NCBI GenBank assembly: GCA_003054665.1
Contig: QAYY01000001.1
Span: 733,501 to 797,500 of the forward strand
Origin: Opitutaceae bacterium EW11
Lineage (GTDB): Bacteria > Verrucomicrobiota > Verrucomicrobiia > Opitutales > Opitutaceae
DNA: 64,000 nt
Direction of reading: 5' to 3'
Under the pieces are notes generated by a model. It was given only the letters and a program-made list of their open reading frames with translations, was not told where the DNA came from and ran no database searches. The translations under genes were made by a program, and so were the position numbers. Below, one piece after another: positions 1 through 64,000 of this stretch; position 1 is the stretch's first letter; each line of letters begins with the position of its first letter.

Positions 1-1184
1 CCACTCCGATCGAGCTGAAGCCCGGCGAGATTTTCGACTTCACGGTGAAGCCGCATGTCGAGCGCGGCAACGCCGAGGAGATCCGTTCGGTCGACGTGAA
101 CTACCGGGATTTGGTCAACGACATCAAAGTCGGGGACACCGTACTGGTGGACAACGGTCTGATCCGCCTCGAAGTCCTGGAGAAAGAGGCCGCCCACATC
201 CGCTGCCGCGTGCTCATCCCGGGCCAGCTGACCTCCCGGCGCCACATCAATCTCCCGGGCGTCAAAGTGAACCTGCCGTCGTTCACCGAGAAGGATCGCG
301 GCGACACCCTCGTGGGCATTGCCGAAGGCATCGACTTCGTCGCGCTCTCCTTTGTTCGCGAGGCGGCGGACATCGAACTGCTCCGCGATTTCCTTCGGAC
401 CAACAAGTCCACCGCCCAGATCATCGCCAAGATCGAGGACCAGCTCGCGATCGAGAACCTCGAGGACATCGTCGAGAGTTGCGACGCGCTGATGGTCGCC
501 CGCGGCGATCTCGGCATCGAGTGCCCGTTCGAGGCGCTGCCCATCATTCAGCGCCAAGCCGTCCGCGCCTGCCTGTCGCACGGCAAGCCGGTGATCATCG
601 CGACGCACATGCTCGAATCGATGATCACGTCGCCGATGCCGACCCGCGCGGAAATCACCGACGTGGCCAATGCGGTCTACGAACTCGCCGATTGCGTGAT
701 GCTATCCGGCGAAACCACCGTCGGGCGCTATCCGCTCGAGTGCGTGCACATCCTCGACAAGATCGCCCGCCGCATCGAAATCGAGGCGGCCGACGAGATG
801 CCGGGGCCTGCGACCTTCATGCAGGAAAAGATGAAGGTGCTGCGCGCCGCCGTCGTGATGGCCAACGAGCTTCCCGGCGCGCACATCGTCACCTTCACCC
901 GCCAGGGCTTCATGGCGCGGGGTTTGTCCGCCCTCCGTCCGATCCGCGCGCCGATTCTCGCTTTCGCGCCGACGGTCGAGACGCTGCGACACCTGAAACT
1001 CCTGCGCTCGGTGGAAGGTTACCTGCTGCCGTTCGACCAGAATCCGGACGAAACCATCCGGCACGCGATCGAGGTGCTCACGCAGACCGGCCGCGTGAAG
1101 CCTGGCGACAAGCTGATCGTCGTGACGGACATCCTCTCCCAGGATCGACTCGTCGACAGCGTCCAGCTCCGCACCGTGCGGTAA
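1..1184 (+). CDS. pyk: Pyruvate kinase, 5'-truncated by the window edge
   Basis: Pyruvate kinase converts phosphoenolpyruvate and ADP to pyruvate and ATP, the last step of glycolysis, in the cytosol. The reading frame is open from base 3 to the stop at 1184, so the N-terminal part of the barrel lies outside the window. Visible family motifs are MVARGDLGIE (active-site loop), a following ATHMLESM stretch and ELADCVMLSGETTVGRYP. The regulatory C-terminal domain is present through to TVR. A GTG at 45 is in frame but is internal, not a start. It is followed by a GC-rich hairpin, and the next gene has its own upstream operator, so pyk is probably the end of its transcript. Confidence 0.95.
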   Translation, partial: TPIELKPGEIFDFTVKPHVERGNAEEIRSVDVNYRDLVNDIKVGDTVLVDNGLIRLEVLEKEAAHIRCRVLIPGQLTSRRHINLPGVKVNLPSFTEKDRGDTLVGIAEGIDFVALSFVREAADIELLRDFLRTNKSTAQIIAKIEDQLAIENLEDIVESCDALMVARGDLGIECPFEALPIIQRQAVRACLSHGKPVIIATHMLESMITSPMPTRAEITDVANAVYELADCVMLSGETTVGRYPLECVHILDKIARRIEIEAADEMPGPATFMQEKMKVLRAAVVMANELPGAHIVTFTRQGFMARGLSALRPIRAPILAFAPTVETLRHLKLLRSVEGYLLPFDQNPDETIRHAIEVLTQTGRVKPGDKLIVVTDILSQDRLVDSVQLRTVR

Positions 1185-1204
1185 GCATCCCGCGGATACG
1201 AGCG

Positions 1205-1231
1205 GACGGGCGCCGACTCCTCGCGCCCGTC
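1205..1231 (+). terminator. Hairpin after pyruvate kinase
   Basis: A perfect 9-bp stem (GACGGGCGC with GCGCCCGTC) and a 9-nt loop begin 20 bases after the pyk stop. No U-run follows, so it may be a weak or Rho-assisted terminator or an mRNA 3' stabiliser rather than a strong intrinsic terminator. Confidence 0.45.
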
Positions 1232-1313
1232 CCGATTCTCCCACGGCGGGCGCGGTTCAACCCGCGTCTCGGCATTCGATTCGGGTGCCGGCGATATACC
1301 TGTCGCCGTCACC

Positions 1314-1378
1314 GTCGGGTGCGCCCGACCCCGTCATGCGTTGCGGCGCGATGCCGCAACCGTCGAAGTCCGACTTCG
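1314..1378. repeat. Three small tandem hairpins in intergenic DNA
   Basis: The 1185-1453 gap holds three further short palindromes in a row: GTCGGG/CCCGAC at 1314-1329, GTTGCGGC/GCCGCAAC at 1340-1360, and CGAAGTC/GACTTCG at about 1363-1377. No open frame with a convincing start is present. They could form structured RNA or be REP-like debris; function unknown. Confidence 0.4.
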
Positions 1379-1420
1379 CCAGCCGTCGCCTACGCCGTCC
1401 GGCGGCCCGTCTGCGTTCTT

Positions 1421-1437
1421 GACTACTTGGTAGGTTT
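1421..1437 (+). promoter_or_regulatory. Predicted TetR operator, copy 1
   Basis: The 17-base word GACTACTTGGTAGGTTT lies 17 bases before the tetR start. It recurs in inverted orientation with one mismatch ahead of the flavodoxin gene. The core contains a small palindrome, CTAC-TTG-GTAG. The paired placement suggests that the regulator binds both promoters and autoregulates; the binding itself is inferred. Confidence 0.65.
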
Positions 1438-1453
1438 GTGCTCCCTTTCCGGC

Positions 1454-2062
1454 ATGCCTCGCCACTGCGATTCTCGCGAACGCCTGCTGAAGGCCGCATC
1501 CGACCTGATGTGGCGCGGCAGCTATAACGCGACCAGCGTGGACCAGATTTGCGAGGCCTGTGGGATCAAGAAGGGTTCGTTCTACCATCACTTTACTTCG
1601 AAGGAAGAGCTTACCCTGGAAGCTCTTGAGCAGAAATGGGCCGGCTTCAAGGCCATGCTCGACACGACGTTTTCTCCACTACATCCCCCGCTGGAGCGCT
1701 TCCAACGCTTCCTTGCGGCTGATCGCGAGTTCCAGCAGTCGACCTGCAAGGACTGCGGCTTCGTCTGCGGCTGCCCGATGTTTTCGCTTGGATCGGAGAT
1801 CGGCACCCTGGAGCCGGCAATCCGGGAGAAGGTTTCCGAGATTCTCGGTCGGCTGGAGAAATACTTCGAATCCGCTATCCGAGAAGCACATGCATTGGGC
1901 CAGATCGAGGCGCCCGACGCGGCGAGTCTCGCCTGGCAAGTCCTCACCTTGTACGAGGGCGCCGTCACGCTGGCGCGTATCCGAAACGACTTCCAGCCGA
2001 TCGAGACGCTGGAAGCCGGCCTGTTTCGGCTCCTCGGCGCAAAAGCAGCCGCAATCGCCTGA
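1454..2062 (+). CDS. TetR/AcrR-family regulator with a cysteine cluster
   Basis: A 202-residue transcriptional repressor. Residues about 8-52 form the TetR helix-turn-helix, with TSVDQICEACGIKKGSFYHHF matching the family pattern of recognition helix and tyrosine/histidine end (the run is cited only to locate it at residues 27-47). The ligand domain carries four cysteines within ten residues (C98, C101, C105, C107, in CKDCGFVCGC), which suggests thiol-based redox or metal sensing. ATG 1454 was chosen because it begins the HTH domain with a normal short leader, although the frame is open much further upstream. A matching operator precedes this gene and the downstream flavodoxin gene, so the likely job is inducible control of that oxidoreductase. 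Confidence 0.85.
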   Translation: MPRHCDSRERLLKAASDLMWRGSYNATSVDQICEACGIKKGSFYHHFTSKEELTLEALEQKWAGFKAMLDTTFSPLHPPLERFQRFLAADREFQQSTCKDCGFVCGCPMFSLGSEIGTLEPAIREKVSEILGRLEKYFESAIREAHALGQIEAPDAASLAWQVLTLYEGAVTLARIRNDFQPIETLEAGLFRLLGAKAAAIA

Positions 2063-2110
2063 ACGGCGGCGCGATCACAGTCAGCAACATCCATCCCCTT
2101 TCTTGTTCAA

Positions 2111-2127
2111 AAACCTACCAACTAGTC
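2111..2127 (-). promoter_or_regulatory. Predicted TetR operator, copy 2
   Basis: AAACCTACCAACTAGTC is the reverse complement of the upstream 1421-1437 word with a single base difference. It sits 20 bases before the flavodoxin start, where it would overlap the promoter or early transcript. Confidence 0.65.
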
Positions 2128-2147
2128 GGCAGTTAATCCACCATCCT

Positions 2148-2747
2148 ATGTCTACCGTCTCCATCGTTTATTTCTCCGGTACCGGCACAACGCACCTCCT
2201 GGCCGAAGCGATCGCCCAGGGCGCGCGTTCAGTCGAAGGCACCGACGTTCAGCTCCTGCGCATCTCGCCCGAACAGTTCCAGGGCGGTCGCTGGTCGGAT
2301 GACGCCGTGCTGGCGAAGCTCGCCGAGTCGGACGCGATCGTCTTCGGCACACCCACATTCATGGGTGGCCCGGCGGCGCAGTTCAAAGCGTTCGCCGACG
2401 CGACCGGTGGCGTTTGGTACACCCAGGGCTGGCGCAACAAGCTCGCCGGCGGTTTCACGATCAGCGGCAGTCCGAGCGGCGACAAAGCCAGCACGCTCGC
2501 CTACCTCTCGATCCTCGCGGCGCAGCACGGCATGACCTGGGTGAACCTCGGCGTGTTGCCCGCCCTTGCGAGCGGCAGCCCCGTCGGAGAAAACCGGCTC
2601 GGGTCGTATGTCGGAGTCATGGCCCAAAACACCTCGGCGCCGAACAGCGCGCCGACGCTCCACCCAGGCGACGCGGTCACCGGAGAAAACTACGGACGTC
2701 GCATCGCCGAACTCGCGGCGCGCCTTGCCGCAGTTGAAACGGCCTGA
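2148..2747 (+). CDS. Flavodoxin-like NAD(P)H:quinone oxidoreductase (WrbA-like)
   Basis: A 199-residue protein of the flavodoxin/WrbA fold. The N-terminal strand and phosphate loop [18 protein letters not shown] bind FMN phosphate; [17 protein letters not shown] is the typical second FMN loop of WrbA proteins, and [13 protein letters not shown] follows the third strand. WrbA-type enzymes reduce quinones by two electrons and protect against oxidative or electrophile stress. The gene lies 85 bases after the TetR gene, has its own copy of the operator, and ends before a strong terminator, so it is the probable regulated target. It is shorter than some WrbA proteins by a few residues only. The exact substrate is not predictable. 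Confidence 0.85.
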
Positions 2748-2771
2748 TCCTTCCTTCGTTCGTGGAGATCG

Positions 2772-2800
2772 GCGGCGCCCCTGCGGGCGCCGCTTTTTTT
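2772..2800 (+). terminator. Rho-independent terminator after the flavodoxin gene
   Basis: A perfect 9-bp GC stem (GCGGCGCCC with GGGCGCCGC), a CTGC loop, and seven T residues directly after it. It closes the tetR-flavodoxin unit. Confidence 0.9.
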
Positions 2801-2893
2801 CGAGAGCTCGCCGACACGCTTCCGCGCTCCCCGCACAGTCGCCATTCCCGCCAGTCCCTTGACGCAACCCCGCCCTTGCCGTTCGTTCCACCC

Positions 2894-4342
2894 ATGGCCA
2901 ACGACGCTCCGATTCCCGTCACCGTTCTCACCGGCTTTCTTGGCGCCGGAAAGACGACGCTTCTCAATCGCATTCTGACCGAGCAGCACGGCCGGAAGCT
3001 CGCCGTGATTGAAAACGAATTCGGCGAGGTCGGCGTGGACAACCAGCTAGTCATCCAGAGCGAAGAAGAGCTTTTCGAGATGAACAACGGGTGCATCTGC
3101 TGCTCCGTGCGCGGCGATCTCATCCGCATCCTCGGCCGGTTGATGAAACGCAAGGACCGGCTCGACGGCATCCTGATCGAAACCACCGGTCTGGCCGATC
3201 CGGGGCCGGTCGCGCAGACGTTTTTCACCGACGACGAGATGCGGGCCCGTTTCCGCCTCGACGGCATCGTGACGGTGGTCGACACCAAACACATTCTCCA
3301 GCACATCGGCGACTCGCCCGAGGCGCAGAAGCAAATCGCGTTCGCCGACGTCCTCATCCTCAACAAGACGGACCTCGTCGCGACCGCCGAGATCGACCAG
3401 CTCGAAGCGCGTATTCGGAAGATGAATGCCGCCGCCAAGATTTACCGGACGCAGAATGCCGCGATCGAGTTGAACAAGGTGCTCGACGTCGGGGGCTTCA
3501 ATCTCTCCCGGGCCACGGAGATCAATCCCACGTTCCTCGAGCCGGAATACCCGTTCGAATGGGCCGGAATCTATCCGCTTCCCGCCGGCACGCACGAACT
3601 CGTGATCGGACACTGCGATCACGATCATGACCACGACCACGAACACGGCGGTCACGAACACCATCACGGCGAAGGCGAGCCCGGCGAACACGAGGCGCAC
3701 AACCACGAGCACCACCACCATCACGGGAATCCGGACGAGCTCGACGTCGTGGTCGTGCGGGTGAAGTCGCTCGAGGAAAAAGACACCTCGGCCGCGCGCG
3801 AAGCCGCCGTGGTGACGTTCTCCGACTGGGAGAATCGCGTCAAAGACGGCGACACCATCGTTCCGGGCGGCACGCTTCAGCGGCTGCTGCTCGAGAAAGG
3901 CCACGGGCACTACAAGCTCCAGATCCCCGAAGTCGGCCAATACATGGTATTCGAGGGATGCGGCGAGGACCCGCTCCACATCCATGTCGGCGGCGACGTC
4001 GTGAAACCCGTCTGGCAGCGCGACTACCAGCATCAGCATTCTCACGAGGACGAGGTGTCGTCCGTGGGCATCGTCGTCTCCGGCGATCTCGACGGCAAAC
4101 GCCTCAACGAGTGGATCAGCAATCTGCTCCGCACCAAGGGCGGCGACATCTACCGGATGAAGGGCGTGCTCAGCGTCAAGGGCAGCGCCAACCGCCTCGT
4201 TTTCCAGGGCGTGCACATGCTTTTCGACGCCAAGTTCGACCGCCCCTGGGGTTCCGACACCCGCACCAACACCCTCGTTTTCATCGGCAAAAAGCTCGAC
4301 CGCACCGCTCTGACCGAAGGCTTCAAGGCGTGTTTGGCGTAG
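2894..4342 (+). CDS. COG0523 (CobW/ZNG1-type) metallochaperone GTPase with His-rich stretch
   Basis: A 482-residue G3E-family GTPase thought to deliver zinc or a related metal to client proteins. The P-loop [12 protein letters not shown] lies near residue 15, [10 protein letters not shown] is switch [14 protein letters not shown] carries the conserved CxCC metal site, and NKTD gives guanine specificity. Residues about 236-280 are extremely rich in His, Asp and Glu, a metal-storage or donation tail common in zinc-linked members. A CobW C-terminal domain follows, with a second His cluster near residue 378. ATG 2894 was chosen because it starts 12 residues before the P-loop strand. It lies in its own unit downstream of the terminator at 2800. 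A second, His-poor paralogue is at 12615-13844. Confidence 0.9.
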
Positions 4343-4345
4343 CGG

Positions 4346-4366
4346 CCGGCGCGCACAGCGCGCCGG
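4346..4366. terminator. Hairpin directly after the COG0523 gene
   Basis: A perfect 9-bp stem, CCGGCGCGC with GCGCGCCGG, with loop ACA begins four bases after the stop codon. No T-run follows. It merges into the inverted-repeat element that starts at 4364, so it may belong to that element rather than act as a terminator. Confidence 0.4.
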
Positions 4367-4609
4367 AGAAGTTGGGAGTTGGAATTTCGAAGTTGGGTCT
4401 GCCCGTCTCCAATTCTCGAACACGCCGCCGACAGCTTCTCCCGCTCCGACCCTTCGTGAGACATGGGGTTTGAGAGTCTCACGAAGCAACGAAGCTCGCG
4501 AAGGTTTCAGGTCCAAACTACCAACTAGTTACTACAAACTACCCGTTCAGGCTCGGACTCCCGCCCCATCCAACTTCCAATTTCTAACTTCCAGATTCCA
4601 ACTTCTCCG
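4364..4609. repeat. Element with inverted ends and degenerate 7-bp-period repeats
   Basis: The 281-base gap before the WD40 gene is bounded by a perfect 12-bp inverted pair, CGGAGAAGTTGG (4364-4375) and CCAACTTCTCCG (4598-4609). Next to each end the sequence runs in degenerate heptamers: AGTTGGG-like units on the left, and AACTACC- then TTCCAAC-like units on the right (about 4515-4605). Inside is a second perfect 11-bp inverted pair, CTTCGTGAGAC (4452-4462) with GTCTCACGAAG (4476-4486). No gene is evident. It resembles a small non-coding hairpin element built from short tandem repeats, comparable in style to the heptanucleotide repeats known from cyanobacteria. Confidence 0.55.
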
Positions 4610-4623
4610 CCGCAGGCGGCCCC

Positions 4624-5748
4624 ATGCAACTCACCAAACACTGGGCAGCGGTTCTCGACGATTACGTGATCGACCTGGCGTGGTCTCCCGACGGCACCCG
4701 TCTGGCGGCCGCGTCGGCTGCGGGACCGGTGACGTTGTTCGCGGCAGCCGATGGCGCGAAGCAGCACGTGCTGCCCGGCCATGAGGACGGCGCAAACTGC
4801 CTGGCTTGGTCGCCCTCCGGCCTGCTCGCCACCGGCGGTCAAGACGGCGCCGTCAAGTTCTGGGACGCCGCTGCCGGTCAACACACCGCAACCGCTCAAC
4901 TCGGCGGAGGCTGGGTCGAACACCTAGCGTGGAAGCCGCGGAAGGCGGGGCTCGGAGGGCAGACGTCAGAGTTCGGAAACCAGAGGACAGAGGCCGGAAG
5001 TCAGGCTGCAGAACCTGGCCTTTCGGTGGACTCCGGTCTGACCTCGGCAACCCGTTCTCTGTCGTCCGATCTCCTCGCCGCTTCAGCAGGACGGCAGCTC
5101 GTCTTTCTGAATTCTGACGGCACCACGCGACACACGTTCAAACCGGCGCCGAAAACAATCTCTGCGGTGGCTTGGCAACCCGCGGGCGGCTGCGTGGCCG
5201 TGGCCTATTTCGGCGGCGTGGTGCTCTGGGACGCCGACGATTTCGTCGCGCAAAAGGAGTTTCCCTACGGCAACGGTATCCACGCTTTGGTTTGGTCGCC
5301 GGACAACAAGTGGCTCGTCTCCGGCAATCAGGATCCGAGCGTGCACCTGTGGATTCCCGAAACCGGGGTGGAGCTGCACATGAGCGGATACGAGGGCAAG
5401 GTGAAGGAGCTCTCGTTCGATACCTCCAGCCGTTGGCTCGCGACCGGCGGAGGCAAGGATGCCTGCATCTGGGACTGCTCCGGCGAGGGGCCCGAGGGGC
5501 GCGAACCGCAGATGTTTCCGCACGACGCCAAGGTCTGCGCCGTCGCCTTCCAGCACAGCCACGGTCTGCTCGCCACGGCATCGCAGGACGGCGCCGTCAT
5601 GCTGTGGAGCCCCGAGCGCCGCCAGCCGTTGCGCGCCACGATCAGGATGCCGAATCCGGCGACAAAACTCGTCTGGTCGCCCGACGATGCGCTGCTCGCG
5701 ATCGGCAGCGAGCAGGGCGCTGTCTACGTCCTGCGCTGCGAAGCGTAG
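4624..5748 (+). CDS. WD40-repeat beta-propeller protein
   Basis: A 374-residue protein made of repeated WD40 blades, seen as recurring units such as LAWSPDGTRLAAAS, GQDGAVKFWDA, NQDPSVHLW and TASQDGAVMLWSP. Such propellers are protein-interaction platforms; no catalytic domain is attached and no signal peptide is visible, so it is probably cytosolic. Residues about 104-145 break the propeller with a linker that does not look like a blade; the DNA of that segment is a 7-bp-period repeat. The gene stands alone between the heptad element and the convergent membrane-protein gene. No specific function can be assigned. Confidence 0.8.
   Translation: MQLTKHWAAVLDDYVIDLAWSPDGTRLAAASAAGPVTLFAAADGAKQHVLPGHEDGANCLAWSPSGLLATGGQDGAVKFWDAAAGQHTATAQLGGGWVEHLAWKPRKAGLGGQTSEFGNQRTEAGSQAAEPGLSVDSGLTSATRSLSSDLLAASAGRQLVFLNSDGTTRHTFKPAPKTISAVAWQPAGGCVAVAYFGGVVLWDADDFVAQKEFPYGNGIHALVWSPDNKWLVSGNQDPSVHLWIPETGVELHMSGYEGKVKELSFDTSSRWLATGGGKDACIWDCSGEGPEGREPQMFPHDAKVCAVAFQHSHGLLATASQDGAVMLWSPERRQPLRATIRMPNPATKLVWSPDDALLAIGSEQGAVYVLRCEA
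4962..5017 (+). repeat. Degenerate heptamer array inside the WD40 gene
   Basis: Eight consecutive 7-base units, mostly starting with GA (GACGTCA, GAGTTCG, GAAACCA, GAGGACA, GAGGCCG, GAAGTCA, then GGCTGCA, GAACCTG), lie in the coding strand. A loosely complementary tract follows at about 5029-5072. The host frame remains open across it. The encoded segment is a linker between blades, consistent with an inserted repeat that was tolerated. Confidence 0.5.
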
Positions 5749-5777
5749 CTCCAGCAGGCTCGGCCGCCGCACGTGCC

Positions 5778-8579
5778 CTAGATCCGGCGCAGCCAGCCCA
5801 TGAATTCCGCGCCGCAGGTTGAGCCGCCGATGCCGTTCTTCCCGACCTGAATCTGCTCCAGTGTCGAGGGGTGGCTCTCGAAAGGTGCGTCGAGCACGGT
5901 GCTGCCGTCCAACTTCACCGTGACGCGGTGCTTCAACGCATCGGGCGATTCGGCCGGATGCTGCCTCCACCAGCCGTCTCCGATTGCCGGGTACAACGCA
6001 CCGAAACGAATCTCGAGCGAATGAACCGCCCGGAAATCGATCGCGATCGGGTCCGTGGTGACTCCGCCGATACCCCAATGGTCAAAGCCCAGCCGGATAT
6101 GCCGGTCGTCGAGGTAGGAAACGTAGACGAAATTGCCCGCGCCCGTCTTGCCGGTGGTCAGCAGCGGTTCATGCGCGCCGATCCGCCCCTGCGGGAACAT
6201 CACTGCGAGCCGGACGGTTCCCCATCCCGTGGCGTTGGGAAACGCGTTTGCCGGAGCGTCCACGATCTCGCTGCGCAGCGTGTGGCCCGAAAACGCCGTA
6301 CTCGCCGCGGAGCACTGGACGGCGTTGAACCCCGCCACCACCTCCGAGGCTTCGGCCAACGACAGAGGGCGCATCGCGAACAGCATCCACTCTCCATCGA
6401 AAGAGATGCCCAGGGTATCGGGCTCGCCCGGCGCCATCGGCAGCGACCGGAGTTCGATCACATGCTCGACCGCCGGATCGTAGTTGAAATCTCGCGACTC
6501 CACGGAGCCGCCGCGCGTCGAGTCGATGCCCAGGCGAATCCGGCCGGCACCCAGGTAGGTCGCATAGACGAGTTCGCCTTTGCTCAGGTCGCCAAGGCTG
6601 ACCAGCGGCTCGCCCACCGTGCCCTGGAATCGGGGGAAGAGCACGTGCAGCCTCAGCATTTTTCCCGGACCGATCCTCTCCGCCGCGGAAATCGCAGGGA
6701 TTCCCTTCCGGCCGATGCTGCCGATCCGCGCGGCGGACCGCTCCGCGGTTCCGATTCGTTCCGGGTTCTCACCCACCCGGATCGTCCGGTTGCTGGAGGG
6801 ATAGAACGTGGAGGCGGTCTGGTAGACGAGTTGTCCGTCGAGGCGCATTTCGACGCGGCGGTGCAGGGCGTTGGCCGCGGCTCTCGGCATGCCCGCCATC
6901 AGCGGATGCAGGTCCGGAGGGTACAGCGACCCTAGGTCGAATTCGACCGAGTAGGTCTTGCCCGGCACATAAACGAAGTCGCTGCTCAGCGGCGACTCGG
7001 TGCCAAGATGGAAAAACCCGAACCGCACGGTCTCCGGTCCGACGTGCTCCGCAAAAAGCACGTCGCGCCCCCGCCCTGTCGTGATCAGCGGCTCCCGCGT
7101 GCCCGGAGGCAGAGGTACGAACTGGATTTCGCCGGTGACGGGCCCGAACTGGGTGCCGGCGGCGCGTTCGAAGGCTGCCGGGATGCGATTCAACATCCGG
7201 GCCAAGGGAACAAGTCGCGGTTCGAAACCGCCCGCCCCGAGCATCAGCAGCCCGCAATGCACCGCGCTGTACGCCAGCGCCAGCCCGCCGGCCCAGGCGA
7301 CCGTCCTCCGCAGCCTCCCGGCAAAAACCTCGATGAAAAAAGCGAATGCGAGCACCGCGAGAATGCTGGCTGAGGGAAGAAAATCGAGCGCGTACCGGTC
7401 CACAGGATACGCGTAGACGAGCAGGCTTCCGAAGAGCACGGCGGCGGTCGACAGCACCACCAGCGAGCCGAGAACCCAGCTCGATTTTTTCCCCCGCGAG
7501 AAAAACCAGGTGCACGGCAGCAGCGGACCGATGAGCAGGAAGGGCGCCCAATACACCACGCCGAAGGTGCCGCCCGTCCGCTCGACAAAGGGGAAATAGC
7601 GCAGGTAATCGCAGGCCCCGAGCAGGTACGACCGGAGATTGTTTCCGACGTACTCCAGCCCAGCGAGCCGCACGTGGCGCATATCCCCTCCGGCGAATTG
7701 ATAGTGAATGCCAAACTCGGCCGGATCGCCGAAGCGAACCCAGTTGTACGCGGCCAGGCCCGCCCCGATGCACGCCGCCGGAGCCACCGCCGCCGTCAGC
7801 AGCCGCCAGGTACCTCCGTGTCCGGCCCTGCGTTCTCTCCAGATCAAAACGAGCGCGATCAGTCCAAGCGCCGCCAAGCCGAAGAGACAATTGGGCCGGG
7901 AACCCACGGCCAAGCCCCAAGCCGTGCTCGACCCGAAGAGCCCCCACGCGCGGAGCCGCAGCGATCTGCTCAACACCGCGCCGACGGCGAAGAGCTGCGC
8001 GGTGAGCGCCCAGAAACACCCGGCGGCGGAAGCGACGTGGTAGAAGATCGGCCCATCGAGCAGAAACGGGAGGTAGCTCGCCAACCCCAGTCCGACTCCG
8101 GCAATCACCGTCGATCCGACACCCAGGCCGGGCAGGCAGCGGGCGCGGATCCGATCCCAGATCAACATCCCCGCCGCAAAGCCGCCCGCGCAGAAAAGCC
8201 AGACCGCCGCCGCTTCCGAGAGATACGTCCCGGTGAGGAGATGCCACGGCACCATCAAACAGACCGCGGGCGCCGCGCCGAAATACAGGTAGTATCGGCC
8301 ATTGAAATACGTGGCGTCGTGGATTCGAGGAATCCCCTGCGCACCCGCCCAGGGATTGGCGAGCTCGGCCAGACGCGGATCGGGGGCGACCTTGAAATAG
8401 GTCTGCCCGGAAAGAAATCCCTCGGTCAGGCTCTCGTAGTAGCCTCCCGGCTGGGAGTGCACGAGCCGGAGATTGCCCAGGAAAACGAAACCCAGGTAAA
8501 GGGCCGCGACCGCTGCGATGACGGTCCACAGAGCCCAGCGCTGGCGGCGCTCGGCGTCGGTTCGAGCCGCCGTCGTCAT
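5778..8579 (-). CDS. Large GT-C-like membrane protein with three C-terminal repeat modules
   Basis: A 933-residue protein. Residues 1-450 hold about ten hydrophobic segments, beginning with one at 15-36, and have the look of a GT-C/PMT-type glycosyltransferase or related polytopic enzyme. Residues about 486-930 contain three tandem copies of a soluble beta-rich module (486-624, 645-770, 792-930). Each has an EPL(I/V/L)(T/S)xG start, a Y-x-IR(L/F)G(F/I) core and, in copies 1 and 3, an (A/S)LYP segment. The fold recalls concanavalin-type lectin modules, but that is inference. The ATG at 8579 overlaps the pabC stop by four bases (ATGA), so it is translated with the folate operon although no metabolic link is obvious. 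The upstream extension of the frame is a shadow of pabC. Confidence 0.7.
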   Translation of the reverse strand: MTTAARTDAERRQRWALWTVIAAVAALYLGFVFLGNLRLVHSQPGGYYESLTEGFLSGQTYFKVAPDPRLAELANPWAGAQGIPRIHDATYFNGRYYLYFGAAPAVCLMVPWHLLTGTYLSEAAAVWLFCAGGFAAGMLIWDRIRARCLPGLGVGSTVIAGVGLGLASYLPFLLDGPIFYHVASAAGCFWALTAQLFAVGAVLSRSLRLRAWGLFGSSTAWGLAVGSRPNCLFGLAALGLIALVLIWRERRAGHGGTWRLLTAAVAPAACIGAGLAAYNWVRFGDPAEFGIHYQFAGGDMRHVRLAGLEYVGNNLRSYLLGACDYLRYFPFVERTGGTFGVVYWAPFLLIGPLLPCTWFFSRGKKSSWVLGSLVVLSTAAVLFGSLLVYAYPVDRYALDFLPSASILAVLAFAFFIEVFAGRLRRTVAWAGGLALAYSAVHCGLLMLGAGGFEPRLVPLARMLNRIPAAFERAAGTQFGPVTGEIQFVPLPPGTREPLITTGRGRDVLFAEHVGPETVRFGFFHLGTESPLSSDFVYVPGKTYSVEFDLGSLYPPDLHPLMAGMPRAAANALHRRVEMRLDGQLVYQTASTFYPSSNRTIRVGENPERIGTAERSAARIGSIGRKGIPAISAAERIGPGKMLRLHVLFPRFQGTVGEPLVSLGDLSKGELVYATYLGAGRIRLGIDSTRGGSVESRDFNYDPAVEHVIELRSLPMAPGEPDTLGISFDGEWMLFAMRPLSLAEASEVVAGFNAVQCSAASTAFSGHTLRSEIVDAPANAFPNATGWGTVRLAVMFPQGRIGAHEPLLTTGKTGAGNFVYVSYLDDRHIRLGFDHWGIGGVTTDPIAIDFRAVHSLEIRFGALYPAIGDGWWRQHPAESPDALKHRVTVKLDGSTVLDAPFESHPSTLEQIQVGKNGIGGSTCGAEFMGWLRRI

Positions 8580-9403
8580 GCGAGCGAGGCGTCCTCCCAA
8601 ACCTGATAGTCCGCCATCAGTTCGCGGGTCACCTTCGAGCGTCCGATCGGATAGGCGATGCCGTCGATCGAAGTAACAGGCATCACGCCGAGGAGAGCGT
8701 TCGTGACGAAGACTTCGTCCGCTGCCTCGAGAAACCTGCGAGTGAGCGGACACTCCCGGGCTCCCTTCGGGTGCCAGTGCGCCAAAACCAGGCCCCGCAC
8801 CGTACCGGGGAGAATTCCAGCCGCGAGCGGAGGAGTGAGAAGCTCGCCTCCGACCACGGCGAACAGGTTGCTGCCGCCGCACTCGAGCGCGAGGTCGTCC
8901 GGGTCGAGAAAAAGCACGTCGTCGGCGCCGGCCTGCCGAGCCGACTCACGCGCCAGGAAGCTCATGAGGTAATTCGTCGTCTTGTGCGCGGGCCCACGTC
9001 CCGGCACCCGCGCATCGCGCTGCGTGATCAGCCGGAAACCGCGGCGATACGTTTCGGGCGAATAGGCAAACTGCCGGGTAACGATCAGCTCCCTCGTTTC
9101 CGCCCCATCGCGGTACAGCACGACCTTGAGACTGCCGTCTTTGAGCCCATTCGCCTGGATGAGAGCGGCGCAGCGGCGGGCAAGGCCCGGCTCGTCGCGC
9201 AGGGTCAGGCCGAGCGCCGTCGCGCTTCGCCGAAGTCGCGCGAGGTGCTCGTCCCAAAAAACCGCTCGCCCCAGCCGCACTTTCAGCGTGTCGAAAAGCG
9301 CGTAGCCGAAAAGAAACCCTTCGCAGATGGGCGAGATCCGCGCCGTCCCAGAGTCCTGGATAACGCCATCGAGCGACACGAGCGGTTGGTAACCGGGGGG
9401 CAT
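8576..9403 (-). CDS. pabC: Class IV aminotransferase, probable aminodeoxychorismate lyase
   Basis: A 275-residue PLP enzyme. HKTTNYL near residue 140 carries the PLP lysine and ECGGSNLFAV is the conserved phosphate-binding turn of fold type IV (PabC/IlvE/DAT). PabC releases pyruvate from 4-amino-4-deoxychorismate to give p-aminobenzoate. The sequence alone could also fit a D-amino-acid or branched-chain aminotransferase, but it lies nine bases after pabB in a folate operon, which makes PabC the best call. The stop overlaps the next ATG. Confidence 0.88.
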   Translation of the reverse strand: MPPGYQPLVSLDGVIQDSGTARISPICEGFLFGYALFDTLKVRLGRAVFWDEHLARLRRSATALGLTLRDEPGLARRCAALIQANGLKDGSLKVVLYRDGAETRELIVTRQFAYSPETYRRGFRLITQRDARVPGRGPAHKTTNYLMSFLARESARQAGADDVLFLDPDDLALECGGSNLFAVVGGELLTPPLAAGILPGTVRGLVLAHWHPKGARECPLTRRFLEAADEVFVTNALLGVMPVTSIDGIAYPIGRSKVTRELMADYQVWEDASLA

Positions 9404-9412
9404 GCGCGCGCT

Positions 9413-10786
9413 TTATCCTCCGATCAGGGCCGCGCGTAAAGCCCGGCCTTTGGCCAGCGTCTCCTCGTATTCGGCCTCCGGATCCGAATCCCAAACGATC
9501 CCGGCCCCGACGTGGTAACTCGCCCGTCCGTCCCGGAGAAAGATCGTCCGGATGGCGATCGCCAGATCCGCGCCGCCGTCGAAACCGAGGTAGCCGATCG
9601 CGCCCGTGTAGCCATGGCGCCGGGTTTTCTCCACCTCGTCGATGATCTGCATCGCGCGGATCTTCGGCGCGCCGGTGATCGAGCCGCCCGGGAACGCTGC
9701 CCGCAGCAGATCGACCACGTCACACTCCGGCCGGAGTTCGCCCTTCACCGTGCCGACGAGGTGAAACACCGTCGGGTGTGCCTCCACGCGATAGAGGTCC
9801 TCGACGCGGATCGTCCCCGGCCGGCAAACGCGGCCCAGATCGTTCCGCTCCAGGTCGACGATCATCAGCAGCTCGGCCCGCTCCTTGGCGCTCGCGAGCA
9901 ATTCCTGCCTGAGCCGAGCGTCCTCGTCCGGCGTGGCGCCCCGCGGCCGCGTTCCCTTGATCGGGCGGGTTTCGACGTTTCCGGCCCGGAGCCGCAAAAA
10001 TCGTTCCGGCGAGGCGCTGATCACGTGACCGGAACCGAGGGAAAGGAAACTGGCAAACGGCGCCGGAGTTTTCCCGCGCAGGCGCCGGTACAACTCGAAG
10101 GCCGAGACAGGCCACGGAGCGTCGAACCGTTGCGCGAGGTTGGCCTGGTAGATGTCGCCCGAACGAATGTACTCCCGTATCCGCAGCACGGATTCGACAA
10201 ACGACTCCCGCGTCTCATGCGCCCGCGGTTCGGCTCCGAACCCGGAGGGCGCTTGCTCCGGCGCCGCGACCGCCTCCGCGGCCAACCGCTTGAGCCGAGC
10301 GAGAATCTCGTCGGAAGGGCGTCCCGAAACAGGATTCGCCAACGCAAACCAGCGTCCCGTCGCATGCTCGTGCGCCAGCACTCCGTCGTGAAACCCAAAC
10401 TCGGCGTCCGGCTCGGCCGCATCGTCGTCCAGCCGCCGCGAGATGCGCTCCCAGCGCGCGCCCAGCTCGTAGGAGAGATAGCCCACCGCTCCGCCGGCGA
10501 ACGGGATCTCGGGGTGGCTCACACCGCGATACTCTCCGAGCAGCCGCCGAAGCTCCCCCGCCAGCTCGCCTTCGTACCGGCGTTCGCCGGACGCGTCGGT
10601 CAAGGTGAGGCGGTTCGCCTTCGCCGTGATGGTCAGGAAGGGCTCGCATCCGAGGAACGAATACCGTCCGAGGCCGCCCGCCTCGAGCCCGCTGTCGAGA
10701 AAGAAGCTCCCCGCGCGCCCAGCGATACCCGCAAAAAGCCGCGAAGGATCCGGCAAACCGCGAAGCTCCTCCACCCGCAGCGTCAT
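9413..10786 (-). CDS. pabB: Aminodeoxychorismate synthase component I
   Basis: A 457-residue chorismate-binding enzyme that aminates chorismate at C4 for folate synthesis. The C-terminal chorismate-binding domain shows PIKGTRPRG, which contains the PabB lysine that distinguishes it from anthranilate synthase, followed by MIVDLERNDLGRV, GGSITGAPKIRAM and AGIVWDSDPEAEYEET. The shorter N-terminal lobe is degenerate, as usual. ATG 10786 was chosen because it overlaps the folK stop in an ATGA; the frame upstream is a shadow of folK. No glutamine amidotransferase partner (pabA) is present in the window. Confidence 0.93.
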   Translation of the reverse strand: MTLRVEELRGLPDPSRLFAGIAGRAGSFFLDSGLEAGGLGRYSFLGCEPFLTITAKANRLTLTDASGERRYEGELAGELRRLLGEYRGVSHPEIPFAGGAVGYLSYELGARWERISRRLDDDAAEPDAEFGFHDGVLAHEHATGRWFALANPVSGRPSDEILARLKRLAAEAVAAPEQAPSGFGAEPRAHETRESFVESVLRIREYIRSGDIYQANLAQRFDAPWPVSAFELYRRLRGKTPAPFASFLSLGSGHVISASPERFLRLRAGNVETRPIKGTRPRGATPDEDARLRQELLASAKERAELLMIVDLERNDLGRVCRPGTIRVEDLYRVEAHPTVFHLVGTVKGELRPECDVVDLLRAAFPGGSITGAPKIRAMQIIDEVEKTRRHGYTGAIGYLGFDGGADLAIAIRTIFLRDGRASYHVGAGIVWDSDPEAEYEETLAKGRALRAALIGG

Positions 10787-11283
10787 GGCGCCGGTTGCAG
10801 CGTCGCGAGCGCACCGAGTTTTTTCACCCCCGCTCCGCCCAGGCGTGCCGCCAGCTCCGAAGCGGTTTCGGCGCCGACGCGCAATTGGGGGGCCAGCTCG
10901 GCCAGCGGCGCCATCACGAAGCCGCGCTCGGACATGCGGGGATGCGGGAGCGTCAATTCGGCGGAATCGAGCCGCTCGCCTTCCTGCCAGAGAAAATCCA
11001 CGTCGATGGTGCGAGCGCCCCAACGCTCGACGCGCACGCGACCCAAGGCGTTTTCCACCGCGAGGCACCGAGCCAGGAGTTCGCGCGGCGGCAGCGCCGT
11101 GCGGATCTCGGCGACCAGATTCAGGAAGTCCGGCTGGTTCGTCAGGCCGACGGGTGCGGTTTCGTAGACCGATGAAACTCGGACGATTTCGACGCCGTTC
11201 CCGCCGAGGCGTCGAAGGGCTTCGGCGAGCAGCCCGGCGCGATTGCCGAGGTTACTTCCCAGCCCCAGGTACGCCGTTTTCAC
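10783..11283 (-). CDS. folK: 6-hydroxymethyl-7,8-dihydropterin pyrophosphokinase
   Basis: A 166-residue HPPK that transfers pyrophosphate from ATP to 6-hydroxymethyl-dihydropterin. Landmarks are GLGSNLGNR at the N terminus, SSVYETAPVG, the substrate loop RWGARTIDVDFL and LPHPRMSERGFVMAPLAEL. Its start lies inside folB with a 32-base overlap, and its stop overlaps pabB by four bases, so it is tightly coupled to both. Confidence 0.95.
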   Translation of the reverse strand: MKTAYLGLGSNLGNRAGLLAEALRRLGGNGVEIVRVSSVYETAPVGLTNQPDFLNLVAEIRTALPPRELLARCLAVENALGRVRVERWGARTIDVDFLWQEGERLDSAELTLPHPRMSERGFVMAPLAELAPQLRVGAETASELAARLGGAGVKKLGALATLQPAP

Positions 11284-11641
11284 GCTCCTTCGAAAGCTCC
11301 ACCGCGACGTAGTCGATCGCGCCGCGCAACGGCACCGACGGCTTTTTCACCGTGATCTCCACCTTGGTGACGCGTGCGCTCTCCGCGAGAATCCGATCCG
11401 CCAGGTGCGACGCGACGGTCTCCAGCAGGTTGACGCGCTCCTTCTCCAAGAGCTGGCGGCAAACGTCGTACACCCGCACGTAGTCGATCGTCGCACCGAG
11501 CTGGTCGGTTTTCGCCGCCTCGGCCATGTCGAGCGTCAGCACCAGATCGATGATAAACCGCTGCCCGAGGACGCGCTCCTCCGGGATGTCTCCATGGTGT
11601 CCGTAAAACACCATGTTTTTCATGTGAATCCGTCCGTTCAT
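11252..11641 (-). CDS. folB: Dihydroneopterin aldolase
   Basis: A 129-residue enzyme that splits dihydroneopterin to 6-hydroxymethyl-dihydropterin and glycolaldehyde. FYGHHGDIPEERVLGQRF is the characteristic N-terminal stretch, and VTKVEITVKKPSVPLRGAID is the C-terminal signature. ATG 11641 forms an ATGA overlap with the folP stop; an ATG five codons later is an alternative. Confidence 0.93.
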   Translation of the reverse strand: MNGRIHMKNMVFYGHHGDIPEERVLGQRFIIDLVLTLDMAEAAKTDQLGATIDYVRVYDVCRQLLEKERVNLLETVASHLADRILAESARVTKVEITVKKPSVPLRGAIDYVAVELSKERENGVPGAGK

Positions 11642-12489
11642 GTGGGAGAGGCTGCGCGCACGGCGGCGACCATTTTTGCGACGCGCACGTTGGCCGCGAC
11701 ATCGTGCACGCGGACGATCTCGACCCCGTGCCACGCCGCAACCGCCGTCAGCGCCAGGGTTCCCTCGAGCCGTTCGGTGACGGGGAGACCCAGCACGCTG
11801 CCGATGACGGATTTTCGGGACGCGCCGAGGAGGACCGGCAGGCCCCAGTCGCGGATCTCGTCGAGCCGCGCGATGATTTCGAGGTTCTGCGGATGGGTCT
11901 TATGGAAACCAATACCGGGATCCAGGATGATCCGGTCGAGCCCGAGCCCTGCGTCCAGGGCGATCGAAACGGTGTCGTCGAAAAAAACCTTCATTTTCTC
12001 GAGGACGCCGCCTGGCGCCTTCGGAAAATCGGGATGCTGGTGCATCGCGATCACCGGTGCGGAAAACGCCGCGGCAATCTCGGCCAGCTTGCCCTCCCCC
12101 TGCAGCCCGAGGATGTCGTTGAGCACGTGAGCGCCGGCCTTGAAAGCCGCCCGCGCCACCACGGGATCGTAGGTGTCGATCGATACCGGCACCACCAGCC
12201 GGGAGACCAGGGCCTTGATCACGGGGATCACCCGCCGGATCTCCTCCTCGGCACCGATTTCGACGTAGCCCGGGCGCGTGGATTGGCCGCCGACGTCGAC
12301 GAGCACCGCCCCCTCCGAGACCATCTGCTCCGCGTGGGCCACCGCAGCCTCGATCGTCGGATATTGGCCGCCGTCGGAAAACGAGTCCGGCGTCAGATTC
12401 AGGATTCCCATGGCCGCGGTCTCGCCGCCGATCGCGAGCTTGCGACCGCGGCAGTCGATCACGCGAGGCAGGGTGCGCGGACGTTTCAT
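11638..12489 (-). CDS. folP: Dihydropteroate synthase
   Basis: A 283-residue TIM-barrel enzyme that joins p-aminobenzoate to the pterin pyrophosphate and is the sulfonamide target. Visible signatures are MGILNLTPDSFSDGG, VDVGGQSTRPG, the LLGASRKS loop with its conserved lysine, and VRVHDV at the end. It is the first gene of the leftward run folP-folB-folK-pabB-pabC, the steps from dihydroneopterin and chorismate to dihydropteroate. Confidence 0.95.
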   Translation of the reverse strand: MKRPRTLPRVIDCRGRKLAIGGETAAMGILNLTPDSFSDGGQYPTIEAAVAHAEQMVSEGAVLVDVGGQSTRPGYVEIGAEEEIRRVIPVIKALVSRLVVPVSIDTYDPVVARAAFKAGAHVLNDILGLQGEGKLAEIAAAFSAPVIAMHQHPDFPKAPGGVLEKMKVFFDDTVSIALDAGLGLDRIILDPGIGFHKTHPQNLEIIARLDEIRDWGLPVLLGASRKSVIGSVLGLPVTERLEGTLALTAVAAWHGVEIVRVHDVAANVRVAKMVAAVRAASPT

Positions 12490-12614
12490 GCGGAGGCATC
12501 ATCGGGCCCCGAGAACGTCGGGGACGCAAGCCTTAGCAGGGAGCGCCGCTTGCGGAAAACACCGGAGCGCAATGGACGCCCGCCGGCATCGGGGAAGCGG
12601 ACCGGCACTCCGCT

Positions 12615-13844
12615 CTACGCCAGACACGCCTCCAGCTGCCGGCGGACTTCCGCTTCGTCCAGGCCTACACCGATGAAAACCAGCTCCTGGCGTCGATCGC
12701 CCGCCGGCTCCTGCCAAAGGGCCTCGAGCTTCGGCGGGACATCGCTGCGTTTCGCCTTTCCGTTCTCCACCAACGCGGCCCACCAGTAGTTGAGAAAGTC
12801 ATACCGGACGACACCGCCCGCGAGGGAGAAGAAGCCCATCTCGTCGGGTTGCTCCTGGATCCAGAAAAAGCCTTTGGCCCGGAGGAGCCCCGGAAGCCCG
12901 CCGCCGAGCAGGGCTTCCAGCCTGGCACGGACGAACGGCCGCCTCGATTGGTAGACCATCGAACGGATGCCGAAACGGCGTTCGTGGTCGGGCTCCATCC
13001 GGTCCGCGCGGGGCTTCTGGACCAGATTACCGCCGGACGGCGCCAGCGCTGTCTTCGCCACGCGCCGCAATGGCGTCGCTTCCGACGGTGCCAGCTCGTT
13101 CAGGGCGCGTATCCAGGTGGCGGAGCCCAGGGTCTTGGCCGGATCGAACCGGGGTCGATCGAGGAGGAACTCCACCGGCACCTGTCCGCGCTCCGTCCAG
13201 ACGACCTCCGCGGCGCCGTTGAGACCGCGCACGGTGGCCTCGACCTGCGTCCGCTCCGTCTCGCCCAGCAGGTCCGCCTTGTTCAGCACCAGCACATCGG
13301 CGCACTCGACCTGCTCGATCATCAATTCGAAGACCGGCCGCGTGCCGCCTTTGGGCACCGCGCGTTTTCCGCCGGAGCTCTCGTACGGCCGCCACTCGGC
13401 AAGGAAATGCGCGGCGTCGATCACACTCACGAGCGCGGAGAGGCGCGCAAAATCGTCGAGGCTCCGGCCGAAGGGATTCCGTTGCAGAAAGAGTGCGGCG
13501 ACGCCGCGCGGCTCGGCCACACCCGTCGTCTCGACCAGGATGTGCTCGTAACCGCCGGTGGCCGCCAGCCGAGCGATGGTCTCGCCCAGTTCGTCGCGGC
13601 TGGAACAGCACACGCAGCCGTTCCCCAATTCAACGACGTCGCCCCGATCTCCGCTCAGCCGTTGCACGACCGCAGCGTCGACGTTGATGGCCGCCACGTC
13701 GTTCACCACCGCCGCCCAGCGCCGGCCTTCCGCCTGCGAGAGGAGGTGGTTGAGCAGCGTGGTTTTTCCGGCTCCGAGGAAGCCGCACAGCACGGTCACG
13801 GGCGGCTTGTCGTGGTCGGCGAGAGGTCCGGTTTTTTCAGGCAT
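12615..13844 (-). CDS. Second COG0523-family GTPase
   Basis: A 409-residue G3E GTPase with P-loop [13 protein letters not shown], the metal motif GNGCVCCSSRDEL, and NKAD for guanine. It lacks the long His-rich tract of the paralogue at 2894-4342. The C-terminal CobW domain contains GFFWIQEQPDEM. The family moves or inserts zinc, cobalt, nickel or iron. It is divergent from the BNR-CusF protein and lies within 5 kb of a ZnuD-like receptor, so a role in zinc or cobalt supply is plausible. ATG 13844 gives a short 17-residue leader before the P-loop strand; the longer open frame upstream is unsupported. Confidence 0.87.
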   Translation of the reverse strand: MPEKTGPLADHDKPPVTVLCGFLGAGKTTLLNHLLSQAEGRRWAAVVNDVAAINVDAAVVQRLSGDRGDVVELGNGCVCCSSRDELGETIARLAATGGYEHILVETTGVAEPRGVAALFLQRNPFGRSLDDFARLSALVSVIDAAHFLAEWRPYESSGGKRAVPKGGTRPVFELMIEQVECADVLVLNKADLLGETERTQVEATVRGLNGAAEVVWTERGQVPVEFLLDRPRFDPAKTLGSATWIRALNELAPSEATPLRRVAKTALAPSGGNLVQKPRADRMEPDHERRFGIRSMVYQSRRPFVRARLEALLGGGLPGLLRAKGFFWIQEQPDEMGFFSLAGGVVRYDFLNYWWAALVENGKAKRSDVPPKLEALWQEPAGDRRQELVFIGVGLDEAEVRRQLEACLA

Positions 13845-13959
13845 CAGGCACGCATCACACGCAAAGCGGCGCCGAGCGCAATCAGCGAGGCCGAGGCCGA
13901 CGGCAAAAGCCATGCGAGCGGTCGACTCTCCCGGCGATTCTCCCATCTTCGGAGTTCGC

Positions 13960-15456
13960 ATGCGCCTCTCGGTCCTCCTCTTCTTCGCGTCAACGCTCGT
14001 CGCCCAGGCGGTCTCGCCCGTGTTGATCGTTCGGAACGAGCAGATCCCCTCGCCCGCTGAGGTGGGCTCTGCCGGAGCGCACCTGTCGAGCTCGGAACGC
14101 GGCGACGCGTGGATGATCTGGACCGAACCCTCCGCGACAGGGACAGCGTCGGTGCGCGTCTCGCGTTTCGATCTCGAAAAACGCGCCTGGAGCCCGGCTG
14201 CGACGCTAGCGGCGGAGCCGAACATCTCGGTCGACGCGTTCAGCACTCCCCAGATCGCGGTGGATGACGACGGCAATGTCGCCGCGCTTTGGTACGTGGC
14301 CCAACCGCCAAGTCCGGAAACTCCGCACGGCACGACGCGGGCGATGATTTCCCGGTCGCCCGACCGCGGGCTCACCTGGTCGGCCGCCGCAACGCTCAGC
14401 CGTGAAAGCTCCGCCCAGGAGTTCGCTTCGCTCGCCGCCTTGGGCGACGGGCGCTTCGTGTCGGCATGGCTCGACGGAAGGAACGCTCATCGACCGGGCG
14501 GTGCGCAAACGCTCTACGCCCGCGACGTGTTTTCCTCCGATCCGGATGCGCCGATCGACGACCGCGTGTGCGATTGCTGCGCGACGTCGCTGGCGGGCTT
14601 TCCCGACGGTTCCGTCCGCGTGGTCTACCGCGATCGCTCCGACGACGAGGTCCGCGAGATCTTCACCTCGCGGTTCGTTCGCGATCGCTGGACATCTCCC
14701 GCGCCGCTCTCCCGCGGTCACTGGAAAATCGACGGTTGCCCGGTGAACGGCCCGACAATCTCCGCTCACGCCGCCCATGTGGCCGTCGCCTGGTTCACCG
14801 CGGAGGACGAGCAGCCGCGGGTTTTTGCCGCCCTCTCAGCAACCGCCGGCGAACCGTTTCTCATGCCGGCGAGGGTCGACGACGGCAAACCCGTGGGCCA
14901 GGTCGGGATCGTGACGCTGCAAGACGGCACCGCGCTCGTCAGCTGGATCGAGGCCACGGAAAACGGGGCGGCGTATCTTCTGCTCCGGCGCCTCTCGCCC
15001 GACGAAACGCTGAGCGTGCCCGTCCGGGTGGCAGCGGTCTCCGCCGGGCGAAAAACGGGGGTTCCACGCGTAACGCGGCTGGCGGACACCAACGGCGGCG
15101 CGGCGAAGATCCTCGTCGCGTACACCGAGGTGAACGGCGACACGACGCACATCGTCACGCGCCTGCTCGGGGTGGAGCCGCCGTCCGCAGATCGGAATCC
15201 CTGCGCGAACTGCCCCCCGGTCGAAACGCGCGGCCATCCCGTGCACGGCTATATCCAGTCCGTAGATACCGAAAAGCGCCTGGCACGGGTTAGACACGAC
15301 GAGATCCCGGGCGTGATGCCGGCGATGACGATGCGGTTTCACGTCGCCGCGGAAGACATGGACGCGCTCCCGGCTTCGGGCGAGATCTTCGGGCGGATCG
15401 AACAACGCGAGGACGGCTGGTGGCTCTTCGCCATCCGCTCCGTCTCGAGAGAATAG
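13960..15456 (+). CDS. Secreted BNR/sialidase-like protein with C-terminal CusF-like domain
   Basis: A 498-residue protein with a signal peptide (MRLSVLLFFASTLVAQA). The body is a beta-propeller of the BNR type: an Asp-box SPDRGLTW is visible near residue 130, and CDCCATSLAGFPDGSVRVVY is a conserved cysteine-bearing blade. Residues about 428-495 match a CusF/CopB-type metal-binding domain, with GYIQSVDTEKRLARVRHD and the MPAMTMRF methionine site known to bind Cu(I) or Ag(I). Sialidase catalytic residues are not evident, so a periplasmic metal-binding role is more likely than glycosidase activity. It starts about 115 bases from the divergent COG0523 gene. Confidence 0.8.
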   Translation: MRLSVLLFFASTLVAQAVSPVLIVRNEQIPSPAEVGSAGAHLSSSERGDAWMIWTEPSATGTASVRVSRFDLEKRAWSPAATLAAEPNISVDAFSTPQIAVDDDGNVAALWYVAQPPSPETPHGTTRAMISRSPDRGLTWSAAATLSRESSAQEFASLAALGDGRFVSAWLDGRNAHRPGGAQTLYARDVFSSDPDAPIDDRVCDCCATSLAGFPDGSVRVVYRDRSDDEVREIFTSRFVRDRWTSPAPLSRGHWKIDGCPVNGPTISAHAAHVAVAWFTAEDEQPRVFAALSATAGEPFLMPARVDDGKPVGQVGIVTLQDGTALVSWIEATENGAAYLLLRRLSPDETLSVPVRVAAVSAGRKTGVPRVTRLADTNGGAAKILVAYTEVNGDTTHIVTRLLGVEPPSADRNPCANCPPVETRGHPVHGYIQSVDTEKRLARVRHDEIPGVMPAMTMRFHVAAEDMDALPASGEIFGRIEQREDGWWLFAIRSVSRE

Positions 15457-15603
15457 CCTCGGACCAATTCGCCGAGGCCTCGTCGCCGGGCGCACTTCGG
15501 CGAACCTCGCGTGCGGAAAGCGGAGCCGCACGGCGTCCGATGGCCGGACCAATCTCAGTCGTGCGCTTGACGGCTCGCGGTTTCCAGGCATCCCTCCGCT
15601 CGC

Positions 15604-15927
15604 ATGTTCGCTCACGTTCAGCCGCACTGGCTTGCGCTGCGCCGCTTCACCGCGGCGTTCGGCGTCGCCGTCCTGCTGCTGCTGAGCGTCCTGGCAGTCC
15701 GGCCGGATTTCCACGAAAAGCTGCACTCGGATGCCGCCGGCGCGAATCACGAATGCGCAGTGATGCTGTTCTCCGGCGGCGTGCCGGCGCCGCTGCCTCC
15801 GACGAGCGTCGTCGCTCCGGTCCAGCTCCGCGCCGAGTCTCCGACCGTTCCCGTTGAGCGCCTCGCGCGGACCAACGAGGAGCAACTGCAGCCCCCGGGC
15901 CGGGGCCCTCCGGCACGGATCTCCTGA
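15604..15927 (+). CDS. Small single-pass or secreted protein, unknown
   Basis: A 107-residue protein with a hydrophobic helix at residues about 17-32 (FGVAVLLLLSVLAV), a short His-containing segment (FHEKLHSDAAGANHECAV) and a proline-rich tail. The layout recalls small DUF2946-like proteins found beside metal transporters, but the resemblance is loose. It lies between the CusF-domain protein and the TonB receptor, all on the same strand, so a metal-related role is possible. Confidence 0.55.
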   Translation: MFAHVQPHWLALRRFTAAFGVAVLLLLSVLAVRPDFHEKLHSDAAGANHECAVMLFSGGVPAPLPPTSVVAPVQLRAESPTVPVERLARTNEEQLQPPGRGPPARIS

Positions 15928-16100
15928 ATCGCCCCGGCGGATACGCCGACGATCCACCTTCGCGGAACGGAAGGCGCCCAGCGCCGCCGCTTCGCTGATC
16001 CGTGCCTTCTCCCATGGCGCGTCCATGCGCGCCGCATTCCTTCGTTTCAGGCTTGGAACGCCGCGCACTGCGGCAGCCAGCCAACACGCCTCGCACCTTC

Positions 16101-18113
16101 ATGCGTTCCCTTTCTCCTCTTTTTCTCTTCGCCGCCGTCGCAGTCCGCGCGGAAGGCGATGCCGCCGACGCCGGCGGCGCCCCCGTCGCTCTTCAGGACG
16201 TGGTCGTCAGCGCCGCGCCTTTCGAGCGCGATCAAAGCCAGCTCGTCTCGGCAACCAACGTGCTCAGCGGCCAGCCGCTGGCCCTCAAGATGAAGCCCAC
16301 GCTCGGGGAGACGCTCAGCGATTTGCCGGGCATCTCCTCGACCTATTTCGGCCCCGGCGCGAGCCGGCCGGTCATCCGCGGCCTGGGCGAAGACCGTATC
16401 CGAATTCTGGAAAACGGCATCGGCACGCTCGACGCCTCCGTGATCAGCCCCGATCACGCGGTCTCGCTCGATCCGCTTCTGATCGACCGCGTCGAAGTGA
16501 TTCGCGGCCCCGCGACGCTGCTCTACGGCGGCAACGCCATCGGCGGCGTGGTCAACGTGGTCGACAGCCGAATCTATCACCGGACGCTGGATCGGCCCTT
16601 CACCGCACGCGGTCAGGCCAGGTTCAGTTCCGTCGACGACGGCACGGCCTACACGGCTCTCGCCGAAGGCGCGCAAAACGGCCTCTCCTGGCATGTCGAC
16701 GGTTACCGCCACCGCACGGAAGACATGCACATCCCCGGCTACGCCTGGACGGACGCGCTGCGCGCGACCGACCCGAGCGGAGCGGTCTCCGGGTATCTGC
16801 CGAACTCCAGCACCGACACCGACGGCGGAGCCATCGGCGCCAGCTATGCCGGCACGCGCGGCTTCGTCGGCGCTTCCTTCAGCGGCCACAACGCGGTTTA
16901 CGGCGTGCCGCCCGCGCCGAATTCCGACGAAGGCGCCGTCCTGATCGACCTCCGCCAGCGCCGACTCGACCTGCAGGGCGAACTCTCGGACCCCTTACCG
17001 GGTTTCAAGACGGCGAAGCTGAAGGCCGGCATCTCGCATTACCGTCACCAGGAACTCGACAACGGCGTGCCCGGAACGACGTTTCGGAATCGCGGCTACG
17101 AGAGCCGGCTGGAACTCGTCCAGGAGCCGCTCGAAAGACTCGAAGGCGCCGTCGGCTTTCAGACGTCGCGGAGCAATTTCTCCGTCGCGGGCGACGAGGC
17201 GTTTCTTCCGCCGTCGATCACGAGCAACTACGGCGTTTTCGCCTTCGAGGAATACAAGGCCAAGCCGGTCACCTATCAGCTCGGCGCCCGGCTCGACCGG
17301 CAAACGCTCCGCCTGACCGACGCTTCCGGCACCGAGCGCAACGGCAATGGCGTCAGTGTCTCCGGCGGCGCGGTCTGGACGATCTCCGAAGGATGGCTTC
17401 TGACCGGTTCGCTCTCTCGCAGCGAACGGCAGCCCAACGTGCAGGAGCTGTTCGCCAACGGTCCGCACACGGGCACCGACGCTTTCGAAATCGGCAGTCC
17501 GTCGCTCAGCAGCGAACGCTCGATCGCCGCCGAGGTTGCGGTCCGGCGCACCGCCGGCCTGCTCACGGGAGAACTCTCCGTCTACTCGCATCGGTTCACC
17601 GGATACATCTATCCCGACGCCACGGGAGTCGACGACCCGGTGCACGGGCTCCAAATCTACCGCTATCTGCAGACGGACGTCGCGTTCTACGGCGCCGAGC
17701 TCCAACTCGTCCTGCACCTGCACCAGTCCCGCGAGCACAACCTGGACCTCAAGGGCTCGGCCGACTTCGTCCACGCCGAGATCCGGGAATCCGGCGAGCC
17801 GCTTCCCCGCATCCCGCCCAGACGCGCCACGCTGGGTTTGGAATACCGGCACGAAGGCTGGACCGCCGGGGTGGAGGTGCAGGGTGTCGACCGCGCCCGG
17901 CGACTCGCTCCGGGAGAAACGCCGACGGACAGCTACGCTCTGCTCAACGCCAACGTCGCGTACGAGTTCGAGCGCGCCAACGTGAGCTACGAGATCTTCG
18001 TTCGCGGAGACAACCTCACGGACGAACTGGCGCGAAACCATGTATCGTTCCTGAAGGACATCGCACCGCTGCCGGGGCGCAACGTCTCCGTGGGCGTGAC
18101 GCTCGCGTACTGA
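16101..18113 (+). CDS. TonB-dependent outer membrane receptor, ZnuD-like
   Basis: A 670-residue receptor with a signal peptide (MRSLSPLFLFAAVAVRAEG), an N-terminal plug (residues about 35-150) and a 22-strand type barrel ending in the usual aromatic residue (LAY). The plug sequences LGETLSDLPGISSTYFGPGA, RPVIRGLGEDRIRILENGI and RGPATLLYGGNAIGGVVNVV match the ZnuD branch of zinc receptors closely; siderophore or cobalamin uptake is less likely. Start 16101 was chosen for the signal peptide. A COG0523 GTPase and a CusF-domain protein nearby support metal uptake. No Zur-type site could be recognised with confidence. Confidence 0.87.
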   Translation: MRSLSPLFLFAAVAVRAEGDAADAGGAPVALQDVVVSAAPFERDQSQLVSATNVLSGQPLALKMKPTLGETLSDLPGISSTYFGPGASRPVIRGLGEDRIRILENGIGTLDASVISPDHAVSLDPLLIDRVEVIRGPATLLYGGNAIGGVVNVVDSRIYHRTLDRPFTARGQARFSSVDDGTAYTALAEGAQNGLSWHVDGYRHRTEDMHIPGYAWTDALRATDPSGAVSGYLPNSSTDTDGGAIGASYAGTRGFVGASFSGHNAVYGVPPAPNSDEGAVLIDLRQRRLDLQGELSDPLPGFKTAKLKAGISHYRHQELDNGVPGTTFRNRGYESRLELVQEPLERLEGAVGFQTSRSNFSVAGDEAFLPPSITSNYGVFAFEEYKAKPVTYQLGARLDRQTLRLTDASGTERNGNGVSVSGGAVWTISEGWLLTGSLSRSERQPNVQELFANGPHTGTDAFEIGSPSLSSERSIAAEVAVRRTAGLLTGELSVYSHRFTGYIYPDATGVDDPVHGLQIYRYLQTDVAFYGAELQLVLHLHQSREHNLDLKGSADFVHAEIRESGEPLPRIPPRRATLGLEYRHEGWTAGVEVQGVDRARRLAPGETPTDSYALLNANVAYEFERANVSYEIFVRGDNLTDELARNHVSFLKDIAPLPGRNVSVGVTLAY

Positions 18114-18252
18114 CGAAATCCGTCGGACGGCGCGGATCTCAATCGGCCGAACAAAACGAACCCGGGACCGGCGAAAACGAGGTGGTTCAACCTCGGGCTC
18201 GACGTTCCCGGGGGGAAGCCCGGCAGCGCCTGGCCGATTCAGGGAGTGCGTT

Positions 18253-19266
18253 TCACCGACCCTGCATTGCCGATTTTCGCCACCGTCCCGGGGATACGCC
18301 TTCCCAGCGGGTGAAGGCGCGGAAGAAGGAGTTGGCATCCTCGAATCCGGGGAGGTAGGCCGTCTCGTTGAGTTCGAGCTGGGAGTTCACGAGGTAATGC
18401 CGGGCGAGTTCGCGGCGGGCCTCCTCGAGGACGTTCTGGTACGTGACGCCGGAGCCGGCGAGGCGTCGCTGCAAGGTGCGCACGCTCTGGCCCAGTTCAC
18501 GGGCGACATCGGCGATATCGGGCCGACGACCGGCGAGAAGGCGCTTGACCAGCGTCTTCACCTGCGTGCGCGGCTCCTCCTGTGCACGCTGGAAGGCCAG
18601 TTCGGATTCCAACTGCTGAGCGATCAGCGCGAGCAGCTCGGGATTGTGCGTCATGAACGGCCGGTCGAAATCCGCTGCGCGGAAGACCAGGGCGTTCTGC
18701 GAGGACTTGAACTTCACTTTGCAGCCGAAGTGGCGCTCGTAGACGGCTAGATCGGTTGCCGGCCGACGGAACTCGACGCGGACCGGCGTGAGCGTAGTGC
18801 CAATTCCACGACGGGCGATGTTCAACACCCACGCCAGACAGAGGTCGGTGAGCACGCGGGGCTCGTCGCGGTCGGCGGCAAGGGTCCATTCGAAGCGCAC
18901 GGCGCACTCGCCGGGACGCTCCACGATCTTGATGTCCTCCGGGCAGGTGAGGCGCTTGTAGCGCGAGGCGCGTTCGACCGCGTCGCGAAACGAACTGGTG
19001 TAGAGCGCGGCGATCGCGATGGGATCGTAACGCTCGACCCGCTGCTCGCTGCCGAGCTCCAGCCCGATCCAGGGCCGCGGCGCGAGCGTCTCGATCGCCG
19101 TATAAAATGCGAAAAGCTCGTCGGTGGTGACAAAGATCTTTGGCTGCTCGAAAAGCCCGAGGGGCAGACCGGCCTGGCGCAGCAGGGCCTCGGTAGGAAT
19201 CGAGAGTTCCTCGAGTCGCGTGCGAATCAGGCTCGATACGCGGAAATTCTGTCCCATGGGCGGCAT
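18253..19266 (-). CDS. AraC-family transcriptional regulator
   Basis: A 337-residue regulator. Residues about 20-210 match the Arabinose_bd-type ligand domain (PF12625 style), and the C-terminal 85 residues form the double HTH, with DVARELGQSVRTLQRRL in the first helix pair and the conserved SFFRAFTRWEGVSPGRWR at the end. ATG 19257 is a possible shorter start. Members of this group often regulate a nearby catabolic or reductase gene; the short-chain dehydrogenase lies upstream on the same strand, 326 bases away. Confidence 0.85.
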   Translation of the reverse strand: MPPMGQNFRVSSLIRTRLEELSIPTEALLRQAGLPLGLFEQPKIFVTTDELFAFYTAIETLAPRPWIGLELGSEQRVERYDPIAIAALYTSSFRDAVERASRYKRLTCPEDIKIVERPGECAVRFEWTLAADRDEPRVLTDLCLAWVLNIARRGIGTTLTPVRVEFRRPATDLAVYERHFGCKVKFKSSQNALVFRAADFDRPFMTHNPELLALIAQQLESELAFQRAQEEPRTQVKTLVKRLLAGRRPDIADVARELGQSVRTLQRRLAGSGVTYQNVLEEARRELARHYLVNSQLELNETAYLPGFEDANSFFRAFTRWEGVSPGRWRKSAMQGR

Positions 19267-19344
19267 GATGGAGTTGCGGGCTCTCCTGGGGCGAGCGCGT
19301 ACGTGAACGAACGAATAACCTGCGCACGCGCCCCGCGGGTCAGG

Positions 19345-19584
19345 TCACGGTGGCGCGGCAAGGCGGTCGCCGCCGACGCGGCGGACGGAGAGCGCCTTGG
19401 GCTTCTCATGGCAGGTATCCAGGGCTGCCCCGACCGCCGTCCACTCGGCGGCCAGCGGGTGTGGTTCGCGAGGGTTGAGCCCCTGCGGAAACATCCGCTC
19501 GCGCACACCCGGCGATCGGGCGTGAAAGCCACACGACGCTCCAGGCGTGTCCAGTTTCTGTTGCGAGAGAACGTAGAAACGCAT
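19345..19584 (-). CDS. Possible small protein of unknown function
   Basis: A 79-codon frame begins eight bases after the dehydrogenase stop, in the same direction, and fills most of the 326-base gap to the AraC gene. By eye about three quarters of its codons end in G or C, as in neighbouring real genes. It has no recognisable domain or clear ribosome-binding site, and high-GC DNA gives such frames by chance. Nothing else is seen in the gap. Confidence 0.25.
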   Translation of the reverse strand: MRFYVLSQQKLDTPGASCGFHARSPGVRERMFPQGLNPREPHPLAAEWTAVGAALDTCHEKPKALSVRRVGGDRLAAPP

Positions 19585-19592
19585 CGGGCGGC

Positions 19593-20384
19593 TCAGACCT
19601 GAGCAGTGGGCATGATCGTGAGCTGCTGCACGTTCACATGCTTCGGCTGGGCGGCGAGATAAGCGATGGCCTCGGCGATGTCGGCGGGCTGCAGGAACGC
19701 GAACGACTTTTCAGCGCCTTCCAACCAGGCTTTCACCGACGAGTCGGTAACGTGGCTCTGCAGCTCGGTCGCGACGATGCCCGGTTCGATCATCGAGACG
19801 CGGACGTTCTTCGGTCCCAGCTCGGTGCGCAGGTGGCGCGAGAGGTGGCTCACGTAGGCCTTGGTGCCGCTGTAGACGGCGAAGGTCGGGAAGACGTTCT
19901 GCGCGGCGATGGAGGAGATGTTGATCAGATCGGCGGCGGAGCCCTTCGCGCCGGCTTCAATGAGCGCGGGCGTGAACGCTCCGATGACTCGCATCAGACC
20001 GGTGATGTTGAGGTCGATCATCTGCTCCCAGTCGGCGGTGCGCTTTTCGGTGATCGGGGCCGGCAGCATGATGCCGGCGTTGTTGACCACGAGGCTCACG
20101 GAGCCGAGCTCCTTGGCAACCGTCGCTGCGGCTGCGTCGACGGAGGCCTGCTTGGTCACGTCGACGGTGATCGCGAGGGCGGTGCCGCCCCCGGCCTGGA
20201 TCTCGGCGACGAGGCTCGCGAGCTTCTCCGTGCGGCGGGCGAGCAGAGCGACCTTGGCGCCGCGAGCTGCGAGAACCTTGGCTGTGGCCGCGCCGATACC
20301 GGAGGAAGCGCCGGCGACGACGGCAACACGGCCATTGAGCGGTTGGGTGACGGAGGATTGGAGAGTGACGGAATTGGAGGCCAT
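19593..20384 (-). CDS. Short-chain dehydrogenase/reductase
   Basis: A 263-residue classical SDR. The nucleotide-binding motif is AGASSGIG near residue 25, NNAG follows strand 4, the catalytic serine is in NISSIA and the Tyr-Lys pair in YSGTK. The ARR after strand 2 suggests NADP(H) preference. It resembles the YdfG/serine-dehydrogenase-like broad-substrate subgroup. ATG 20384 was chosen as it leaves a short leader before the Rossmann strand; the longer frame upstream runs into the intergenic region. Confidence 0.87.
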   Translation of the reverse strand: MASNSVTLQSSVTQPLNGRVAVVAGASSGIGAATAKVLAARGAKVALLARRTEKLASLVAEIQAGGGTALAITVDVTKQASVDAAAATVAKELGSVSLVVNNAGIMLPAPITEKRTADWEQMIDLNITGLMRVIGAFTPALIEAGAKGSAADLINISSIAAQNVFPTFAVYSGTKAYVSHLSRHLRTELGPKNVRVSMIEPGIVATELQSHVTDSSVKAWLEGAEKSFAFLQPADIAEAIAYLAAQPKHVNVQQLTIMPTAQV

Positions 20385-20774
20385 GGCGGTCGATGTGGAC
20401 GATTGTTTTTGGTGGGCGCTGCAGCGATGGCGGTGCCCGCACAGCAGCGTTTGACTCCACGACCTTACCGGAATGCGACCAAGACCGCATCGGCCGGACG
20501 CGCCAAAGTATATGCCGGAGACGCCAACCGAGGTGCGAATCACGTCAGGCCGACGCGATGGTTCACCCCATGGCCGGCTCGTTTGCCCCTGCCACGCGAC
20601 GCGATGCTGCCCCGTTCCGGACGAGGTCGTATCCGCGCTTCACCGACAACCCGGCTCGGTGCGCGGTCCACGGCGCGTCGTTGCCGTGGCTTCATTCGCC
20701 ACGCGCCTGTTCGCCGGCGGCTTCAACCTTGCCAAGAACGGCCGGCTCTGCTGTCCTCCGGCCAACACGTTTCA

Positions 20775-20864
20775 ATGACGTCTCACTCCACCAACGCCCG
20801 CGCCATGATTATCGGCATGATGTCCATCATCCGCCGCCGGCCCGGGCATGGAGACGTCGCGTAA
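20775..20864 (+). CDS. Isoleucine-rich leader peptide of threonine dehydratase
   Basis: A 29-codon frame (ATG 20775, stop TAA 20862) contains the run MIIGMMSII, that is four isoleucine codons within eight, at 20808-20813 and 20826-20831. It is followed by a strong terminator and then the gene for threonine dehydratase, the committing enzyme of isoleucine synthesis. An internal ATG at 20805 would give a shorter leader that keeps the Ile cluster. No convincing Shine-Dalgarno is visible at either start. Inferred role: ribosome stalling when charged tRNA-Ile is scarce. Confidence 0.65.
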   Translation: MTSHSTNARAMIIGMMSIIRRRPGHGDVA

Positions 20865-20923
20865 CTCGAACCGATCTACACGACACTTTCCAAAAGCCCC
20901 GGGCCGAAAGCCCGGGGCTTTTT
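20838..20923 (+). promoter_or_regulatory. Predicted transcription attenuator (antiterminator/terminator switch)
   Basis: The terminator is a perfect stem AAAAGCCCCGGGC (20892-20904) with GCCCGGGGCTTTT (20910-20922), loop CGAAA, and a T-rich tail. A segment inside the leader ORF, CGGCCCGGG (20838-20846), is perfectly complementary over nine bases to CCCGGGCCG (20898-20906), the left arm of the terminator, so it can form an antiterminator. A third pairing, GACGTCTC (20777-20784) with GAGACGTC (20851-20858), could sequester that region. This is the layout of amino-acid biosynthetic attenuation. Confidence 0.7.
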
Positions 20924-20930
20924 ATTTTCC

Positions 20931-21950
20931 ATGAAGACATCCCCGCTCTCCCTCGACACCGTCCGGCAGGCGCGCCAGCGCATCGCCGATGGGCTGCGCG
21001 TCACGCCATGTGCGTATTCCGCCTCGCTCAGCCGGATCGCGGGCATGTCGCTGTATGTGAAGCGCGATTACGAGCAGGTGACCGGCAGCTTCAAGGAGCG
21101 CGGCGCCCGCAATGCGCTGCTCTGTCTTTCCCCTGAGGCCCGATCTCGCGGCGTCATCGCCGCGTCGGCCGGCAATCACGCGCTCGGGCTGGCCCGGCAT
21201 GGCGGGCTTCTGGGTGTGTCCGTCACCGTCGTCATGCCGCGCACGGCGCCGCACGTGAAAGCCGAGCGCTGTCGCGCCCTGGGTGCGACGGTCGTCCTGC
21301 ACGGCGAAACGTTCGACCAGGCCTCCGAATACTCTCGCACGCTCGCCGCGGAACGAGAGCTGACCTTTGTTCATCCGTTCGACGATCCGGCCGTGATCGC
21401 CGGCCAGGGCACGCTGGGGCTGGAAGTGGCTGAGCAGGTTGCGAACTTCGACGCGATCGTCGTGCCGGTCGGCGGAGGAGGGTTGATCGCAGGAGTAGCC
21501 ACGGCGCTGAAGGCCGTGCGCCCCGGCGTGGAAGTGATCGGCGTCGAACCCGCGCATGCGGCCTGTTTTGCGGTCGCGAAAGCCGCTGGGCGCCCCGTGC
21601 GGGTGCCCGTCTCGCCGACGCTCGCCGACGGACTGGCGGTTGCCGCCGCCGGGCAGGTCACGTTCGCCATCGCTTCGGCGCTCGCCGACCGTTTCGTGAC
21701 CGTCACCGAGGACGAACTCGCCACCGCGCTTTGGCAGCTGGCCGAGAGCGAAGGCAGCGTTGTCGAGGGAGCCGGCGCCGCCGCGCTGGCTGCATGCCTT
21801 TCCGGCAAGCTCTCGCACCTGCGAGGGAAACGCGTCGTTCTGCTCAGCGGCGGCCGCAATGTGGACCCCGAAGTCCATGCGCGAGCGCTCCGGCGGGCGC
21901 GGTCCAGCCGCGAACACGATCGCGAAACACGCCTGGCCTGCGCGGGCTGA
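20931..21950 (+). CDS. Threonine dehydratase (short form, no ACT domain)
   Basis: A 339-residue fold-type-II PLP enzyme that deaminates threonine to 2-oxobutyrate. TGSFKERGA holds the PLP lysine, ASAGNHALG the substrate loop, VGGGGLIAG the phosphate cradle, and LLSGGRN the end of the barrel. It lacks the C-terminal ACT-like regulatory domain of long IlvA, so it resembles TdcB or the short IlvA type and may not be feedback-inhibited by isoleucine. The start is only eight bases after the attenuator's T-run, but the N-terminal residues from 20931 match the family's first helix, so a later start is unlikely. Serine dehydration is also possible for this family. Confidence 0.88.
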   Translation: MKTSPLSLDTVRQARQRIADGLRVTPCAYSASLSRIAGMSLYVKRDYEQVTGSFKERGARNALLCLSPEARSRGVIAASAGNHALGLARHGGLLGVSVTVVMPRTAPHVKAERCRALGATVVLHGETFDQASEYSRTLAAERELTFVHPFDDPAVIAGQGTLGLEVAEQVANFDAIVVPVGGGGLIAGVATALKAVRPGVEVIGVEPAHAACFAVAKAAGRPVRVPVSPTLADGLAVAAAGQVTFAIASALADRFVTVTEDELATALWQLAESEGSVVEGAGAAALAACLSGKLSHLRGKRVVLLSGGRNVDPEVHARALRRARSSREHDRETRLACAG

Positions 21951-22037
21951 TCGCGAGCGCCGCGGACTAGATTCACCACGTTGGCCTGCGCGGCACTGCC
22001 CGCGGAGGTACTCCGGAGCATTTTCGAGGAGCGTTGT

Positions 22038-22061
22038 CGCGCCTCCATATCGAGAGGCGCG
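22038..22061. repeat. Hairpin in the gap before the protease gene
   Basis: CGCGCCTC and GAGGCGCG form a perfect 8-bp stem around an 8-nt loop. No T-run follows. The rest of the 297-base gap (21951-22247) shows no gene. It may end the threonine dehydratase transcript or be part of the protease leader. Confidence 0.35.
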
Positions 22062-22247
22062 TAGTCGCAATGTGGATGCGGCCGGTCGCCATTCATTGCG
22101 GACGCTCGGTGGCGCGTGCCGCTGTAACACGGGCCCTGTTCTTTTCTATCTTCAGGGTCGGCGGACAAACTCCGCCGGAAAGACCACTCACGCGGAGCCA
22201 GCGCCGCGGCGGTGAACGGAAAATCACCCTCAACTCACCCCCACCTC

Positions 22248-24095
22248 ATGAAAGCGCTGCCCGAAATCGTCAGCATCAAGGAAAAAGCCGAGCAGGAACT
22301 GCTCAAACGCCCCGGCGTGACCGGCGTCGACGTCGGATACAAGTACGTCGGCGGGAAACCCACGGACCAGATCGCGATCCGAGTCCACGTCAGCAAAAAG
22401 AAGCGAACCGTCGCCCAGAACGAAATGATTCCGGCGGAGATCGACGGCGTGCCCACCGACGTGATCGAGCGCACGTTCGAGCTCCACGCGTTCACTGCGC
22501 GGAAGAAAGAAGACGAGATCACGCTCATGGCGGACGCCACGAAGTATTCGACGCTCAAGGGCGGCATCAGCGTCGGTCCCTGCCGCTCGATCGGCGGCTA
22601 CGTCTACGTCGGCACCCTCGGCGCGATCGTGAAAGACAACGCGACGAGCCAGCCGATGATGTTGAGCAACTTCCACGTCATGTGCGTGGACACGGGCTGG
22701 CATGTCGGCGACACGATGGCCCAGCCGGGCCGGGTCGACGGAGGCAGCTGCCCCGCCGACGTGGTGGGCACGCTCCAGCGCTCCGCGTTGACGAGCAAGG
22801 TCGACGGCGCCGTCGCGCTCATCACTGCGCGCCCCCACGTCTGCGAGATCCAAGACATCGGCGCGGTCACCGGCACGACCACGGCGACGCTTGGCGCCGC
22901 CGTGCGCAAACGCGGACGGACCACCGGTCTCACCTACGGCGTCGTGGACTCGATCAGCCTGACGGTGAACGTCGACTATGGCGCCGGAATCGGCGTGAAA
23001 ACGCTCACGAACCAAATCGGTATCCGCGCCGACACGACGCACAATCCCAAGTTTGGCGATCACGGCGACTCCGGTTCCGTGGTGGTCGACTCCGGCGGCA
23101 AGGTGCTCGGTCTCTACTTCGCCGGCGATTCGAGCGGCTACGGAGTCGCGAACCAGATCTCCGAGGTCCTCAGCGCGCTCAATGTCACGCTCTGCACCGC
23201 TCCCACGAAATCGATCGTCAAGGATCTCCTCGATCACAAGCACCTGAAGAAGGAGGTGCACAAGGAGTTCATCAAGGAGCACAAGCTCGAGAAGCTCGAG
23301 GTGAAGGAGCACAGCAAGCCCGAGTTCGACGTGCCGAAGGTGTTCGAATTCCCCGGCCAGATCCCGCAGCTGCCCCAGACACCGAAGCTCCCCCAGGTGC
23401 CGCAAGCGCCCGCCGGCGCGGATACCGGCTCCACGGCCGCAGGCTCAACTCCGGGCGGCACCACGCCCGCGAAGAAGGTCGAGATCAAGGAACTCGTGAA
23501 GGAGAAAAACGAGATCAAGGAGTTCAAGCACGAGTGGAAGGAGAAGTTCGAGCTGAAGGACTTCAAGGACCACAAGCTCGAGAAGCTCGAACACAAGGAG
23601 CACGGCAAACCCGAGTACGACTTGCCGCAGAAACCGTTCGAGTATCCAGGAGTCCAGACGCCGGCCTCGCCGGTTCAGCAGACCGCGGCGTACGGCGCCG
23701 GCGCGCCCAAGATCACCGACGCGGGCAAGCTGACGGACTTCTCCTTCAAGCCGATCAAGGACTTCAAGGACCACAAACTCGAGTGGAAGGAGTTCAAGCA
23801 CGAGTCGAAGGAGATCAAGGAGGCGAAGGATCGGGTGGACATCCTCACCGTGCCGAACTGGCCGCCGATCCCTGACCCGGGGCCGCTCAATCCCGGGCTT
23901 CCGAACCTGGGGCAGTTGTCGCCTTTCATCTCGTCGGAGCTGAGGCCCGACCTCTCGGCCGGAGCGCTCCGGCAGGAGACAGACCTCCAGGGCACCGACT
24001 TCGCCGCGCTCAGCCAGCAGCTGCAGAAGGAAGCGGCCGACGCAATGCAGGCCAAAGTCGCGTTCGATAACGCACAGACCGGCTGCGGCTGCTGA
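22248..24095 (+). CDS. Trypsin-like serine protease with Lys/Glu-rich tail repeats
   Basis: A 615-residue protein without a signal peptide. Residues about 100-320 form a chymotrypsin-fold protease with an apparently complete triad: H143 (SNFHVM), D186 (VDGAVALI) and S275 (GDSGS). The N-terminal 90 residues include a conserved VDVGYKYVGG segment. The tail is unusual: three charged stretches (about 321-361, 409-455, 501-530) made of Lys/Glu/Asp/His, separated by Pro/Gly/Thr-rich linkers. Two share a near-identical unit, HKLEKLExKEHxKPE followed by D(V/L)P and FE(F/Y)PG. The protein ends in GCGC. GTG 22212 is an alternative start. Two ATP-grasp-fold genes follow on the same strand, which suggests that the tail could be a peptide-ligase substrate; that link is inference. 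Confidence 0.8.
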   Translation: MKALPEIVSIKEKAEQELLKRPGVTGVDVGYKYVGGKPTDQIAIRVHVSKKKRTVAQNEMIPAEIDGVPTDVIERTFELHAFTARKKEDEITLMADATKYSTLKGGISVGPCRSIGGYVYVGTLGAIVKDNATSQPMMLSNFHVMCVDTGWHVGDTMAQPGRVDGGSCPADVVGTLQRSALTSKVDGAVALITARPHVCEIQDIGAVTGTTTATLGAAVRKRGRTTGLTYGVVDSISLTVNVDYGAGIGVKTLTNQIGIRADTTHNPKFGDHGDSGSVVVDSGGKVLGLYFAGDSSGYGVANQISEVLSALNVTLCTAPTKSIVKDLLDHKHLKKEVHKEFIKEHKLEKLEVKEHSKPEFDVPKVFEFPGQIPQLPQTPKLPQVPQAPAGADTGSTAAGSTPGGTTPAKKVEIKELVKEKNEIKEFKHEWKEKFELKDFKDHKLEKLEHKEHGKPEYDLPQKPFEYPGVQTPASPVQQTAAYGAGAPKITDAGKLTDFSFKPIKDFKDHKLEWKEFKHESKEIKEAKDRVDILTVPNWPPIPDPGPLNPGLPNLGQLSPFISSELRPDLSAGALRQETDLQGTDFAALSQQLQKEAADAMQAKVAFDNAQTGCGC

Positions 24096-24116
24096 GTCAC
24101 GCGCCCAGGCGTTCGA

Positions 24117-24188
24117 CGGCAGGGTGGATTCGTACCCGTTCCGGTATCCGGCGATCGAAGACACCACAATTCGCCCGCCACCCTGCCG
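24117..24188. repeat. 11-bp inverted repeat between protease and ATP-grasp genes
   Basis: CGGCAGGGTGG (24117-24127) and CCACCCTGCCG (24178-24188) are perfect inverted copies 50 bases apart, starting 21 bases after the protease stop. No T-run follows. The structure could partly end the protease transcript or be a processing or stability element. Confidence 0.45.
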
Positions 24189-24263
24189 CTCGAGCCGCCT
24201 CCTCCGCGCCAATCTCAGTCCGCGCAACCCCTGAAGCGCTCGGCTCGCACGCCGGAGATTTCA

Positions 24264-24310
24264 CCTCCGACCTCCAGCATCCGCCTCCTGTCTCTGCCAC
24301 CTGCCCACTT
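24264..24310 (+). repeat. Degenerate 7-bp-period tract
   Basis: Directly before the ATP-grasp-like gene, pyrimidine-rich units recur with a period near seven: ACCTCCG, ACCTCCA, GCATCCG, CCTCCTG, TCTCTGC, CACCTGC. The style matches the tracts near 4.4-4.6 kb and 4.96 kb. The tract occupies the ribosome-binding region of the next gene. Confidence 0.45.
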
Positions 24311-24316
24311 TTCGCC

Positions 24317-25060
24317 ATGTTCCTCGTTCTCTGCAGTCCCCAAGATCTGTCCGCACTCTGGGCCCACGAACACCTGCGGACGCAAACCGGCTCCGATGTG
24401 CAGCTGGTCACGTCCGGTGTCCTCGCGGCCGCGCTGGGTTGGGATCACCGGCTCTCGCCCCGCGAGACGTCCCTCCGTATCCGCCTCGCGGATAAACGTG
24501 AAATCGACAGCGCGCGAATCGACGCCGTTCTGAACCGGCTAGTCGAGGCGCCCATCCCGCACTGGTCCGGCTCGATGGAAGAGGACCGCCTCTATGTGCA
24601 GCAGGAGATGACCGCGTTTTATCTGAGCTGGCTGCACGGTCTTCCCTGCCCCGTGTTCAATCCGCCGACGCCCCAGGGTCTCTGCGGTGCTTGGCGCCAG
24701 GAATCGGAGTGGGCGATGCTTGCGGGCGAGGCGGGGCTGCCGACGCCGGCCTACGAGCAGTCCACGCGGTCGCGCGACGACGATCCCGCGAGCACGCTCC
24801 GTCTGCGTGCACGCGGCGCCGCGGTGTACACCGCCATCGTCTTCCAGGGAACAGTCACGGGATTGAACCTCCCGCGGCCGCTTCAGCGCGCCTGCTGTGC
24901 GCTCGCGGAGCTCTGCTCCACGCCCCTTCTCGGCGTGGAGTTCACCGCCTCAGCCAATGGCGCGCTCCAGTTCGCCGGAGCCACGCCGATGCCCGACCTG
25001 CGCCTGGGAGGGCGGGGATTTCTCGAAATCCTCAAACGCGCGTTCGCTCGCGCCGCCTGA
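24317..25060 (+). CDS. Degenerate ATP-grasp-fold protein, partner of the next gene
   Basis: A 247-residue protein not matched to a named family. By eye it aligns with the downstream ligase in two places: VFNPPTPQGLCGAW near residue 113 against the ligase's VNRMSPMCSNSSKPYQ, and GVEFTASANGALQFAGATP near residue 206 against GIDLKITPEGETYCFEVNP. In the second, the metal-binding Glu and Asn of ATP-grasp enzymes (E-x-N) are replaced by A-G-A-T, and the central ATP-binding part is shortened. This suggests a catalytically inactive paralogue that binds substrate or the ligase. It is separated from the ligase by two bases and from the protease by 221 bases. Confidence 0.65.
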   Translation: MFLVLCSPQDLSALWAHEHLRTQTGSDVQLVTSGVLAAALGWDHRLSPRETSLRIRLADKREIDSARIDAVLNRLVEAPIPHWSGSMEEDRLYVQQEMTAFYLSWLHGLPCPVFNPPTPQGLCGAWRQESEWAMLAGEAGLPTPAYEQSTRSRDDDPASTLRLRARGAAVYTAIVFQGTVTGLNLPRPLQRACCALAELCSTPLLGVEFTASANGALQFAGATPMPDLRLGGRGFLEILKRAFARAA

Positions 25061-25062
25061 TC

Positions 25063-26028
25063 ATGATCCTGCTCTGCGGAATACCCACGGAGGGTCCTCT
25101 CGCCCTCGCCATCGCCGCCCTCGAGGAGATCGGCGCCGAGTTTCTCGTTTTCAACCAGCGGAAGTTCGCCTCGACCGAATTCAGCTTCCGCATCGTCGGC
25201 GGCGCGGTGTCGGGAGCGCTCGAATACGAAGGGCGCAGTTACCCGGCCGAAGCGTTCGACGGCGCCTACATCCGCTTCATGGATCACCGAATGCTCCCGG
25301 AACTCGCGAAGGAGAAACCCGGATCGGCCCTGCGGCGCCATGCCGACAACCTCCACGATGCGCTGACCCGCTGGCTGGAGATTGCCCCGCTCCGTGCGGT
25401 GAATCGGATGAGCCCCATGTGTTCGAATTCCTCGAAACCTTACCAGGCGCAGCTCATCCGCCGCTGCGGCCTCGGCATTCCGGACACCCTCATTTCGAGC
25501 GACCCCGCGTCGATTCGGGCGTTCAGCAGCGAACACGGGCGCGTGATCTACAAGTCGACCAGCGGCGTGCGCTCCGTGGTTCAGACGCTGGGCGACGCGG
25601 ACCTCGCCCGCCTGGAGCGCGTGCGCTGGTGCCCGACGCAATTTCAGCAGTACCTGCCGGGCACGGACATCCGCGTGCATGTCGTCGGCACGGAGGTCTT
25701 CGCCACGGCCATCGAATCGAGTGCCACGGACTATCGGTACGCGCAGGCGCAGGTGGGAAAGCCGGCCGAACTCAAACCCGTGGAACTCTCGGACGAGCTT
25801 TCCGGCACCTGCGTCCGGCTCGCCGCGGAGCTGGGGCTGGCCTTTGCGGGCATCGACCTCAAGATCACGCCCGAAGGCGAAACGTACTGCTTCGAGGTGA
25901 ACCCGTGTCCCGGATACAGCTACTACGAGAACAACACCGGCCAGCGAATCTCGCTCGCGCTCGCCCGATACCTCGCCGGCCAGCAGCGGAATGCCGCTGA
26001 ACGCACGGAGGAACTCGTCGGCCGCTGA
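25063..26028 (+). CDS. ATP-grasp ligase, RimK/graspetide-synthetase-like
   Basis: A 321-residue ATP-grasp enzyme. VIYKSTSGVRS (residues 161-171) supplies the ATP-binding lysine, QFQQYLPGTDIRVHVVG (193-209) the central strand, GIDLKI (263-268) and FEVNPCPGYS (277-286) the Mg2+ ligands. ATP-grasp ligases form amide or ester bonds by carboxyl phosphorylation; related ones add residues to protein tails (RimK) or cyclise Glu/Asp side chains in peptides (MvdC/MvdD). The start at 25063 follows the partner's stop by two bases, so both are surely co-translated. Together with the charged repeat tail of the upstream protease, this suggests a post-translational modification cassette. The substrate is unknown. 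Confidence 0.8.
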   Translation: MILLCGIPTEGPLALAIAALEEIGAEFLVFNQRKFASTEFSFRIVGGAVSGALEYEGRSYPAEAFDGAYIRFMDHRMLPELAKEKPGSALRRHADNLHDALTRWLEIAPLRAVNRMSPMCSNSSKPYQAQLIRRCGLGIPDTLISSDPASIRAFSSEHGRVIYKSTSGVRSVVQTLGDADLARLERVRWCPTQFQQYLPGTDIRVHVVGTEVFATAIESSATDYRYAQAQVGKPAELKPVELSDELSGTCVRLAAELGLAFAGIDLKITPEGETYCFEVNPCPGYSYYENNTGQRISLALARYLAGQQRNAAERTEELVGR

Positions 26029-26080
26029 TCCGCGGAGGCGAGCTGCCCTCGGCCCGCGTACAGCGCCGGGCCGTGGAAGT

Positions 26081-27010
26081 TCAGTCCTCGAGCCCGAAGA
26101 CCGCCTTCACGTAGTTGTCGATCGAGAACGGCTGGAGGTCTTCGGCCTGTTCGCCGAGCCCGAGGAAATAGATCGGAAGCTTCAACTGCCGGTAGATGCC
26201 GACCAGGGCTCCGCCGCGGCTCGTGCCGTCGAGCTTTGTGACCACGAGGCCGGTCAGTCCGAATTTCTCGTGAAACACTTTCGCCTGTTCGATCGAGTTC
26301 GAACCGAGGCTGCCGTCGACCACGAGCCAGCTGTGCTGAGGCGCCGAGGGGTCGTTCTTCTGCAGGACCCGGCGGATCTTCGCCAGCTCCTCGAGGAGAT
26401 TGCTCTTCGTGTGCAGGCGCCCCGCCGTATCGACGATCACGTAATCGCGGCCGCGGGATTTCGCGGCTTGCCACGCATCGAACGCCACTGCGGCGGCGTC
26501 CGCCCCCGTGTGGCTGGCGACGATTTCAAGGTCGAGCCGCTGCGCCCACGTCTTGAGCTGCTCCACCGCCGCAGCGCGAAAGGTGTCGCATGCGGCAAGC
26601 GTGACGGTCTTCCCATCTTCGCGAAGTTTCCAGGCGAGCTTGGCTGAGGTCGTCGTTTTGCCGGAACCGTTGACGCCGATCATGGCGATCACCACCGGAT
26701 TTCCCGCCGGGGTCGCGCCGCGGTCCAGCACGCCTTCCGAGCCGGCGAGCACGCGTTTGAGCACCGCCGCGCCGATTGCCGCGGCTTCCTGGCCGCGGAG
26801 CGTTTTGTCTTTGCGGTAGGCCGTCTTGATCTCCTCGAGGATCTCCTCGGTTGTCTCGACGCCGAAATCCGCCGTGTAGAGCGCCTCTTCCAGCGTGTCC
26901 AGCGACGAAGCGTCGATCGGCTTCTGCCCGAAAATCGCCGCCGTCTTCGAGGCGATCGCCGTGACCGTTTTAGCTAGGCCGTCTTTGAACTTTTTGAAGA
27001 GACCGAACAT
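26081..27010 (-). CDS. ftsY: Signal recognition particle receptor FtsY
   Basis: A 309-residue SRP GTPase that docks ribosome-nascent chain complexes at the membrane. The N domain is followed by GVNGSGKTTTSAKLA (G1), DTFRAAAVEQL, DTAGR (G3), TKLDGTSRGG (G4) and GLGEQAEDLQPF near the C terminus, which is the FtsY rather than Ffh version. The long acidic N-terminal extension of E. coli FtsY is missing; the protein starts with an amphipathic Lys/Phe-rich segment (MFGLFKKFKDGLAK) that could bind lipid directly. Confidence 0.96.
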   Translation of the reverse strand: MFGLFKKFKDGLAKTVTAIASKTAAIFGQKPIDASSLDTLEEALYTADFGVETTEEILEEIKTAYRKDKTLRGQEAAAIGAAVLKRVLAGSEGVLDRGATPAGNPVVIAMIGVNGSGKTTTSAKLAWKLREDGKTVTLAACDTFRAAAVEQLKTWAQRLDLEIVASHTGADAAAVAFDAWQAAKSRGRDYVIVDTAGRLHTKSNLLEELAKIRRVLQKNDPSAPQHSWLVVDGSLGSNSIEQAKVFHEKFGLTGLVVTKLDGTSRGGALVGIYRQLKLPIYFLGLGEQAEDLQPFSIDNYVKAVFGLED

Positions 27011-27179
27011 GGGAGGATGGGGTGCCTGCCGTGGGCAGGACTACGATGGGCGGGAAATGCGCTGGAGACCGGCGGGCGCGAACTCGGCTCCCGGTCGGCG
27101 CACCCTGGAGGCTGTTCGCATCCCGTCCGCCATGGTCATCGGCCGATCGTCCTTGGTCAGCTCGAATACGGCGCAGCGG

Positions 27180-27626
27180 CTATTCCGAAACCTTCCGGGC
27201 GTCCCGCCCGAGCTGATCCTTCAGCCGGTCCAGGATGCCGTTGATGAAGCGTTTCGCGTCGGCGTTCGAGAACTGCTTGCTGAGATCGATGGCTTCGTTG
27301 ATCGAGACGACGGGCGGAATGTCCTTCCGGTAGATCATCTCGAACATCGCGAGCCGGAGAATCGCCAGGTCGATCTTGGCGATGCGCTCGAACTCCCAGT
27401 TGTGGGCCAGGGCCTTGATCCGCGCATCGATGTCCTCGATGTGCTCGATCGCACCGTGGATGAGCTCCTCGCCGAACGCGTAGTGCTCGCGTGGATGCTC
27501 CTGGTTGTCGAAGAACACGCGGAGGTCTTCGGCCAGATTGGACGGCTGGTTCAAGCTCCAGGAGAAGAGGTACTGGAGCGCTGCGACACGGCCGTCGCGG
27601 CGTTGGGCAAATTGGCCTTTGCTCAT
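27180..27626 (-). CDS. nusB: Transcription antitermination protein NusB
   Basis: A 148-residue all-helical protein that binds boxA RNA with NusE in rRNA antitermination. RRDGRVAALQYLFSW at the N terminus and the end part with VVSINEAIDLSKQFSNADAK and FINGILDRL are typical. It overlaps the ribH stop by four bases (ATGA), the common ribH-nusB arrangement. Confidence 0.95.
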   Translation of the reverse strand: MSKGQFAQRRDGRVAALQYLFSWSLNQPSNLAEDLRVFFDNQEHPREHYAFGEELIHGAIEHIEDIDARIKALAHNWEFERIAKIDLAILRLAMFEMIYRKDIPPVVSINEAIDLSKQFSNADAKRFINGILDRLKDQLGRDARKVSE

Positions 27627-28096
27627 CGGGAAAGTCTCTTTTTCAGCTGCGCCATTTCGAGTGCGGCCTGCGCGAACTCCGCTCCGCGGTTGACCGGGCC
27701 GCGGCAGCGGGCTTCTGCCTGAGCCTGGTTTTCCGCCACGACCACGCCGTTGATCACCGGCACGCCGGCATCGAGCGCGACCGTCTGCAGGGCATGCGTC
27801 ACCGCTTCGGCGATCAACTCGTAATGGATGGTATCGCCGCGAATCAAAACGCCGAGCGCCACCACGACGTCGAACCGCCTCTTTTTCAGGAGCAGGCGCA
27901 CCGCAACGGGAAGCTCGTTGGAGCCGGGAACGCGTTCCACCACCAGGCTCTTGTTTTTCACTCCCGCCGCAACCAGCTGGGCGGAGACCTGTTCGACGAG
28001 CGCGCCGACCAGTTCAGGGTTATACCGCGCGGCCACGATGCCCACGGTGAAGGGCTTGCCGTCGATGGAAAGTGAACCAGGTGCTGCGAGACTCAT
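27623..28096 (-). CDS. ribH: 6,7-dimethyl-8-ribityllumazine synthase
   Basis: A 157-residue riboflavin enzyme that condenses the butanone phosphate with the pyrimidine to give lumazine and forms icosahedral or decameric shells. VPGSNELPVAVRLLL, ALGVLIRGDTIHYELI and the NGVVVAENQAQAEARC segment are the known active-site loops. It is the first gene of the ribH-nusB pair. No FMN riboswitch could be recognised in the 197 bases upstream. Confidence 0.95.
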   Translation of the reverse strand: MSLAAPGSLSIDGKPFTVGIVAARYNPELVGALVEQVSAQLVAAGVKNKSLVVERVPGSNELPVAVRLLLKKRRFDVVVALGVLIRGDTIHYELIAEAVTHALQTVALDAGVPVINGVVVAENQAQAEARCRGPVNRGAEFAQAALEMAQLKKRLSR

Positions 28097-28293
28097 GAAA
28101 GAAGGAGCGTTCCGAACGGGTCATTTGGGGAGATACGGTGGCTTTCAGGCAAACGGAATCTTTGGGGATTCCTGCACGCCCCGGCTTGCGCCGCCGAAAG
28201 ATTCGGATTCGGCGTCGCGGCGCAACCAGGACCGGGACGACGGGATTTGCCCTCGACCCGACGATCGGGGACGCTCTGCTCCGTTTCCCGTCC

Positions 28294-29169
28294 ATGCGCT
28301 TCCAAATCGAACACCGCACCGCCTACCACTACGCGGGCACCGCTTCGGAGTCGTTCATGGAAGCCCGTTTGACGCCGGTGACGGACGACCGCCAGCGGTT
28401 GATCTCGCGCCGGCTGCAGGTCGATCCGGTGTGCAATATCCACGCGTACACCGACTACTTCGGAAACCACGTGGAAACCTTCTCGATCGTCCACCGGCAC
28501 CAGGAGCTGATCCTGACCAGCACGTCGGTCGTCGAAACGGTCCCCCTCGAAGTCCCCCGCGCGGCGGTGGACATCACGGTCGCAGAAGCGCAGCAACTGT
28601 ACCGAGCCGACAAACTGAAGCTTTTCGAATACGTTGCCACCTCCGGCGCGATCGAGCGCACGACGGAGCTGGAGGAGCTGAGCCGATCATTCTTCCCGCC
28701 TGGCATGCCGCTGGGACAGGCGCTGCTCGAGTTGAACGGATGGATTTCCCAGCGGCTGACCTATCAGCCAGGGAGCACGCAGATCGACACGCCCGTGACG
28801 ACGGTGCTCAGAACCGGCGCGGGAGTCTGCCAGGATTTCGCGCAGCTCTTGATCGCCCTGCTCCGCCCCTCCCAAATCCCGGCGCGCTACGTGACGGGCT
28901 ACATCGAGACCGATGCGCAGCGCGACGCAGCGAGCGGCAGCGGTGAGCAGCACCTCATCGGCGCGAGCGAGAGTCACGCCTGGGTCGAAGCCTACCTGCC
29001 CGGCGGCTTTTGGTGGCCGCTGGATCCGACGAATCGCACCCTCGCGGGCGAACGCCACGTGAAAGTCGCCGCAGGGCGCGACTACCACGACTGCACGCCC
29101 ACGCGCGGCGTGTTCAAGGGAACGACAAGCGACCAGCTCAAAGCATCGGTCTCGATGCGCCGGACCTGA
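28294..29169 (+). CDS. Transglutaminase-like cysteine protease family protein
   Basis: A 291-residue cytosolic protein with the N-terminal beta domain usual for bacterial transglutaminase-like proteins (RFQIEHRTAYHYAG; LRLTP-type segment) and a papain-fold core. The catalytic cysteine is in GAGVCQDFAQ, the histidine in SHAWVEA, and the aspartate in PLDPTN. These proteins are usually peptidases or amidases; actual cross-linking is rarely shown. ATG 28294 was chosen because the domain begins there; the frame is open 52 codons upstream without matching the family. Confidence 0.87.
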   Translation: MRFQIEHRTAYHYAGTASESFMEARLTPVTDDRQRLISRRLQVDPVCNIHAYTDYFGNHVETFSIVHRHQELILTSTSVVETVPLEVPRAAVDITVAEAQQLYRADKLKLFEYVATSGAIERTTELEELSRSFFPPGMPLGQALLELNGWISQRLTYQPGSTQIDTPVTTVLRTGAGVCQDFAQLLIALLRPSQIPARYVTGYIETDAQRDAASGSGEQHLIGASESHAWVEAYLPGGFWWPLDPTNRTLAGERHVKVAAGRDYHDCTPTRGVFKGTTSDQLKASVSMRRT

Positions 29170-29215
29170 GCCCGAGCCCAGCCTCCGGCGAGCCGCTGGC
29201 TCCGGATCGCGCGGC

Positions 29216-29809
29216 TCAGGCCTGCGATGCCTCGTGGAGAAAGCCGGAGAGTTCGTCCTTCAGCTTCTGCTTCGCCCGGTACAGGCGCGTTTCGACGCCG
29301 CGCGCCGAACACCCCGTGATGTCGCCGATTTCCCGATACGACAGCCCTTCGAAATGATGGAGCAGGACCGTGGTCTTGAGATCGTGCGGCAGTCGGTCGA
29401 CCGCTCTCGTCAACTGGTCCAGCGCCTCGTCGCGCTCCACGTTCGCACTGGGCCGCGGCGCATCGGACGGCAACGTTTCCTCCATCGAGGCGCCGTCATC
29501 GTCGGCGGAGTTGAAACTCACCGCCGGGTGCCGCCGCCGCCAGCGGTGCTGGTTGTGGCAAAGGTTGGTCAGGGTGGTGAACAGCCAGGCGGAAAGCCGC
29601 GTGTCGGGGCGCAACCGGTCGCGCTGGTGGTAGAGGCGCACAAACGTCTCCGCAACGAGGTCGCGGGCATCCGCCGTGTTTTGCATGTAGCGCCAGGCGA
29701 AGGCGAACAGCGGCTGTTCCCAACGTTGGATCAGCCCGTTCAGCGCGACGTCCTCGCCACGCTGCAATGCACGGAAGAGTTCCTGATCGCTGGTGGGATC
29801 GGAAGGCAC
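29216..29809 (-). CDS. ECF-type RNA polymerase sigma factor
   Basis: A 197-residue sigma70-family factor with region 2 (WRYMQNTADARDLVAETFVRLY) and region 4 (LPHDLKTTVLLHHFEGLSY, then GCSARGVETRLYRA). GTG 29809 avoids overlap with the upstream gene and begins just before region 2; GTG 29896 is an alternative that would overlap by 65 bases. The gene is the last of three on this strand, after a small membrane protein and a Spy-like protein, the reverse of the more usual sigma-first order. Confidence 0.87.
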   Translation of the reverse strand: MPSDPTSDQELFRALQRGEDVALNGLIQRWEQPLFAFAWRYMQNTADARDLVAETFVRLYHQRDRLRPDTRLSAWLFTTLTNLCHNQHRWRRRHPAVSFNSADDDGASMEETLPSDAPRPSANVERDEALDQLTRAVDRLPHDLKTTVLLHHFEGLSYREIGDITGCSARGVETRLYRAKQKLKDELSGFLHEASQA

Positions 29810-29831
29810 GAGAGGGGTAGCGACCCTCCGT

Positions 29832-30293
29832 TCAGTTGTGGCTGCTGACGGGGATCGGCCGGTGAGCGGCGGGAAGGAGGCTGAGGTAACGTTCACGTTG
29901 GCGGGGTGTCATGACGTCGGCTGAAGCATCCACGAGCTGGCGGGTCGACTGGAGGCATTCCTTGTCGACGCGCCGGCGTTCCTCCACGTACTGCGCAAAC
30001 TCGAGGAAATCGATTTCACCCGTCGTCTTGCGCTGGCGCTCGAAAGCGGCGAACTCGTCCCGCATCCGGGACACGCGCGAGGCGAGCGCGAGCAAGCGCG
30101 GACTCGACTGTTCGTGGATCGCCTTGATGCGGGCGTACTGTTCGGGCGTGAGCTGGAGATCGGTTTTGATCCAGGCAAGTTGGGCGTCGAGCCCTTCTCC
30201 GCCGACTCGGGACCCTTGCGAAGAAAGCCAGCCGTAATGGGCGACCGTTCCGCCCAACAGCCCGAGGAGAGTGACCAAGATTGCGCGTTTCAT
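29832..30293 (-). CDS. Spy/CpxP-like periplasmic protein
   Basis: A 153-residue protein with an N-terminal hydrophobic anchor or signal (ILVTLLGLLGGTVAHYGW) and a helical domain with an LTPEQYARI motif resembling the LTxxQ of Spy/CpxP/CnrX proteins. These act as periplasmic chaperones or metal/stress sensors. It overlaps the upstream gene by an ATGA and precedes the sigma factor, so it probably tunes that sigma factor's activity from the envelope side. Confidence 0.7.
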   Translation of the reverse strand: MKRAILVTLLGLLGGTVAHYGWLSSQGSRVGGEGLDAQLAWIKTDLQLTPEQYARIKAIHEQSSPRLLALASRVSRMRDEFAAFERQRKTTGEIDFLEFAQYVEERRRVDKECLQSTRQLVDASADVMTPRQRERYLSLLPAAHRPIPVSSHN

Positions 30294-30649
30294 CGGGTGA
30301 CGGAAGGGTTGGAGCTGGCGCGTGCCGCGGCCGATTGATCCAGGAGCGGATCGATCAGCTGGATATACGCTTGAGCGAGCTGAACATTACGCTGCGCCTG
30401 AATGCGCGAGACGCGGACTTCCGCGAGGAAAAGGCCGAACAGCGTGCAAGCCGCCACGAAGGCGAATGCGAAGGAAGGTCGGCTAAAGGCGGCTTCAATC
30501 CGGGAAAAAACGGATGTTTCCGCCGTGCTCTCGGCGTCGGCGATTCGCCGCCAGACCTCCTTTGCCAGCAGGTCGTGGGACAACGTCGGAGGCTGCACCT
30601 CGCGCCAGCGGTTCAAAAGGGGATCAATGGGATCGGGGGTGGTGGACAT
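30290..30649 (-). CDS. Small single-TM protein, possible anti-sigma factor
   Basis: A 119-residue protein: a soluble N-terminal part (DPIDPLLNRWREVQPPTLSH), one transmembrane helix at about residues 58-74 (FAFAFVAACTLFGLFLA) and a helical periplasmic tail. This is the shape of a membrane anti-sigma factor without a zinc site. It is the promoter-proximal gene of the sigma operon. No family was recognised, so the role rests on context. Confidence 0.6.
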   Translation of the reverse strand: MSTTPDPIDPLLNRWREVQPPTLSHDLLAKEVWRRIADAESTAETSVFSRIEAAFSRPSFAFAFVAACTLFGLFLAEVRVSRIQAQRNVQLAQAYIQLIDPLLDQSAAARASSNPSVTR

Positions 30650-30691
30650 AGGCCTCAGGGGCTGTTCGGCCGGAAGGGCGGCCGATGGGAT

Positions 30692-30718
30692 ACATAACAC
30701 CGCAAAAACGAAAGACCC
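30692..30718 (-). promoter_or_regulatory. Predicted ECF promoter of the sigma operon
   Basis: On the minus strand a GGGT box and, 13 bases later, GGTGTTATGT precede the first gene by about 43 bases. The same two words with 12 bases between them precede the TonB_C-domain gene at 31508. This fits autoregulation and a second target of the sigma factor; it is inferred from two sites only. Confidence 0.5.
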
Positions 30719-30742
30719 GCCAATTTTCCTGAAGAAAGAGGG

Positions 30743-30764
30743 CTGGCGCCCAGTCGGACGCCAG
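30743..30764 (-). terminator. Terminator-like hairpin after the TonB_C protein gene
   Basis: On the minus strand CTGGCGTCC and GGGCGCCAG pair over nine positions (one G-T) with loop GACT, starting about 30 bases after the 30795 stop. A pyrimidine-rich CCCTCTTTCTTC tail follows. It separates the gene from the sigma operon. Confidence 0.5.
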
Positions 30765-30794
30765 ACCCGATTAACCCTGACACAACACTTGCCA

Positions 30795-31508
30795 TCACGG
30801 TGTGAACCGGAAGGTCTGCTGAGCCCGCACCAGCACCGGGCGGCCCTGGGAGGTGGGAGGTTCGAATTTCCACGTGCTCACGGCCGCCGCACAGACCGCG
30901 CCGAGGTTGGCGTCGTCCGAGTGGATCAGGCTGGGCATCCGAACCGCGCCCGTTTCGTCGATGAAGAACTCGACGATCGCGATTCCGGTCTGGCCCTTCG
31001 GGATGCTCGACGCGCCCAGCGTGGGAGCAGTGGCGTTCAGCGGCGTCGGAATCCGGTCGATCTCCTTCAGCGTGCGCGGACGGTAGACAAACCGGTCGGG
31101 GAAGAGGCGGCCGAGATAGATGTCCAGGAACGAGCCCATGTCGACGCTGACGACGGAGCCGCGGTTCTGGAAGACGAACTTCATTTCGCGCTGCACGGAG
31201 ACCGGCTGGCCGTGAAAGACGGGCTTCTCGAACTCCCAGCGTTTGATCGCCGCGACCGAGGGGTCGACGAGCGCGGGATGTGTGTATCCAATCACAAGGT
31301 ACTCCGAGATTTTCCCCTCCTGATCGACGCTGATGACAATGCGGACCTCGCCCTCGCTCAGGCCGAGCTCCTCCATCCGGTGCGGGAAAATCGGATCGAC
31401 GGTCTTGCGGGCGACCAGGGTAGGCCGGTCGTCGGCCGAGATCGACTGCCCCCACAAAGGCGTGAGGAGCGCAGTCGCGAAAAGAAAGGGAAGGAGTTTC
31501 AGATTCAT
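30795..31508 (-). CDS. Periplasmic protein with two TonB_C-like domains
   Basis: A 237-residue secreted protein (signal MNLKLLPFLFATALLTPLWG). It has two copies of the TonB C-terminal fold pattern: GEVRIVISVDQEGKI...AIKRWEFEKP and GIAIVEFFIDETGAV...AVSTWKFEPP. It lacks the TM anchor and proline-rich spacer of energy-transducing TonB, so it probably is not a transducer for receptors. Its upstream sequence shares a promoter motif with the adjacent ECF operon, which suggests an envelope-stress role. Ellipses mark omitted residues. Confidence 0.75.
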   Translation of the reverse strand: MNLKLLPFLFATALLTPLWGQSISADDRPTLVARKTVDPIFPHRMEELGLSEGEVRIVISVDQEGKISEYLVIGYTHPALVDPSVAAIKRWEFEKPVFHGQPVSVQREMKFVFQNRGSVVSVDMGSFLDIYLGRLFPDRFVYRPRTLKEIDRIPTPLNATAPTLGASSIPKGQTGIAIVEFFIDETGAVRMPSLIHSDDANLGAVCAAAVSTWKFEPPTSQGRPVLVRAQQTFRFTP

Positions 31509-31526
31509 GGTAACGGTGGTTGCCCG

Positions 31527-31553
31527 ACATAACACCACCGTGCGGCGCACCCC
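31527..31553 (-). promoter_or_regulatory. Predicted ECF promoter of the TonB_C protein gene
   Basis: Minus-strand GGGGT followed after 12 bases by GGTGTTATGT, ending about 18 bases before the start at 31508. It matches the site ahead of the sigma operon in ten consecutive bases of the downstream box. Confidence 0.5.
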
Positions 31554-31655
31554 TTCAGGGCCCGCGCATTCTCCGCCAGATCCGGCGCGCTCCGCACCTG
31601 CGCAAACTGGAGTTTTCCCTGGGCGGATTGCGCTTCCGGGCGCTGGCAGCGTCCC

Positions 31656-32957
31656 TCAGGCCGCAGGCTCCGGACCGGTGGAGGCTCTCGTCCTTCCGTC
31701 CGCAAATTCGATCTCGATGGGTTGACCCGAAGCGAGCCCGGCCCGCCGCGGCACCGGGTTGCCCGAAACATCGCGCACGATCGCGAAGCCTCGATTCAGG
31801 ACCGACCGAGGACTCGCCGACTGGAGGCGTTTCCAGAGCGCCAGAAGCCGATGGCTCTCGAATTGCACGCGGGTCTCCGGGGAACGCTGCGAGAGAAGTG
31901 CGGCGGTTTTCTGCAGTCGTTCGCGGTTTCGCTGATGGGCGTGCTGGAACGCGGAACCGAGCCGGTTCGAGAGGTCGTCGAGACGCAGCTGCCCACGTTC
32001 CACGTGCGCCGCCGGCGAGAGCAGCCGTAGCCGGCTGGCGGCGTGCTCGAGGCGCGCCTGCTTGGTCTCGATTTCCAGATCCCCGAGCCGCTCGAGGGCT
32101 CCGGCCGCCTGGCTGAGGCGTTCGAGCCGTTCGACATACCGGCTGGAGATCAACTCAGCGGCCGCGCTGGGTGTTTCGGCGCGGAGCCCGGCTGCAAAGT
32201 CGCACAGCGTGAAATCGATCTCATGGCCGACGGCCGAAACCGTTGGTATCCGGCAACCGGCGACCGCGCGGACCAGCGCTTCTTCGTTGAACGCCCAGAG
32301 ATCCTCCAGGCTTCCGCCGCCGCGTCCGATGACCAGCAGATCGAACATGTCCGCGGCCTCCGCCAGACGAAGCATTTCCACCATCTCCGCCGCGGCGCCG
32401 TCGCCCTGCACCTTGGCGGGCAGGACGATCAGCCGCCCCCTCCAGGCGCGCCGATGGAGGATGCGAATGAAGTCCTGCACGGCCGCCCCGGTCGGCGACG
32501 TGATGAAACCGATCGTGCGGGGCATCGGCGGGATCGGCAGCTTTCGCGCCGCCTCGAAAAGCCCCTCCTGGGCAAGACGCTGCTTGAGAGCCTCGAACTC
32601 CCGCTGGAGTCGGCCGAGACCGTCCTCGATCACCGCGCGGACGATCAGCTGATACTGGCCGCGCGCCTCGTAGACGCTGACCTCGCCGTAGACTACGACC
32701 TGCATGCCGTCCCGCAGCTGGACCGACTGCCGCGCCGCGTCGCCGCGAAACAGCACCGCGCTGACCTGAGCGCCGGCGTCCTTGAGCGAGAAGTAAAGAT
32801 GGCCGCTCGCCTGCGCCCGGAAATTCGAGATCTCGCCCCTCACCCATCCCGGCCGAATGCCGCCCTCGAGCAGCGTCTTCACCCGTCGCGTGAACTCCGT
32901 CACGCTGAGCGCCCGAGAACCCTCGGACTCCGAGGCGATGGGCTCGCGTTCGATCAT
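31656..32957 (-). CDS. xseA: Exodeoxyribonuclease VII large subunit
   Basis: A 433-residue nuclease subunit. The N-terminal OB-fold (WVRGEISNFRAQASGHLYF) is followed by the catalytic core with GFITSPTGAAVQDF, VIGRGGGSLEDLWAFNEE and PTVSAVGHEIDFTLCDF, then a long coiled-coil rich in Arg/Leu and a short C-terminal barrel. It degrades single-stranded DNA with XseB, which is not seen here. ATG 32957 overlaps the upstream stop by ATGA. Confidence 0.95.
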   Translation of the reverse strand: MIEREPIASESEGSRALSVTEFTRRVKTLLEGGIRPGWVRGEISNFRAQASGHLYFSLKDAGAQVSAVLFRGDAARQSVQLRDGMQVVVYGEVSVYEARGQYQLIVRAVIEDGLGRLQREFEALKQRLAQEGLFEAARKLPIPPMPRTIGFITSPTGAAVQDFIRILHRRAWRGRLIVLPAKVQGDGAAAEMVEMLRLAEAADMFDLLVIGRGGGSLEDLWAFNEEALVRAVAGCRIPTVSAVGHEIDFTLCDFAAGLRAETPSAAAELISSRYVERLERLSQAAGALERLGDLEIETKQARLEHAASRLRLLSPAAHVERGQLRLDDLSNRLGSAFQHAHQRNRERLQKTAALLSQRSPETRVQFESHRLLALWKRLQSASPRSVLNRGFAIVRDVSGNPVPRRAGLASGQPIEIEFADGRTRASTGPEPAA

Positions 32958-33640
32958 GCTGCCTGAGCCGCCTTCTTTTTCGCGTACCGGCGGCGCACCC
33001 ACTGAATGATGACGGAGAGAGCCACGATCACGCTGAAGCCGATCAAGGCGCCCTTGCCTTTTCCCTTCACGAGGGAGTCACCGAAGACGATCAGGGCGAT
33101 GGCGTAAGCAACTGCGATCACGGAGGAGATCGCCATGTAGACCCGAAACCGCACTCCCGCGAGGCCGAGGAGGTAACCCTGGACGAAAAACGGCGGCCCA
33201 GGAGTGACGCGTAGAAGAACGGTCAGGCTCGCGTGGTCTTCCTTCGCGACCTGGGGCAGTTGATAACCCATTCGTTTGATGATTCCCTCCAGCAGCGGCC
33301 GAAAAGCGTAGCGCGCGAGCCAATACGTCAGGGCAAGGTTGACGAGGATGCTCACCGTCGTGAGCAGAATCACGGTCGTGAGACCCAACTGCGGCGAAAA
33401 CACCGGTCCTGCAGAAAGCGTGAACGCCAGCAAAGGAAACCCGAACGCCGGAAGAATCGCCATGCCCGCGAAAAACGCCACCGGACCGACGCTCCGGATC
33501 CAAGCCAGCACCGCATCGAGCCACTCCCGCAAGTTGACCCCGCGCAAAACCAAGACCGCTCCCGCCGCCCCCACGACCCCAAGCAAGGCGAGTTTGATCA
33601 CCAGTCCGCGCCGGTTTTTCTGAGGTGAGTGAGCAGTCAT
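32954..33640 (-). CDS. TVP38/TMEM64 (DedA-like) membrane protein
   Basis: A 228-residue polytopic protein with about five hydrophobic segments and the VTT/SNARE-associated domain: FTLSAGPVFSPQLGL re-entrant loop and LLRVTPGPPFFVQGYLLGLAG. Members are lipid scramblases or transporters that maintain membrane homeostasis; the substrate is unknown. It is translationally coupled to xseA, with no evident functional link. Confidence 0.85.
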   Translation of the reverse strand: MTAHSPQKNRRGLVIKLALLGVVGAAGAVLVLRGVNLREWLDAVLAWIRSVGPVAFFAGMAILPAFGFPLLAFTLSAGPVFSPQLGLTTVILLTTVSILVNLALTYWLARYAFRPLLEGIIKRMGYQLPQVAKEDHASLTVLLRVTPGPPFFVQGYLLGLAGVRFRVYMAISSVIAVAYAIALIVFGDSLVKGKGKGALIGFSVIVALSVIIQWVRRRYAKKKAAQAA

Positions 33641-33815
33641 TCACGAAGACGATGCGCCCGCCGTCCGCACGCGGTCAAGCGCGGTGCCATTGACGATGCT
33701 ACAGGTGGACTTTCGTAAAGACGTGAGCTCCCATGTTTTTTATTCCCCTTTTGCAGCTATCGGGTTGCGTCCTTCCACCCTAGAGTCCGTGCTCGCACTG
33801 AACATCGTGCCTCCC

Positions 33816-34586
33816 ATGCCGCAGGTACCCCACCGCCCTGAACGGACCCCGCCATCTCTCGATGAGGTGAAGATTGATCCCTTTTACGAAAAGGATCTCG
33901 AGCAGATGTCCAAAGCCAGAAACTACCTGGCATGGCAGTTCAAGCTCGTGGAGCCCTATGTGTTCGGAGACGTGCTCGAGGTGGGGGGTGGAATCGGCAA
34001 CTTTACGACTTGGCTTGCGAAGAGATCTCGCACCGTCGTGAGTATCGAACCCAACGCGTTCTGTTTTAGCAGACTCTCCCGTTCGGTGCAGGGAATCAGC
34101 AATGTCGAGGTGCACAGTTGTGTGGCTGAAGAACTGGAATCGAAACTGGGCAAAACCGTTCGCTTTGATGCGATCGTCTGCATGAATGTCATGGAACATA
34201 TCGCCGATGATCGAGCGCTCTGTCTGACGTTCAGCAGACTATTGAAGCATGGAGGCAACGCGGTAATCCAAGTACCCGCCCTCCCGTTTCTGTTCGGTCG
34301 GATCGATCAACTACTCGGCCATTATCGCAGATATACAAAATCTGCCGCCCGTGATCTTTTCACATCTTCGGGCCTGCAGCCGACGAGACTGCGTTACTTC
34401 AACTTTCCCGGAGTTTGGGCTTGGTGGTGGAACGCTCACGTAACGAAGTCGGTATCACAAAGCGACTTCCAGATTGGCGTTTTTGATCGCGGCATCGTGC
34501 CGTGGCTCGCCGCACTCGAGGCGGCCATCCCGCCGCCGATTGGGCAATGCCTCTTGGCTGTGGGTAGGAAAGCCACCGTGGCGTGA
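33816..34586 (+). CDS. Class I SAM-dependent methyltransferase
   Basis: A 256-residue methyltransferase. VLEVGGGIGNFTTWLA is motif I and MNVMEHIADDRALC the post-motif helix, of the Methyltransf_11/25 type often found in glycan loci. ATG 33816 is preferred; the frame extends to 33684, with a less protein-like leader. Base composition falls to near 50% GC here, unlike the surrounding genes. It is followed directly by a glycosyltransferase gene, so a glycan or polyprenyl-linked substrate is likely. Confidence 0.82.
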   Translation: MPQVPHRPERTPPSLDEVKIDPFYEKDLEQMSKARNYLAWQFKLVEPYVFGDVLEVGGGIGNFTTWLAKRSRTVVSIEPNAFCFSRLSRSVQGISNVEVHSCVAEELESKLGKTVRFDAIVCMNVMEHIADDRALCLTFSRLLKHGGNAVIQVPALPFLFGRIDQLLGHYRRYTKSAARDLFTSSGLQPTRLRYFNFPGVWAWWWNAHVTKSVSQSDFQIGVFDRGIVPWLAALEAAIPPPIGQCLLAVGRKATVA

Positions 34587-34591
34587 TCCAG

Positions 34592-35530
34592 ATGAACAAC
34601 ACACCTCCAAGTATCGCAGTCGCCATTCCCTGTTATCAGGAAGAACAAACGATCCAAAAAGTTGTTACTGATTTTCGGCGAGAGCTTCCACAGGCGAGGA
34701 TTATCGTTTTCGACAACAATTGCACAGACAGGACAGCGGAGATCGCACGATCAGCCGGAGCAGAAGTCGTCCGTGAAAAGCGCCAAGGAAAAGGCTACGT
34801 GGTTGCTACAATTTTCGCCACCGTAGATGTGGACATTCTGGTCTTGGTCGACGGCGACGACACTTACAGCGCAGTGGCCGTCCACGCCCTGATCGAACCG
34901 CTCCTGAAAGGCGACGCAGACTCGACTGTCGCTGCGCGGCTTTCCCTTTATGAAGGGAAAGCATTCCGCCGTTTTCATATCGTGGGCAATCAGACGATAT
35001 GCGGCGTCGTTAACTGGATATTCGGATGTCGTATCACAGATATCTTCTCCGGATATCGGGCATTCACTCGCGAAGCGATGCATGGGATACCTGTTACGGC
35101 AGCCGGCTTCGACGTGGAAACGGAGCTGACAATGCAGGCGTTGTACCGGGGTTTCGTTTTGAAAGAGATCGAAGCTCCCTATGGAGAGCGACCGAGCGGA
35201 AGCAGTTCCAAACTCAAGACCATTCCTGACGGCGTCCGCGTGCTTGTCCGGCTGGCAGCGATGTTCCGGACGTACAAGCCACTCACCTTCTTCGGCGGTG
35301 TAGCGCTCGTTTGCCTCTTCTTCGCTCTCGCGGCAGGCGCCCTTCCGATATTGGACTATATCCAGAACCAGTACGTCTATCACGTACCTTTGGCTCTCTT
35401 GGCCGCCGCTCTAGTCATCCTCTCATTTCTAAATGGAGCAGTTGGTATTATTCTCAGCTCGTTGAACCATCGTCTCCGTGAGCTTGAGCGGATCACCCTC
35501 GTTCAGGCAAAGAAGCGGCCGCCTAGCTAG
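34592..35530 (+). CDS. GT2 family glycosyltransferase with C-terminal membrane helices
   Basis: A 312-residue GT-A enzyme of the polyprenyl-phosphate sugar transferase type. AIPCYQEEQTI begins the fold, DNNCTDRT follows, LVDGDDTYS holds the DxD metal site, and DIFSGYRAFTRE the acceptor region. Two hydrophobic helices near residues 235-285 anchor it. GTG 34583 overlaps the methyltransferase stop and is an alternative start. It probably makes a lipid-linked sugar for a GT-C enzyme such as the convergent neighbour. Low GC as for the neighbour. Confidence 0.85.
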   Translation: MNNTPPSIAVAIPCYQEEQTIQKVVTDFRRELPQARIIVFDNNCTDRTAEIARSAGAEVVREKRQGKGYVVATIFATVDVDILVLVDGDDTYSAVAVHALIEPLLKGDADSTVAARLSLYEGKAFRRFHIVGNQTICGVVNWIFGCRITDIFSGYRAFTREAMHGIPVTAAGFDVETELTMQALYRGFVLKEIEAPYGERPSGSSSKLKTIPDGVRVLVRLAAMFRTYKPLTFFGGVALVCLFFALAAGALPILDYIQNQYVYHVPLALLAAALVILSFLNGAVGIILSSLNHRLRELERITLVQAKKRPPS

Positions 35531-37043
35531 AGACTGGTTTTGTATTGGCTCCTGCTGCTTGCGTACCAGTCGAGCCCGCGGGTTCTTGTTTCTGTTCTAG
35601 CGCTTTCGCGGGTAACTTCTTCCCGATCCAAGCCGAATAGAACTGCGAGAATTCCATCCCCTCCCATTCCGGCTTAACGGGATAGTACAGCAGCACGCGA
35701 TCACGCGAGGTCATTTTCTGAAACCAGGGAGCGTACGATTGCAGCAGTCCGTTGTTAAACTGGATCGCACGCATTACTGCTAGATCTTCGGGAGGCATCA
35801 ATCCTGGCTCGTAACCAGTCGAGAACCGAAAAGGGGCGTTCGGCATCCTGAAGAATATACGATAGAAGACTTGCATGTCTATGCAGTACAGAACTCCGTC
35901 TTTCTCGGGCAGTTTTCCCTCAAATTCCTCCAACGGGCGCGTGAGAAGTGGGCTCTTCAGGTTAGCAGTATAGCGCCCACTCGTGTCCGCACTTGCGCAG
36001 AAGAAAACAGCAACACTGACAAATCCCGTAATCGCCAGCCACTCGAAGTCGTTACGGAGTCGTTCCCATGAGAACTCACTTATCTGCCTGCAGAGCCACA
36101 CGGTAAAGGCAGGGACTGCCCAATCAGCGTAAAACCTCAGGATCTTCAATCCAAGCGTCCAGGTGATGAGGAAGAGTATAAAATCCACCCTGGTCACTTC
36201 ACGACGAATCGATCCACCGTTGAGATGCTTCCAGAGCAACATAAACCCCGTAATGATGAACGCAAACAGCGGCCCCCCCGAGGGCTGCAGTTCCGACACC
36301 AAGCTCGTTCCGACGATCGGGTCTCCACCGACTGCCATACGAAGAACGGCGACAGGATAAACTATAACGTCGTACCAAGATCCTGATGCAGCGCCAGCTC
36401 CCAACAGCCCGAGCAGAAGCATTGCCAAGAATTCCAGGAGGTATCGCCATTGTCGGCCTAGACCCAACGCGAATGCTACTAGCAGCCACAGGTACCAGCT
36501 GGAGGAGTGAACCCATATCGCGAACGCTAGTCCGACCGCTCCAGTCACTACCCGCAGCACTGCGCTTCCAGATCGCTCTCTAGACCAAACGAAAAGGAGC
36601 CCTACCAATACTGCCGAGGAGATTGCGAAGGGCCTCCCCAAGAAAAGTCTAAAATACAACTGATCGGTCAAAAAGACGACCAGGCAGGCAAACAACCAAG
36701 CGACTGGCCGACGGGAGGTAACAAGACCGGTCCAACAAAACGCCAGGAACGTAAAGCAGAACGACAAGACGACCAACCCCTCTACGTCGAGCCCGAGCCA
36801 CCGGTGCATTATCCTAAGAAACTGATGCCAACCAACGTGTACATCCACGCCCCAGGGAATCGCCGGATTCAGAAGAAGCACTTGGTCCCACGTCTTTCCG
36901 CTAACGGCGAATGCGCAATGGCGGAGCGCATCATCGGGGGGTAGATAGCCGTACCCAGCAACCTTCAACGCCACTGCGAGGAACGTCACCAGCGAGAGCA
37001 ACAGCACGGTTATTTTGCCGAAACTCGTGCTCGGGGTAATCAT
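35523..37043 (-). CDS. Polytopic membrane protein, GT-C-like
   Basis: A 506-residue protein with about ten transmembrane segments in residues 10-360 and a soluble C-terminal domain of about 140 residues. YLPPDDALRHCAF after the first helix recalls the acidic first-loop motif of GT-C glycosyltransferases. It overlaps the GT2 stop by eight bases in convergent orientation and lies downstream of the pilin gene on the same strand, separated by a terminator. Pilin or surface glycan transfer is a reasonable guess, not shown. Composition is lower in GC than average. Confidence 0.65.
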   Translation of the reverse strand: MITPSTSFGKITVLLLSLVTFLAVALKVAGYGYLPPDDALRHCAFAVSGKTWDQVLLLNPAIPWGVDVHVGWHQFLRIMHRWLGLDVEGLVVLSFCFTFLAFCWTGLVTSRRPVAWLFACLVVFLTDQLYFRLFLGRPFAISSAVLVGLLFVWSRERSGSAVLRVVTGAVGLAFAIWVHSSSWYLWLLVAFALGLGRQWRYLLEFLAMLLLGLLGAGAASGSWYDVIVYPVAVLRMAVGGDPIVGTSLVSELQPSGGPLFAFIITGFMLLWKHLNGGSIRREVTRVDFILFLITWTLGLKILRFYADWAVPAFTVWLCRQISEFSWERLRNDFEWLAITGFVSVAVFFCASADTSGRYTANLKSPLLTRPLEEFEGKLPEKDGVLYCIDMQVFYRIFFRMPNAPFRFSTGYEPGLMPPEDLAVMRAIQFNNGLLQSYAPWFQKMTSRDRVLLYYPVKPEWEGMEFSQFYSAWIGKKLPAKALEQKQEPAGSTGTQAAGANTKPVSS

Positions 37044-37108
37044 GGGGAGAGGCGATCCTCCGTGGAGAGAGAAGTCAATTCGGTTGCTCACCGACGTACG
37101 ATAACAAA

Positions 37109-37134
37109 AAGGTCGCACCGAAAGGTGCGACCTT
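37109..37134 (-). terminator. Rho-independent terminator after the pilin gene
   Basis: A perfect 11-bp stem AAGGTCGCACC/GGTGCGACCTT with a 4-nt loop lies 33 bases after the pilin stop. On the minus strand it is followed by a TTTTTG tail. It makes the pilin mRNA monocistronic. Confidence 0.85.
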
Positions 37135-37166
37135 GAGATCTCAAGTGGAGCTAACTAACGCTTGCG

Positions 37167-37619
37167 TTAGAGAACCTTGCCTTCGGTATCGAAGTTGACG
37201 GCACCGCCCACTGCGTTGCTCGTGCCGCCGACGTCCACGCCTGCAATCTGCGGATGCGACAAGGCGAAAGCGGTCGAGCCAGTGTTCGCCACTACATTAT
37301 AGGTAATAGTGTTGCTGGTATATCCTTTGCTGATCTTCTGCAGATATTGCTCAACGATGTTGTTAGTGCTCGTAATCGCACCCGTCGTCGAAGTGTAGGT
37401 GATCGATATCGAATTTCCGACCGACGGGTTCTCGAGGACCACCTGCTGGCAGGCGCCGGCGATCTGGCGGGCGTCGTTAGCCATAGCTTTGCCGATGGAG
37501 TTCTTGCGAACCTTCTGGAAGGCGGGGATGGCCATCGCGGCGAGGAGGCCGATGATGACGACCACGATCATGATTTCGACAAGGGTGAAGCCCTTGGTGG
37601 AACGTGTATTCAGTTTCAT
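37167..37619 (-). CDS. Type IV pilin-like protein
   Basis: A 150-residue prepilin. The leader MKLNTRSTKG is followed by FTLVEIMIVVVIIGLLAAMA, the methylated hydrophobic helix with the conserved Glu5. The C-terminal part is Thr/Ser/Asn-rich with no disulfide cysteine pair. It could be the major pilin or a type II secretion pseudopilin; the single-gene unit with a strong terminator suggests an abundant product. ATG 37619 gives the standard short leader peptide. Confidence 0.88.
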   Translation of the reverse strand: MKLNTRSTKGFTLVEIMIVVVIIGLLAAMAIPAFQKVRKNSIGKAMANDARQIAGACQQVVLENPSVGNSISITYTSTTGAITSTNNIVEQYLQKISKGYTSNTITYNVVANTGSTAFALSHPQIAGVDVGGTSNAVGGAVNFDTEGKVL

Positions 37620-37831
37620 AGGATGATTGGATGACGGATGATATATATGAAAGCTCCCACCAGAATCGGGGTAGCTGTGAACCGTAATCATCGCCTGTTT
37701 CGCGAGCCTCTCAAGTGGCAAAGGGTCAACGAACTGTGAAAAGCAAACCGATAGATTCTAGTTCTGAGGAACATCCCCCAGAAAATCAGGGTTGAACGTC
37801 CTTAGAAACGTAACCTGAAGTGAATGAAGCC

Positions 37832-38881
37832 ATGGCCGCGCATGAATCGAAAATCCGCTCAATCCGTCGAAACCCTCTCACCCGAATGCGCGCTCTGGCA
37901 GCCGTTTGTGCAGCGTTCTGGATTACAAACGCGGGGTTTTCGGCAGTTGAACTCCATCTGCGCAATGGCGATCGCATCACGGGCCAGCTGATCGGACGCT
38001 CCGACGGGAAGCTGATCTTCCTCTCGCCCTTCCTCGGCCAAATCGCCGTACCTGAGGATCAGGCGGTCGTCGTGGACGCCCCAGATACGCCCGTGGAAAG
38101 CCTCGCAGGGATCCCGCCCGCTTCGAGCACGCTGCCGCGAGCGAACGCCCCCGCCCACGGCATGAGCGGCGCGCCTCCGAAAAAACCGTGGCAGGGCAAG
38201 GTCGAGTTCGGCTTCCTCCAGCAGACTGGCCGCACGGATACAGCCCAGGTTTCCTTGCGCGCCGATGCGGAACGCACGCTCGGCAAAAATAACTACCGGT
38301 TCGAGGGCCGCGCGCTCTACAGCGAGCAATATCAGCAGACGACGTCCGACCGCTACGACGCCCTGCTCCGGTGGCGCCATGAACTCTCCGGTCGCGTGTT
38401 CAGCCAGGCCCAGAGCAGCTACACCAAGGACCGGGTGAAGCAGATCTCCAACAATTTCGAAGAAAACGTCGGCGTCGGCTACAAGCTCCTCCAGCGGCCA
38501 CGCCATACGGCCAGCATCGGTGCGGGTGTCACCGGTCAATACCGCGATGCGACCGGCGTGGAATCGGGCACCGCCTTCCTTGGGGAGGTTTTCCAGGACT
38601 ACTCCTACAAGCTCACCGGCAGGCTCACAATTCTCCAGGACTCCAACGTCTCTTACGCTCCGACCGCGCGCAATCGCTACGCGTACACAGGGTCCAACTA
38701 CATTCCAACCGACGGCACGGCCACGAACTACCGACTGCGCTTCAACTCCGCCCTGCAAGGCAAGGTCACCGAGCGCGTGTCGCTGAATCTGCGTTTCGAA
38801 TACGAATTCGATAACGCGATTCTCGATCCGAAGGCCAAGGTCGATCAGCGCGTCACCACGTCGATCGGCTACGGGTTTTAG
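37832..38881 (+). CDS. DUF481-like outer membrane beta-barrel protein
   Basis: A 349-residue protein with a signal-type helix (LAAVCAAFWITNAGFSAVE), an N-terminal beta unit resembling the Sm-like module seen in such proteins (LHLRNGDRITGQLIG), and a C-terminal barrel of amphipathic strands ending in SIGYGF, typical for BamA recognition and for DUF481 proteins. ATG 37886 would place the signal peptide at the very start; GTG 37820 is a third option. Function unknown. Confidence 0.75.
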   Translation: MAAHESKIRSIRRNPLTRMRALAAVCAAFWITNAGFSAVELHLRNGDRITGQLIGRSDGKLIFLSPFLGQIAVPEDQAVVVDAPDTPVESLAGIPPASSTLPRANAPAHGMSGAPPKKPWQGKVEFGFLQQTGRTDTAQVSLRADAERTLGKNNYRFEGRALYSEQYQQTTSDRYDALLRWRHELSGRVFSQAQSSYTKDRVKQISNNFEENVGVGYKLLQRPRHTASIGAGVTGQYRDATGVESGTAFLGEVFQDYSYKLTGRLTILQDSNVSYAPTARNRYAYTGSNYIPTDGTATNYRLRFNSALQGKVTERVSLNLRFEYEFDNAILDPKAKVDQRVTTSIGYGF

Positions 38882-38905
38882 GGCGCCGGATAGAGGCGCC
38901 CCCCC
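38881..38905. terminator. Terminator between DUF481-like gene and rsfS
   Basis: GGGCGCC (38881-38887) and GGCGCCC (38895-38901) pair with a 7-nt loop, followed by a short CCCTTTT tail. It overlaps the last base of the stop codon and separates two convergent genes. Confidence 0.7.
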
Positions 38906-38915
38906 TTTTCCCGGT

Positions 38916-39392
38916 TCAGGCGGACTTTTTCGCGCTCTTCCGCGAGGAAGGCTTCTTCGCCGCAGCGGCCCGCTTGGGTTTAGGCTCTTTCGCCGGCTTC
39001 GCGGCGCGCTTTTTCGGCTCGGCAAGGATCTTCGCGACGGGGATGTCCTCGGCGTCTTTCCAGAGGTTTTCGAGCGCGTAGCGGGTCCGGTTCTCCGGAG
39101 TGAGGACGTGGACCATCACGTCGAAGACGTCGATCACCAGCCAACCGCTCTCCTGCCGCGTATCCATGCCAACGATATGGACCTTCGCGGAGTCGAGCAC
39201 CTTTTCCAGCTCGACACGCAACGCACGCAGATGAGGTTCCGAGGTGCCGGTGGCGAGCACGAGGTAGTCCGTGATGGACGACTGCTCACTCACACGCAGC
39301 ACGCGGATATCCTCCGCTTTCTTTTCATCCAAGGCCCGGCAAACGAGGGGCAGCGCAACGGGGAGAGTGGCTTTCGGCGTCTTGGTTTTCAT
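38916..39392 (-). CDS. rsfS: Ribosomal silencing factor RsfS with basic tail
   Basis: A 158-residue protein. The RsfS core spans residues about 12-115, with SITDYLVLATGTSEPHLRAL and GWLVIDVFDVMVHVL matching the family that binds ribosomal protein uL14 and blocks subunit joining in starvation. The last 40 residues are a Lys/Ala/Pro-rich tail not present in most family members. It lies 30 bases after nadD on the same strand, the usual pairing. Confidence 0.93.
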   Translation of the reverse strand: MKTKTPKATLPVALPLVCRALDEKKAEDIRVLRVSEQSSITDYLVLATGTSEPHLRALRVELEKVLDSAKVHIVGMDTRQESGWLVIDVFDVMVHVLTPENRTRYALENLWKDAEDIPVAKILAEPKKRAAKPAKEPKPKRAAAAKKPSSRKSAKKSA

Positions 39393-39422
39393 CCGTGATT
39401 TCAGTGGCAGGCAAAGAATGGG

Positions 39423-40001
39423 TTAGCGGTACAGGTTTCTGTTCTGAATGAGGAGAATCGACTTATAGGGCACGAAATAGTCGAGCGAAAGCCCCTTGCG
39501 CACCCGGGCGCGCAGCTCCGTGGAGCTGATTTCCACCAGGTGCCCGTCGCACCGATGCAATCTCAGGTTGGGGATCGCCGGCGTCGCTTTGACCGGATGC
39601 CCCGGGCGTTCGAGGAAGATAAACTCGACGAGGCCGGCGAGCTCGTTGATCTCCTTCCAGAGGTGCATTCTCGGAAGCTGATCTCCGCCGATGATCCAGA
39701 AGAGCCGGTCGTTCGGATACTGGGCGCGAAAATGGCGGACGGAATCGATGGTGTAGCTCACGCCGCCTTTGCGCAGTTCGTAATCGGAGATCTCGAACCG
39801 CCCGTCCCACTCCACCGCGGCCTTCAGCATTTGAAAGCGATCGTCCGCAGAGGACTGCACCTCTTCCGGCTTCAACGGCGCCTGCGCCGCCGGCACAAGG
39901 ATCAGGCGGTCGAGCTGGTATTGCTCATAGGCGTCTTGGGCGGCGATGAGGTGGCCGAAATGAACGGGGTCAAAGCTGCCCCCAAGAAAACCGATCTTCA
40001 C
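39423..40001 (-). CDS. nadD: Nicotinate-nucleotide adenylyltransferase
   Basis: A 192-residue nucleotidyltransferase that makes deamido-NAD. GFLGGSFDPVHFGHL contains the HxGH-type site (HFGH), WIIGGDQLPRMHLWKE the substrate loop, and the end carries the ISSTELRARVRKG motif of this superfamily. It precedes rsfS in the same direction. Confidence 0.95.
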   Translation of the reverse strand: MKIGFLGGSFDPVHFGHLIAAQDAYEQYQLDRLILVPAAQAPLKPEEVQSSADDRFQMLKAAVEWDGRFEISDYELRKGGVSYTIDSVRHFRAQYPNDRLFWIIGGDQLPRMHLWKEINELAGLVEFIFLERPGHPVKATPAIPNLRLHRCDGHLVEISSTELRARVRKGLSLDYFVPYKSILLIQNRNLYR

Positions 40002-40113
40002 GTGCGGACGGTTGCGGCTGCGCAGGAACCCGGCAAGGCGGTTTTCTCAGGGTCAAACGCACAACTGCCTCGTTGACCGCGCTCTCTCGCCTCGCGAAAG
40101 TGCGCCCGTGCTC

Positions 40114-40199
40114 GCCCTCGTGGCGGAATGGCAGACGCAGGGGACTTAAAATCCCTTGTCCGAAAGGACGTGCCGGTTCGAGTCCGGCCGGGGGCACCA
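40114..40199 (+). tRNA. tRNA-Leu (anticodon UAA)
   Basis: An 86-base tRNA with acceptor stem GCCCTCG/CGGGGGC, a class II variable arm (TTGTCCGAAAGGACGT region), T-loop GGTTCGAGTCC and an encoded CCA. The anticodon loop CTTAAAA puts UAA at positions 34-36, reading leucine UUA. It lies between nadD (divergent) and the aryl-polyene-like operon. Confidence 0.93.
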
Positions 40200-40352
40200 C
40201 AAACCAGACAAGCGGCGGAAATCGCGCGACTCATCACGGATCACGCCCTGAAATCCTGCCAATATTGACGTGAAGCAAATCCCGATCGCGGCTGCCTTTG
40301 TCCGGGCTTGCGACCACATCGAATAGGCCTTCGATTCTTGGGCCTCCCTCGC

Positions 40353-40628
40353 ATGCCCGATCCCCTCATTGCCCGTCTCAAGCGCCTGATCGTGGACGCT
40401 TTGAAACTCGAAGACATTTCTCCGGACGACATCCCCGACAACGAACCTCTCATCGGCGCCGGCCTGAACCTTGATTCAATCGATGCCCTGGAGTTGGTTG
40501 TTCAACTCGAGCGGGAATTCGGGATCAAAATCAGCAACAGCGAGGAGTCCCGCTCCGCCTTGGCTACGATCGAGAAACTCGCCGCTTTCATCCGCCAGCG
40601 CGCCGACCCAGCGCGGCTGCCCGGCTGA
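40353..40628 (+). CDS. Acyl carrier protein
   Basis: A 91-residue carrier protein. LDSIDALELV carries the phosphopantetheine serine (S42) in the DSI form, and helices 1-4 are in the usual positions. ATG 40353 was chosen because 15 extra residues upstream do not resemble an ACP. It opens a run of ten same-strand genes that resembles an aryl polyene pathway, so it would hold the growing polyene. Confidence 0.92.
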   Translation: MPDPLIARLKRLIVDALKLEDISPDDIPDNEPLIGAGLNLDSIDALELVVQLEREFGIKISNSEESRSALATIEKLAAFIRQRADPARLPG

Positions 40629-40645
40629 CCCGGCCCGCCTTTCCT

Positions 40646-41770
40646 TTGGGTCCCACTGCCTTCAACTCACCCGTCCGCCTCGCCGCCTATGGCTGCCTGA
40701 CGACGTTCGGAGACACCGCCAGCACCCACCGAGCCCTAGTCAACGGTGAGCGCGCGCTCCGGCAGCTTCCAGTTCTCGGCCGCGAAGGCGGCGACCCTGC
40801 CCCGCTCGCGCTTTGCCCAGGGCGGTCGCTGGACGAGGCAGCTCCGCCGAATTGGCTCCCCTTCGTCCGCCAGCTTGCGGCGAGACTTCCCTCCGATGGC
40901 TGGGGTTCGCCGCGCCGGCCGGTGTACGTCACGAGCAGCAACTTCGGCGTGGGGAGTCTCTACGCCTTCCGCCGCACGCACGATCCTTCCCACTTGGCCT
41001 ACGGCACGCCCAGCGCCTGCGTCGAGTGGCTCCGGCACGAGTTGGGCTGGGGCCCCAACGTCACCACGTTCTCCCATGCCTGCGTATCCGCTCACCTGGG
41101 ACTGCTGCAGGCGAGCCGCATCGTCTCGGCAGGGCTGGCCGACGAAGCCCTCGTCTTCTCGTTCGATTTTCTTAGTCCATTCGTGGCCGGAGGCTTTCAC
41201 TCGCTGAAAATCCTCAACGCCGACTTCCCGGCCCCGTATGCGGATCGCCCGACGGGCTCCATCGGATTGGGCGACGGCGCGGCCTTCGCGATCCTCACCA
41301 CGGAGGAGAAAGGCGACTTCTGCATCGCTGCCCAGAGCGTGCACAACGAGATGCATCACTTCACGGCCAACCAGGCCGACGGCGCCGGCTTCGCCGCGTG
41401 TATCCGACCCATCATCACCGCCACTGCCGACCGACGGGTCTGGCTGAAGGGCCACGGAACCGGCACGCTCGAGGCGGGACGCCTCGAAGCTGGAGCGCTT
41501 GGCCAGGCGTTTCGCGGTGCGCCACTCGTCTCCTGGAAGGGCAGCCTCGGCCACACGCTTGGAAGCTGCGGGGCGGTGGAACTCGCGATCGCCGCCGAAA
41601 GCATGCGAACCGGCCAGGTGCCCGGCACCATCGGCACACGCCCACCCGTGTTTCTCGACGCGGTGGCCTGCGAAACCTTCAGCCACGCGCCCTACGACGC
41701 CGTCGTGTGCACGAGCAACGCCTTCGGCGGAGCCCACGCCGCCCTGCTGCTGACGCCCGCCCCATGCTGA
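40646..41770 (+). CDS. Beta-ketoacyl-ACP synthase, active-type
   Basis: A 374-residue condensing enzyme with an apparently complete Cys-His-His triad: C146 (SHACVSAH), H270 (GHGTGT) and H303 (LGHTLGSCG). The sequence is divergent from housekeeping FabF and nearer to the ketosynthases of aryl polyene or type II PKS-like loci. The start codon is TTG 40646, 17 bases after the ACP stop; an upstream start is not supported. It overlaps the next gene by seven bases. It probably elongates a carrier-bound chain with malonyl units. Confidence 0.87.
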   Translation: MGPTAFNSPVRLAAYGCLTTFGDTASTHRALVNGERALRQLPVLGREGGDPAPLALCPGRSLDEAAPPNWLPFVRQLAARLPSDGWGSPRRPVYVTSSNFGVGSLYAFRRTHDPSHLAYGTPSACVEWLRHELGWGPNVTTFSHACVSAHLGLLQASRIVSAGLADEALVFSFDFLSPFVAGGFHSLKILNADFPAPYADRPTGSIGLGDGAAFAILTTEEKGDFCIAAQSVHNEMHHFTANQADGAGFAACIRPIITATADRRVWLKGHGTGTLEAGRLEAGALGQAFRGAPLVSWKGSLGHTLGSCGAVELAIAAESMRTGQVPGTIGTRPPVFLDAVACETFSHAPYDAVVCTSNAFGGAHAALLLTPAPC

Positions 41771-42417
41771 CCGCCTACATCCAAGCCGCGCATGTCGAAG
41801 ACCCCGGCGACGAAGAGCCCGCGGCGACACGCGAGCGCCTGAAAGACCGGTTTCCCCGGGGCGCGACCCGCCGGATGACGCAGCTCGGGCTGCTCGTCGG
41901 CTCGGTGATGGAGCCGCTTGCCCCCACCGAAAACGACACGTTGGTCTACGCTTCCGAATACGCAGAGAGCCGCGCGCTTGAAGGCTTTCTCGATAGTTTT
42001 CCGAGCGCCAGTCCCACGCTTTTCCAGACTTCGATTCACCCAAGCGCCGTTCAACAGTTTCTCATTCAACGCCAGCAGGCCGTGCGCACGTTTTTCCCCA
42101 TGACAGGCAGGGAAAACCTCGTGGCCCACGCGCTGCAGGTGGCGCTGCTCGCAGACACGCCGCGTTCCCTGGTGTGCGGCGGCGAAGAGCGGGGCACGTG
42201 GCTCCTGCAAAACGGCGTGGCGAGTGCGCGGACGTTCGCCTTTTCCCTTTCTCTGACAAAAGAGCCCGGCAACGCCATCGGCGAACTGAGCTTGTCCGAG
42301 ACCGATCCGGCTCCGGGCGAGCTGAACCTGCTGCGCTTTTTCCAGGCTTTGAGGGATCGCGAGCCGCTCCTGCTCAATGCCGCCCCCGCGCTGCGGCTGA
42401 CGCTTTCGTGGCGATGA
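41764..42417 (+). CDS. Ketosynthase-like chain-length-factor homologue
   Basis: A 217-residue protein similar to the N-terminal ketoacyl-synthase-like domain (PF13723) found in aryl polyene clusters. FFPMTGRENLVAHALQVALL resembles a ketosynthase helix, but the active-site cysteine and the two histidines are not present, so it is likely a partner subunit rather than a catalyst. It overlaps both flanking genes, which implies coupled translation. Confidence 0.72.
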   Translation: MLTAYIQAAHVEDPGDEEPAATRERLKDRFPRGATRRMTQLGLLVGSVMEPLAPTENDTLVYASEYAESRALEGFLDSFPSASPTLFQTSIHPSAVQQFLIQRQQAVRTFFPMTGRENLVAHALQVALLADTPRSLVCGGEERGTWLLQNGVASARTFAFSLSLTKEPGNAIGELSLSETDPAPGELNLLRFFQALRDREPLLLNAAPALRLTLSWR

Positions 42418-43367
42418 CCGATGCGGTGCAGCCTCCCGCCCGCAATCCGGGGCCGTCGTGGGGCTATCGTTTTCTCCGGCTCTGCGACCGAATCCTGCCT
42501 GAGTTCGTTTTCAGACCCTTGCGCGCGATCGGCACGTGGGTGGCAGTCGCCTTCATGCCGGTCCAGCGCCGGCATTCGCGCTCCTATTTGAAACTCGCGC
42601 TCGGCCGGGCGCCGTCCCTGACCGATGTGTTCCGGCATTTCTTCGCGCTCGAGGAAGCGCTGATGTTGAAACTTCGCGTCGCCAACGGTCGCAGGCACCA
42701 GGCACGCCTCGCCGGCGGTTCGGAGCATTTCCGCGACTACATGCGTAGCGGCAAATACGCGTTTCTCGGCACGTTCCACGTCGGACATTCCGACCTGCTC
42801 GGGTTTCTCCTCGGGCCGCACGAAAACCACCGGGTTTTTATGGTGAGGCAACGGGTGGCCAACTCCCACGACACCGAGGTGCTCGGAGCGCTCTTCAGCC
42901 GCTGGCTGACGTTCATTTGGGTGAACGAACCCGAAAACCTGCTGTTCGCGCTGAAGGAGGCCGTCGCCTCCGGCGGCTCCATCGCGATGAAGTGCGACCG
43001 CGTGGAATTCAGCGCGAAGTCGGAGTGGTTCGAATTCCTCGGGACGCAGCGTCTGTTTCCGTTCACCATCTACCATCTTGCTCTCATATTCCGGCTTCCG
43101 GTTTTTCTCTGCGTCGGCGTTCCGGACAAGTCGGGCGTTTCCGTTCTTCACAGTTCGCCGGCCTGGATCCCCGACGCGGCCGCGGGCAAGGCTTCCAATC
43201 TGGCCCGGGGGCGGGAGCACTTTCAGGCGTTCCTGCGGAAGCTCGAAGGCGTGCTGCGAGAAAACCCGTATCTGTGGTTCAACTTCATGGACTTCAATCC
43301 GCCCGGCGCAGCGCCTCCTGCGACGGCGGTCTGCGCCGAGTCCGAACCCAGCCGAACCGTGAGGTGA
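42414..43367 (+). CDS. LpxL/HtrB-like lysophospholipid acyltransferase
   Basis: A 317-residue membrane-associated acyltransferase. TFHVGHSDLLGF carries the H-x4-D catalytic motif of the LpxL/LABLAT family, and an N-terminal hydrophobic segment near residue 30-50 can anchor it. In aryl polyene clusters such enzymes attach the polyene or fatty chain to a glycerol or sugar lipid. It overlaps the previous gene (ATGA). Confidence 0.82.
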   Translation: MTDAVQPPARNPGPSWGYRFLRLCDRILPEFVFRPLRAIGTWVAVAFMPVQRRHSRSYLKLALGRAPSLTDVFRHFFALEEALMLKLRVANGRRHQARLAGGSEHFRDYMRSGKYAFLGTFHVGHSDLLGFLLGPHENHRVFMVRQRVANSHDTEVLGALFSRWLTFIWVNEPENLLFALKEAVASGGSIAMKCDRVEFSAKSEWFEFLGTQRLFPFTIYHLALIFRLPVFLCVGVPDKSGVSVLHSSPAWIPDAAAGKASNLARGREHFQAFLRKLEGVLRENPYLWFNFMDFNPPGAAPPATAVCAESEPSRTVR

Positions 43368-43371
43368 GCCG

Positions 43372-44124
43372 ATGCGGGCCGTCGTTCAAGCATACTACCT
43401 TGCCGCCTATTACCTCTCCTGGCTCTGGTTCGGGCTCGGCGGGCTGCTCCTCAACGTCGTCTGTGCGCTCCTGCTCCTCTGGCCTCGGCGCGAGCAACTG
43501 GGGCACGGCGTCCGGTCCGCGATTCGCTGGCTCTTCGCTTTCTGGCTGAAGTGGACGCACGCGACGGGTGTCTTCCGAGTCGACTGGTCGGGGCTGGACG
43601 ATGCGATTCTCACCCCCGGAACGGTCTACGTCGCAAATCATCCGACGCTGGTCGACGCGCCGGTTCTGCTTTCGCGCCTGCCGGACGCGATCTGCATTTT
43701 CAAACCGGCCCTATTGAAGAATCCGGTCATCGCTCCGGCGGCTATCCTCGCCGGCTACGTTTCCGGAGACGCGGGGATCGATCTCATTCGCGGCGCGGCG
43801 GAACAAGTCTCCCGCGGACAGACGCTGCTCGTTTTTCCCGAAGGCACACGCACCGGGCCCGGCCGCGCGCTCGAACCCTTCAAACCCGGCTTCGCGCTGA
43901 TCGCACAACGCGCCCACGCGCCCATCCGGCTCATCTCGCTTCATGCTTCCCCCCGGCTCGTCGCCCGCGGCAGGCCTTGGTGGAAACCGCCCGCGTTTCC
44001 CTGCCGGCTGAGAGTCGTCTCGGAGGAACTGCTCGACGTCGAGTCCGGGCAGTCCGCCAACGAAATTGCGCGGCTCGCCGAAGAGCGACTCGCCAGCCGC
44101 GCCTCAGTTGTAACAACGTCCTAG
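43372..44124 (+). CDS. PlsC-type 1-acyl-glycerol-3-phosphate acyltransferase homologue
   Basis: A 250-residue acyltransferase with an N-terminal hydrophobic region (residues 8-37), the H-x4-D motif in NHPTLVDAP and FPEGTRTG as motif III. It follows the LpxL-like gene by four bases. Both enzymes together are typical of aryl polyene or related lipid-pigment loci. Confidence 0.87.
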   Translation: MRAVVQAYYLAAYYLSWLWFGLGGLLLNVVCALLLLWPRREQLGHGVRSAIRWLFAFWLKWTHATGVFRVDWSGLDDAILTPGTVYVANHPTLVDAPVLLSRLPDAICIFKPALLKNPVIAPAAILAGYVSGDAGIDLIRGAAEQVSRGQTLLVFPEGTRTGPGRALEPFKPGFALIAQRAHAPIRLISLHASPRLVARGRPWWKPPAFPCRLRVVSEELLDVESGQSANEIARLAEERLASRASVVTTS

Positions 44125-44127
44125 AGC

Positions 44128-44910
44128 GTGTCGCGCTCGTCCTCCCACCTCGTCCTCATCCCGAGCTACAACTCCGGCCCCCGTCTGCTCTCGACGGTCC
44201 GCGAGGCGCTCGCCCAATGGCAGCCGGTCTGGGTTGTCGTCGACGGCAGCACGGACAAAAGCCACGAACCGCTCCTCGAACTCACGGCACAAGAGCCCGG
44301 CCTGCGCGTGATCCTTCGGCCAAAAAACGGCGGGAAGGGAGCCGCCGTGCTGACGGGAGCGCGCGAGGCGCTCAAGGCCGGCTTCACCCACCTCCTGGTA
44401 ATGGATTCCGACGGTCAGCATCCGGCGGATCGAATTCCCGATTTCATGCGGCGGTCGCTCGCCTCACCACAAGCCCTGGTGCTCGGTATTCCCGTATTCG
44501 GACCGGAAGTACCGCGGGAACGTCTGCATGGCCGCAAACTCAGCGTCGGACTGGTGCACTTCGAGACGCTCGGGGGCGGCGTCGACGATCCGCTCTTCGG
44601 CTTCCGAGTCTATCCGGCCGACGCGCTGGTGCGGGCGCTCGAGCAGACGAGCCATGCCCGAGGATTCGATTTCGATCCCGAAGCGGCGGTCCGCATGTTT
44701 TGGGACGGGGTGCCGACCGTGAACGTTCCCGCGCCCTGCCGCTATCTCACGCGCGAACAGGGCGGCGTATCGCATTTTCACTACGTCCGGGACAACGTGA
44801 AGATGGTCTGGCTGCACACCCGCCTCATTTTCCAGCTCCTGCTCTGGCGCTGGCCGGCTGCGTGCCGCGCGCAACGCGCCCGCCGGAGTCCGGTCTCTGC
44901 CCGCACATGA
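44128..44910 (+). CDS. GT2 family glycosyltransferase
   Basis: A 260-residue GT-A enzyme: LIPSYNSGPRLLSTV, VVDGSTDKS, KNGGKGAAVLTGAREAL and the MDSDGQHP metal-binding motif. It resembles dolichol-phosphate mannosyltransferase-type enzymes and has a hydrophobic C-terminal segment. The start is GTG 44128, three bases after the previous stop. Within the operon it may glycosylate the polyene lipid anchor. Confidence 0.87.
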   Translation: MSRSSSHLVLIPSYNSGPRLLSTVREALAQWQPVWVVVDGSTDKSHEPLLELTAQEPGLRVILRPKNGGKGAAVLTGAREALKAGFTHLLVMDSDGQHPADRIPDFMRRSLASPQALVLGIPVFGPEVPRERLHGRKLSVGLVHFETLGGGVDDPLFGFRVYPADALVRALEQTSHARGFDFDPEAAVRMFWDGVPTVNVPAPCRYLTREQGGVSHFHYVRDNVKMVWLHTRLIFQLLLWRWPAACRAQRARRSPVSART

Positions 44911-45623
44911 CACCCATCGCCACCCGTTTGGGACACTCCGGGCGCCGCCCTCGCTGGTGCATCGCGCTGGCGGTTCCGTTCCTCCTCTTCCTGGCGCTGG
45001 CGTCCGCTCGGGCCGCGGTGCCGTACGCACCGGACGACATTGTCTCGCCGTCCCGGCGAATCGATCCGGACCACCTGACGGCCCCTTGGACCGACCTCGT
45101 CGCCGAGCTGCAGAAAAAGGGAGCGATCTTCGCGACGTTCACCGAGAACCGGTATCTGCCGTTCAAAAAGATCCCCGTGATCTTCACCGGCGAACTCCGT
45201 CTCTCGCCGGACTGCGGACTGAGCCTCCACTACCTCAAGCCCGAAGACCGCACGATGATCGTCGATGCGCTCGGCGTGATCCTGCGCGACGGCTCCGGCC
45301 GCTCGCGCGAACTTCCGGCGGATCCGCGCGCGCTCGCCGCCACCTCCGCGCTGCTTCACGTGATGCGGTTCGATTTCGACGAACTCGCAAAATCGTTTTC
45401 CACCTACGCGGCCGGCGACCGGGCGCTCTGGCATCTCGCGTTCGAACCGAAGGATGAGGCGCTGTCGCGCAGTCTCTCCCGCATCGTCGTGACGGGCGAA
45501 GGCGACCAGGTCCGCCGCATTCAACTCCGCAAGTCCGGCCTGCAAAGCATCGAGATCCTGATCGGCGAGGTGCGCGAAGGCGCCGAGTTCACCGCCGCGG
45601 AAACGAAGCGGTTCTTCCGCTGA
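44907..45623 (+). CDS. LolA-like outer-membrane lipoprotein carrier homologue
   Basis: A 238-residue periplasmic protein with a signal peptide (WCIALAVPFLLFLALASARA) and a LolA/LolB-type beta sandwich (FTENRYLPFKKIPVIFTGEL, LHYLKPEDRTMIVD). Aryl polyene operons encode such a protein to carry the lipid product across the periplasm. It overlaps the GT2 stop by four bases and ends one base before the exporter. Confidence 0.82.
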   Translation: MTPIATRLGHSGRRPRWCIALAVPFLLFLALASARAAVPYAPDDIVSPSRRIDPDHLTAPWTDLVAELQKKGAIFATFTENRYLPFKKIPVIFTGELRLSPDCGLSLHYLKPEDRTMIVDALGVILRDGSGRSRELPADPRALAATSALLHVMRFDFDELAKSFSTYAAGDRALWHLAFEPKDEALSRSLSRIVVTGEGDQVRRIQLRKSGLQSIEILIGEVREGAEFTAAETKRFFR

Positions 45624-45624
45624 C

Positions 45625-47943
45625 ATGGAACCGCCGCGCCAGAAACTCTTCGCCCGTCTGGCGCTGGCAGCCTTCGCCGTGCTCGGGCTTCTCTGGCTGG
45701 CGCGCCTCGATTACCGGGCGAAGATCTCCACCGACGTCATCGACCTCATCCCGAAGGACGAGCGGTCGCCGGAGCTCTCGCTCGTGCGCTCTCTCGCGAG
45801 CGAACGGCAGGCGCGCACCCTGTTGTTCGCCCTGAGGCAAAACGGCGCTCCCGCGCCGGCCGAGGCCACGCGGCGCTTCGTCGCCGAATTGAAGGCCTCC
45901 GGGCTGTTCACGGAAGTCGCCGATCTGGCCGACCCCGCAGCACGGGACGCGCTCGGCGCATTCATATTCTCCCGTCGTCTCGATCTTCTCCTGCCGGGGT
46001 GGCTGGCGACGCGCCAGGCGGAGTTCAACGAAACAAAACGTCCGGCGGCGGAGTTTTCGCCCTGGCTCGCGGAGCGAGTCGCGACCGACCTGGACGCGTT
46101 TGTCGCAAAGCCCGAGAGCGTCGCATTTCAGGATCTTGTTCCGCGAGACCCGCTGCTGCTCATCCCGACACTGGTGGAAAAAACCCAGGTCCTCGAGGGC
46201 AGGCATTCCAGCAAGACCGCGCTCGTGTGGGCGTCGCTGGGTCCGTCTCCCTTCACCGAGGAGGGCCAGCAACCGGCCTTCGCCGCGATCGATCGGGCCA
46301 GCGCCGCGGCACGCGCCGAGGCCGCCGGACTGGAGATCCAGTGGACCGGCATCAACCGTTTCGCCGCCGAAAGCCGGCGCCGCATCACAGCCGAGCTCTC
46401 CTGGCTCAACACGCTCTCGATCGCCGCGGTGCTCGGAGTGGCGTGCGTTTTTGTCCGGCGGATCTGGAAAGTCGTCCACCTGATTCCCGTCATCCTGCTT
46501 TCGCTGCTCGGCGCGTGGACCGTGTCGACCGCCGCCTTCGGGCGTCTGCACGTGCTCGTGTTTGTCGTCGGCTCTCTCCTCTCGGGCGTCGCGATCGACT
46601 ACGGCTTCTACCTCTACATGCAGCCGGCGCTGCATCCGAACGAACCCTTCCGCGAGAAACTCTCCCGCCTGATCAAACCGCTTCTCGCGAGCTGCCTCAC
46701 GACGGTGCTGGGTTTCTCCTTCCTGCTTTTCTCCGAGCTGCCGCTCATTCGGCAGCTGGGCGTGTTTGTCAGCGCCGGACTGGTTTCGGCCCTGATCGGC
46801 GCCATTCTCTATTTCGCCCAGCTGGAACGCCCGTTTCTCGAAACGCGCAATCCTCCGCGACCGGACCCGACGCGCTCGCGAAAGTACACCCGCGCCCTCG
46901 GCGTGCTGGCCTGCGCTGCGGCGTTGCTCGGGCTGTTCCGGCTCTCCTGGCGAGACGACATCCGCGAACTCGATATTCCGGCTCCGGACCTTCGGGCGAA
47001 CGACCAGAGCGTCCGCGCGCTGTTCGGAGAATCCCCGAACCGGACGGTATTCATCACGCGGGGACAAACCCTGTCCGACGCGCGGATGGCGCTCGACCGG
47101 TTCCTGAAATGGCATGACGCGCGTTATCCCGACTCGCCGGCCGCCAGCGCGGGCTGGCTGATCCCCTCGCCGGCAGACTGGAACGCCACGCCGGAACGGC
47201 TGCGGAACCTGCCGCAGTTCGTGGCGGATCTCGGAGCCGCGCTGGAGAAACACGGCTATTCCTCCGAAAGCTTCGCGCCATTTTTCGAGGCTTGGCGGCG
47301 CCGCGTCCGGGTCGACAACTCCGAGCAGCGTTACCAGCGGCTCGCGACCGACACCCTCGCCCATCTGACCGGCCCGCTCGGTCTTCTCGTCCAATCCGGT
47401 CCCGGCGGGACCTGGTTTCTCAGCCTCGCCGATCACGCCTCCGGCCAGCCGCCGCCCGCCGACCTGTCGACATTCGCGGTCGCCCAGCTCGAGAGCCTGA
47501 ACTCGCTTTTTTCGCGCTACCGCATCTCGGCGCTCCGGCTCAGCGCGACCGGCCTGGCCCTCGTCGGCGCGAGCGTCTTCGTGCTCTACGGTCTGCGCAG
47601 GGGTGTCCGCATCTTCATGATCCCGGCCGGGTCCTGCCTCGCCGCGTTCGGGCTCCTCGGGCTGGCGGGGCACCCGCTCAACCTTTTCCATCTGCTCGGC
47701 GCGTTCCTCGGCGTGTGTTTGAGTCACAACTACGCAATCTTTTCGGCGGAGAACGCCGACCGGCACGAAGCGCCGCCTCCCTCCATCCGCCTTTCGGCGC
47801 TGACGACGGCCGCTTCGTTCGGCGTGCTCGCCTTCAGCAAGATCCCCGTCGTCTCTGCCCTCGGCACCATGGTCGCCCTGATCGTGCTGACCGCGCTCCT
47901 GACGGTGGAATTGGAACCGCTCGCCGCCGGAAAGCGGCGCTGA
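45625..47943 (+). CDS. MMPL/RND-type lipid exporter
   Basis: A 772-residue inner-membrane transporter with two repeats of a large periplasmic loop plus a multi-helix bundle (TM1 near residue 10, a cluster at about 265-400, another at 425, and the second cluster at 645-765). VGSLLSGVAIDYGFYLYM and the later LLGAFLGVCLSHNYAIFSAE are the MMPL-type helix-4 regions with the acidic or polar residue of the proton path. In aryl polyene loci the MMPL protein exports the product. It is in operon with the LolA homologue. Confidence 0.9.
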   Translation: MEPPRQKLFARLALAAFAVLGLLWLARLDYRAKISTDVIDLIPKDERSPELSLVRSLASERQARTLLFALRQNGAPAPAEATRRFVAELKASGLFTEVADLADPAARDALGAFIFSRRLDLLLPGWLATRQAEFNETKRPAAEFSPWLAERVATDLDAFVAKPESVAFQDLVPRDPLLLIPTLVEKTQVLEGRHSSKTALVWASLGPSPFTEEGQQPAFAAIDRASAAARAEAAGLEIQWTGINRFAAESRRRITAELSWLNTLSIAAVLGVACVFVRRIWKVVHLIPVILLSLLGAWTVSTAAFGRLHVLVFVVGSLLSGVAIDYGFYLYMQPALHPNEPFREKLSRLIKPLLASCLTTVLGFSFLLFSELPLIRQLGVFVSAGLVSALIGAILYFAQLERPFLETRNPPRPDPTRSRKYTRALGVLACAAALLGLFRLSWRDDIRELDIPAPDLRANDQSVRALFGESPNRTVFITRGQTLSDARMALDRFLKWHDARYPDSPAASAGWLIPSPADWNATPERLRNLPQFVADLGAALEKHGYSSESFAPFFEAWRRRVRVDNSEQRYQRLATDTLAHLTGPLGLLVQSGPGGTWFLSLADHASGQPPPADLSTFAVAQLESLNSLFSRYRISALRLSATGLALVGASVFVLYGLRRGVRIFMIPAGSCLAAFGLLGLAGHPLNLFHLLGAFLGVCLSHNYAIFSAENADRHEAPPPSIRLSALTTAASFGVLAFSKIPVVSALGTMVALIVLTALLTVELEPLAAGKRR

Positions 47944-48005
47944 GCGAAGCGGGAACTCCCGGCATTCCAGATTTCTGCGTTGTCCTGAATCGCGCGTGGT
48001 CGAGC

Positions 48006-49403
48006 ATGGCAATGTCCATGTCCGCCGTCCCCGCCGCCCACCCCGCTTCGGATTCCGTCCTGTTGGAACTCTGGGACGGGCTTGTCGCAACCGCGCCGGA
48101 CGCCCCGGCGGTGATCGAGGCCGCGGATGGCCTGACCCTCGGCCGCCGCGCGCTCGACCAGCGCGCCTCCGAGTGGCTTGCCGCCGTGGCAGCGACGCGT
48201 TCGTTGAAGGGGCTGCGGGTCGCCTTCGCGCTTCCAAACGGCGCGACCTGGATGTCCGTCTTTCTCGGCCTCCTCAAAGCTGGAGCAACGCCGGTGCCTC
48301 TCGACGCGTCCGAGCCGCCCCTCAGCCAAAGGGAACTCGCACGGCATGCCGGCGCGGCGTTTCTCTGGACCGGCGAAACGCTGGAACCCGTCGGCCACGC
48401 GCGGCGCGATCTCCGCCCGCTCTGCGTCGTGAAGCTCACCTCCGGCAGCACGGGTGTACCTCGGGCGCTGCCATTCACGCAGGGCGAGATGCTGGCCGAC
48501 GCACGCCAGGTTTGCCGCACGATGGATATCCGCCCGGAGGATACCAATCTCGCGATCGTGCCGTTCGGCCATTCCTACGGGCTGGGAAACCTCACTGTTC
48601 CGCTGCTTGCCTTCGGCGTGGCGGCGCTGTGTGTGTCGGCTCCGCTGCCTCACGCCATCGCGGCCGACGTGGCGCGGTGGCGGCCGACCGTCTTCCCCGC
48701 CGTGCCCGCCCTCCTGCGCGTGCTGGCGCTGTCGGATCTCCCCGCGGACGCCCTGGCGAGCATTCGCACGGTGATTTCCGCTGGCTCCGCGCTCTCCGCG
48801 GAAACGGCGCAGACCTTCTACCAGAAGTACCACGTCCTCGTTCACGGCTTCTACGGTTCGAGCGAGACCGGCGGGATCTCATACGACCGGTCGGGTGAAG
48901 CGACGCTCGCCGGCCGAAGCGTGGGCACGCCGCTCGAGGGCGTTTCGACCCATCTCTCGACGGGCCAGAGATTCTGCGTCGAGAGCGCCGCCGTCTTCAC
49001 GCACGGGAACCGCAGACGCTCCGGCGCCGGGTTCGGGCAGTATCGGCCCGCCGACCGCGCCGAACTCAACACCCTCGGCGAACTCGTGCTGCTCGGCCGC
49101 GCCGGCCGGATGATGAAGATCGCCGGGCGCCGGCTCGACCTGGCCGAATTCGAGCAAAGCTTGCGGCGGGTAGAAGGCATCCAGGATGCGTTCGCCGCGC
49201 CGCACCCCGATCAGCCGGAGGAACTCGCCGTCGTGTTGGCGACAACGCTTCCCGTCGAGCAAGTCCGGACGCGTCTGCGCGGAGAACTCGCCTCGTGGAA
49301 ACTTCCGCGCCGGCTGATGGTCGTGGCCGAGTTTCCCCTCACCGGTCGCGGCAAGACGGATACGCGGGCCCTTCGCGAGATGCTCAGGCGGGAGTCGGAA
49401 TAG
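48006..49403 (+). CDS. AMP-dependent acyl/aryl-CoA or ACP ligase
   Basis: A 465-residue adenylating enzyme. TSGSTGVPRALP (residues 145-156) is the ATP-binding loop, with Arg where most have Lys; YGSSETGG is the A5 motif; the hinge region includes MMKIAGRRLDLAEF; K450 in GRGKTDTRAL is the catalytic lysine. In aryl polyene pathways the ligase activates hydroxybenzoate or hydroxycinnamate and loads it onto the ACP. ATG 48006 is one of three closely spaced candidates (also 48012, 48018); it is 62 bases after the exporter. Confidence 0.88.
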   Translation: MAMSMSAVPAAHPASDSVLLELWDGLVATAPDAPAVIEAADGLTLGRRALDQRASEWLAAVAATRSLKGLRVAFALPNGATWMSVFLGLLKAGATPVPLDASEPPLSQRELARHAGAAFLWTGETLEPVGHARRDLRPLCVVKLTSGSTGVPRALPFTQGEMLADARQVCRTMDIRPEDTNLAIVPFGHSYGLGNLTVPLLAFGVAALCVSAPLPHAIAADVARWRPTVFPAVPALLRVLALSDLPADALASIRTVISAGSALSAETAQTFYQKYHVLVHGFYGSSETGGISYDRSGEATLAGRSVGTPLEGVSTHLSTGQRFCVESAAVFTHGNRRRSGAGFGQYRPADRAELNTLGELVLLGRAGRMMKIAGRRLDLAEFEQSLRRVEGIQDAFAAPHPDQPEELAVVLATTLPVEQVRTRLRGELASWKLPRRLMVVAEFPLTGRGKTDTRALREMLRRESE

Positions 49404-49405
49404 GA

Positions 49406-50506
49406 TTACCGCGGCAGCACCTGCTCCAGCTCGTGGAGAAGGCGTTCGTTCTGCTCGGCCGTGCCGACGGTGACGCGCACCCAGCCAGGCAGGTCGTAGG
49501 AGCGAAGCGGGCGCACGATCACGCCCCGGCGCTGCAGTTCGGTGAAGACCGCTCCGCCGTCGCGGACGTTGACCATGACGAAATTCGCCGTGCTCGGAAC
49601 GTATTCGAGACCGAGCTTCACGAAGCCTGCCTCCAGGCGGCGGAGCCCGGCGCGATTTTCGCGGGCGCAGCGGGCCGTGAACTCCACGTCGTCGAGCGCG
49701 GCGGCCGCCGCAGCCTGGCCGATCGCATTGACGTTGAACGGCTGGCGCACGCGGTTCAGCGCCCCGATCAGAGCGGGGTGGGCGTAGCCATAGCCGACGC
49801 GAAGCGAGGCGAGCCCGTAGATCTTCGAGAATGTCCGCAGGCAAATCACCCGGCGGCCCTCCGCAATGAGCGGCCGCAGGTCGGGCGGGTTTTCGATGTA
49901 TTCCGAATACGCCTCGTCGAACACGAACAGGACGTGCGGCGGGAGGGCGCGGACAAACGCCTCGATCTCCTCCTGGGTGTTCGACGTGCCGGTCGGATTG
50001 TTCGGGCTGGCGAGAAAGACCACGCGGGTTCGCGAGGTGACCGCGCCGAGAAGCTGGCCGAGATCGTGGCGCTGTTTCAGCAACGGCACCTCCACCGGGC
50101 GGGCGCCGAAGAGCAGCGTGACGAGTTTGTAGACCGCGAAAGCCGGATTGCCCATCACCACCTCGTCGCGAGGCCCGATCAAGGCATGGCCGATCAGCTC
50201 GATGATCTCGTTGGAGCCGTTGCCCACGATGACCTGCTCCGGGGCAAGGCCGAGCCGGCCGGCAAGCTTCTGGCGCAGGTTCACGCAACCACCGTCCGGA
50301 TACAGCTCGCCGTGCAGGAGCGCGCGCTGCGCCGCCTCGAGGGCGCGCGGAGAAGGCCCAAACGGGTTTTCGTTCGAAGCCAGCTTGATGATGCCCGCCG
50401 GATCCAGGCCGAGCTCGCGAGCGACGTCTTCGATCGGCTTGCCCGGTTCGTAGACCGGCTGGAGGAGGACCGACGGCTTAATCCACTTCTGCGCATTCGC
50501 CTTCAT
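49406..50506 (-). CDS. hisC: Histidinol-phosphate aminotransferase
   Basis: A 366-residue class I/II aminotransferase. KLASNENPFGPSP begins the fold, LASPNNPTG is the phosphate-binding turn, FDEAYSEY the strand before the PLP lysine and RTFSKIYGLASLRVGY contains the lysine. The HisC match is good; some HisC-like enzymes act on aromatic amino acids. It is convergent with the ligase (gap two bases), so it is not part of that operon. Confidence 0.9.
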   Translation of the reverse strand: MKANAQKWIKPSVLLQPVYEPGKPIEDVARELGLDPAGIIKLASNENPFGPSPRALEAAQRALLHGELYPDGGCVNLRQKLAGRLGLAPEQVIVGNGSNEIIELIGHALIGPRDEVVMGNPAFAVYKLVTLLFGARPVEVPLLKQRHDLGQLLGAVTSRTRVVFLASPNNPTGTSNTQEEIEAFVRALPPHVLFVFDEAYSEYIENPPDLRPLIAEGRRVICLRTFSKIYGLASLRVGYGYAHPALIGALNRVRQPFNVNAIGQAAAAAALDDVEFTARCARENRAGLRRLEAGFVKLGLEYVPSTANFVMVNVRDGGAVFTELQRRGVIVRPLRSYDLPGWVRVTVGTAEQNERLLHELEQVLPR

Positions 50507-50561
50507 TCGCGGCGATCAGAACACAAATGGACAGAAGCTCGGAAGCCTTTAGTTTCCCGCC

Positions 50562-51764
50562 ATGCCGTTCTCCCTTCGCCGGCTCCGTCGTGTGCTGGGC
50601 GCCTTTGCGCTCTCCTGTGTCGCCGCACTCGGGGCGTCTGCCGCGGGAAAGACCAAACCCGCCGCCGTGCCGCCTCCAGCCGCGAAACCCGCCGTCACAA
50701 TCGAGCGCGGCGAAATCGACGGAGCGAAGTTCGCAATCGCGAGACCCGCGCGGTGGAACCGGCAGGTCCTCATCCTCGCCCACGGCTTTCGCCCGGAGAC
50801 CGCCCCTGTGACCGCGGACTTGTTCCCGGATCGGGCCGCGTATCGGGCGCTCCTCGACGACGGCTGGGCGATCGCGAAGACGAGCTATCGGAGAAACGGG
50901 GTGATCGTGCAGGACGCGATCCGGGATCTCGACGCCCTGCGTGCCGAGGTGGTCCGCCGACTCGGTCGTCCCGAACGCGTGTTGATCGAGGGCGAATCGA
51001 TGGGCGGGCTGATTGCGGTGTTGATCGCGGAGCGCACGCCGGAAACGGTCCCGCTCTATGACGGTGCCGTCGCGATCGGGGCCGCGCTCGGCATGCGCGT
51101 GCCGGCGGACGACTCGGCGGGGCTCTCGATGCAGCCGCGCATCCCCGTCGTTTTCCTCTCCAACCGATCCGAGAGCGAGGCCCCGCGCCGCTATGCCGAG
51201 GCGAAGCTGCCACCGTCGATGCCGGTCGTGAAGCCCGTGGTCCTGCGCGTCTCGCGCGATGGCCACCTCAACGTCAATCAGGCCGAGCGTTTCGTCGCGC
51301 TCCGCACCTTGAACCGCTGGCTCGACGCCGGGGCGGAGGCGCTGCCCAAACCTGATCCCGAGACGGGCGCGATCGACGTCACGCGCATCCCCGAACCGGT
51401 CCCGTCCCGGGTCTTTCCCGACCCGGAAGGGCAAGGGTTCACCGCCCACGTTTCGGAAGTGACGGAGGTATTCGGGAATCTGTTACTGGATGCCCAGGCT
51501 CCGGATTTCGCGCAGGCGGGGATCGCTCCCAACGGATACTTCCAGATCACGGTGCGCGACCGCACCTACCGCGCGTTCTTCGGCAAGGATTTCACCAGCG
51601 TCAAACGGGGCGAATGGGTCGCGTTCCCGAGCGCCGACGGCTTTTTCTGGCTGGGCCGCAACGGCCTGAGCGCCGCCGCGACGGTGCAGGCGGAGATCGG
51701 GGATCTCGTGCACGTGAAGAAATACGGCGGCGTGCCCGCCGAAGCGGCCACGCCCGAACCGTGA
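50562..51764 (+). CDS. Secreted alpha/beta-hydrolase with an extra C-terminal beta domain
   Basis: A 400-residue protein with a signal peptide (VLGAFALSCVAALGASAA). Residues about 70-270 form an alpha/beta hydrolase with nucleophile elbow GESMGG (residues 146-151) and a final His in RDGHLNVN. The last 110 residues include SEVTEVFGNLLLDA and NGYFQITVRDRTYRAFFG, which resemble the C-terminal beta domain of SAM hydroxide adenosyltransferase (DUF62/chlorinase type). The combination is not one I recognise. Substrate unknown; peptidase or esterase activity is possible. Confidence 0.72.
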   Translation: MPFSLRRLRRVLGAFALSCVAALGASAAGKTKPAAVPPPAAKPAVTIERGEIDGAKFAIARPARWNRQVLILAHGFRPETAPVTADLFPDRAAYRALLDDGWAIAKTSYRRNGVIVQDAIRDLDALRAEVVRRLGRPERVLIEGESMGGLIAVLIAERTPETVPLYDGAVAIGAALGMRVPADDSAGLSMQPRIPVVFLSNRSESEAPRRYAEAKLPPSMPVVKPVVLRVSRDGHLNVNQAERFVALRTLNRWLDAGAEALPKPDPETGAIDVTRIPEPVPSRVFPDPEGQGFTAHVSEVTEVFGNLLLDAQAPDFAQAGIAPNGYFQITVRDRTYRAFFGKDFTSVKRGEWVAFPSADGFFWLGRNGLSAAATVQAEIGDLVHVKKYGGVPAEAATPEP

Positions 51765-51824
51765 TCCCCCAACCCCTGATCGCTTAGCTACAGCGCGGGT
51801 CCGCGCCGCCGGACCACAGCGGCG

Positions 51825-52424
51825 TCACTGCACGCGGCTCGGCACGCGGACGACTTTCATCCCGGCCGCGAGAGCGCCCTGGATACCCGGCTCGGCATCC
51901 TCGAACACGAGGCATTTTTCCGGAGCGACCCCCATTTTGCTGGCGGCGAGCAGGAACATGTCGGGCGCGGGTTTGCCCCGGCCCGGCGGAACGTCGAGCG
52001 GGGTCACGACGATCGGAAAATACGGACGCAGTCCGGCGCTTTCGAGCGCGGGCAGGGCGATATCAGGCGTCCCGCCGGTCGCAATCGCCAGCGGCTTTTT
52101 CCCCGCCTCACGTCGGGCAAAGTCGACCACAGGCTTGATCAAAGTCACCTCCGGGATGAGCCGGAGGTAGAGCTGCTCCTTCACGTGCATCACTTGGTCG
52201 GGATTCAGATCGAGGCCGTAGTGATGCCCGAAAACCTCGGCCACCCGCCGCGTCGGCACCCCGCCCAACGAATAAAACAAATCCTCATTCAGCGTCTCAG
52301 TCAGCCCGACCTGCCGCATGGCCTCGTTCCAGGCGCGGTAGTGAAGCGGCATCGTGTCGATCAGCGTGCCGTCCAGGTCGAAGATGAAGCCGGCGAATTC
52401 GCCGGGAGGAATATCGAGCTGCAT
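51825..52424 (-). CDS. HAD-superfamily phosphatase (beta-phosphoglucomutase-like)
   Basis: A 199-residue HAD hydrolase. FDLDGTLIDTMPLHYRAW is motif I with the nucleophile Asp and the DTMPLH of phosphoglucomutase-like members; IATGGTPD is motif II; GKPAPDMF holds the motif III lysine; VFEDAEPGIQGALAAGM is motif IV. The helical cap is at residues 20-80. Likely a sugar-phosphate phosphatase. Confidence 0.87.
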   Translation of the reverse strand: MQLDIPPGEFAGFIFDLDGTLIDTMPLHYRAWNEAMRQVGLTETLNEDLFYSLGGVPTRRVAEVFGHHYGLDLNPDQVMHVKEQLYLRLIPEVTLIKPVVDFARREAGKKPLAIATGGTPDIALPALESAGLRPYFPIVVTPLDVPPGRGKPAPDMFLLAASKMGVAPEKCLVFEDAEPGIQGALAAGMKVVRVPSRVQ

Positions 52425-52744
52425 AAACCCTCCAGTCCACGCGCCTCGGCGGCGGTGGCAAAAGAAAACCCCATCTTCGGTTTTCCAGGGAGCGTTCGGA
52501 TACGGCTGCTAGGCTTTCTCGGGCAATGGATTACCTTGAAGCCGTCCACGAAATGCCCGGACAAATACCCTAGCCCGTATCGGGAGCCTTTGGACGTTCT
52601 CTGGAAGCCGTTAATGACGAACCCCTTATCTTTCTTCACCAACCGGCGTCGTTCGCCGACCCCATGCGGTTTCACAGCTAAATTGGGCTCCTAAAGATCC
52701 GATTTACCCGATGTTAACCGCGATTTGAGCGCGGTTCATTCTCC
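52425..52744. other. 320-bp gap before the histidine kinase, with a hairpin at 52716-52736
   Basis: No gene is convincing here. The DNA is less GC-rich than its flanks. Just before the kinase start, AACCGCG (52716-52722) and CGCGGTT (52730-52736) form a perfect 7-bp stem eight bases from the GTG, where it could cover the ribosome-binding site. An intrinsic terminator for the leftward HAD gene is not expected here, since this is its promoter side. Confidence 0.4.
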
Positions 52745-55639
52745 GTGTCCTTCCCCAAGCTGACGGCCGTTAAGCCCTTCGGGCGATTGCTCCTTTGCGC
52801 CATCCTATTGGCGGCACTGGGGGCGCGAGCCGCGACCGCAGGGGAGCGCTCGGATCCGGATCGTCTGAACCACCCGCTCCTGGTTGGCACCGCAACGGAC
52901 AGCTACCCGCGCTCGTATCTGACGCCCAACGGACGGTGTGAGGGTTTTTCGGTCGATCTGCTCGACGCAGTCGCGCGGGCGATGGACCTGAAGATCCAGC
53001 GGGTAAAAGCCCCTTCGTCAGAACTCGAGAAACGGTTTCGAGAGGGCGAATTCGATCTCCTCCAGGCGTTCACGCCCGGTCCTGGGCGCGAGACGTTCGC
53101 CGACTTTTCTCAGCCGACCATCTGGCTCCACGGCTGCATTTTTGTGCGCGCCGATTCCGATTTGAACTCGGTGCGCGATCTCGGCCGCGCCGCCATGCTC
53201 GTGGTGGGGCGCAACAGCGCCGCCGACCAGCTGCTGCAGGACCGGCAGATTACTCCGAAGTCGATCACCTACTGCAGCTCGGTCGAGGAAGCGCTTCAGA
53301 TGATCAACAACGGCGACTTCGACGCCGTCTTCGCCTCCCGGCTCAGCGGCCTCTCCGTGACCAAGCGCGATAGGCTGCGAAACGTTCGCGCTCTTCCGGA
53401 AGCGCTCGTCGGCTACGACATTCGTCCGTGCTTCGCCGTGCACAAGGGCGACCAAGTGCTGCTCGCCCGCCTCGACGAGGGGTTGGCCGTGCTTCATCGC
53501 ACCGGCGAATACGGCACAATCTACGACCAATGGTTCGGCAGCCTCGAGGGCACCCGGATCACCCAGCAGACCCTGATCGTCTACGTGGCTCCGGCGCTGA
53601 CCATCGCGCTGGCCATCGCGCTCCTCGGCTTGTTGCGCCAGCGCAGCCTCAGCCAAAGGATCGCGCGGCAGGCGGCGCGGCTCGCCGAAAACGAGGCGCT
53701 CCTCGCCGAAGCGCAGCGCATCGCGCATGTCGGCCATTGGCGCTACAACGTCGCCACCCGGGACCTCTCCTGTTCCGCGGAGATGCTTCGCGTGCTCGAG
53801 CGGGATCCGAAGCGCAACAACCCGACCTACCAGCAGCTGCTCCGCACCGTTTCGCGCTCCGACCGCGCCATCGTGCATCGCGCCGTCCGCGACGCGCTGC
53901 GAGGCGGGATCGGCTCCGAGCTCACGTTCTCCATCCGCCCCCGCTTCGACCTCAAGCGCGTCGTGCACGTGAACATCCAGGGCGTGCGAGGCGCCAGCGG
54001 ATCCATCCAGGCCATCGTCGGCACGATCCAGGACATCACCGAACAGAAGCTGGTCGAGAACGACCTTCGTGCCCGCGAGCACCTCGTCCGCGCGATCTAC
54101 GACAACATTCCGACGGCGCTCGGCGTGATCGAGCTGGTGGACGACACGTTGCGATTCATCTCCGCGAATCCCGGCACCGCCCGCATCCTTGCGCTCGAAC
54201 CTCAGGCGGAAATCGCCGGCCACCTGCTGACCGATCTCGGGTTGCCGAAAGAGGTCATTGATTTCTGGATGCAGTGGTTCAAGCGCTGCATCGCCGGCGG
54301 CGAGATCCTGACCGCCGAGCCAAGCGTCTACAAGGGGACCCGCCACCTGAGCTTCACGCTCGTCCCGCTCGGCCAGGGCCCGAACGGCGGTCCGCAGGTG
54401 TGCTATCTGGCCGAAGACGTGACCGAGCGGAAACAGATGGACGCCGAGATGGCGCAGGGCCGGCGGCTCCGGGCCGTGGGCGAACTCGTCGGCGGCATCG
54501 CGCACGAGTTCAACAACCTTCTCACGCCGATCCTGCTCAAGGCGGAACTGCTCGCGACAGAGTGGAAAAACGAACCGCGCCTCTTCGAGGAATTGCGCTC
54601 GATCTCGCGCGCGGCGCAGCGCGGAGCCGACCTCACCAAGCGCCTGCTGGCCTTCGGTCGGCGTTCCGAGCCGAAACAGGAGAACATCAAGCTGCACGCG
54701 CTCGTGCGGGCCAACACCGACCTCGTGCGGCCGACGATCGATCGCCGGATTCAGCTCATCAGCAACGTCCCCGAAACCCTGCCGAGCCTCTACCTCAACG
54801 CGTCCGACGTTCACCAAATCGTGCTCAATCTGCTCCTCAACGCCAGGGACACGCTTGTCGAGAAGCTGAACCTGCCGAACGTTCCGGAAAACTGGCGGGC
54901 GACGATCACGATCGACGCCGCTGAGTTCGGGCCGCGCGCGATCGAGAACACCCACTGGGAAAAGACGGAAAGCCCGGACGGGTGGATTTCGCTCGCGATC
55001 CGCGACAACGGCATGGGCATGCCGCAGGACGTGCAGGAGCGTATCTTCGAGCCGTTCTATACGACGAAGGGCGTCGGCAAGGGAACCGGTCTGGGGCTCG
55101 CGACAGTGTGGCATCTCGTCACGCGCATGGGCGGCAAGGTGAACGTCCACTCCCAGCCTGGCGAAGGCACCGTTTTCCAGGTCTGGCTGCCGATCTTGCA
55201 CGGACCCATCCCAGAGGCTGGCGGCCCCGCCCAAAAGGCCCTGACGGATCACACCGCCAGAATTTGCCTCGTGGAGGACGACGATATGGTCGCGCAGACC
55301 CTCATCGCGACCTTGCGCCGGACCCAGCACCGGGTTGTCCACTTCCGCCACGGCACCGAAGCCTGGAAGCACTTGAGCATGCATCCGGCCGACTACGATC
55401 TGCTCCTCCTCGATCTGGACCTCCCCGGCATGAGCGGGCTCGAAATCGCGCGCCGCGCCCGGGCCGGACGTTTCAAAGGCAAGATCCTCGTCGCCAGCGG
55501 TCGCCTCACAGAACGGGAGTCCCAGGAGTTGGACAAACTGGGCGTCGAATTCCAGATCGAGAAACCGTTCTCCGCAGAGAAACTGAACCTCGCCGTTCAG
55601 ACCTGCCTGAACGCCCACCGGCCGGCCGGAGTGCTCTAG
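52745..55639 (+). CDS. Hybrid sensor histidine kinase with periplasmic solute-binding sensor
   Basis: A 964-residue membrane kinase. After a signal-like helix (residues 12-32), residues about 40-270 form an SBP_bac_3 ligand domain (LVGTATDSYPRSYLTPNG, GEYGTIYDQWFG). One TM helix follows at about 280-300, then two PAS-type domains (about 320-440, 445-565), the HisKA box GGIAHEFNNLLTP (phospho-His), HATPase_c (LNLLLNARDTL, DNGMGMPQ, GTGLGLAT) and a receiver domain (VEDDDMV, LLLLDLDLPGMSG with the phospho-Asp, EKPFS). The output regulator is not adjacent. Start GTG 52745 follows a hairpin. It probably senses an amino acid-like ligand, but the ligand is unknown. Confidence 0.9.
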   Translation: MSFPKLTAVKPFGRLLLCAILLAALGARAATAGERSDPDRLNHPLLVGTATDSYPRSYLTPNGRCEGFSVDLLDAVARAMDLKIQRVKAPSSELEKRFREGEFDLLQAFTPGPGRETFADFSQPTIWLHGCIFVRADSDLNSVRDLGRAAMLVVGRNSAADQLLQDRQITPKSITYCSSVEEALQMINNGDFDAVFASRLSGLSVTKRDRLRNVRALPEALVGYDIRPCFAVHKGDQVLLARLDEGLAVLHRTGEYGTIYDQWFGSLEGTRITQQTLIVYVAPALTIALAIALLGLLRQRSLSQRIARQAARLAENEALLAEAQRIAHVGHWRYNVATRDLSCSAEMLRVLERDPKRNNPTYQQLLRTVSRSDRAIVHRAVRDALRGGIGSELTFSIRPRFDLKRVVHVNIQGVRGASGSIQAIVGTIQDITEQKLVENDLRAREHLVRAIYDNIPTALGVIELVDDTLRFISANPGTARILALEPQAEIAGHLLTDLGLPKEVIDFWMQWFKRCIAGGEILTAEPSVYKGTRHLSFTLVPLGQGPNGGPQVCYLAEDVTERKQMDAEMAQGRRLRAVGELVGGIAHEFNNLLTPILLKAELLATEWKNEPRLFEELRSISRAAQRGADLTKRLLAFGRRSEPKQENIKLHALVRANTDLVRPTIDRRIQLISNVPETLPSLYLNASDVHQIVLNLLLNARDTLVEKLNLPNVPENWRATITIDAAEFGPRAIENTHWEKTESPDGWISLAIRDNGMGMPQDVQERIFEPFYTTKGVGKGTGLGLATVWHLVTRMGGKVNVHSQPGEGTVFQVWLPILHGPIPEAGGPAQKALTDHTARICLVEDDDMVAQTLIATLRRTQHRVVHFRHGTEAWKHLSMHPADYDLLLLDLDLPGMSGLEIARRARAGRFKGKILVASGRLTERESQELDKLGVEFQIEKPFSAEKLNLAVQTCLNAHRPAGVL

Positions 55640-55838
55640 CGCTCGCCTGCGGCGGGTCCGCAACACCGCGACGCCAGCTTGCACAAAGCCCCGTGCGTGG
55701 GGCAGACACCGTCGGCGGGATGGACGGGGCCCGCATTCGAAGCATCCTCCCGAGACTGCCAAGGCGCCGACGTGCGACAAATTCGGTGTAACTTCAGCGG
55801 GACAGGCCGGTTTCCCCCACAGACACGAATTCAGTGCC

Positions 55839-56486
55839 GTGAACGCCCTTCCCGAAATCATTGCGACACCGCCCGCTGCTATGGTTCGCTCGCCCGACTC
55901 GATCCCCGTGCCCTCCGAAATCGAAACGAGCGATCACGAGCTCATGCTGGCCGTGCGTGATGGACAGGTCGCGCGCCTCGGCGAGCTCTTTGAACGCCAT
56001 CATGGCCCGCTGTACGGATTTTTTGTCCGGCTAACGGGCCAGCGCACCTTGAGCGAAGACCTCGTCCAGCAGGTGTTCTACCGCATCCTCAAATACCGGC
56101 ACACCTACCGCGACGAAGGAAAGTTCTCCGCCTGGATGTACCACCTCGGCCGCCGCGTCGCCGCCGACCACTATCGCAAACACCGCACGGGCGAAACCGT
56201 CGACCGCGAGGAAGTAAACCTCGAACACATCCCGGACGACGCCATGGATTCCGGCGAACAGGCGGAGAAAAACGACGACTTGGCCCTGATGCAGAAAGCC
56301 TTTGCCGAGCTGCCGCTCGACCAAAGGGAGATCCTCACCCTGCACCGCTTCCAACACCTGCCTCACAGCGACATCGCCCGGCTGCTCGACTGCAGCGTCG
56401 GCGCGGCCAAGGTCCGCCTCCACCGCGCCGTGAACGCGCTCCGCGATTCCTACTTCCGCATGCGCCGCCACGACGGCGCCCGCTGA
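55839..56486 (+). CDS. ECF-type RNA polymerase sigma factor
   Basis: A 215-residue factor with region 2 (GPLYGFFVRLTGQRTLSEDL, then QVFYRILKYRHTYRDEGKF) and region 4 (LPLDQREILTLHRFQHL, then GAAKVRLHRAVNALR). It leads an operon with a zinc-type anti-sigma factor and a DUF4097 protein. The GTG at 55839 is used; ATG 55881 would remove 14 poorly conserved residues. A TGTAAC word at 55787-55792 could be the upstream half of an autoregulated ECF promoter, but no clear second box is seen. Confidence 0.9.
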   Translation: MNALPEIIATPPAAMVRSPDSIPVPSEIETSDHELMLAVRDGQVARLGELFERHHGPLYGFFVRLTGQRTLSEDLVQQVFYRILKYRHTYRDEGKFSAWMYHLGRRVAADHYRKHRTGETVDREEVNLEHIPDDAMDSGEQAEKNDDLALMQKAFAELPLDQREILTLHRFQHLPHSDIARLLDCSVGAAKVRLHRAVNALRDSYFRMRRHDGAR

Positions 56487-56506
56487 ACCTCCAACTTTTT
56501 CCCTCC

Positions 56507-57355
56507 ATGAACTGCCAGCGTATCCAAGATTCCCTACTCGACTTTGAAGCCGGCGCTTTGCCCGCCGCCGAAGCCGAGGGCGTCCGCGAGCACTTGAAAT
56601 CGTGCCCGGATTGCCAACGGCGCTGGGCCGACCTGCAGGAAACGCTCGTCACGCTCGACCGGCTCCCGCAGCCGGCGCCCAGCCCTCGTCTTCGCAACAA
56701 CTTCTACGCCATGCTGGAATCCCAGATGGAGGCGGCCGGGGAGTCCGGAAATCCGTTTCACGCTCCCCGCCCGTCGGAACACTGGTACTCCTTTCTCCTC
56801 CCGCATCGCGCCCTCGTCCAGGCTGCCGCAGCGGTCGCGCTCTTCGGTGTCGGCATCGCGCTCGGCTCGCGCGTCTGGCCGCCGTCGGACAAGACGTCCG
56901 GCGAAACAGCCGCCCAGCTCGCCGCCACCCGCGCCGAACTGGCCCAGCTCCGGAACCAGGTGGATTCGGTCAATCAGCTGGTGACGTATTCGCTGGCCCA
57001 GACGCAGCCCGCCCAAGCCCGTCTTCAGAACGTGGTCGCCACGTTGGGCCAGAAGAAGACCGACGAGGCCGAACTTGCGACGCTCCTGGGCACTCTCGCT
57101 TTCGATCCGAGCACGAACGTGCGGCTCTCCGCCCTGGAAGCCCTGTACGCCCATGCCGACAACACGAAGGTGCGCCAAGGCGTGCGCGCCGCCCTCCCGC
57201 GTGAGTCCTCGCCCCTGGTGCAGGTGGCGATGATCGACTTCCTCGCCTCGGTCCGCGACCGCGAGGCCGCGCCCGCACTCGAACAACTCACCCGCACGCC
57301 CAGGACCGACGAGGCCGTCCGCACCGCCGCCCAACGAGCCCTGGCCCAAATCTAA
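56507..57355 (+). CDS. Zinc-finger anti-sigma factor with HEAT-like repeats
   Basis: A 282-residue membrane protein. The N terminus has the zf-HC2/ZAS motif (MNCQRI, then H-x3-C-x2-C in EHLKSCPDC) that binds the sigma factor. One TM helix follows at about residues 105-123 (AAAAVALFGVGIALGS). The C-terminal 100 residues are helical repeats of the HEAT type (NVRLSALEALYAH; LVQVAMIDFLASVRDREAAP), an uncommon periplasmic addition. It follows the sigma gene by 20 bases. Confidence 0.85.
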   Translation: MNCQRIQDSLLDFEAGALPAAEAEGVREHLKSCPDCQRRWADLQETLVTLDRLPQPAPSPRLRNNFYAMLESQMEAAGESGNPFHAPRPSEHWYSFLLPHRALVQAAAAVALFGVGIALGSRVWPPSDKTSGETAAQLAATRAELAQLRNQVDSVNQLVTYSLAQTQPAQARLQNVVATLGQKKTDEAELATLLGTLAFDPSTNVRLSALEALYAHADNTKVRQGVRAALPRESSPLVQVAMIDFLASVRDREAAPALEQLTRTPRTDEAVRTAAQRALAQI

Positions 57356-57360
57356 CTCCC

Positions 57361-58332
57361 ATGACTTCCATGAAACTCCTCCCGCTTCTCCTCGCCAGCG
57401 TGCTCGCGCCGCTTTTCGCGGCCGGCTCCGACGAGCCAACGCCCGTCACGATCAAACTGACCAACCCCGACAAGCCCGCTATTCTCCGCCTCTCGATTCC
57501 CCATGGCGAGGTGACGATCGTGGGTAGCGACCGCACCGACATCTCCGTCGAAAGCTCCGCCGAGCCACAAAAGAAAGAGAGCGTACGACCCGACGGCCTT
57601 CGGGTGATCAGCAGTTCCGTCGGATACTCCTTCGCGGAAAAGGACAACGTCGTGGAGATCCGCTCCGATGCCGCCGGGGGGGGAGGCGCCGAGTTCAATG
57701 TCCGCGTTCCGAAGACCACCTCCGTCGAGATCAACAACAACTGGGGCTCCGAGGTCACGATCGAATCGATCTCCGGCGACATCGATATTCGAAATCTGAC
57801 CGGTGAAGTGACGCTCAAACACGTCAGCGGCGGCGCACTTGTCGAAACAATGAACGGAGAAATCGACGCTTCTTTCGACGCCCTGCCGACCGGCAAGCCG
57901 CTCTCCTTCACCTCGATGAACGGCGAAGTTATGCTGAAGCTGCCCGCCGACTCGAAGGCCAACGTCCGGCTCCGCACGCAAAACGGCACGATCCTCACCG
58001 ACTTTCCCGAGGATACCTTGAAGACGAAGACCGAAACGTCTGCCGGGCTCTATGGCCAACGCGACGAAATCGCGCGGGCGGCCCGCGAAGCGTATCGCGA
58101 AGCGGCGCACGCCACCAAGGAAGCGGTCGCCGAAGCGCGCCGCGCGCTGAAAGAGGCCGGGATCGTATCCGGCGATCAGCCGCCGGCGCCGCCGAAGCCC
58201 CCCGTTCTCCCCGCCATTCCATCGATGGTCGGGGGCAAGGTCGTGAGCGGCACGCTCAACGGAGGCGGCACCGAAATCCAGGTCGCCACGATGAACGGCG
58301 ACATCGTGGTCCGGAAACTCACGAACGAATAA
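57361..58332 (+). CDS. DUF4097-type secreted beta-helix protein
   Basis: A 323-residue secreted protein with signal MKLLPLLLASVLAPLFAAG. Repeating strands such as DIDIRNLTGEVTLKHVSGG, VETMNGEIDASF and ATMNGDIVVRKL are typical of DUF4097, a putative adhesin or anti-sigma-linked family that folds as a right-handed beta structure. Residues about 225-265 are a helical Ala/Arg/Glu-rich insert. It follows the anti-sigma gene by five bases, so it is probably part of the sigma regulon's output. Confidence 0.82.
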   Translation: MTSMKLLPLLLASVLAPLFAAGSDEPTPVTIKLTNPDKPAILRLSIPHGEVTIVGSDRTDISVESSAEPQKKESVRPDGLRVISSSVGYSFAEKDNVVEIRSDAAGGGGAEFNVRVPKTTSVEINNNWGSEVTIESISGDIDIRNLTGEVTLKHVSGGALVETMNGEIDASFDALPTGKPLSFTSMNGEVMLKLPADSKANVRLRTQNGTILTDFPEDTLKTKTETSAGLYGQRDEIARAAREAYREAAHATKEAVAEARRALKEAGIVSGDQPPAPPKPPVLPAIPSMVGGKVVSGTLNGGGTEIQVATMNGDIVVRKLTNE

Positions 58333-58354
58333 TTCGGATACACGCCAGGTCCTG

Positions 58355-58381
58355 AAGGCGCGCCCAGCGGCGCGCCTTTTT
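58355..58381 (+). terminator. Rho-independent terminator of the sigma/anti-sigma/DUF4097 operon
   Basis: A perfect 10-bp stem AAGGCGCGCC/GGCGCGCCTT, loop CAGC, followed by TTT. It lies 23 bases after the stop. Confidence 0.88.
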
Positions 58382-58425
58382 GCTTTCCGCATCCCGCGTG
58401 CGCCGCTGATCGACCGGACCGCTCC

Positions 58426-59367
58426 TCAGCGGACCAGAGTGGCTTCGACTTCGACGGCCAAATCCGCCCGGCAGATGTCCGAGCGAAGCCACGTCACCCG
58501 ATCGGCGGGTTCGAGCAGCGTCGCTTCCAACAACGCCCGCGCCGGCGCCAGATCCGCCGCATGTCGGAGGTAAACTTTGAAGTGCCGCGTCCAGCCGCCC
58601 CCGGATCCGAGTCGGTCGCCCGCGCCGCTGGCGCGCGAGACGAGCCGCAGATTGTCCAGCGTGCACGCGATCTGCCCGGCTAGGCTCCCTTCCGCCACGG
58701 TCGCATGGCCTTTGATCGCCGACGTGCCGGACACGAACAGGTACTCGGCGCCGTTCGCGCGGGCCAAGGTCGCCCGGGAAAAACTCGGCGAGCGCGGGCC
58801 GTGCTCCCGAGGGTACTCGTAGGCCGGAACCTGCTCGGGATTCTCGATGTTCCTTCCGCTCTCCCGGCCCGCGGCAAATACCGATATCACCTGGCCGCCC
58901 TCGCAGCCGACCGCCGATGCCGACGGCAGGAGCTGTTTGAATTCACCGCCCCACGCACCCTCCAACACCAATGATCGTGCGCGGCAGAATGCCCGATAAA
59001 CCTCGAGACCGTCCACCTCGTCGTTGATCCGAGGAACGTAGTTCCACACTCGGTACACGTGCCAATCCCGGCACGCTGCGACGAGGCGGCGGTACAAACG
59101 CTCGCTCGCCGCTTCCACGCCGTCGGGACCGATTGGCTCCGCTACCGCGCCGAGGAGGAGATCGCCCGATTGCGCCAAGTAGAGGCCCTGTTCGTCGGCG
59201 ATCGGGACGGCCGGAGGGAAGATCTCCTCGGCCGGCGCGCCGAAAAGCACGGGGATGTCGACGCGAACGTCTCGCGATATCCCCGAAAGCGCACCGGAGC
59301 CTGCCGTCCCGCCGAAAACGACACGCCAGGGCAGCGCGCCTCGAATCGCTCCGAACGGAACGGACAT
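58426..59367 (-). CDS. Chorismatase (XanB2/FkbO/Hyg5 type)
   Basis: A 313-residue enzyme of the chorismatase family that hydrolyses chorismate; FkbO gives a dihydrodiol, Hyg5 3-hydroxybenzoate and XanB2 both 3- and 4-hydroxybenzoate. Recognisable parts are SAVGCEGGQVISVFAAG, NPEQVPAYEYPREHGPRSP (with SFSRA) and FVSGTSAIKGHATV, close to the family signature. A subtype cannot be chosen by eye. It lies 9 kb from the aryl-polyene-like operon, which needs a hydroxybenzoate starter, and could serve it. It starts four bases after a small secreted protein gene. Confidence 0.8.
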   Translation of the reverse strand: MSVPFGAIRGALPWRVVFGGTAGSGALSGISRDVRVDIPVLFGAPAEEIFPPAVPIADEQGLYLAQSGDLLLGAVAEPIGPDGVEAASERLYRRLVAACRDWHVYRVWNYVPRINDEVDGLEVYRAFCRARSLVLEGAWGGEFKQLLPSASAVGCEGGQVISVFAAGRESGRNIENPEQVPAYEYPREHGPRSPSFSRATLARANGAEYLFVSGTSAIKGHATVAEGSLAGQIACTLDNLRLVSRASGAGDRLGSGGGWTRHFKVYLRHAADLAPARALLEATLLEPADRVTWLRSDICRADLAVEVEATLVR

Positions 59368-59371
59368 GCGT

Positions 59372-59764
59372 TTATTTCTTCGTCGCCGCGAGCGTCCGGA
59401 ACTTCACGCCGATATCGTCGCGCAAGTTCTCGATCCAGCTCTCGGGCATCTTCGGTTTCCCGCCGCGCGTGGACTTGGAGAAGATCTGAATCTGCTTCGG
59501 CGTATAGAGAAGCGTCAGGGTCGAGACCCAGCGATGAGCCTGCAGAAAGATGACGACCTTCTCGTCGTCTTTCGCCCGGATCTCCCACCCGCGTCCCGCC
59601 GCGGCCTCGACGATGCATCGCTGCACCTCGCTGGCCGAGATGCCCTCCGGCACGAGAACGACCCCGCCCGCGGTGCCGTAATCAGAATCCTCCGCCCGGA
59701 CGACCGTCGAAAGCAGAACGAACGCGAGCGAAACCAAGCTGAACCAATGGAACGCCTTTTTCAT
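59372..59764 (-). CDS. Small secreted protein, unknown
   Basis: A 130-residue protein with a signal peptide (FHWFSLVSLAFVLLSTVVRA) and a compact alpha/beta domain (EGISASEVQRCIVEAAAGRG, WEIRAKDDEKVVIFLQAHRW). No family was recognised. ATG 59764 gives the signal peptide; the longer frame upstream is unsupported. It is four bases upstream of the chorismatase gene and probably co-transcribed. Confidence 0.7.
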   Translation of the reverse strand: MKKAFHWFSLVSLAFVLLSTVVRAEDSDYGTAGGVVLVPEGISASEVQRCIVEAAAGRGWEIRAKDDEKVVIFLQAHRWVSTLTLLYTPKQIQIFSKSTRGGKPKMPESWIENLRDDIGVKFRTLAATKK

Positions 59765-59917
59765 GATTTGTAGGTTACTGCACTCGCGAAAAGACGGGCG
59801 CCCGAGACCTCGTTCAAGAACAAACACGGTGGATGCGCTCCCGGAACGGAACTCGACGGATGATCGCTCTGCCGTCGCGGGCTCGCCAGCGGCGGCTCGC
59901 GGCGTTTTTGTCGGGCC

Positions 59918-60646
59918 ATGTTGACCAAAGCCGAAATCGCCCGACTGAGGTCCCTCCAGGAGAAAAAGCACCGGGAGGCGGAGGGTCTTTTTGTCGTCGA
60001 GGGCGAGAAGGTCATCGCCGAACTCTCCGCGGCGGGTTTCCCGTTCCTCGAAATCTACGCGACCGAAGGCAGCCGCGCCGCAGGCCACGCCGAGGCGCGC
60101 CAGATTTCGGCCACGGAGATGGCGCGTATCAGCCACTTTCCTACGCCCTCAGGCCTGTTCGCCGTCGGCCGCCTTCAGCGGCGCCCGCTTGAGCCCGCCG
60201 CTCTCAATCGAGGCCTCACGCTCGCCCTCGACGGCGTCCAGGACGCGGGCAACGTCGGCACTCTGCTGCGGATCGCGGATTGGTTCAGACTCGATCGAGT
60301 CGTCCTTTCACCCGACTCGGCCGACCTCTTCAGCCAAAAGGTGATCAATGCCAGCATGGGCTCGTTCGCCCGGGTGACCGTGCATCTGGCGCCGATCGCG
60401 GAGGCGCTGTCCTCCACCACGGTCCCGGTGCTGGGCTGCGATCTCTCGGGCACCGACGTCCATCGGCTGGAGCGGACCCCCGACGCCGTCTTGGTCATCG
60501 GAAGCGAAGGCCGCGGGCTGTCCCTGGAGGTTAGGAGCCGGGTGACTCGTTACGTCACCATCCCGCGGTACGGCGGGGCCGAGTCGCTCAACGCCGCCGT
60601 GGCCGCCGCGATTGTTTGCGACAACCTGCGACGCGTCGGGAGCTGA
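59918..60646 (+). CDS. SpoU/TrmH-family RNA 2'-O-methyltransferase
   Basis: A 242-residue SPOUT methyltransferase. The N-terminal substrate domain (SLQEKKHREAEGLFVVEGEK) is followed by motif 1 (QDAGNVGTLLRIADWF), motif 2 (VIGSEGRGLS) and motif 3 (IPRYGGAESLNAAVAAAI) that form the SAM knot. Target could be rRNA or tRNA; the family member cannot be fixed by eye. Confidence 0.9.
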   Translation: MLTKAEIARLRSLQEKKHREAEGLFVVEGEKVIAELSAAGFPFLEIYATEGSRAAGHAEARQISATEMARISHFPTPSGLFAVGRLQRRPLEPAALNRGLTLALDGVQDAGNVGTLLRIADWFRLDRVVLSPDSADLFSQKVINASMGSFARVTVHLAPIAEALSSTTVPVLGCDLSGTDVHRLERTPDAVLVIGSEGRGLSLEVRSRVTRYVTIPRYGGAESLNAAVAAAIVCDNLRRVGS

Positions 60647-60657
60647 TCGGACGGCGC

Positions 60658-62547
60658 CTACGCTTTTTTCTCGGCGATCCAGTCGCGCACCTGCTCCTCG
60701 AGAATATCGAGCGGGAGCGCGCCGTTCTTGAGAAGGAGGTCGTGGAACTGGCGCAAATCGAACTTCGCCCCGAGTTCGCGTTCGGCCAGCGCGCGAAGCT
60801 CCTGGATCCGAATCATGCCGATCTTGTACCCGGTCGCCTGCCCCGGCCAGACGATGTAGCGGTTTACCGAGGTGACGATTTCCCGCTCCGACGAGGGCGT
60901 GTTTTTCGTCAGCCACTCGATCGTCTGCGCCCGCGTCCACCGTTTGGCGTGAATTCCGGTGTCGACGACGAGCCGCGCGGAACGCCAGAGCTCCATCGAA
61001 AGGCGTCCAAAATCCGAATACGGATCCGCATAGAACCCCATCTGCTTCGGAACGAGTTCGCAGTAGAGCGCCCAGCCTTCGACGTACGCGGTGTAGTTCT
61101 CGCTGATCTGCCGGAAGCGCGGCAGCCCTTTCAGCTCCTGGGCAATCGCGATCTGCATGTGATGCCCGGGGATGCCCTCGTGATACGCAAGCGCCTCCAT
61201 CTCGTATTTCGGCACGGCGTTCATGTCGTAGAGGTTCACATAAAACCGTCCGGGACGGGACCCGTCCAACGAGGCTGGCTGGTAAAACGCCCCTCCGCTC
61301 TCTTGCTCGCGGAAAGGCTCCACCGCCCGCACCTCGATCTGGGCCCGCGGCTTGATGACGAACAACTCATCCAGGCGCGACCGCATGGTGTCGATGATGC
61401 GCGTCGATTCCGCCAGGAAGGCCTGCTTACCCTCGGGCGTGTTGGGATAAAAAAACCGGGGATCCTCTCGCATGAATCTGAAGAACGCTGCGAGGTCTCC
61501 CTTGAAGCCGACTTTCTCCCGGATCGCGTCCATCTCGCGGTGAATGCGGGCGACGTCGCGGAGTCCGATCTCGTGAATCTCCTCCGGAGTGAGGCCCGTC
61601 GTCGTGACCTGGCGCACGGCATACCGGTAGAACGCATCGCCGTCGGGCAGCTTCCACGCTCCGTCGTCGTCGGTCGCAACCTTCTCCAGCGACTGAAGCT
61701 CGGCAATCAGCGCTTCGTAGGCGGGCTTCACCGATTCCATCAGCGCCGCTCTTGCCTGCGCGATCAGCTCCTCCCTCTGGGCAGTGGTGATGCCAGTCGG
61801 GCCGTCGAGCTTGCGCGCAATATCGGCGAGGGACGTCGCGTCCTGCCTGTTTGCGCCACCGGCACTCAACGCGCCGACTTTGCGCGTGAAGTCGGCGAGA
61901 AGCGCCGAAGGCCGGTCCGAGCCGTCAAACGGCGCGCCTGAAATCTGCGTGCGACAGGTCTCGATCACCAGCGGGAACACGAAGCGCGGCGCCACGATTC
62001 CGAGCTTCCGGCGCTCCTCTAGACCGTCGATCACCGCCTGAAGTCGCGCCCGAATCCCGCGCAGCCTCGCGACGTAGGCGCGAGCGTCGTCGAGGCTCGA
62101 AACGGCGTGGAGGTTCATCAGGAGCGAGGGAACTCCCGTGTGTTCGCCGAACATCGGATTCACCGGATAGTCGTGGAAACGCCACCGGAAGCCCTCCGTT
62201 TCCATTTCCACATCGTAGACCCACAGGCGGTAACTGAGCTGGGTCTGCGCATCGAGGCGGTCGAACCGGATGGTCCGCTTCAACTCGGCGAGTTGCGAAA
62301 GGCGCAGCGCGAGCTCCGCGGTGCGGGCTTCGTCCGAGATATCCTCCCATTTGACGTTGTTGACCTTGTATCCAAGCGTCGTGGCAAACTCGGGATGCCG
62401 GTTCACCCGCTCCTCGAACACCCGATCGAAGAACGCGTTGGCCTTCTTCGACTCGGCCACGATCTCCTCCGGCGTTCCGACCGCGCGGGCCAACGCGGTC
62501 AGTGCCAAGCCGAGGAAAACGACGGATACGCTTCGGTGGATACGCAT
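60658..62547 (-). CDS. DUF885-family secreted metallopeptidase-like protein
   Basis: A 629-residue secreted protein (signal VSVVFLGLALTALARA). YHEGIPGHHMQ near residue 465 is the HExxxH-like metal site of DUF885, and NYTAYVEGWALYCE contains a further conserved Glu. Residues 25-620 fill the family's usual length. Family members are poorly characterised and thought to be peptidases or carboxypeptidases. The end is 12 bases from the convergent methyltransferase stop. Confidence 0.87.
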   Translation of the reverse strand: MRIHRSVSVVFLGLALTALARAVGTPEEIVAESKKANAFFDRVFEERVNRHPEFATTLGYKVNNVKWEDISDEARTAELALRLSQLAELKRTIRFDRLDAQTQLSYRLWVYDVEMETEGFRWRFHDYPVNPMFGEHTGVPSLLMNLHAVSSLDDARAYVARLRGIRARLQAVIDGLEERRKLGIVAPRFVFPLVIETCRTQISGAPFDGSDRPSALLADFTRKVGALSAGGANRQDATSLADIARKLDGPTGITTAQREELIAQARAALMESVKPAYEALIAELQSLEKVATDDDGAWKLPDGDAFYRYAVRQVTTTGLTPEEIHEIGLRDVARIHREMDAIREKVGFKGDLAAFFRFMREDPRFFYPNTPEGKQAFLAESTRIIDTMRSRLDELFVIKPRAQIEVRAVEPFREQESGGAFYQPASLDGSRPGRFYVNLYDMNAVPKYEMEALAYHEGIPGHHMQIAIAQELKGLPRFRQISENYTAYVEGWALYCELVPKQMGFYADPYSDFGRLSMELWRSARLVVDTGIHAKRWTRAQTIEWLTKNTPSSEREIVTSVNRYIVWPGQATGYKIGMIRIQELRALAERELGAKFDLRQFHDLLLKNGALPLDILEEQVRDWIAEKKA

Positions 62548-62734
62548 GCTCTTCAGCTCAACGAGTGGAGGATCTCACGCAAGCCGGGAGCCGTTGGCGG
62601 CCGTCCCGCACGAGACACACCGCTCTGCACCGCTCACCGGAACACGATTCCTATCCCACGCGCCGGACTCGCACCGAGAATCACCGGAGGAGAGAAGCTT
62701 CGCCCCACTTTGTCGCCGTCTCGGGACACAACAA

Positions 62735-62760
62735 AGGCGCGCCCCGGTTGAAGCGCGCCT
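62735..62760 (-). terminator. Terminator of the DEAD-box helicase gene
   Basis: AGGCGCGC and GCGCGCCT pair over eight bases with a 10-nt loop. On the minus strand a TTGTTGT tail follows. It lies 27 bases after the helicase stop. Confidence 0.75.
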
Positions 62761-62787
62761 CACAAAAGCGGGATGACCGCGGCTCGG

Positions 62788-64000
62788 TCAGCGCCGCACT
62801 CCTCGATGGAGGCGGCTGGCCGGCTTGGCCACGGCGGAAGCCTGCGCGGATTCGTCGAAGAGGGCCGAGTAGATGTACTCGAAGCCTTCGATCTTCTTCC
62901 GCTCGATTTCCGTTCCGATAAAACGCTCGATGGACCGCGCGTCCCGGACGTCGTCCTCGGTCACGAGAGTGAACGCATCGCCCGTTGCCTGGGCGCGGCC
63001 GGTGCGGCCGATGCGATGCACGTAGTCCTCGGGATTCTGCGGGACGTCGTAGTTGATGACGTGCGACACGCCCGCGATGTCGAGGCCGCGGGCCGCGATG
63101 TCGGTCGCCACCAGAATCTCGAATTTGCCGCTCTTGAAACCGTTGAGAGCATCCACGCGCTCCGTCTGGCTGCGCGCGGAGTGAAGCACACCCACGGTCT
63201 GGCCCGATTGGTGGAGCCGACGGGCAATGCGGTCCGCCCCGAATTTCGTCCGGGTAAAGATCAGCACGCTCTTGTAGTCGGTCTGTTTCAACAGCGCCTC
63301 GAGCAGCTCGAACTTTTGCGAAGCCACGACCGGGTAGAAGGCGTGTGAAATCGTCTCGGCCGGCGAACGACGCTGGCCGATGTTGACCTCGACCGGTTCG
63401 CGGAGGGCCCAACCGGCGAGCTGCGCGATCTCCGGCGGCAGCGTGGCGGTGAAAAACAGCGTTTGCCGAGAAGCCGGGCAGCGCTGGACGATCCGGCGGA
63501 CGTCCGGCAGGAAGCCCATGTCCAGCATGCGGTCGACCTCGTCGAGCACGAGAATCTCGATGTCGTTCAGACTGACGTCGCCCTGCTCCATGTGGTCCAG
63601 GAGGCGCCCCGGCGTTGCGGCGAGAATGTCCATGCCCCGGGCAAGGTCTTCACGCTGCTTTCCGTATCCGACGCCGCCATACACCACGGTCGTGCGCAGA
63701 TTGGTGTATTTGCTGTACTCCTTGAACGCCTCCTCGACCTGGAGCGCGAGCTCGCGGGTGGGCTCGAGGATCAGGCAGCGCAGTCGGCCGTGCTGGCCAA
63801 GCCGCTGGAGAATCGGAAGCGCAAACGCCGCCGTTTTTCCCGTGCCCGTCTGCGCCGAGCCGATCACATCGCGACCCGAAAGAACGATCGGAATCGCCTG
63901 CTGCTGGATCGGCGTCGGTTCGCTGTAGCCCTTTTCCTGCACCGCGAAGGCGATCGCATTGGAAAGGCCCAGCGCCTTGAAAGGCGTCTCGACGTTCGGC
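62788..64000 (-). CDS. DEAD-box RNA helicase (RhlE-like), 5'-truncated
   Basis: An ATP-dependent RNA helicase whose start lies beyond the right edge: the frame stays open to base 64000 and reads FKALGLSNAI ahead of the Q motif. Visible motifs are GYSEPTPIQQQAI (Q), AQTGTGKTAAF (I), PTRELALQ (Ia), LDEVDRMLDMGF (II, DEVD variant), TATLP (III), IFTRTK (IV), ATDIAARGLDI (V) and HRIGRTGRA (VI). The GTG at 63942 is internal. The C-terminal tail after residue 370 of the visible part is short, basic, and RhlE-like. DEVD in place of DEAD still fits the family. Confidence 0.93.
   Translation of the reverse strand, partial: PNVETPFKALGLSNAIAFAVQEKGYSEPTPIQQQAIPIVLSGRDVIGSAQTGTGKTAAFALPILQRLGQHGRLRCLILEPTRELALQVEEAFKEYSKYTNLRTTVVYGGVGYGKQREDLARGMDILAATPGRLLDHMEQGDVSLNDIEILVLDEVDRMLDMGFLPDVRRIVQRCPASRQTLFFTATLPPEIAQLAGWALREPVEVNIGQRRSPAETISHAFYPVVASQKFELLEALLKQTDYKSVLIFTRTKFGADRIARRLHQSGQTVGVLHSARSQTERVDALNGFKSGKFEILVATDIAARGLDIAGVSHVINYDVPQNPEDYVHRIGRTGRAQATGDAFTLVTEDDVRDARSIERFIGTEIERKKIEGFEYIYSALFDESAQASAVAKPASRLHRGVRR

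Follow-up and report, generated by a model that had tools for sequence, protein, structure and literature searches.

What does a trypsin-fold protease with a long, charged tail do beside two ATP-grasp proteins, one of which is degenerate? The question is raised by a 64,000-nt stretch of the Opitutaceae bacterium EW11 genome (contig QAYY01000001.1, positions 733,501 to 797,500; hereafter the window). A preliminary description had proposed three same-strand genes, and all three are present on the + strand (Table 1). The protease triad H143, D186 and S275 (numbered from ATG 22248) was found as described; GTG 22212 is a possible alternative start. Pfam matches to the window protease domain were below cut-off, and those of its homologue at another locus, L022 (43% identity over 321 aa, E 2e-60), were above it. 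The C-terminal half is rich in Lys, Glu and Asp, as had been stated: the tail (residues 319-615) contains 42 K, 29 E and 19 D. The repeat HKLEKLExKEHxKPE is present in two near-identical copies and one divergent copy, with HKLE occurring three times (residues 345, 442 and 509). No second NAL1-like protease was found in the same genome at E ≤ 0.001. The gap between the protease gene and AG1 is 221 nt, and a check of 21900-26200 revealed no promoter-like site or + strand terminator-like site. A short C-terminal tag at 23922-23960, overlooked in the preliminary description, is the most telling element of the locus.

Table 1. Features of the cassette (coordinates are those of the window)
Feature	Position	Strand	Remarks
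Carrier protein: NAL1-like trypsin-fold (S1) domain, K/E-rich tail, C-terminal tag	22248..24095	+	
NAL1-like trypsin-fold domain, triad H143/D186/S275	22248..23201	+	Basis includes the L022 homologue above Pfam cut-off
K/E-rich block 1 of tail, proposed modification site	23220..23324	+	
K/E-rich block 2 of tail, proposed modification site	23472..23615	+	
K/E-rich block 3 of tail, proposed modification site	23748..23831	+	
C-terminal tag PFISSELRPDLSA, proposed docking site for AG2/AG1	23922..23960	+	
Post-tag segment	23961..24092	+	Related: L002, L043, L052a/b; partly L048/L056
AG1, degenerate ATP-grasp without ATP-clamping lobe or E-x-N metal ligands	24317..25060	+	
AG2, intact graspetide-synthetase-like ATP-grasp ligase	25063..26028	+	

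The two ATP-grasp proteins differ as had been proposed. The metal-binding E-x-N was retained in 24/24 aligned AG2 proteins and absent from 24/24 aligned AG1 family members. Comparison of the secondary structure of the two models showed that AG1 keeps the N-terminal fold and lacks a region matching AG2 residues ~142-196, which form the ATP-clamping lobe. AG1 may be a pseudoenzyme partner that fills the second place of a dimer and helps bind the tag. The best matches of AG2, with which it shares fold and E-x-N, were PsnB (7drm), CdnC (7mgv), MdnC (5ig9) and PruB (9bou). By sequence, graspetide synthetases matched at E 5e-39 to 2e-25 versus 6e-11 at best for RimK; by model fold, at 1e-24 versus 5e-17 at best, AG2 lying closer to MdnB, MdnC, PsnB and CdnC than to RimK. 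The top NCBIfam models were graspetide-type maturases, with AG2 far under the cut-off of every such model matched (e.g. 118 vs 350 bits).

RimK is itself an ATP-grasp ligase that acts on a protein tail, to which it adds Glu residues. AG2 might correspondingly dock on the tag and ligate free amino acids, a small amine or a peptide onto tail Glu/Asp or the C-terminus, with no crosslinking. In favour of this, AG2 scores 33.6 bits against the Pfam RimK domain, its model is matched by RimK structures, and acidic residues are plentiful in the tail. However, graspetide synthetases are closer to AG2 than RimK is, both in sequence and in fold, and the tail cores are made of K[ED] units rather than of Glu alone. 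We therefore regard RimK-like ligation as unlikely.

The cassette recurs in other genomes, as the preliminary description required: AG1 lay directly upstream of AG2 in 23/23 relatives from named genomes. In a tree, the window, these and 13 further non-duplicate loci form a clade of 37 AG2 loci (denoted by L numbers). A tagged carrier was found beside AG2 in 33/37, giving 34 carriers altogether; L052 has two in tandem, a subtilase and a lectin-like protein. The carriers (169-910 aa as read) usually have the order N-terminal domain, K/E tract, C-terminal motif. Their N-terminal domains are unrelated, comprising S1, S8, M6, C13, esterase-like, Kelch, DUF6519, S-layer/Ig and bare repeats; the carriers of L003, L005, L039 and L040 contain little besides K/E or K/D repeats. 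A close copy of AG2 was found only in the window's own genome among 57 relatives searched; 7 other relatives had remote ATP-grasps (E 9e-22 or weaker). No plasmid match to AG2 was found at E ≤ 1e-40, and PADLOC matched 0/5 proteins tested for anti-phage defence.

The preliminary description knew of no such combination. This held only in part, because Makarova et al. 2022 had reported, as branch 8, loci in which an active ATP-grasp is accompanied by a truncated, inactive one and by peptidases from unrelated families, such loci occurring in cyanobacteria as well; the text on this branch predicts no precursor and views the peptidases as peptide suppliers (PMC8939145). The window has the same features and, placed by that description, looks like a member of branch 8. 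Our reading differs: from their sequences, the neighbouring "peptidases" of AG2 loci look like substrates, and so do the other neighbours that share the K/E tail and C-terminal tag. In the peptide-supply reading, the peptidases would cut other cellular proteins and feed the resulting peptides to the ATP-grasp enzymes. Several carriers are indeed peptidases (S1, S8, M6, C13), and the window triad is intact; however, DUF6519, Kelch, esterase-like, S-layer/Ig and bare-repeat carriers share the same tail and tag, and we consider peptide supply very improbable. The preliminary description had left open whether the protease was substrate, maturation protease or both. A peptidase family was matched by 8/21 scanned carriers (the window's own match being below cut-off), and a general role as maturation protease was rejected on account of the 13 without a match. 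The role of substrate is now the best reading, since K/E tail and tag are common to unrelated carriers.

The tag has the consensus FIxxxxRP, mostly as FIxxxERPxVG or FIxxELRPDL. A tag HMM trained without any of the five S1 carriers ranked the window tag first among the 71 ORFs of the segment (E 7.7e-5; next 25). At whole-genome scale it matched at E 3.1e-12 with a profile that includes the window tag, and nothing else in the genome matched at E ≤ 1. When carrier families were held out in turn, the true carrier ranked first among locus ORFs in 31/34 cases, with L043 treated as its own family though it is S1 and L019/L052a split; the test was repeated with L043 as S1, L019/L052a corrected and L004 placed with DUF6519, and the window again ranked first. 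The L022 tag ranked only third, and M6 carrier tags ranked first at non-significant E values. When the bare 13-residue tag was used, L022 fell to rank 13 and L024, in which RR replaces RP, to rank 48. The L037 tag is degenerate, in L023 the AG1 frame carries the motif N-terminally, and L035 and L042 have no tag and only partial AG1 matches. An adjacent gene in 33/37 loci encodes a conserved motif next to a residue-rich core, as would be expected if the motif served recognition. In the portions of the PMC open literature covered, no description was found of these proteins sharing a tag at the C-terminus.

In 18 AG2-bearing whole genomes, each of the 20 tag matches at E ≤ 1e-5 was no more than about 2 kb away from AG2, and the next best match anywhere had E 0.12. 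Because 18 of these 20 tags themselves belong to the profile, what is informative is that no others were found. A search of these genomes for unlinked substrates, covering the best 150 candidates in four of them, revealed no tag at E < 0.1 beyond those linked to AG2. Among the best 25 or fewer candidates from each of 245 Nitrospirota genomes, tags at E < 1e-6 were found in 7 genomes, all AG2-positive, and matches at E ≤ 0.1 in 27; beyond those 7 and two sister-clade PqqD matches (E 0.002 and 0.01), the matches were weak and scattered. Between carriers of different families, tag identity tracked AG2 identity (504 pairs, r 0.52; 0/2000 permutations as high). In seven loci of the sister clade (669 ORFs), the top seven matches to the carrier-tag profile came one from each locus, in every case from the ORF that immediately follows the ligase gene. 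A PqqD domain was present in 4/4 tested, and the motif lay at the N-terminus of this PqqD-type protein. Since the sister clade has the motif on a protein that adjoins the ligase, the FIxxxxRP tag is probably a docking site.

The cores before the tag contained 184 K[ED]x(1-2)K[ED] units, versus 30.9 ± 5.6 in shuffles. Lys and Asp/Glu are abundant and Ser+Thr make up only 4%; the K/E/D share is partly by construction, because core limits were set by K/E/D content. The cores are highly variable, with K/E tracts differing in length and order: 5/26 non-redundant carriers have no such unit, and the K/E stretch is just 9-12 residues in L011, L016 and L019. For the spacing from K to E/D, the helix-staple signal at +4 (z 4.2) is weak beside that at +1 (z 18.9), and we therefore claim no crosslink geometry.

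K/E-rich tracts commonly occur as low-complexity linkers, a point against a modified tail. The tag might only hold the ATP-grasp pair on the carrier, with the K/E tract as a plain charged spacer and the substrate lying elsewhere (e.g. a carrier-made peptide). Such an arrangement would fit the variable length and order of the tracts, and also the sister clade, whose motif is on the PqqD-type helper rather than the presumed precursor. On the other hand, the near-bare repeat carriers of L003, L005, L039 and L040 make sense only if the K/E tract matters. Nor was another shared substrate evident among the 14 largest shared-ORF groups of 33 loci, in which AG2 (33/33) and AG1 (32/33; the missing one, from L036, was recovered by profile) were the only real genes common to most. 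The remaining groups were reverse-strand or alternative-frame shadows, carriers joined via tails or Ig-like repeats, and lineage-specific neighbours. We judge a mere tether to be improbable. Also among these groups, L004 was joined to DUF6519 carriers via tails or Ig-like repeats, and an ABC-type group occurred in six loci.

We infer that the cassette is probably a protein-maturation unit of graspetide-like type, acting not on a small peptide but on the C-terminal tail of a folded protein. The carrier would dock through its C-terminal tag on an AG2/AG1 complex, a step that we consider well supported by the sequences. AG2, judging from its homology, would then spend ATP on activating the side chains of Asp/Glu residues in the K[ED]-rich stretch that precedes the tag. 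Lys side chains would capture the activated carboxyls, so that multiple isopeptide (lactam) crosslinks would form and stiffen the stalk covalently; this step is proposed because of the core composition, rich in Lys and Asp/Glu and poor in Ser and Thr. The N-terminal domain would be interchangeable cargo, in the window a trypsin-fold protease with an intact triad. AG2 might instead join the tails of different molecules to one another, or attach tails to a surface polymer, producing a covalent assembly or anchor. ThfB, a characterised graspetide synthetase, is able to crosslink protein chains within an assembly (PMC12291112), some carriers have by eye a coiled-coil-like segment ahead of the tag, and baseplate-type genes are among the neighbours that four loci have in common; however, many tails have no obvious oligomerisation segment, and we think intermolecular linkage quite unlikely.

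The proposed intramolecular unit departs from known graspetide systems in several respects. The graspetide leaders described in the text covered are N-terminal, on small precursors (PMC13003496); the carriers are not small precursors with an N-terminal leader followed by a core. Unlike the systems of PsnB, PruB, MdnC and CdnC, the cassette has its motif at the C-terminal end of a large protein and includes a pseudoenzyme partner. The fuscimiditide synthetase ThfB works with a C-terminal leader in an engineered, repositioned construct (PMC13003496), whereas the C-terminal arrangement here appears natural. Corallotide resembles the carriers in having a large repeat precursor with Lys isopeptide links, and rosaritide resembles the cassette in its dependence on a partner protein, which is PPIase/SurA-like rather than a pseudo-ATP-grasp; the text on these two systems does not describe the precursor as a tail on an enzyme (PMC13097080).

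Beyond this, we tentatively propose, as a possibility, an unrecognised, widespread but rare maturation system. A C-terminal docking tag would let one ATP-grasp/pseudo-ATP-grasp pair introduce multiple isopeptide crosslinks into the K[ED]-rich stalks that various folded, mutually interchangeable hydrolases and binding proteins carry. The motif, shared with the PqqD-type helper of the sister clade, would have passed to the cargo C-terminus, and the stiffened stalk would display, anchor or deliver proteins that have no ordinary signal peptide. If true, this would provide substrates for an ATP-grasp branch for which none could be predicted, and a natural example of a C-terminal recognition tag, the one found in the print sources covered being engineered. 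Graspetide-type chemistry would then reach beyond small peptides to the tails of folded proteins, and the tag would offer a short, portable means of crosslinking protein tails. The presence of the tag on many unrelated proteins beside the same ATP-grasp pair suggests that in bacteria the tails of entire enzymes undergo chemical modification.

The preliminary description had claimed three same-strand genes headed by a protease with the triad H143, D186 and S275. All three genes do lie on the forward strand, and the three residues are present in the expected motifs. The first gene encodes a 615-aa carrier, our term for a ligase neighbour with a K/E-rich tail and a C-terminal tag (FIxxxxRP). Its residues 1 to ~318 resemble NAL1-type trypsin-fold proteins below the Pfam cut-off, and its homologue at the Arthrobacter locus L022 has a NAL1-type match above it; residues 319-615 form a K/E/D-rich tail that includes three copies of an HKLE repeat. 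AG1, the degenerate ATP-grasp protein, gave no Pfam or NCBIfam match at E ≤ 1. Its structure model (pLDDT 89.6) matched the graspetide synthetases PsnB (7drp), PruB (9bou) and MdnC (5ig9), and had no counterpart of residues ~142-196 of AG2, the intact ligase. The AG2 model (pLDDT 91.6) matched PsnB, PruB and MdnC structures strongly, ahead of RimK. Elsewhere in the window, a stretch whose GC content dips to 0.54 (0.62-0.69 in the rest) contains a family 2 glycosyltransferase and a 531-aa ORF with no Pfam match above cut-off; it is possibly a recently acquired island.

Coordinates of features in the window and in loci (L numbers) of other genomes
Feature	Location	Strand
Three-gene cassette	window 22248-26028	+
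Carrier, NAL1-like S1 protein	window 22248-24095	+
Carrier tag	window 23922-23960	+
AG1	window 24317-25060	+
AG2	window 25063-26028	+
GC dip	window 34001-38000	
Family 2 glycosyltransferase	window 34583-35530	
531-aa ORF	window 35523-37118	-
Second NAL1-like ORF	L022:12129-13847	-
2161-aa stop-to-stop frame	L007:10078-16563	
Shared cassette neighbours (examples)	L018:55-2565, 2565-4559; L012:2-1243	

The pairing of an intact with a degenerate ATP-grasp recurs as a cassette. A single AG2 scan of the named-genome collection gave 23 confirmed loci, and AG2 was directly preceded by AG1 in all 23. Their hosts include Cyanobacteria, myxobacteria, Nitrospira, Actinobacteria, MAGs of Methylocystis and Xanthobacteraceae, and one MAG each from Ktedonobacteraceae, WOR-3 and the Archaea. 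Whole-genome searches with an AG2 profile (at E ≤ 1e-60, a threshold that lets in the sister clade treated below as well; centre genomes counted in) were positive in 5/339 cyanobacterial, 5/195 myxobacterial, 3/396 actinobacterial and 12/245 Nitrospirota genomes, and in 1/387 genomes of the window's own phylum, namely its own. AG2 is therefore rare and patchy. The flanking DNA of the newly found loci was retrieved. After removal of three duplicates and seven sister-clade loci, the AG2 clade comprised 37 loci (the window, 23 named and 13 further) and was supported in the tree at 82/84; within it, a group supported at 97/96 joins the window to L002 (an S1 carrier) and L052 (one S8 and one lectin-like carrier).

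Proteins next to AG2 have unrelated N-termini and similar ends, a K/E/D-rich stretch followed by FIxxxxRP. Across 28 aligned tags, Ile and Arg never vary, and Phe and Pro are each conserved in at least 90%. Tagged carriers were found in 33 of the 37 loci (34 carriers, L052 having two in tandem, L052a and L052b). The L007 carrier lies downstream of AG2. At L023 the AG1 frame carries the motif N-terminally, and at L037 the tag is degenerate; L035 and L042 had no tag and only partial AG1 matches. In a Pfam scan of 20 carriers besides that of the window, matches above cut-off were NAL1, trypsin, subtilase, peptidase C13, peptidase M6, DUF676, Kelch, DUF6519, S-layer and an NBR1-type Ig domain; a B-lectin match in L052b was below it. 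Six scanned carriers (L003, L005, L007, L009, L012, L039) gave no match. By eye, the L006 carrier is tyrosinase-like and that of L007 glycosidase-like. Since one clade (82/93) holds S1 carriers among those of the M6, C13 and S8 types, and S8 carriers are present in both clades, cargo appears to have been exchanged. The second NAL1-like ORF of L022 aligns with the protease domain of the window carrier over 152 aa at 30% identity, and a pattern scan listed no tag in it. In L007 (Amycolatopsis), a long stop-to-stop frame, which would encode a very large protein, overlaps the terminal part of the carrier and continues downstream of it.

A tag HMM trained without the carrier's own family was used to rank all locus ORFs of at least 60 aa. 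The true carrier ranked first in 31/34 cases; the two L052 carriers each ranked behind the other, and that of L022 was third. The window carrier ranked first (E 7.7e-5; next 25) with corrected families and all five S1 carriers held out. L048 and L056 were weak cases, first without a significant E. When the bare 13-residue tag was used, L022 dropped to rank 13 and L024 to rank 48. Run against 18 whole genomes, the tag profile gave 20 matches at E ≤ 1e-5, none of them farther than about 2 kb from AG2. As 18 of these are themselves profile rows, what is informative in this search is that further matches are missing: the next best one anywhere has E 0.12. Tags at E < 1e-6 occurred in 7/245 Nitrospirota genomes; each of these seven belongs to the 12 that gave an AG2-type match, and the remaining five have sister-clade ligases only. 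Within the searched genomes, the tail-and-tag module is confined to the neighbourhood of AG2.

Two marginal tag matches in the Nitrospirota search (E 0.002 and 0.01) directly adjoin AG2-type ligases of the sister clade, a weakly supported grouping (85/37) outside the AG2 clade with a full-length second ATP-grasp where AG1 would be. In these loci the ligase is directly followed by a protein that starts with the tag motif, e.g. MGRQPFITADLRPD, and then has a PqqD domain (4/4 proteins tested). When the carrier-tag profile was run against 669 ORFs of the seven sister loci, the top matches were exactly one downstream ORF per locus, with E from 1.9e-5 to 0.029 (next 0.33). Because the motif is N-terminal on a PqqD-type helper and C-terminal on many cargoes, and in every case adjoins the same ligase lineage, it is best read from these sequences as the docking site of the ligase. 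Enzyme and tag also covary: tag identity tracked AG2 identity (r 0.52 over 504 different-family carrier pairs; 0/2000 permutations as high), and the correlation was 0.50 on 259 pairs with close relatives thinned. In one AG2 clade 8/10 carriers have [L/Q]RPDL tags, the exceptions being L022 and L024, and all 24 carriers outside it have ERP tags; L052a and L019, the two subtilases among the carriers, each bear the type that goes with their AG2 clade. The sister-clade clusters L038, L045, L046, L047, L049, L051 and L053 contain two full-length ATP-grasps and a tag-motif protein. Nitrospira sister loci have a short ORF (~41-49 aa) near the PqqD-type protein, which may be the actual peptide precursor, and several sister loci have ABC-transporter-like and transglutaminase-like neighbours by eye.

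The K/E/D-rich cores of 26 non-redundant carriers consist of 34% Lys, 20% Glu and 16% Asp, a share that is partly by construction because core limits were drawn by K/E/D content. The low share of Ser+Thr (4%) and the residue order are not built in by this delimitation. Lys was followed by Glu or Asp 264 times vs 122 expected (21 cores), and K[ED]x(1-2)K[ED] units numbered 184 vs 30.9 ± 5.6 in shuffles; 21/26 carriers have at least one unit and the window two. As sequence features, low Ser+Thr and K[ED] order would suit candidate Lys-Asp/Glu amides and argue against esters. At L039 and L040 (Hyalangium phylum search) the core repeats KDx almost perfectly over ~70 residues; together with L003 and L005 these are the simplest candidates for natural substrates.

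Makarova et al. 2022 (PMC8939145) describe a branch 8 combining a truncated inactive ATP-grasp with peptidases of unrelated families, and predict a precursor for neither branch 7 nor branch 8. Among the groups of a 2026 graspetide survey (PMC13097080) is one whose neighbouring proteases are diverse, with maturation or resistance as their suggested roles; another 2026 paper (PMC13003496) reports that an engineered C-terminal leader is functional. A common C-terminal tag was not found described in the accessible parts of these three papers. We therefore place the system as a variant of known systems, with AG2 close to graspetide synthetases and a substrate arrangement that falls outside the usual graspetide definition.

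We propose that the tag would dock the carrier on the ligase, that AG1 would have a role in this unit, that crosslinks would form in the tail, and that the modified stalk may be functional. No obvious N-terminal signal peptide was seen in the carriers by eye from likely start codons (L004 and L021 are cut at the contig end, and the longest L005 frame begins hydrophobic), although several of their domain types are usually extracellular; an unusual route of export or display is thus possible. L012, L017, L018 and L020 have cassette neighbours in common, among them Baseplate_J domains in L012 and L018 and a sub-cut-off Tail_P2_I match in L017. Of their tagged carriers, that of L017 is a DUF6519 protein, for which L018 and L020 have homologues, and that of L012 is unmatched. 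These neighbours hint that this subset is tied to contractile-injection-type or tail-like particles.
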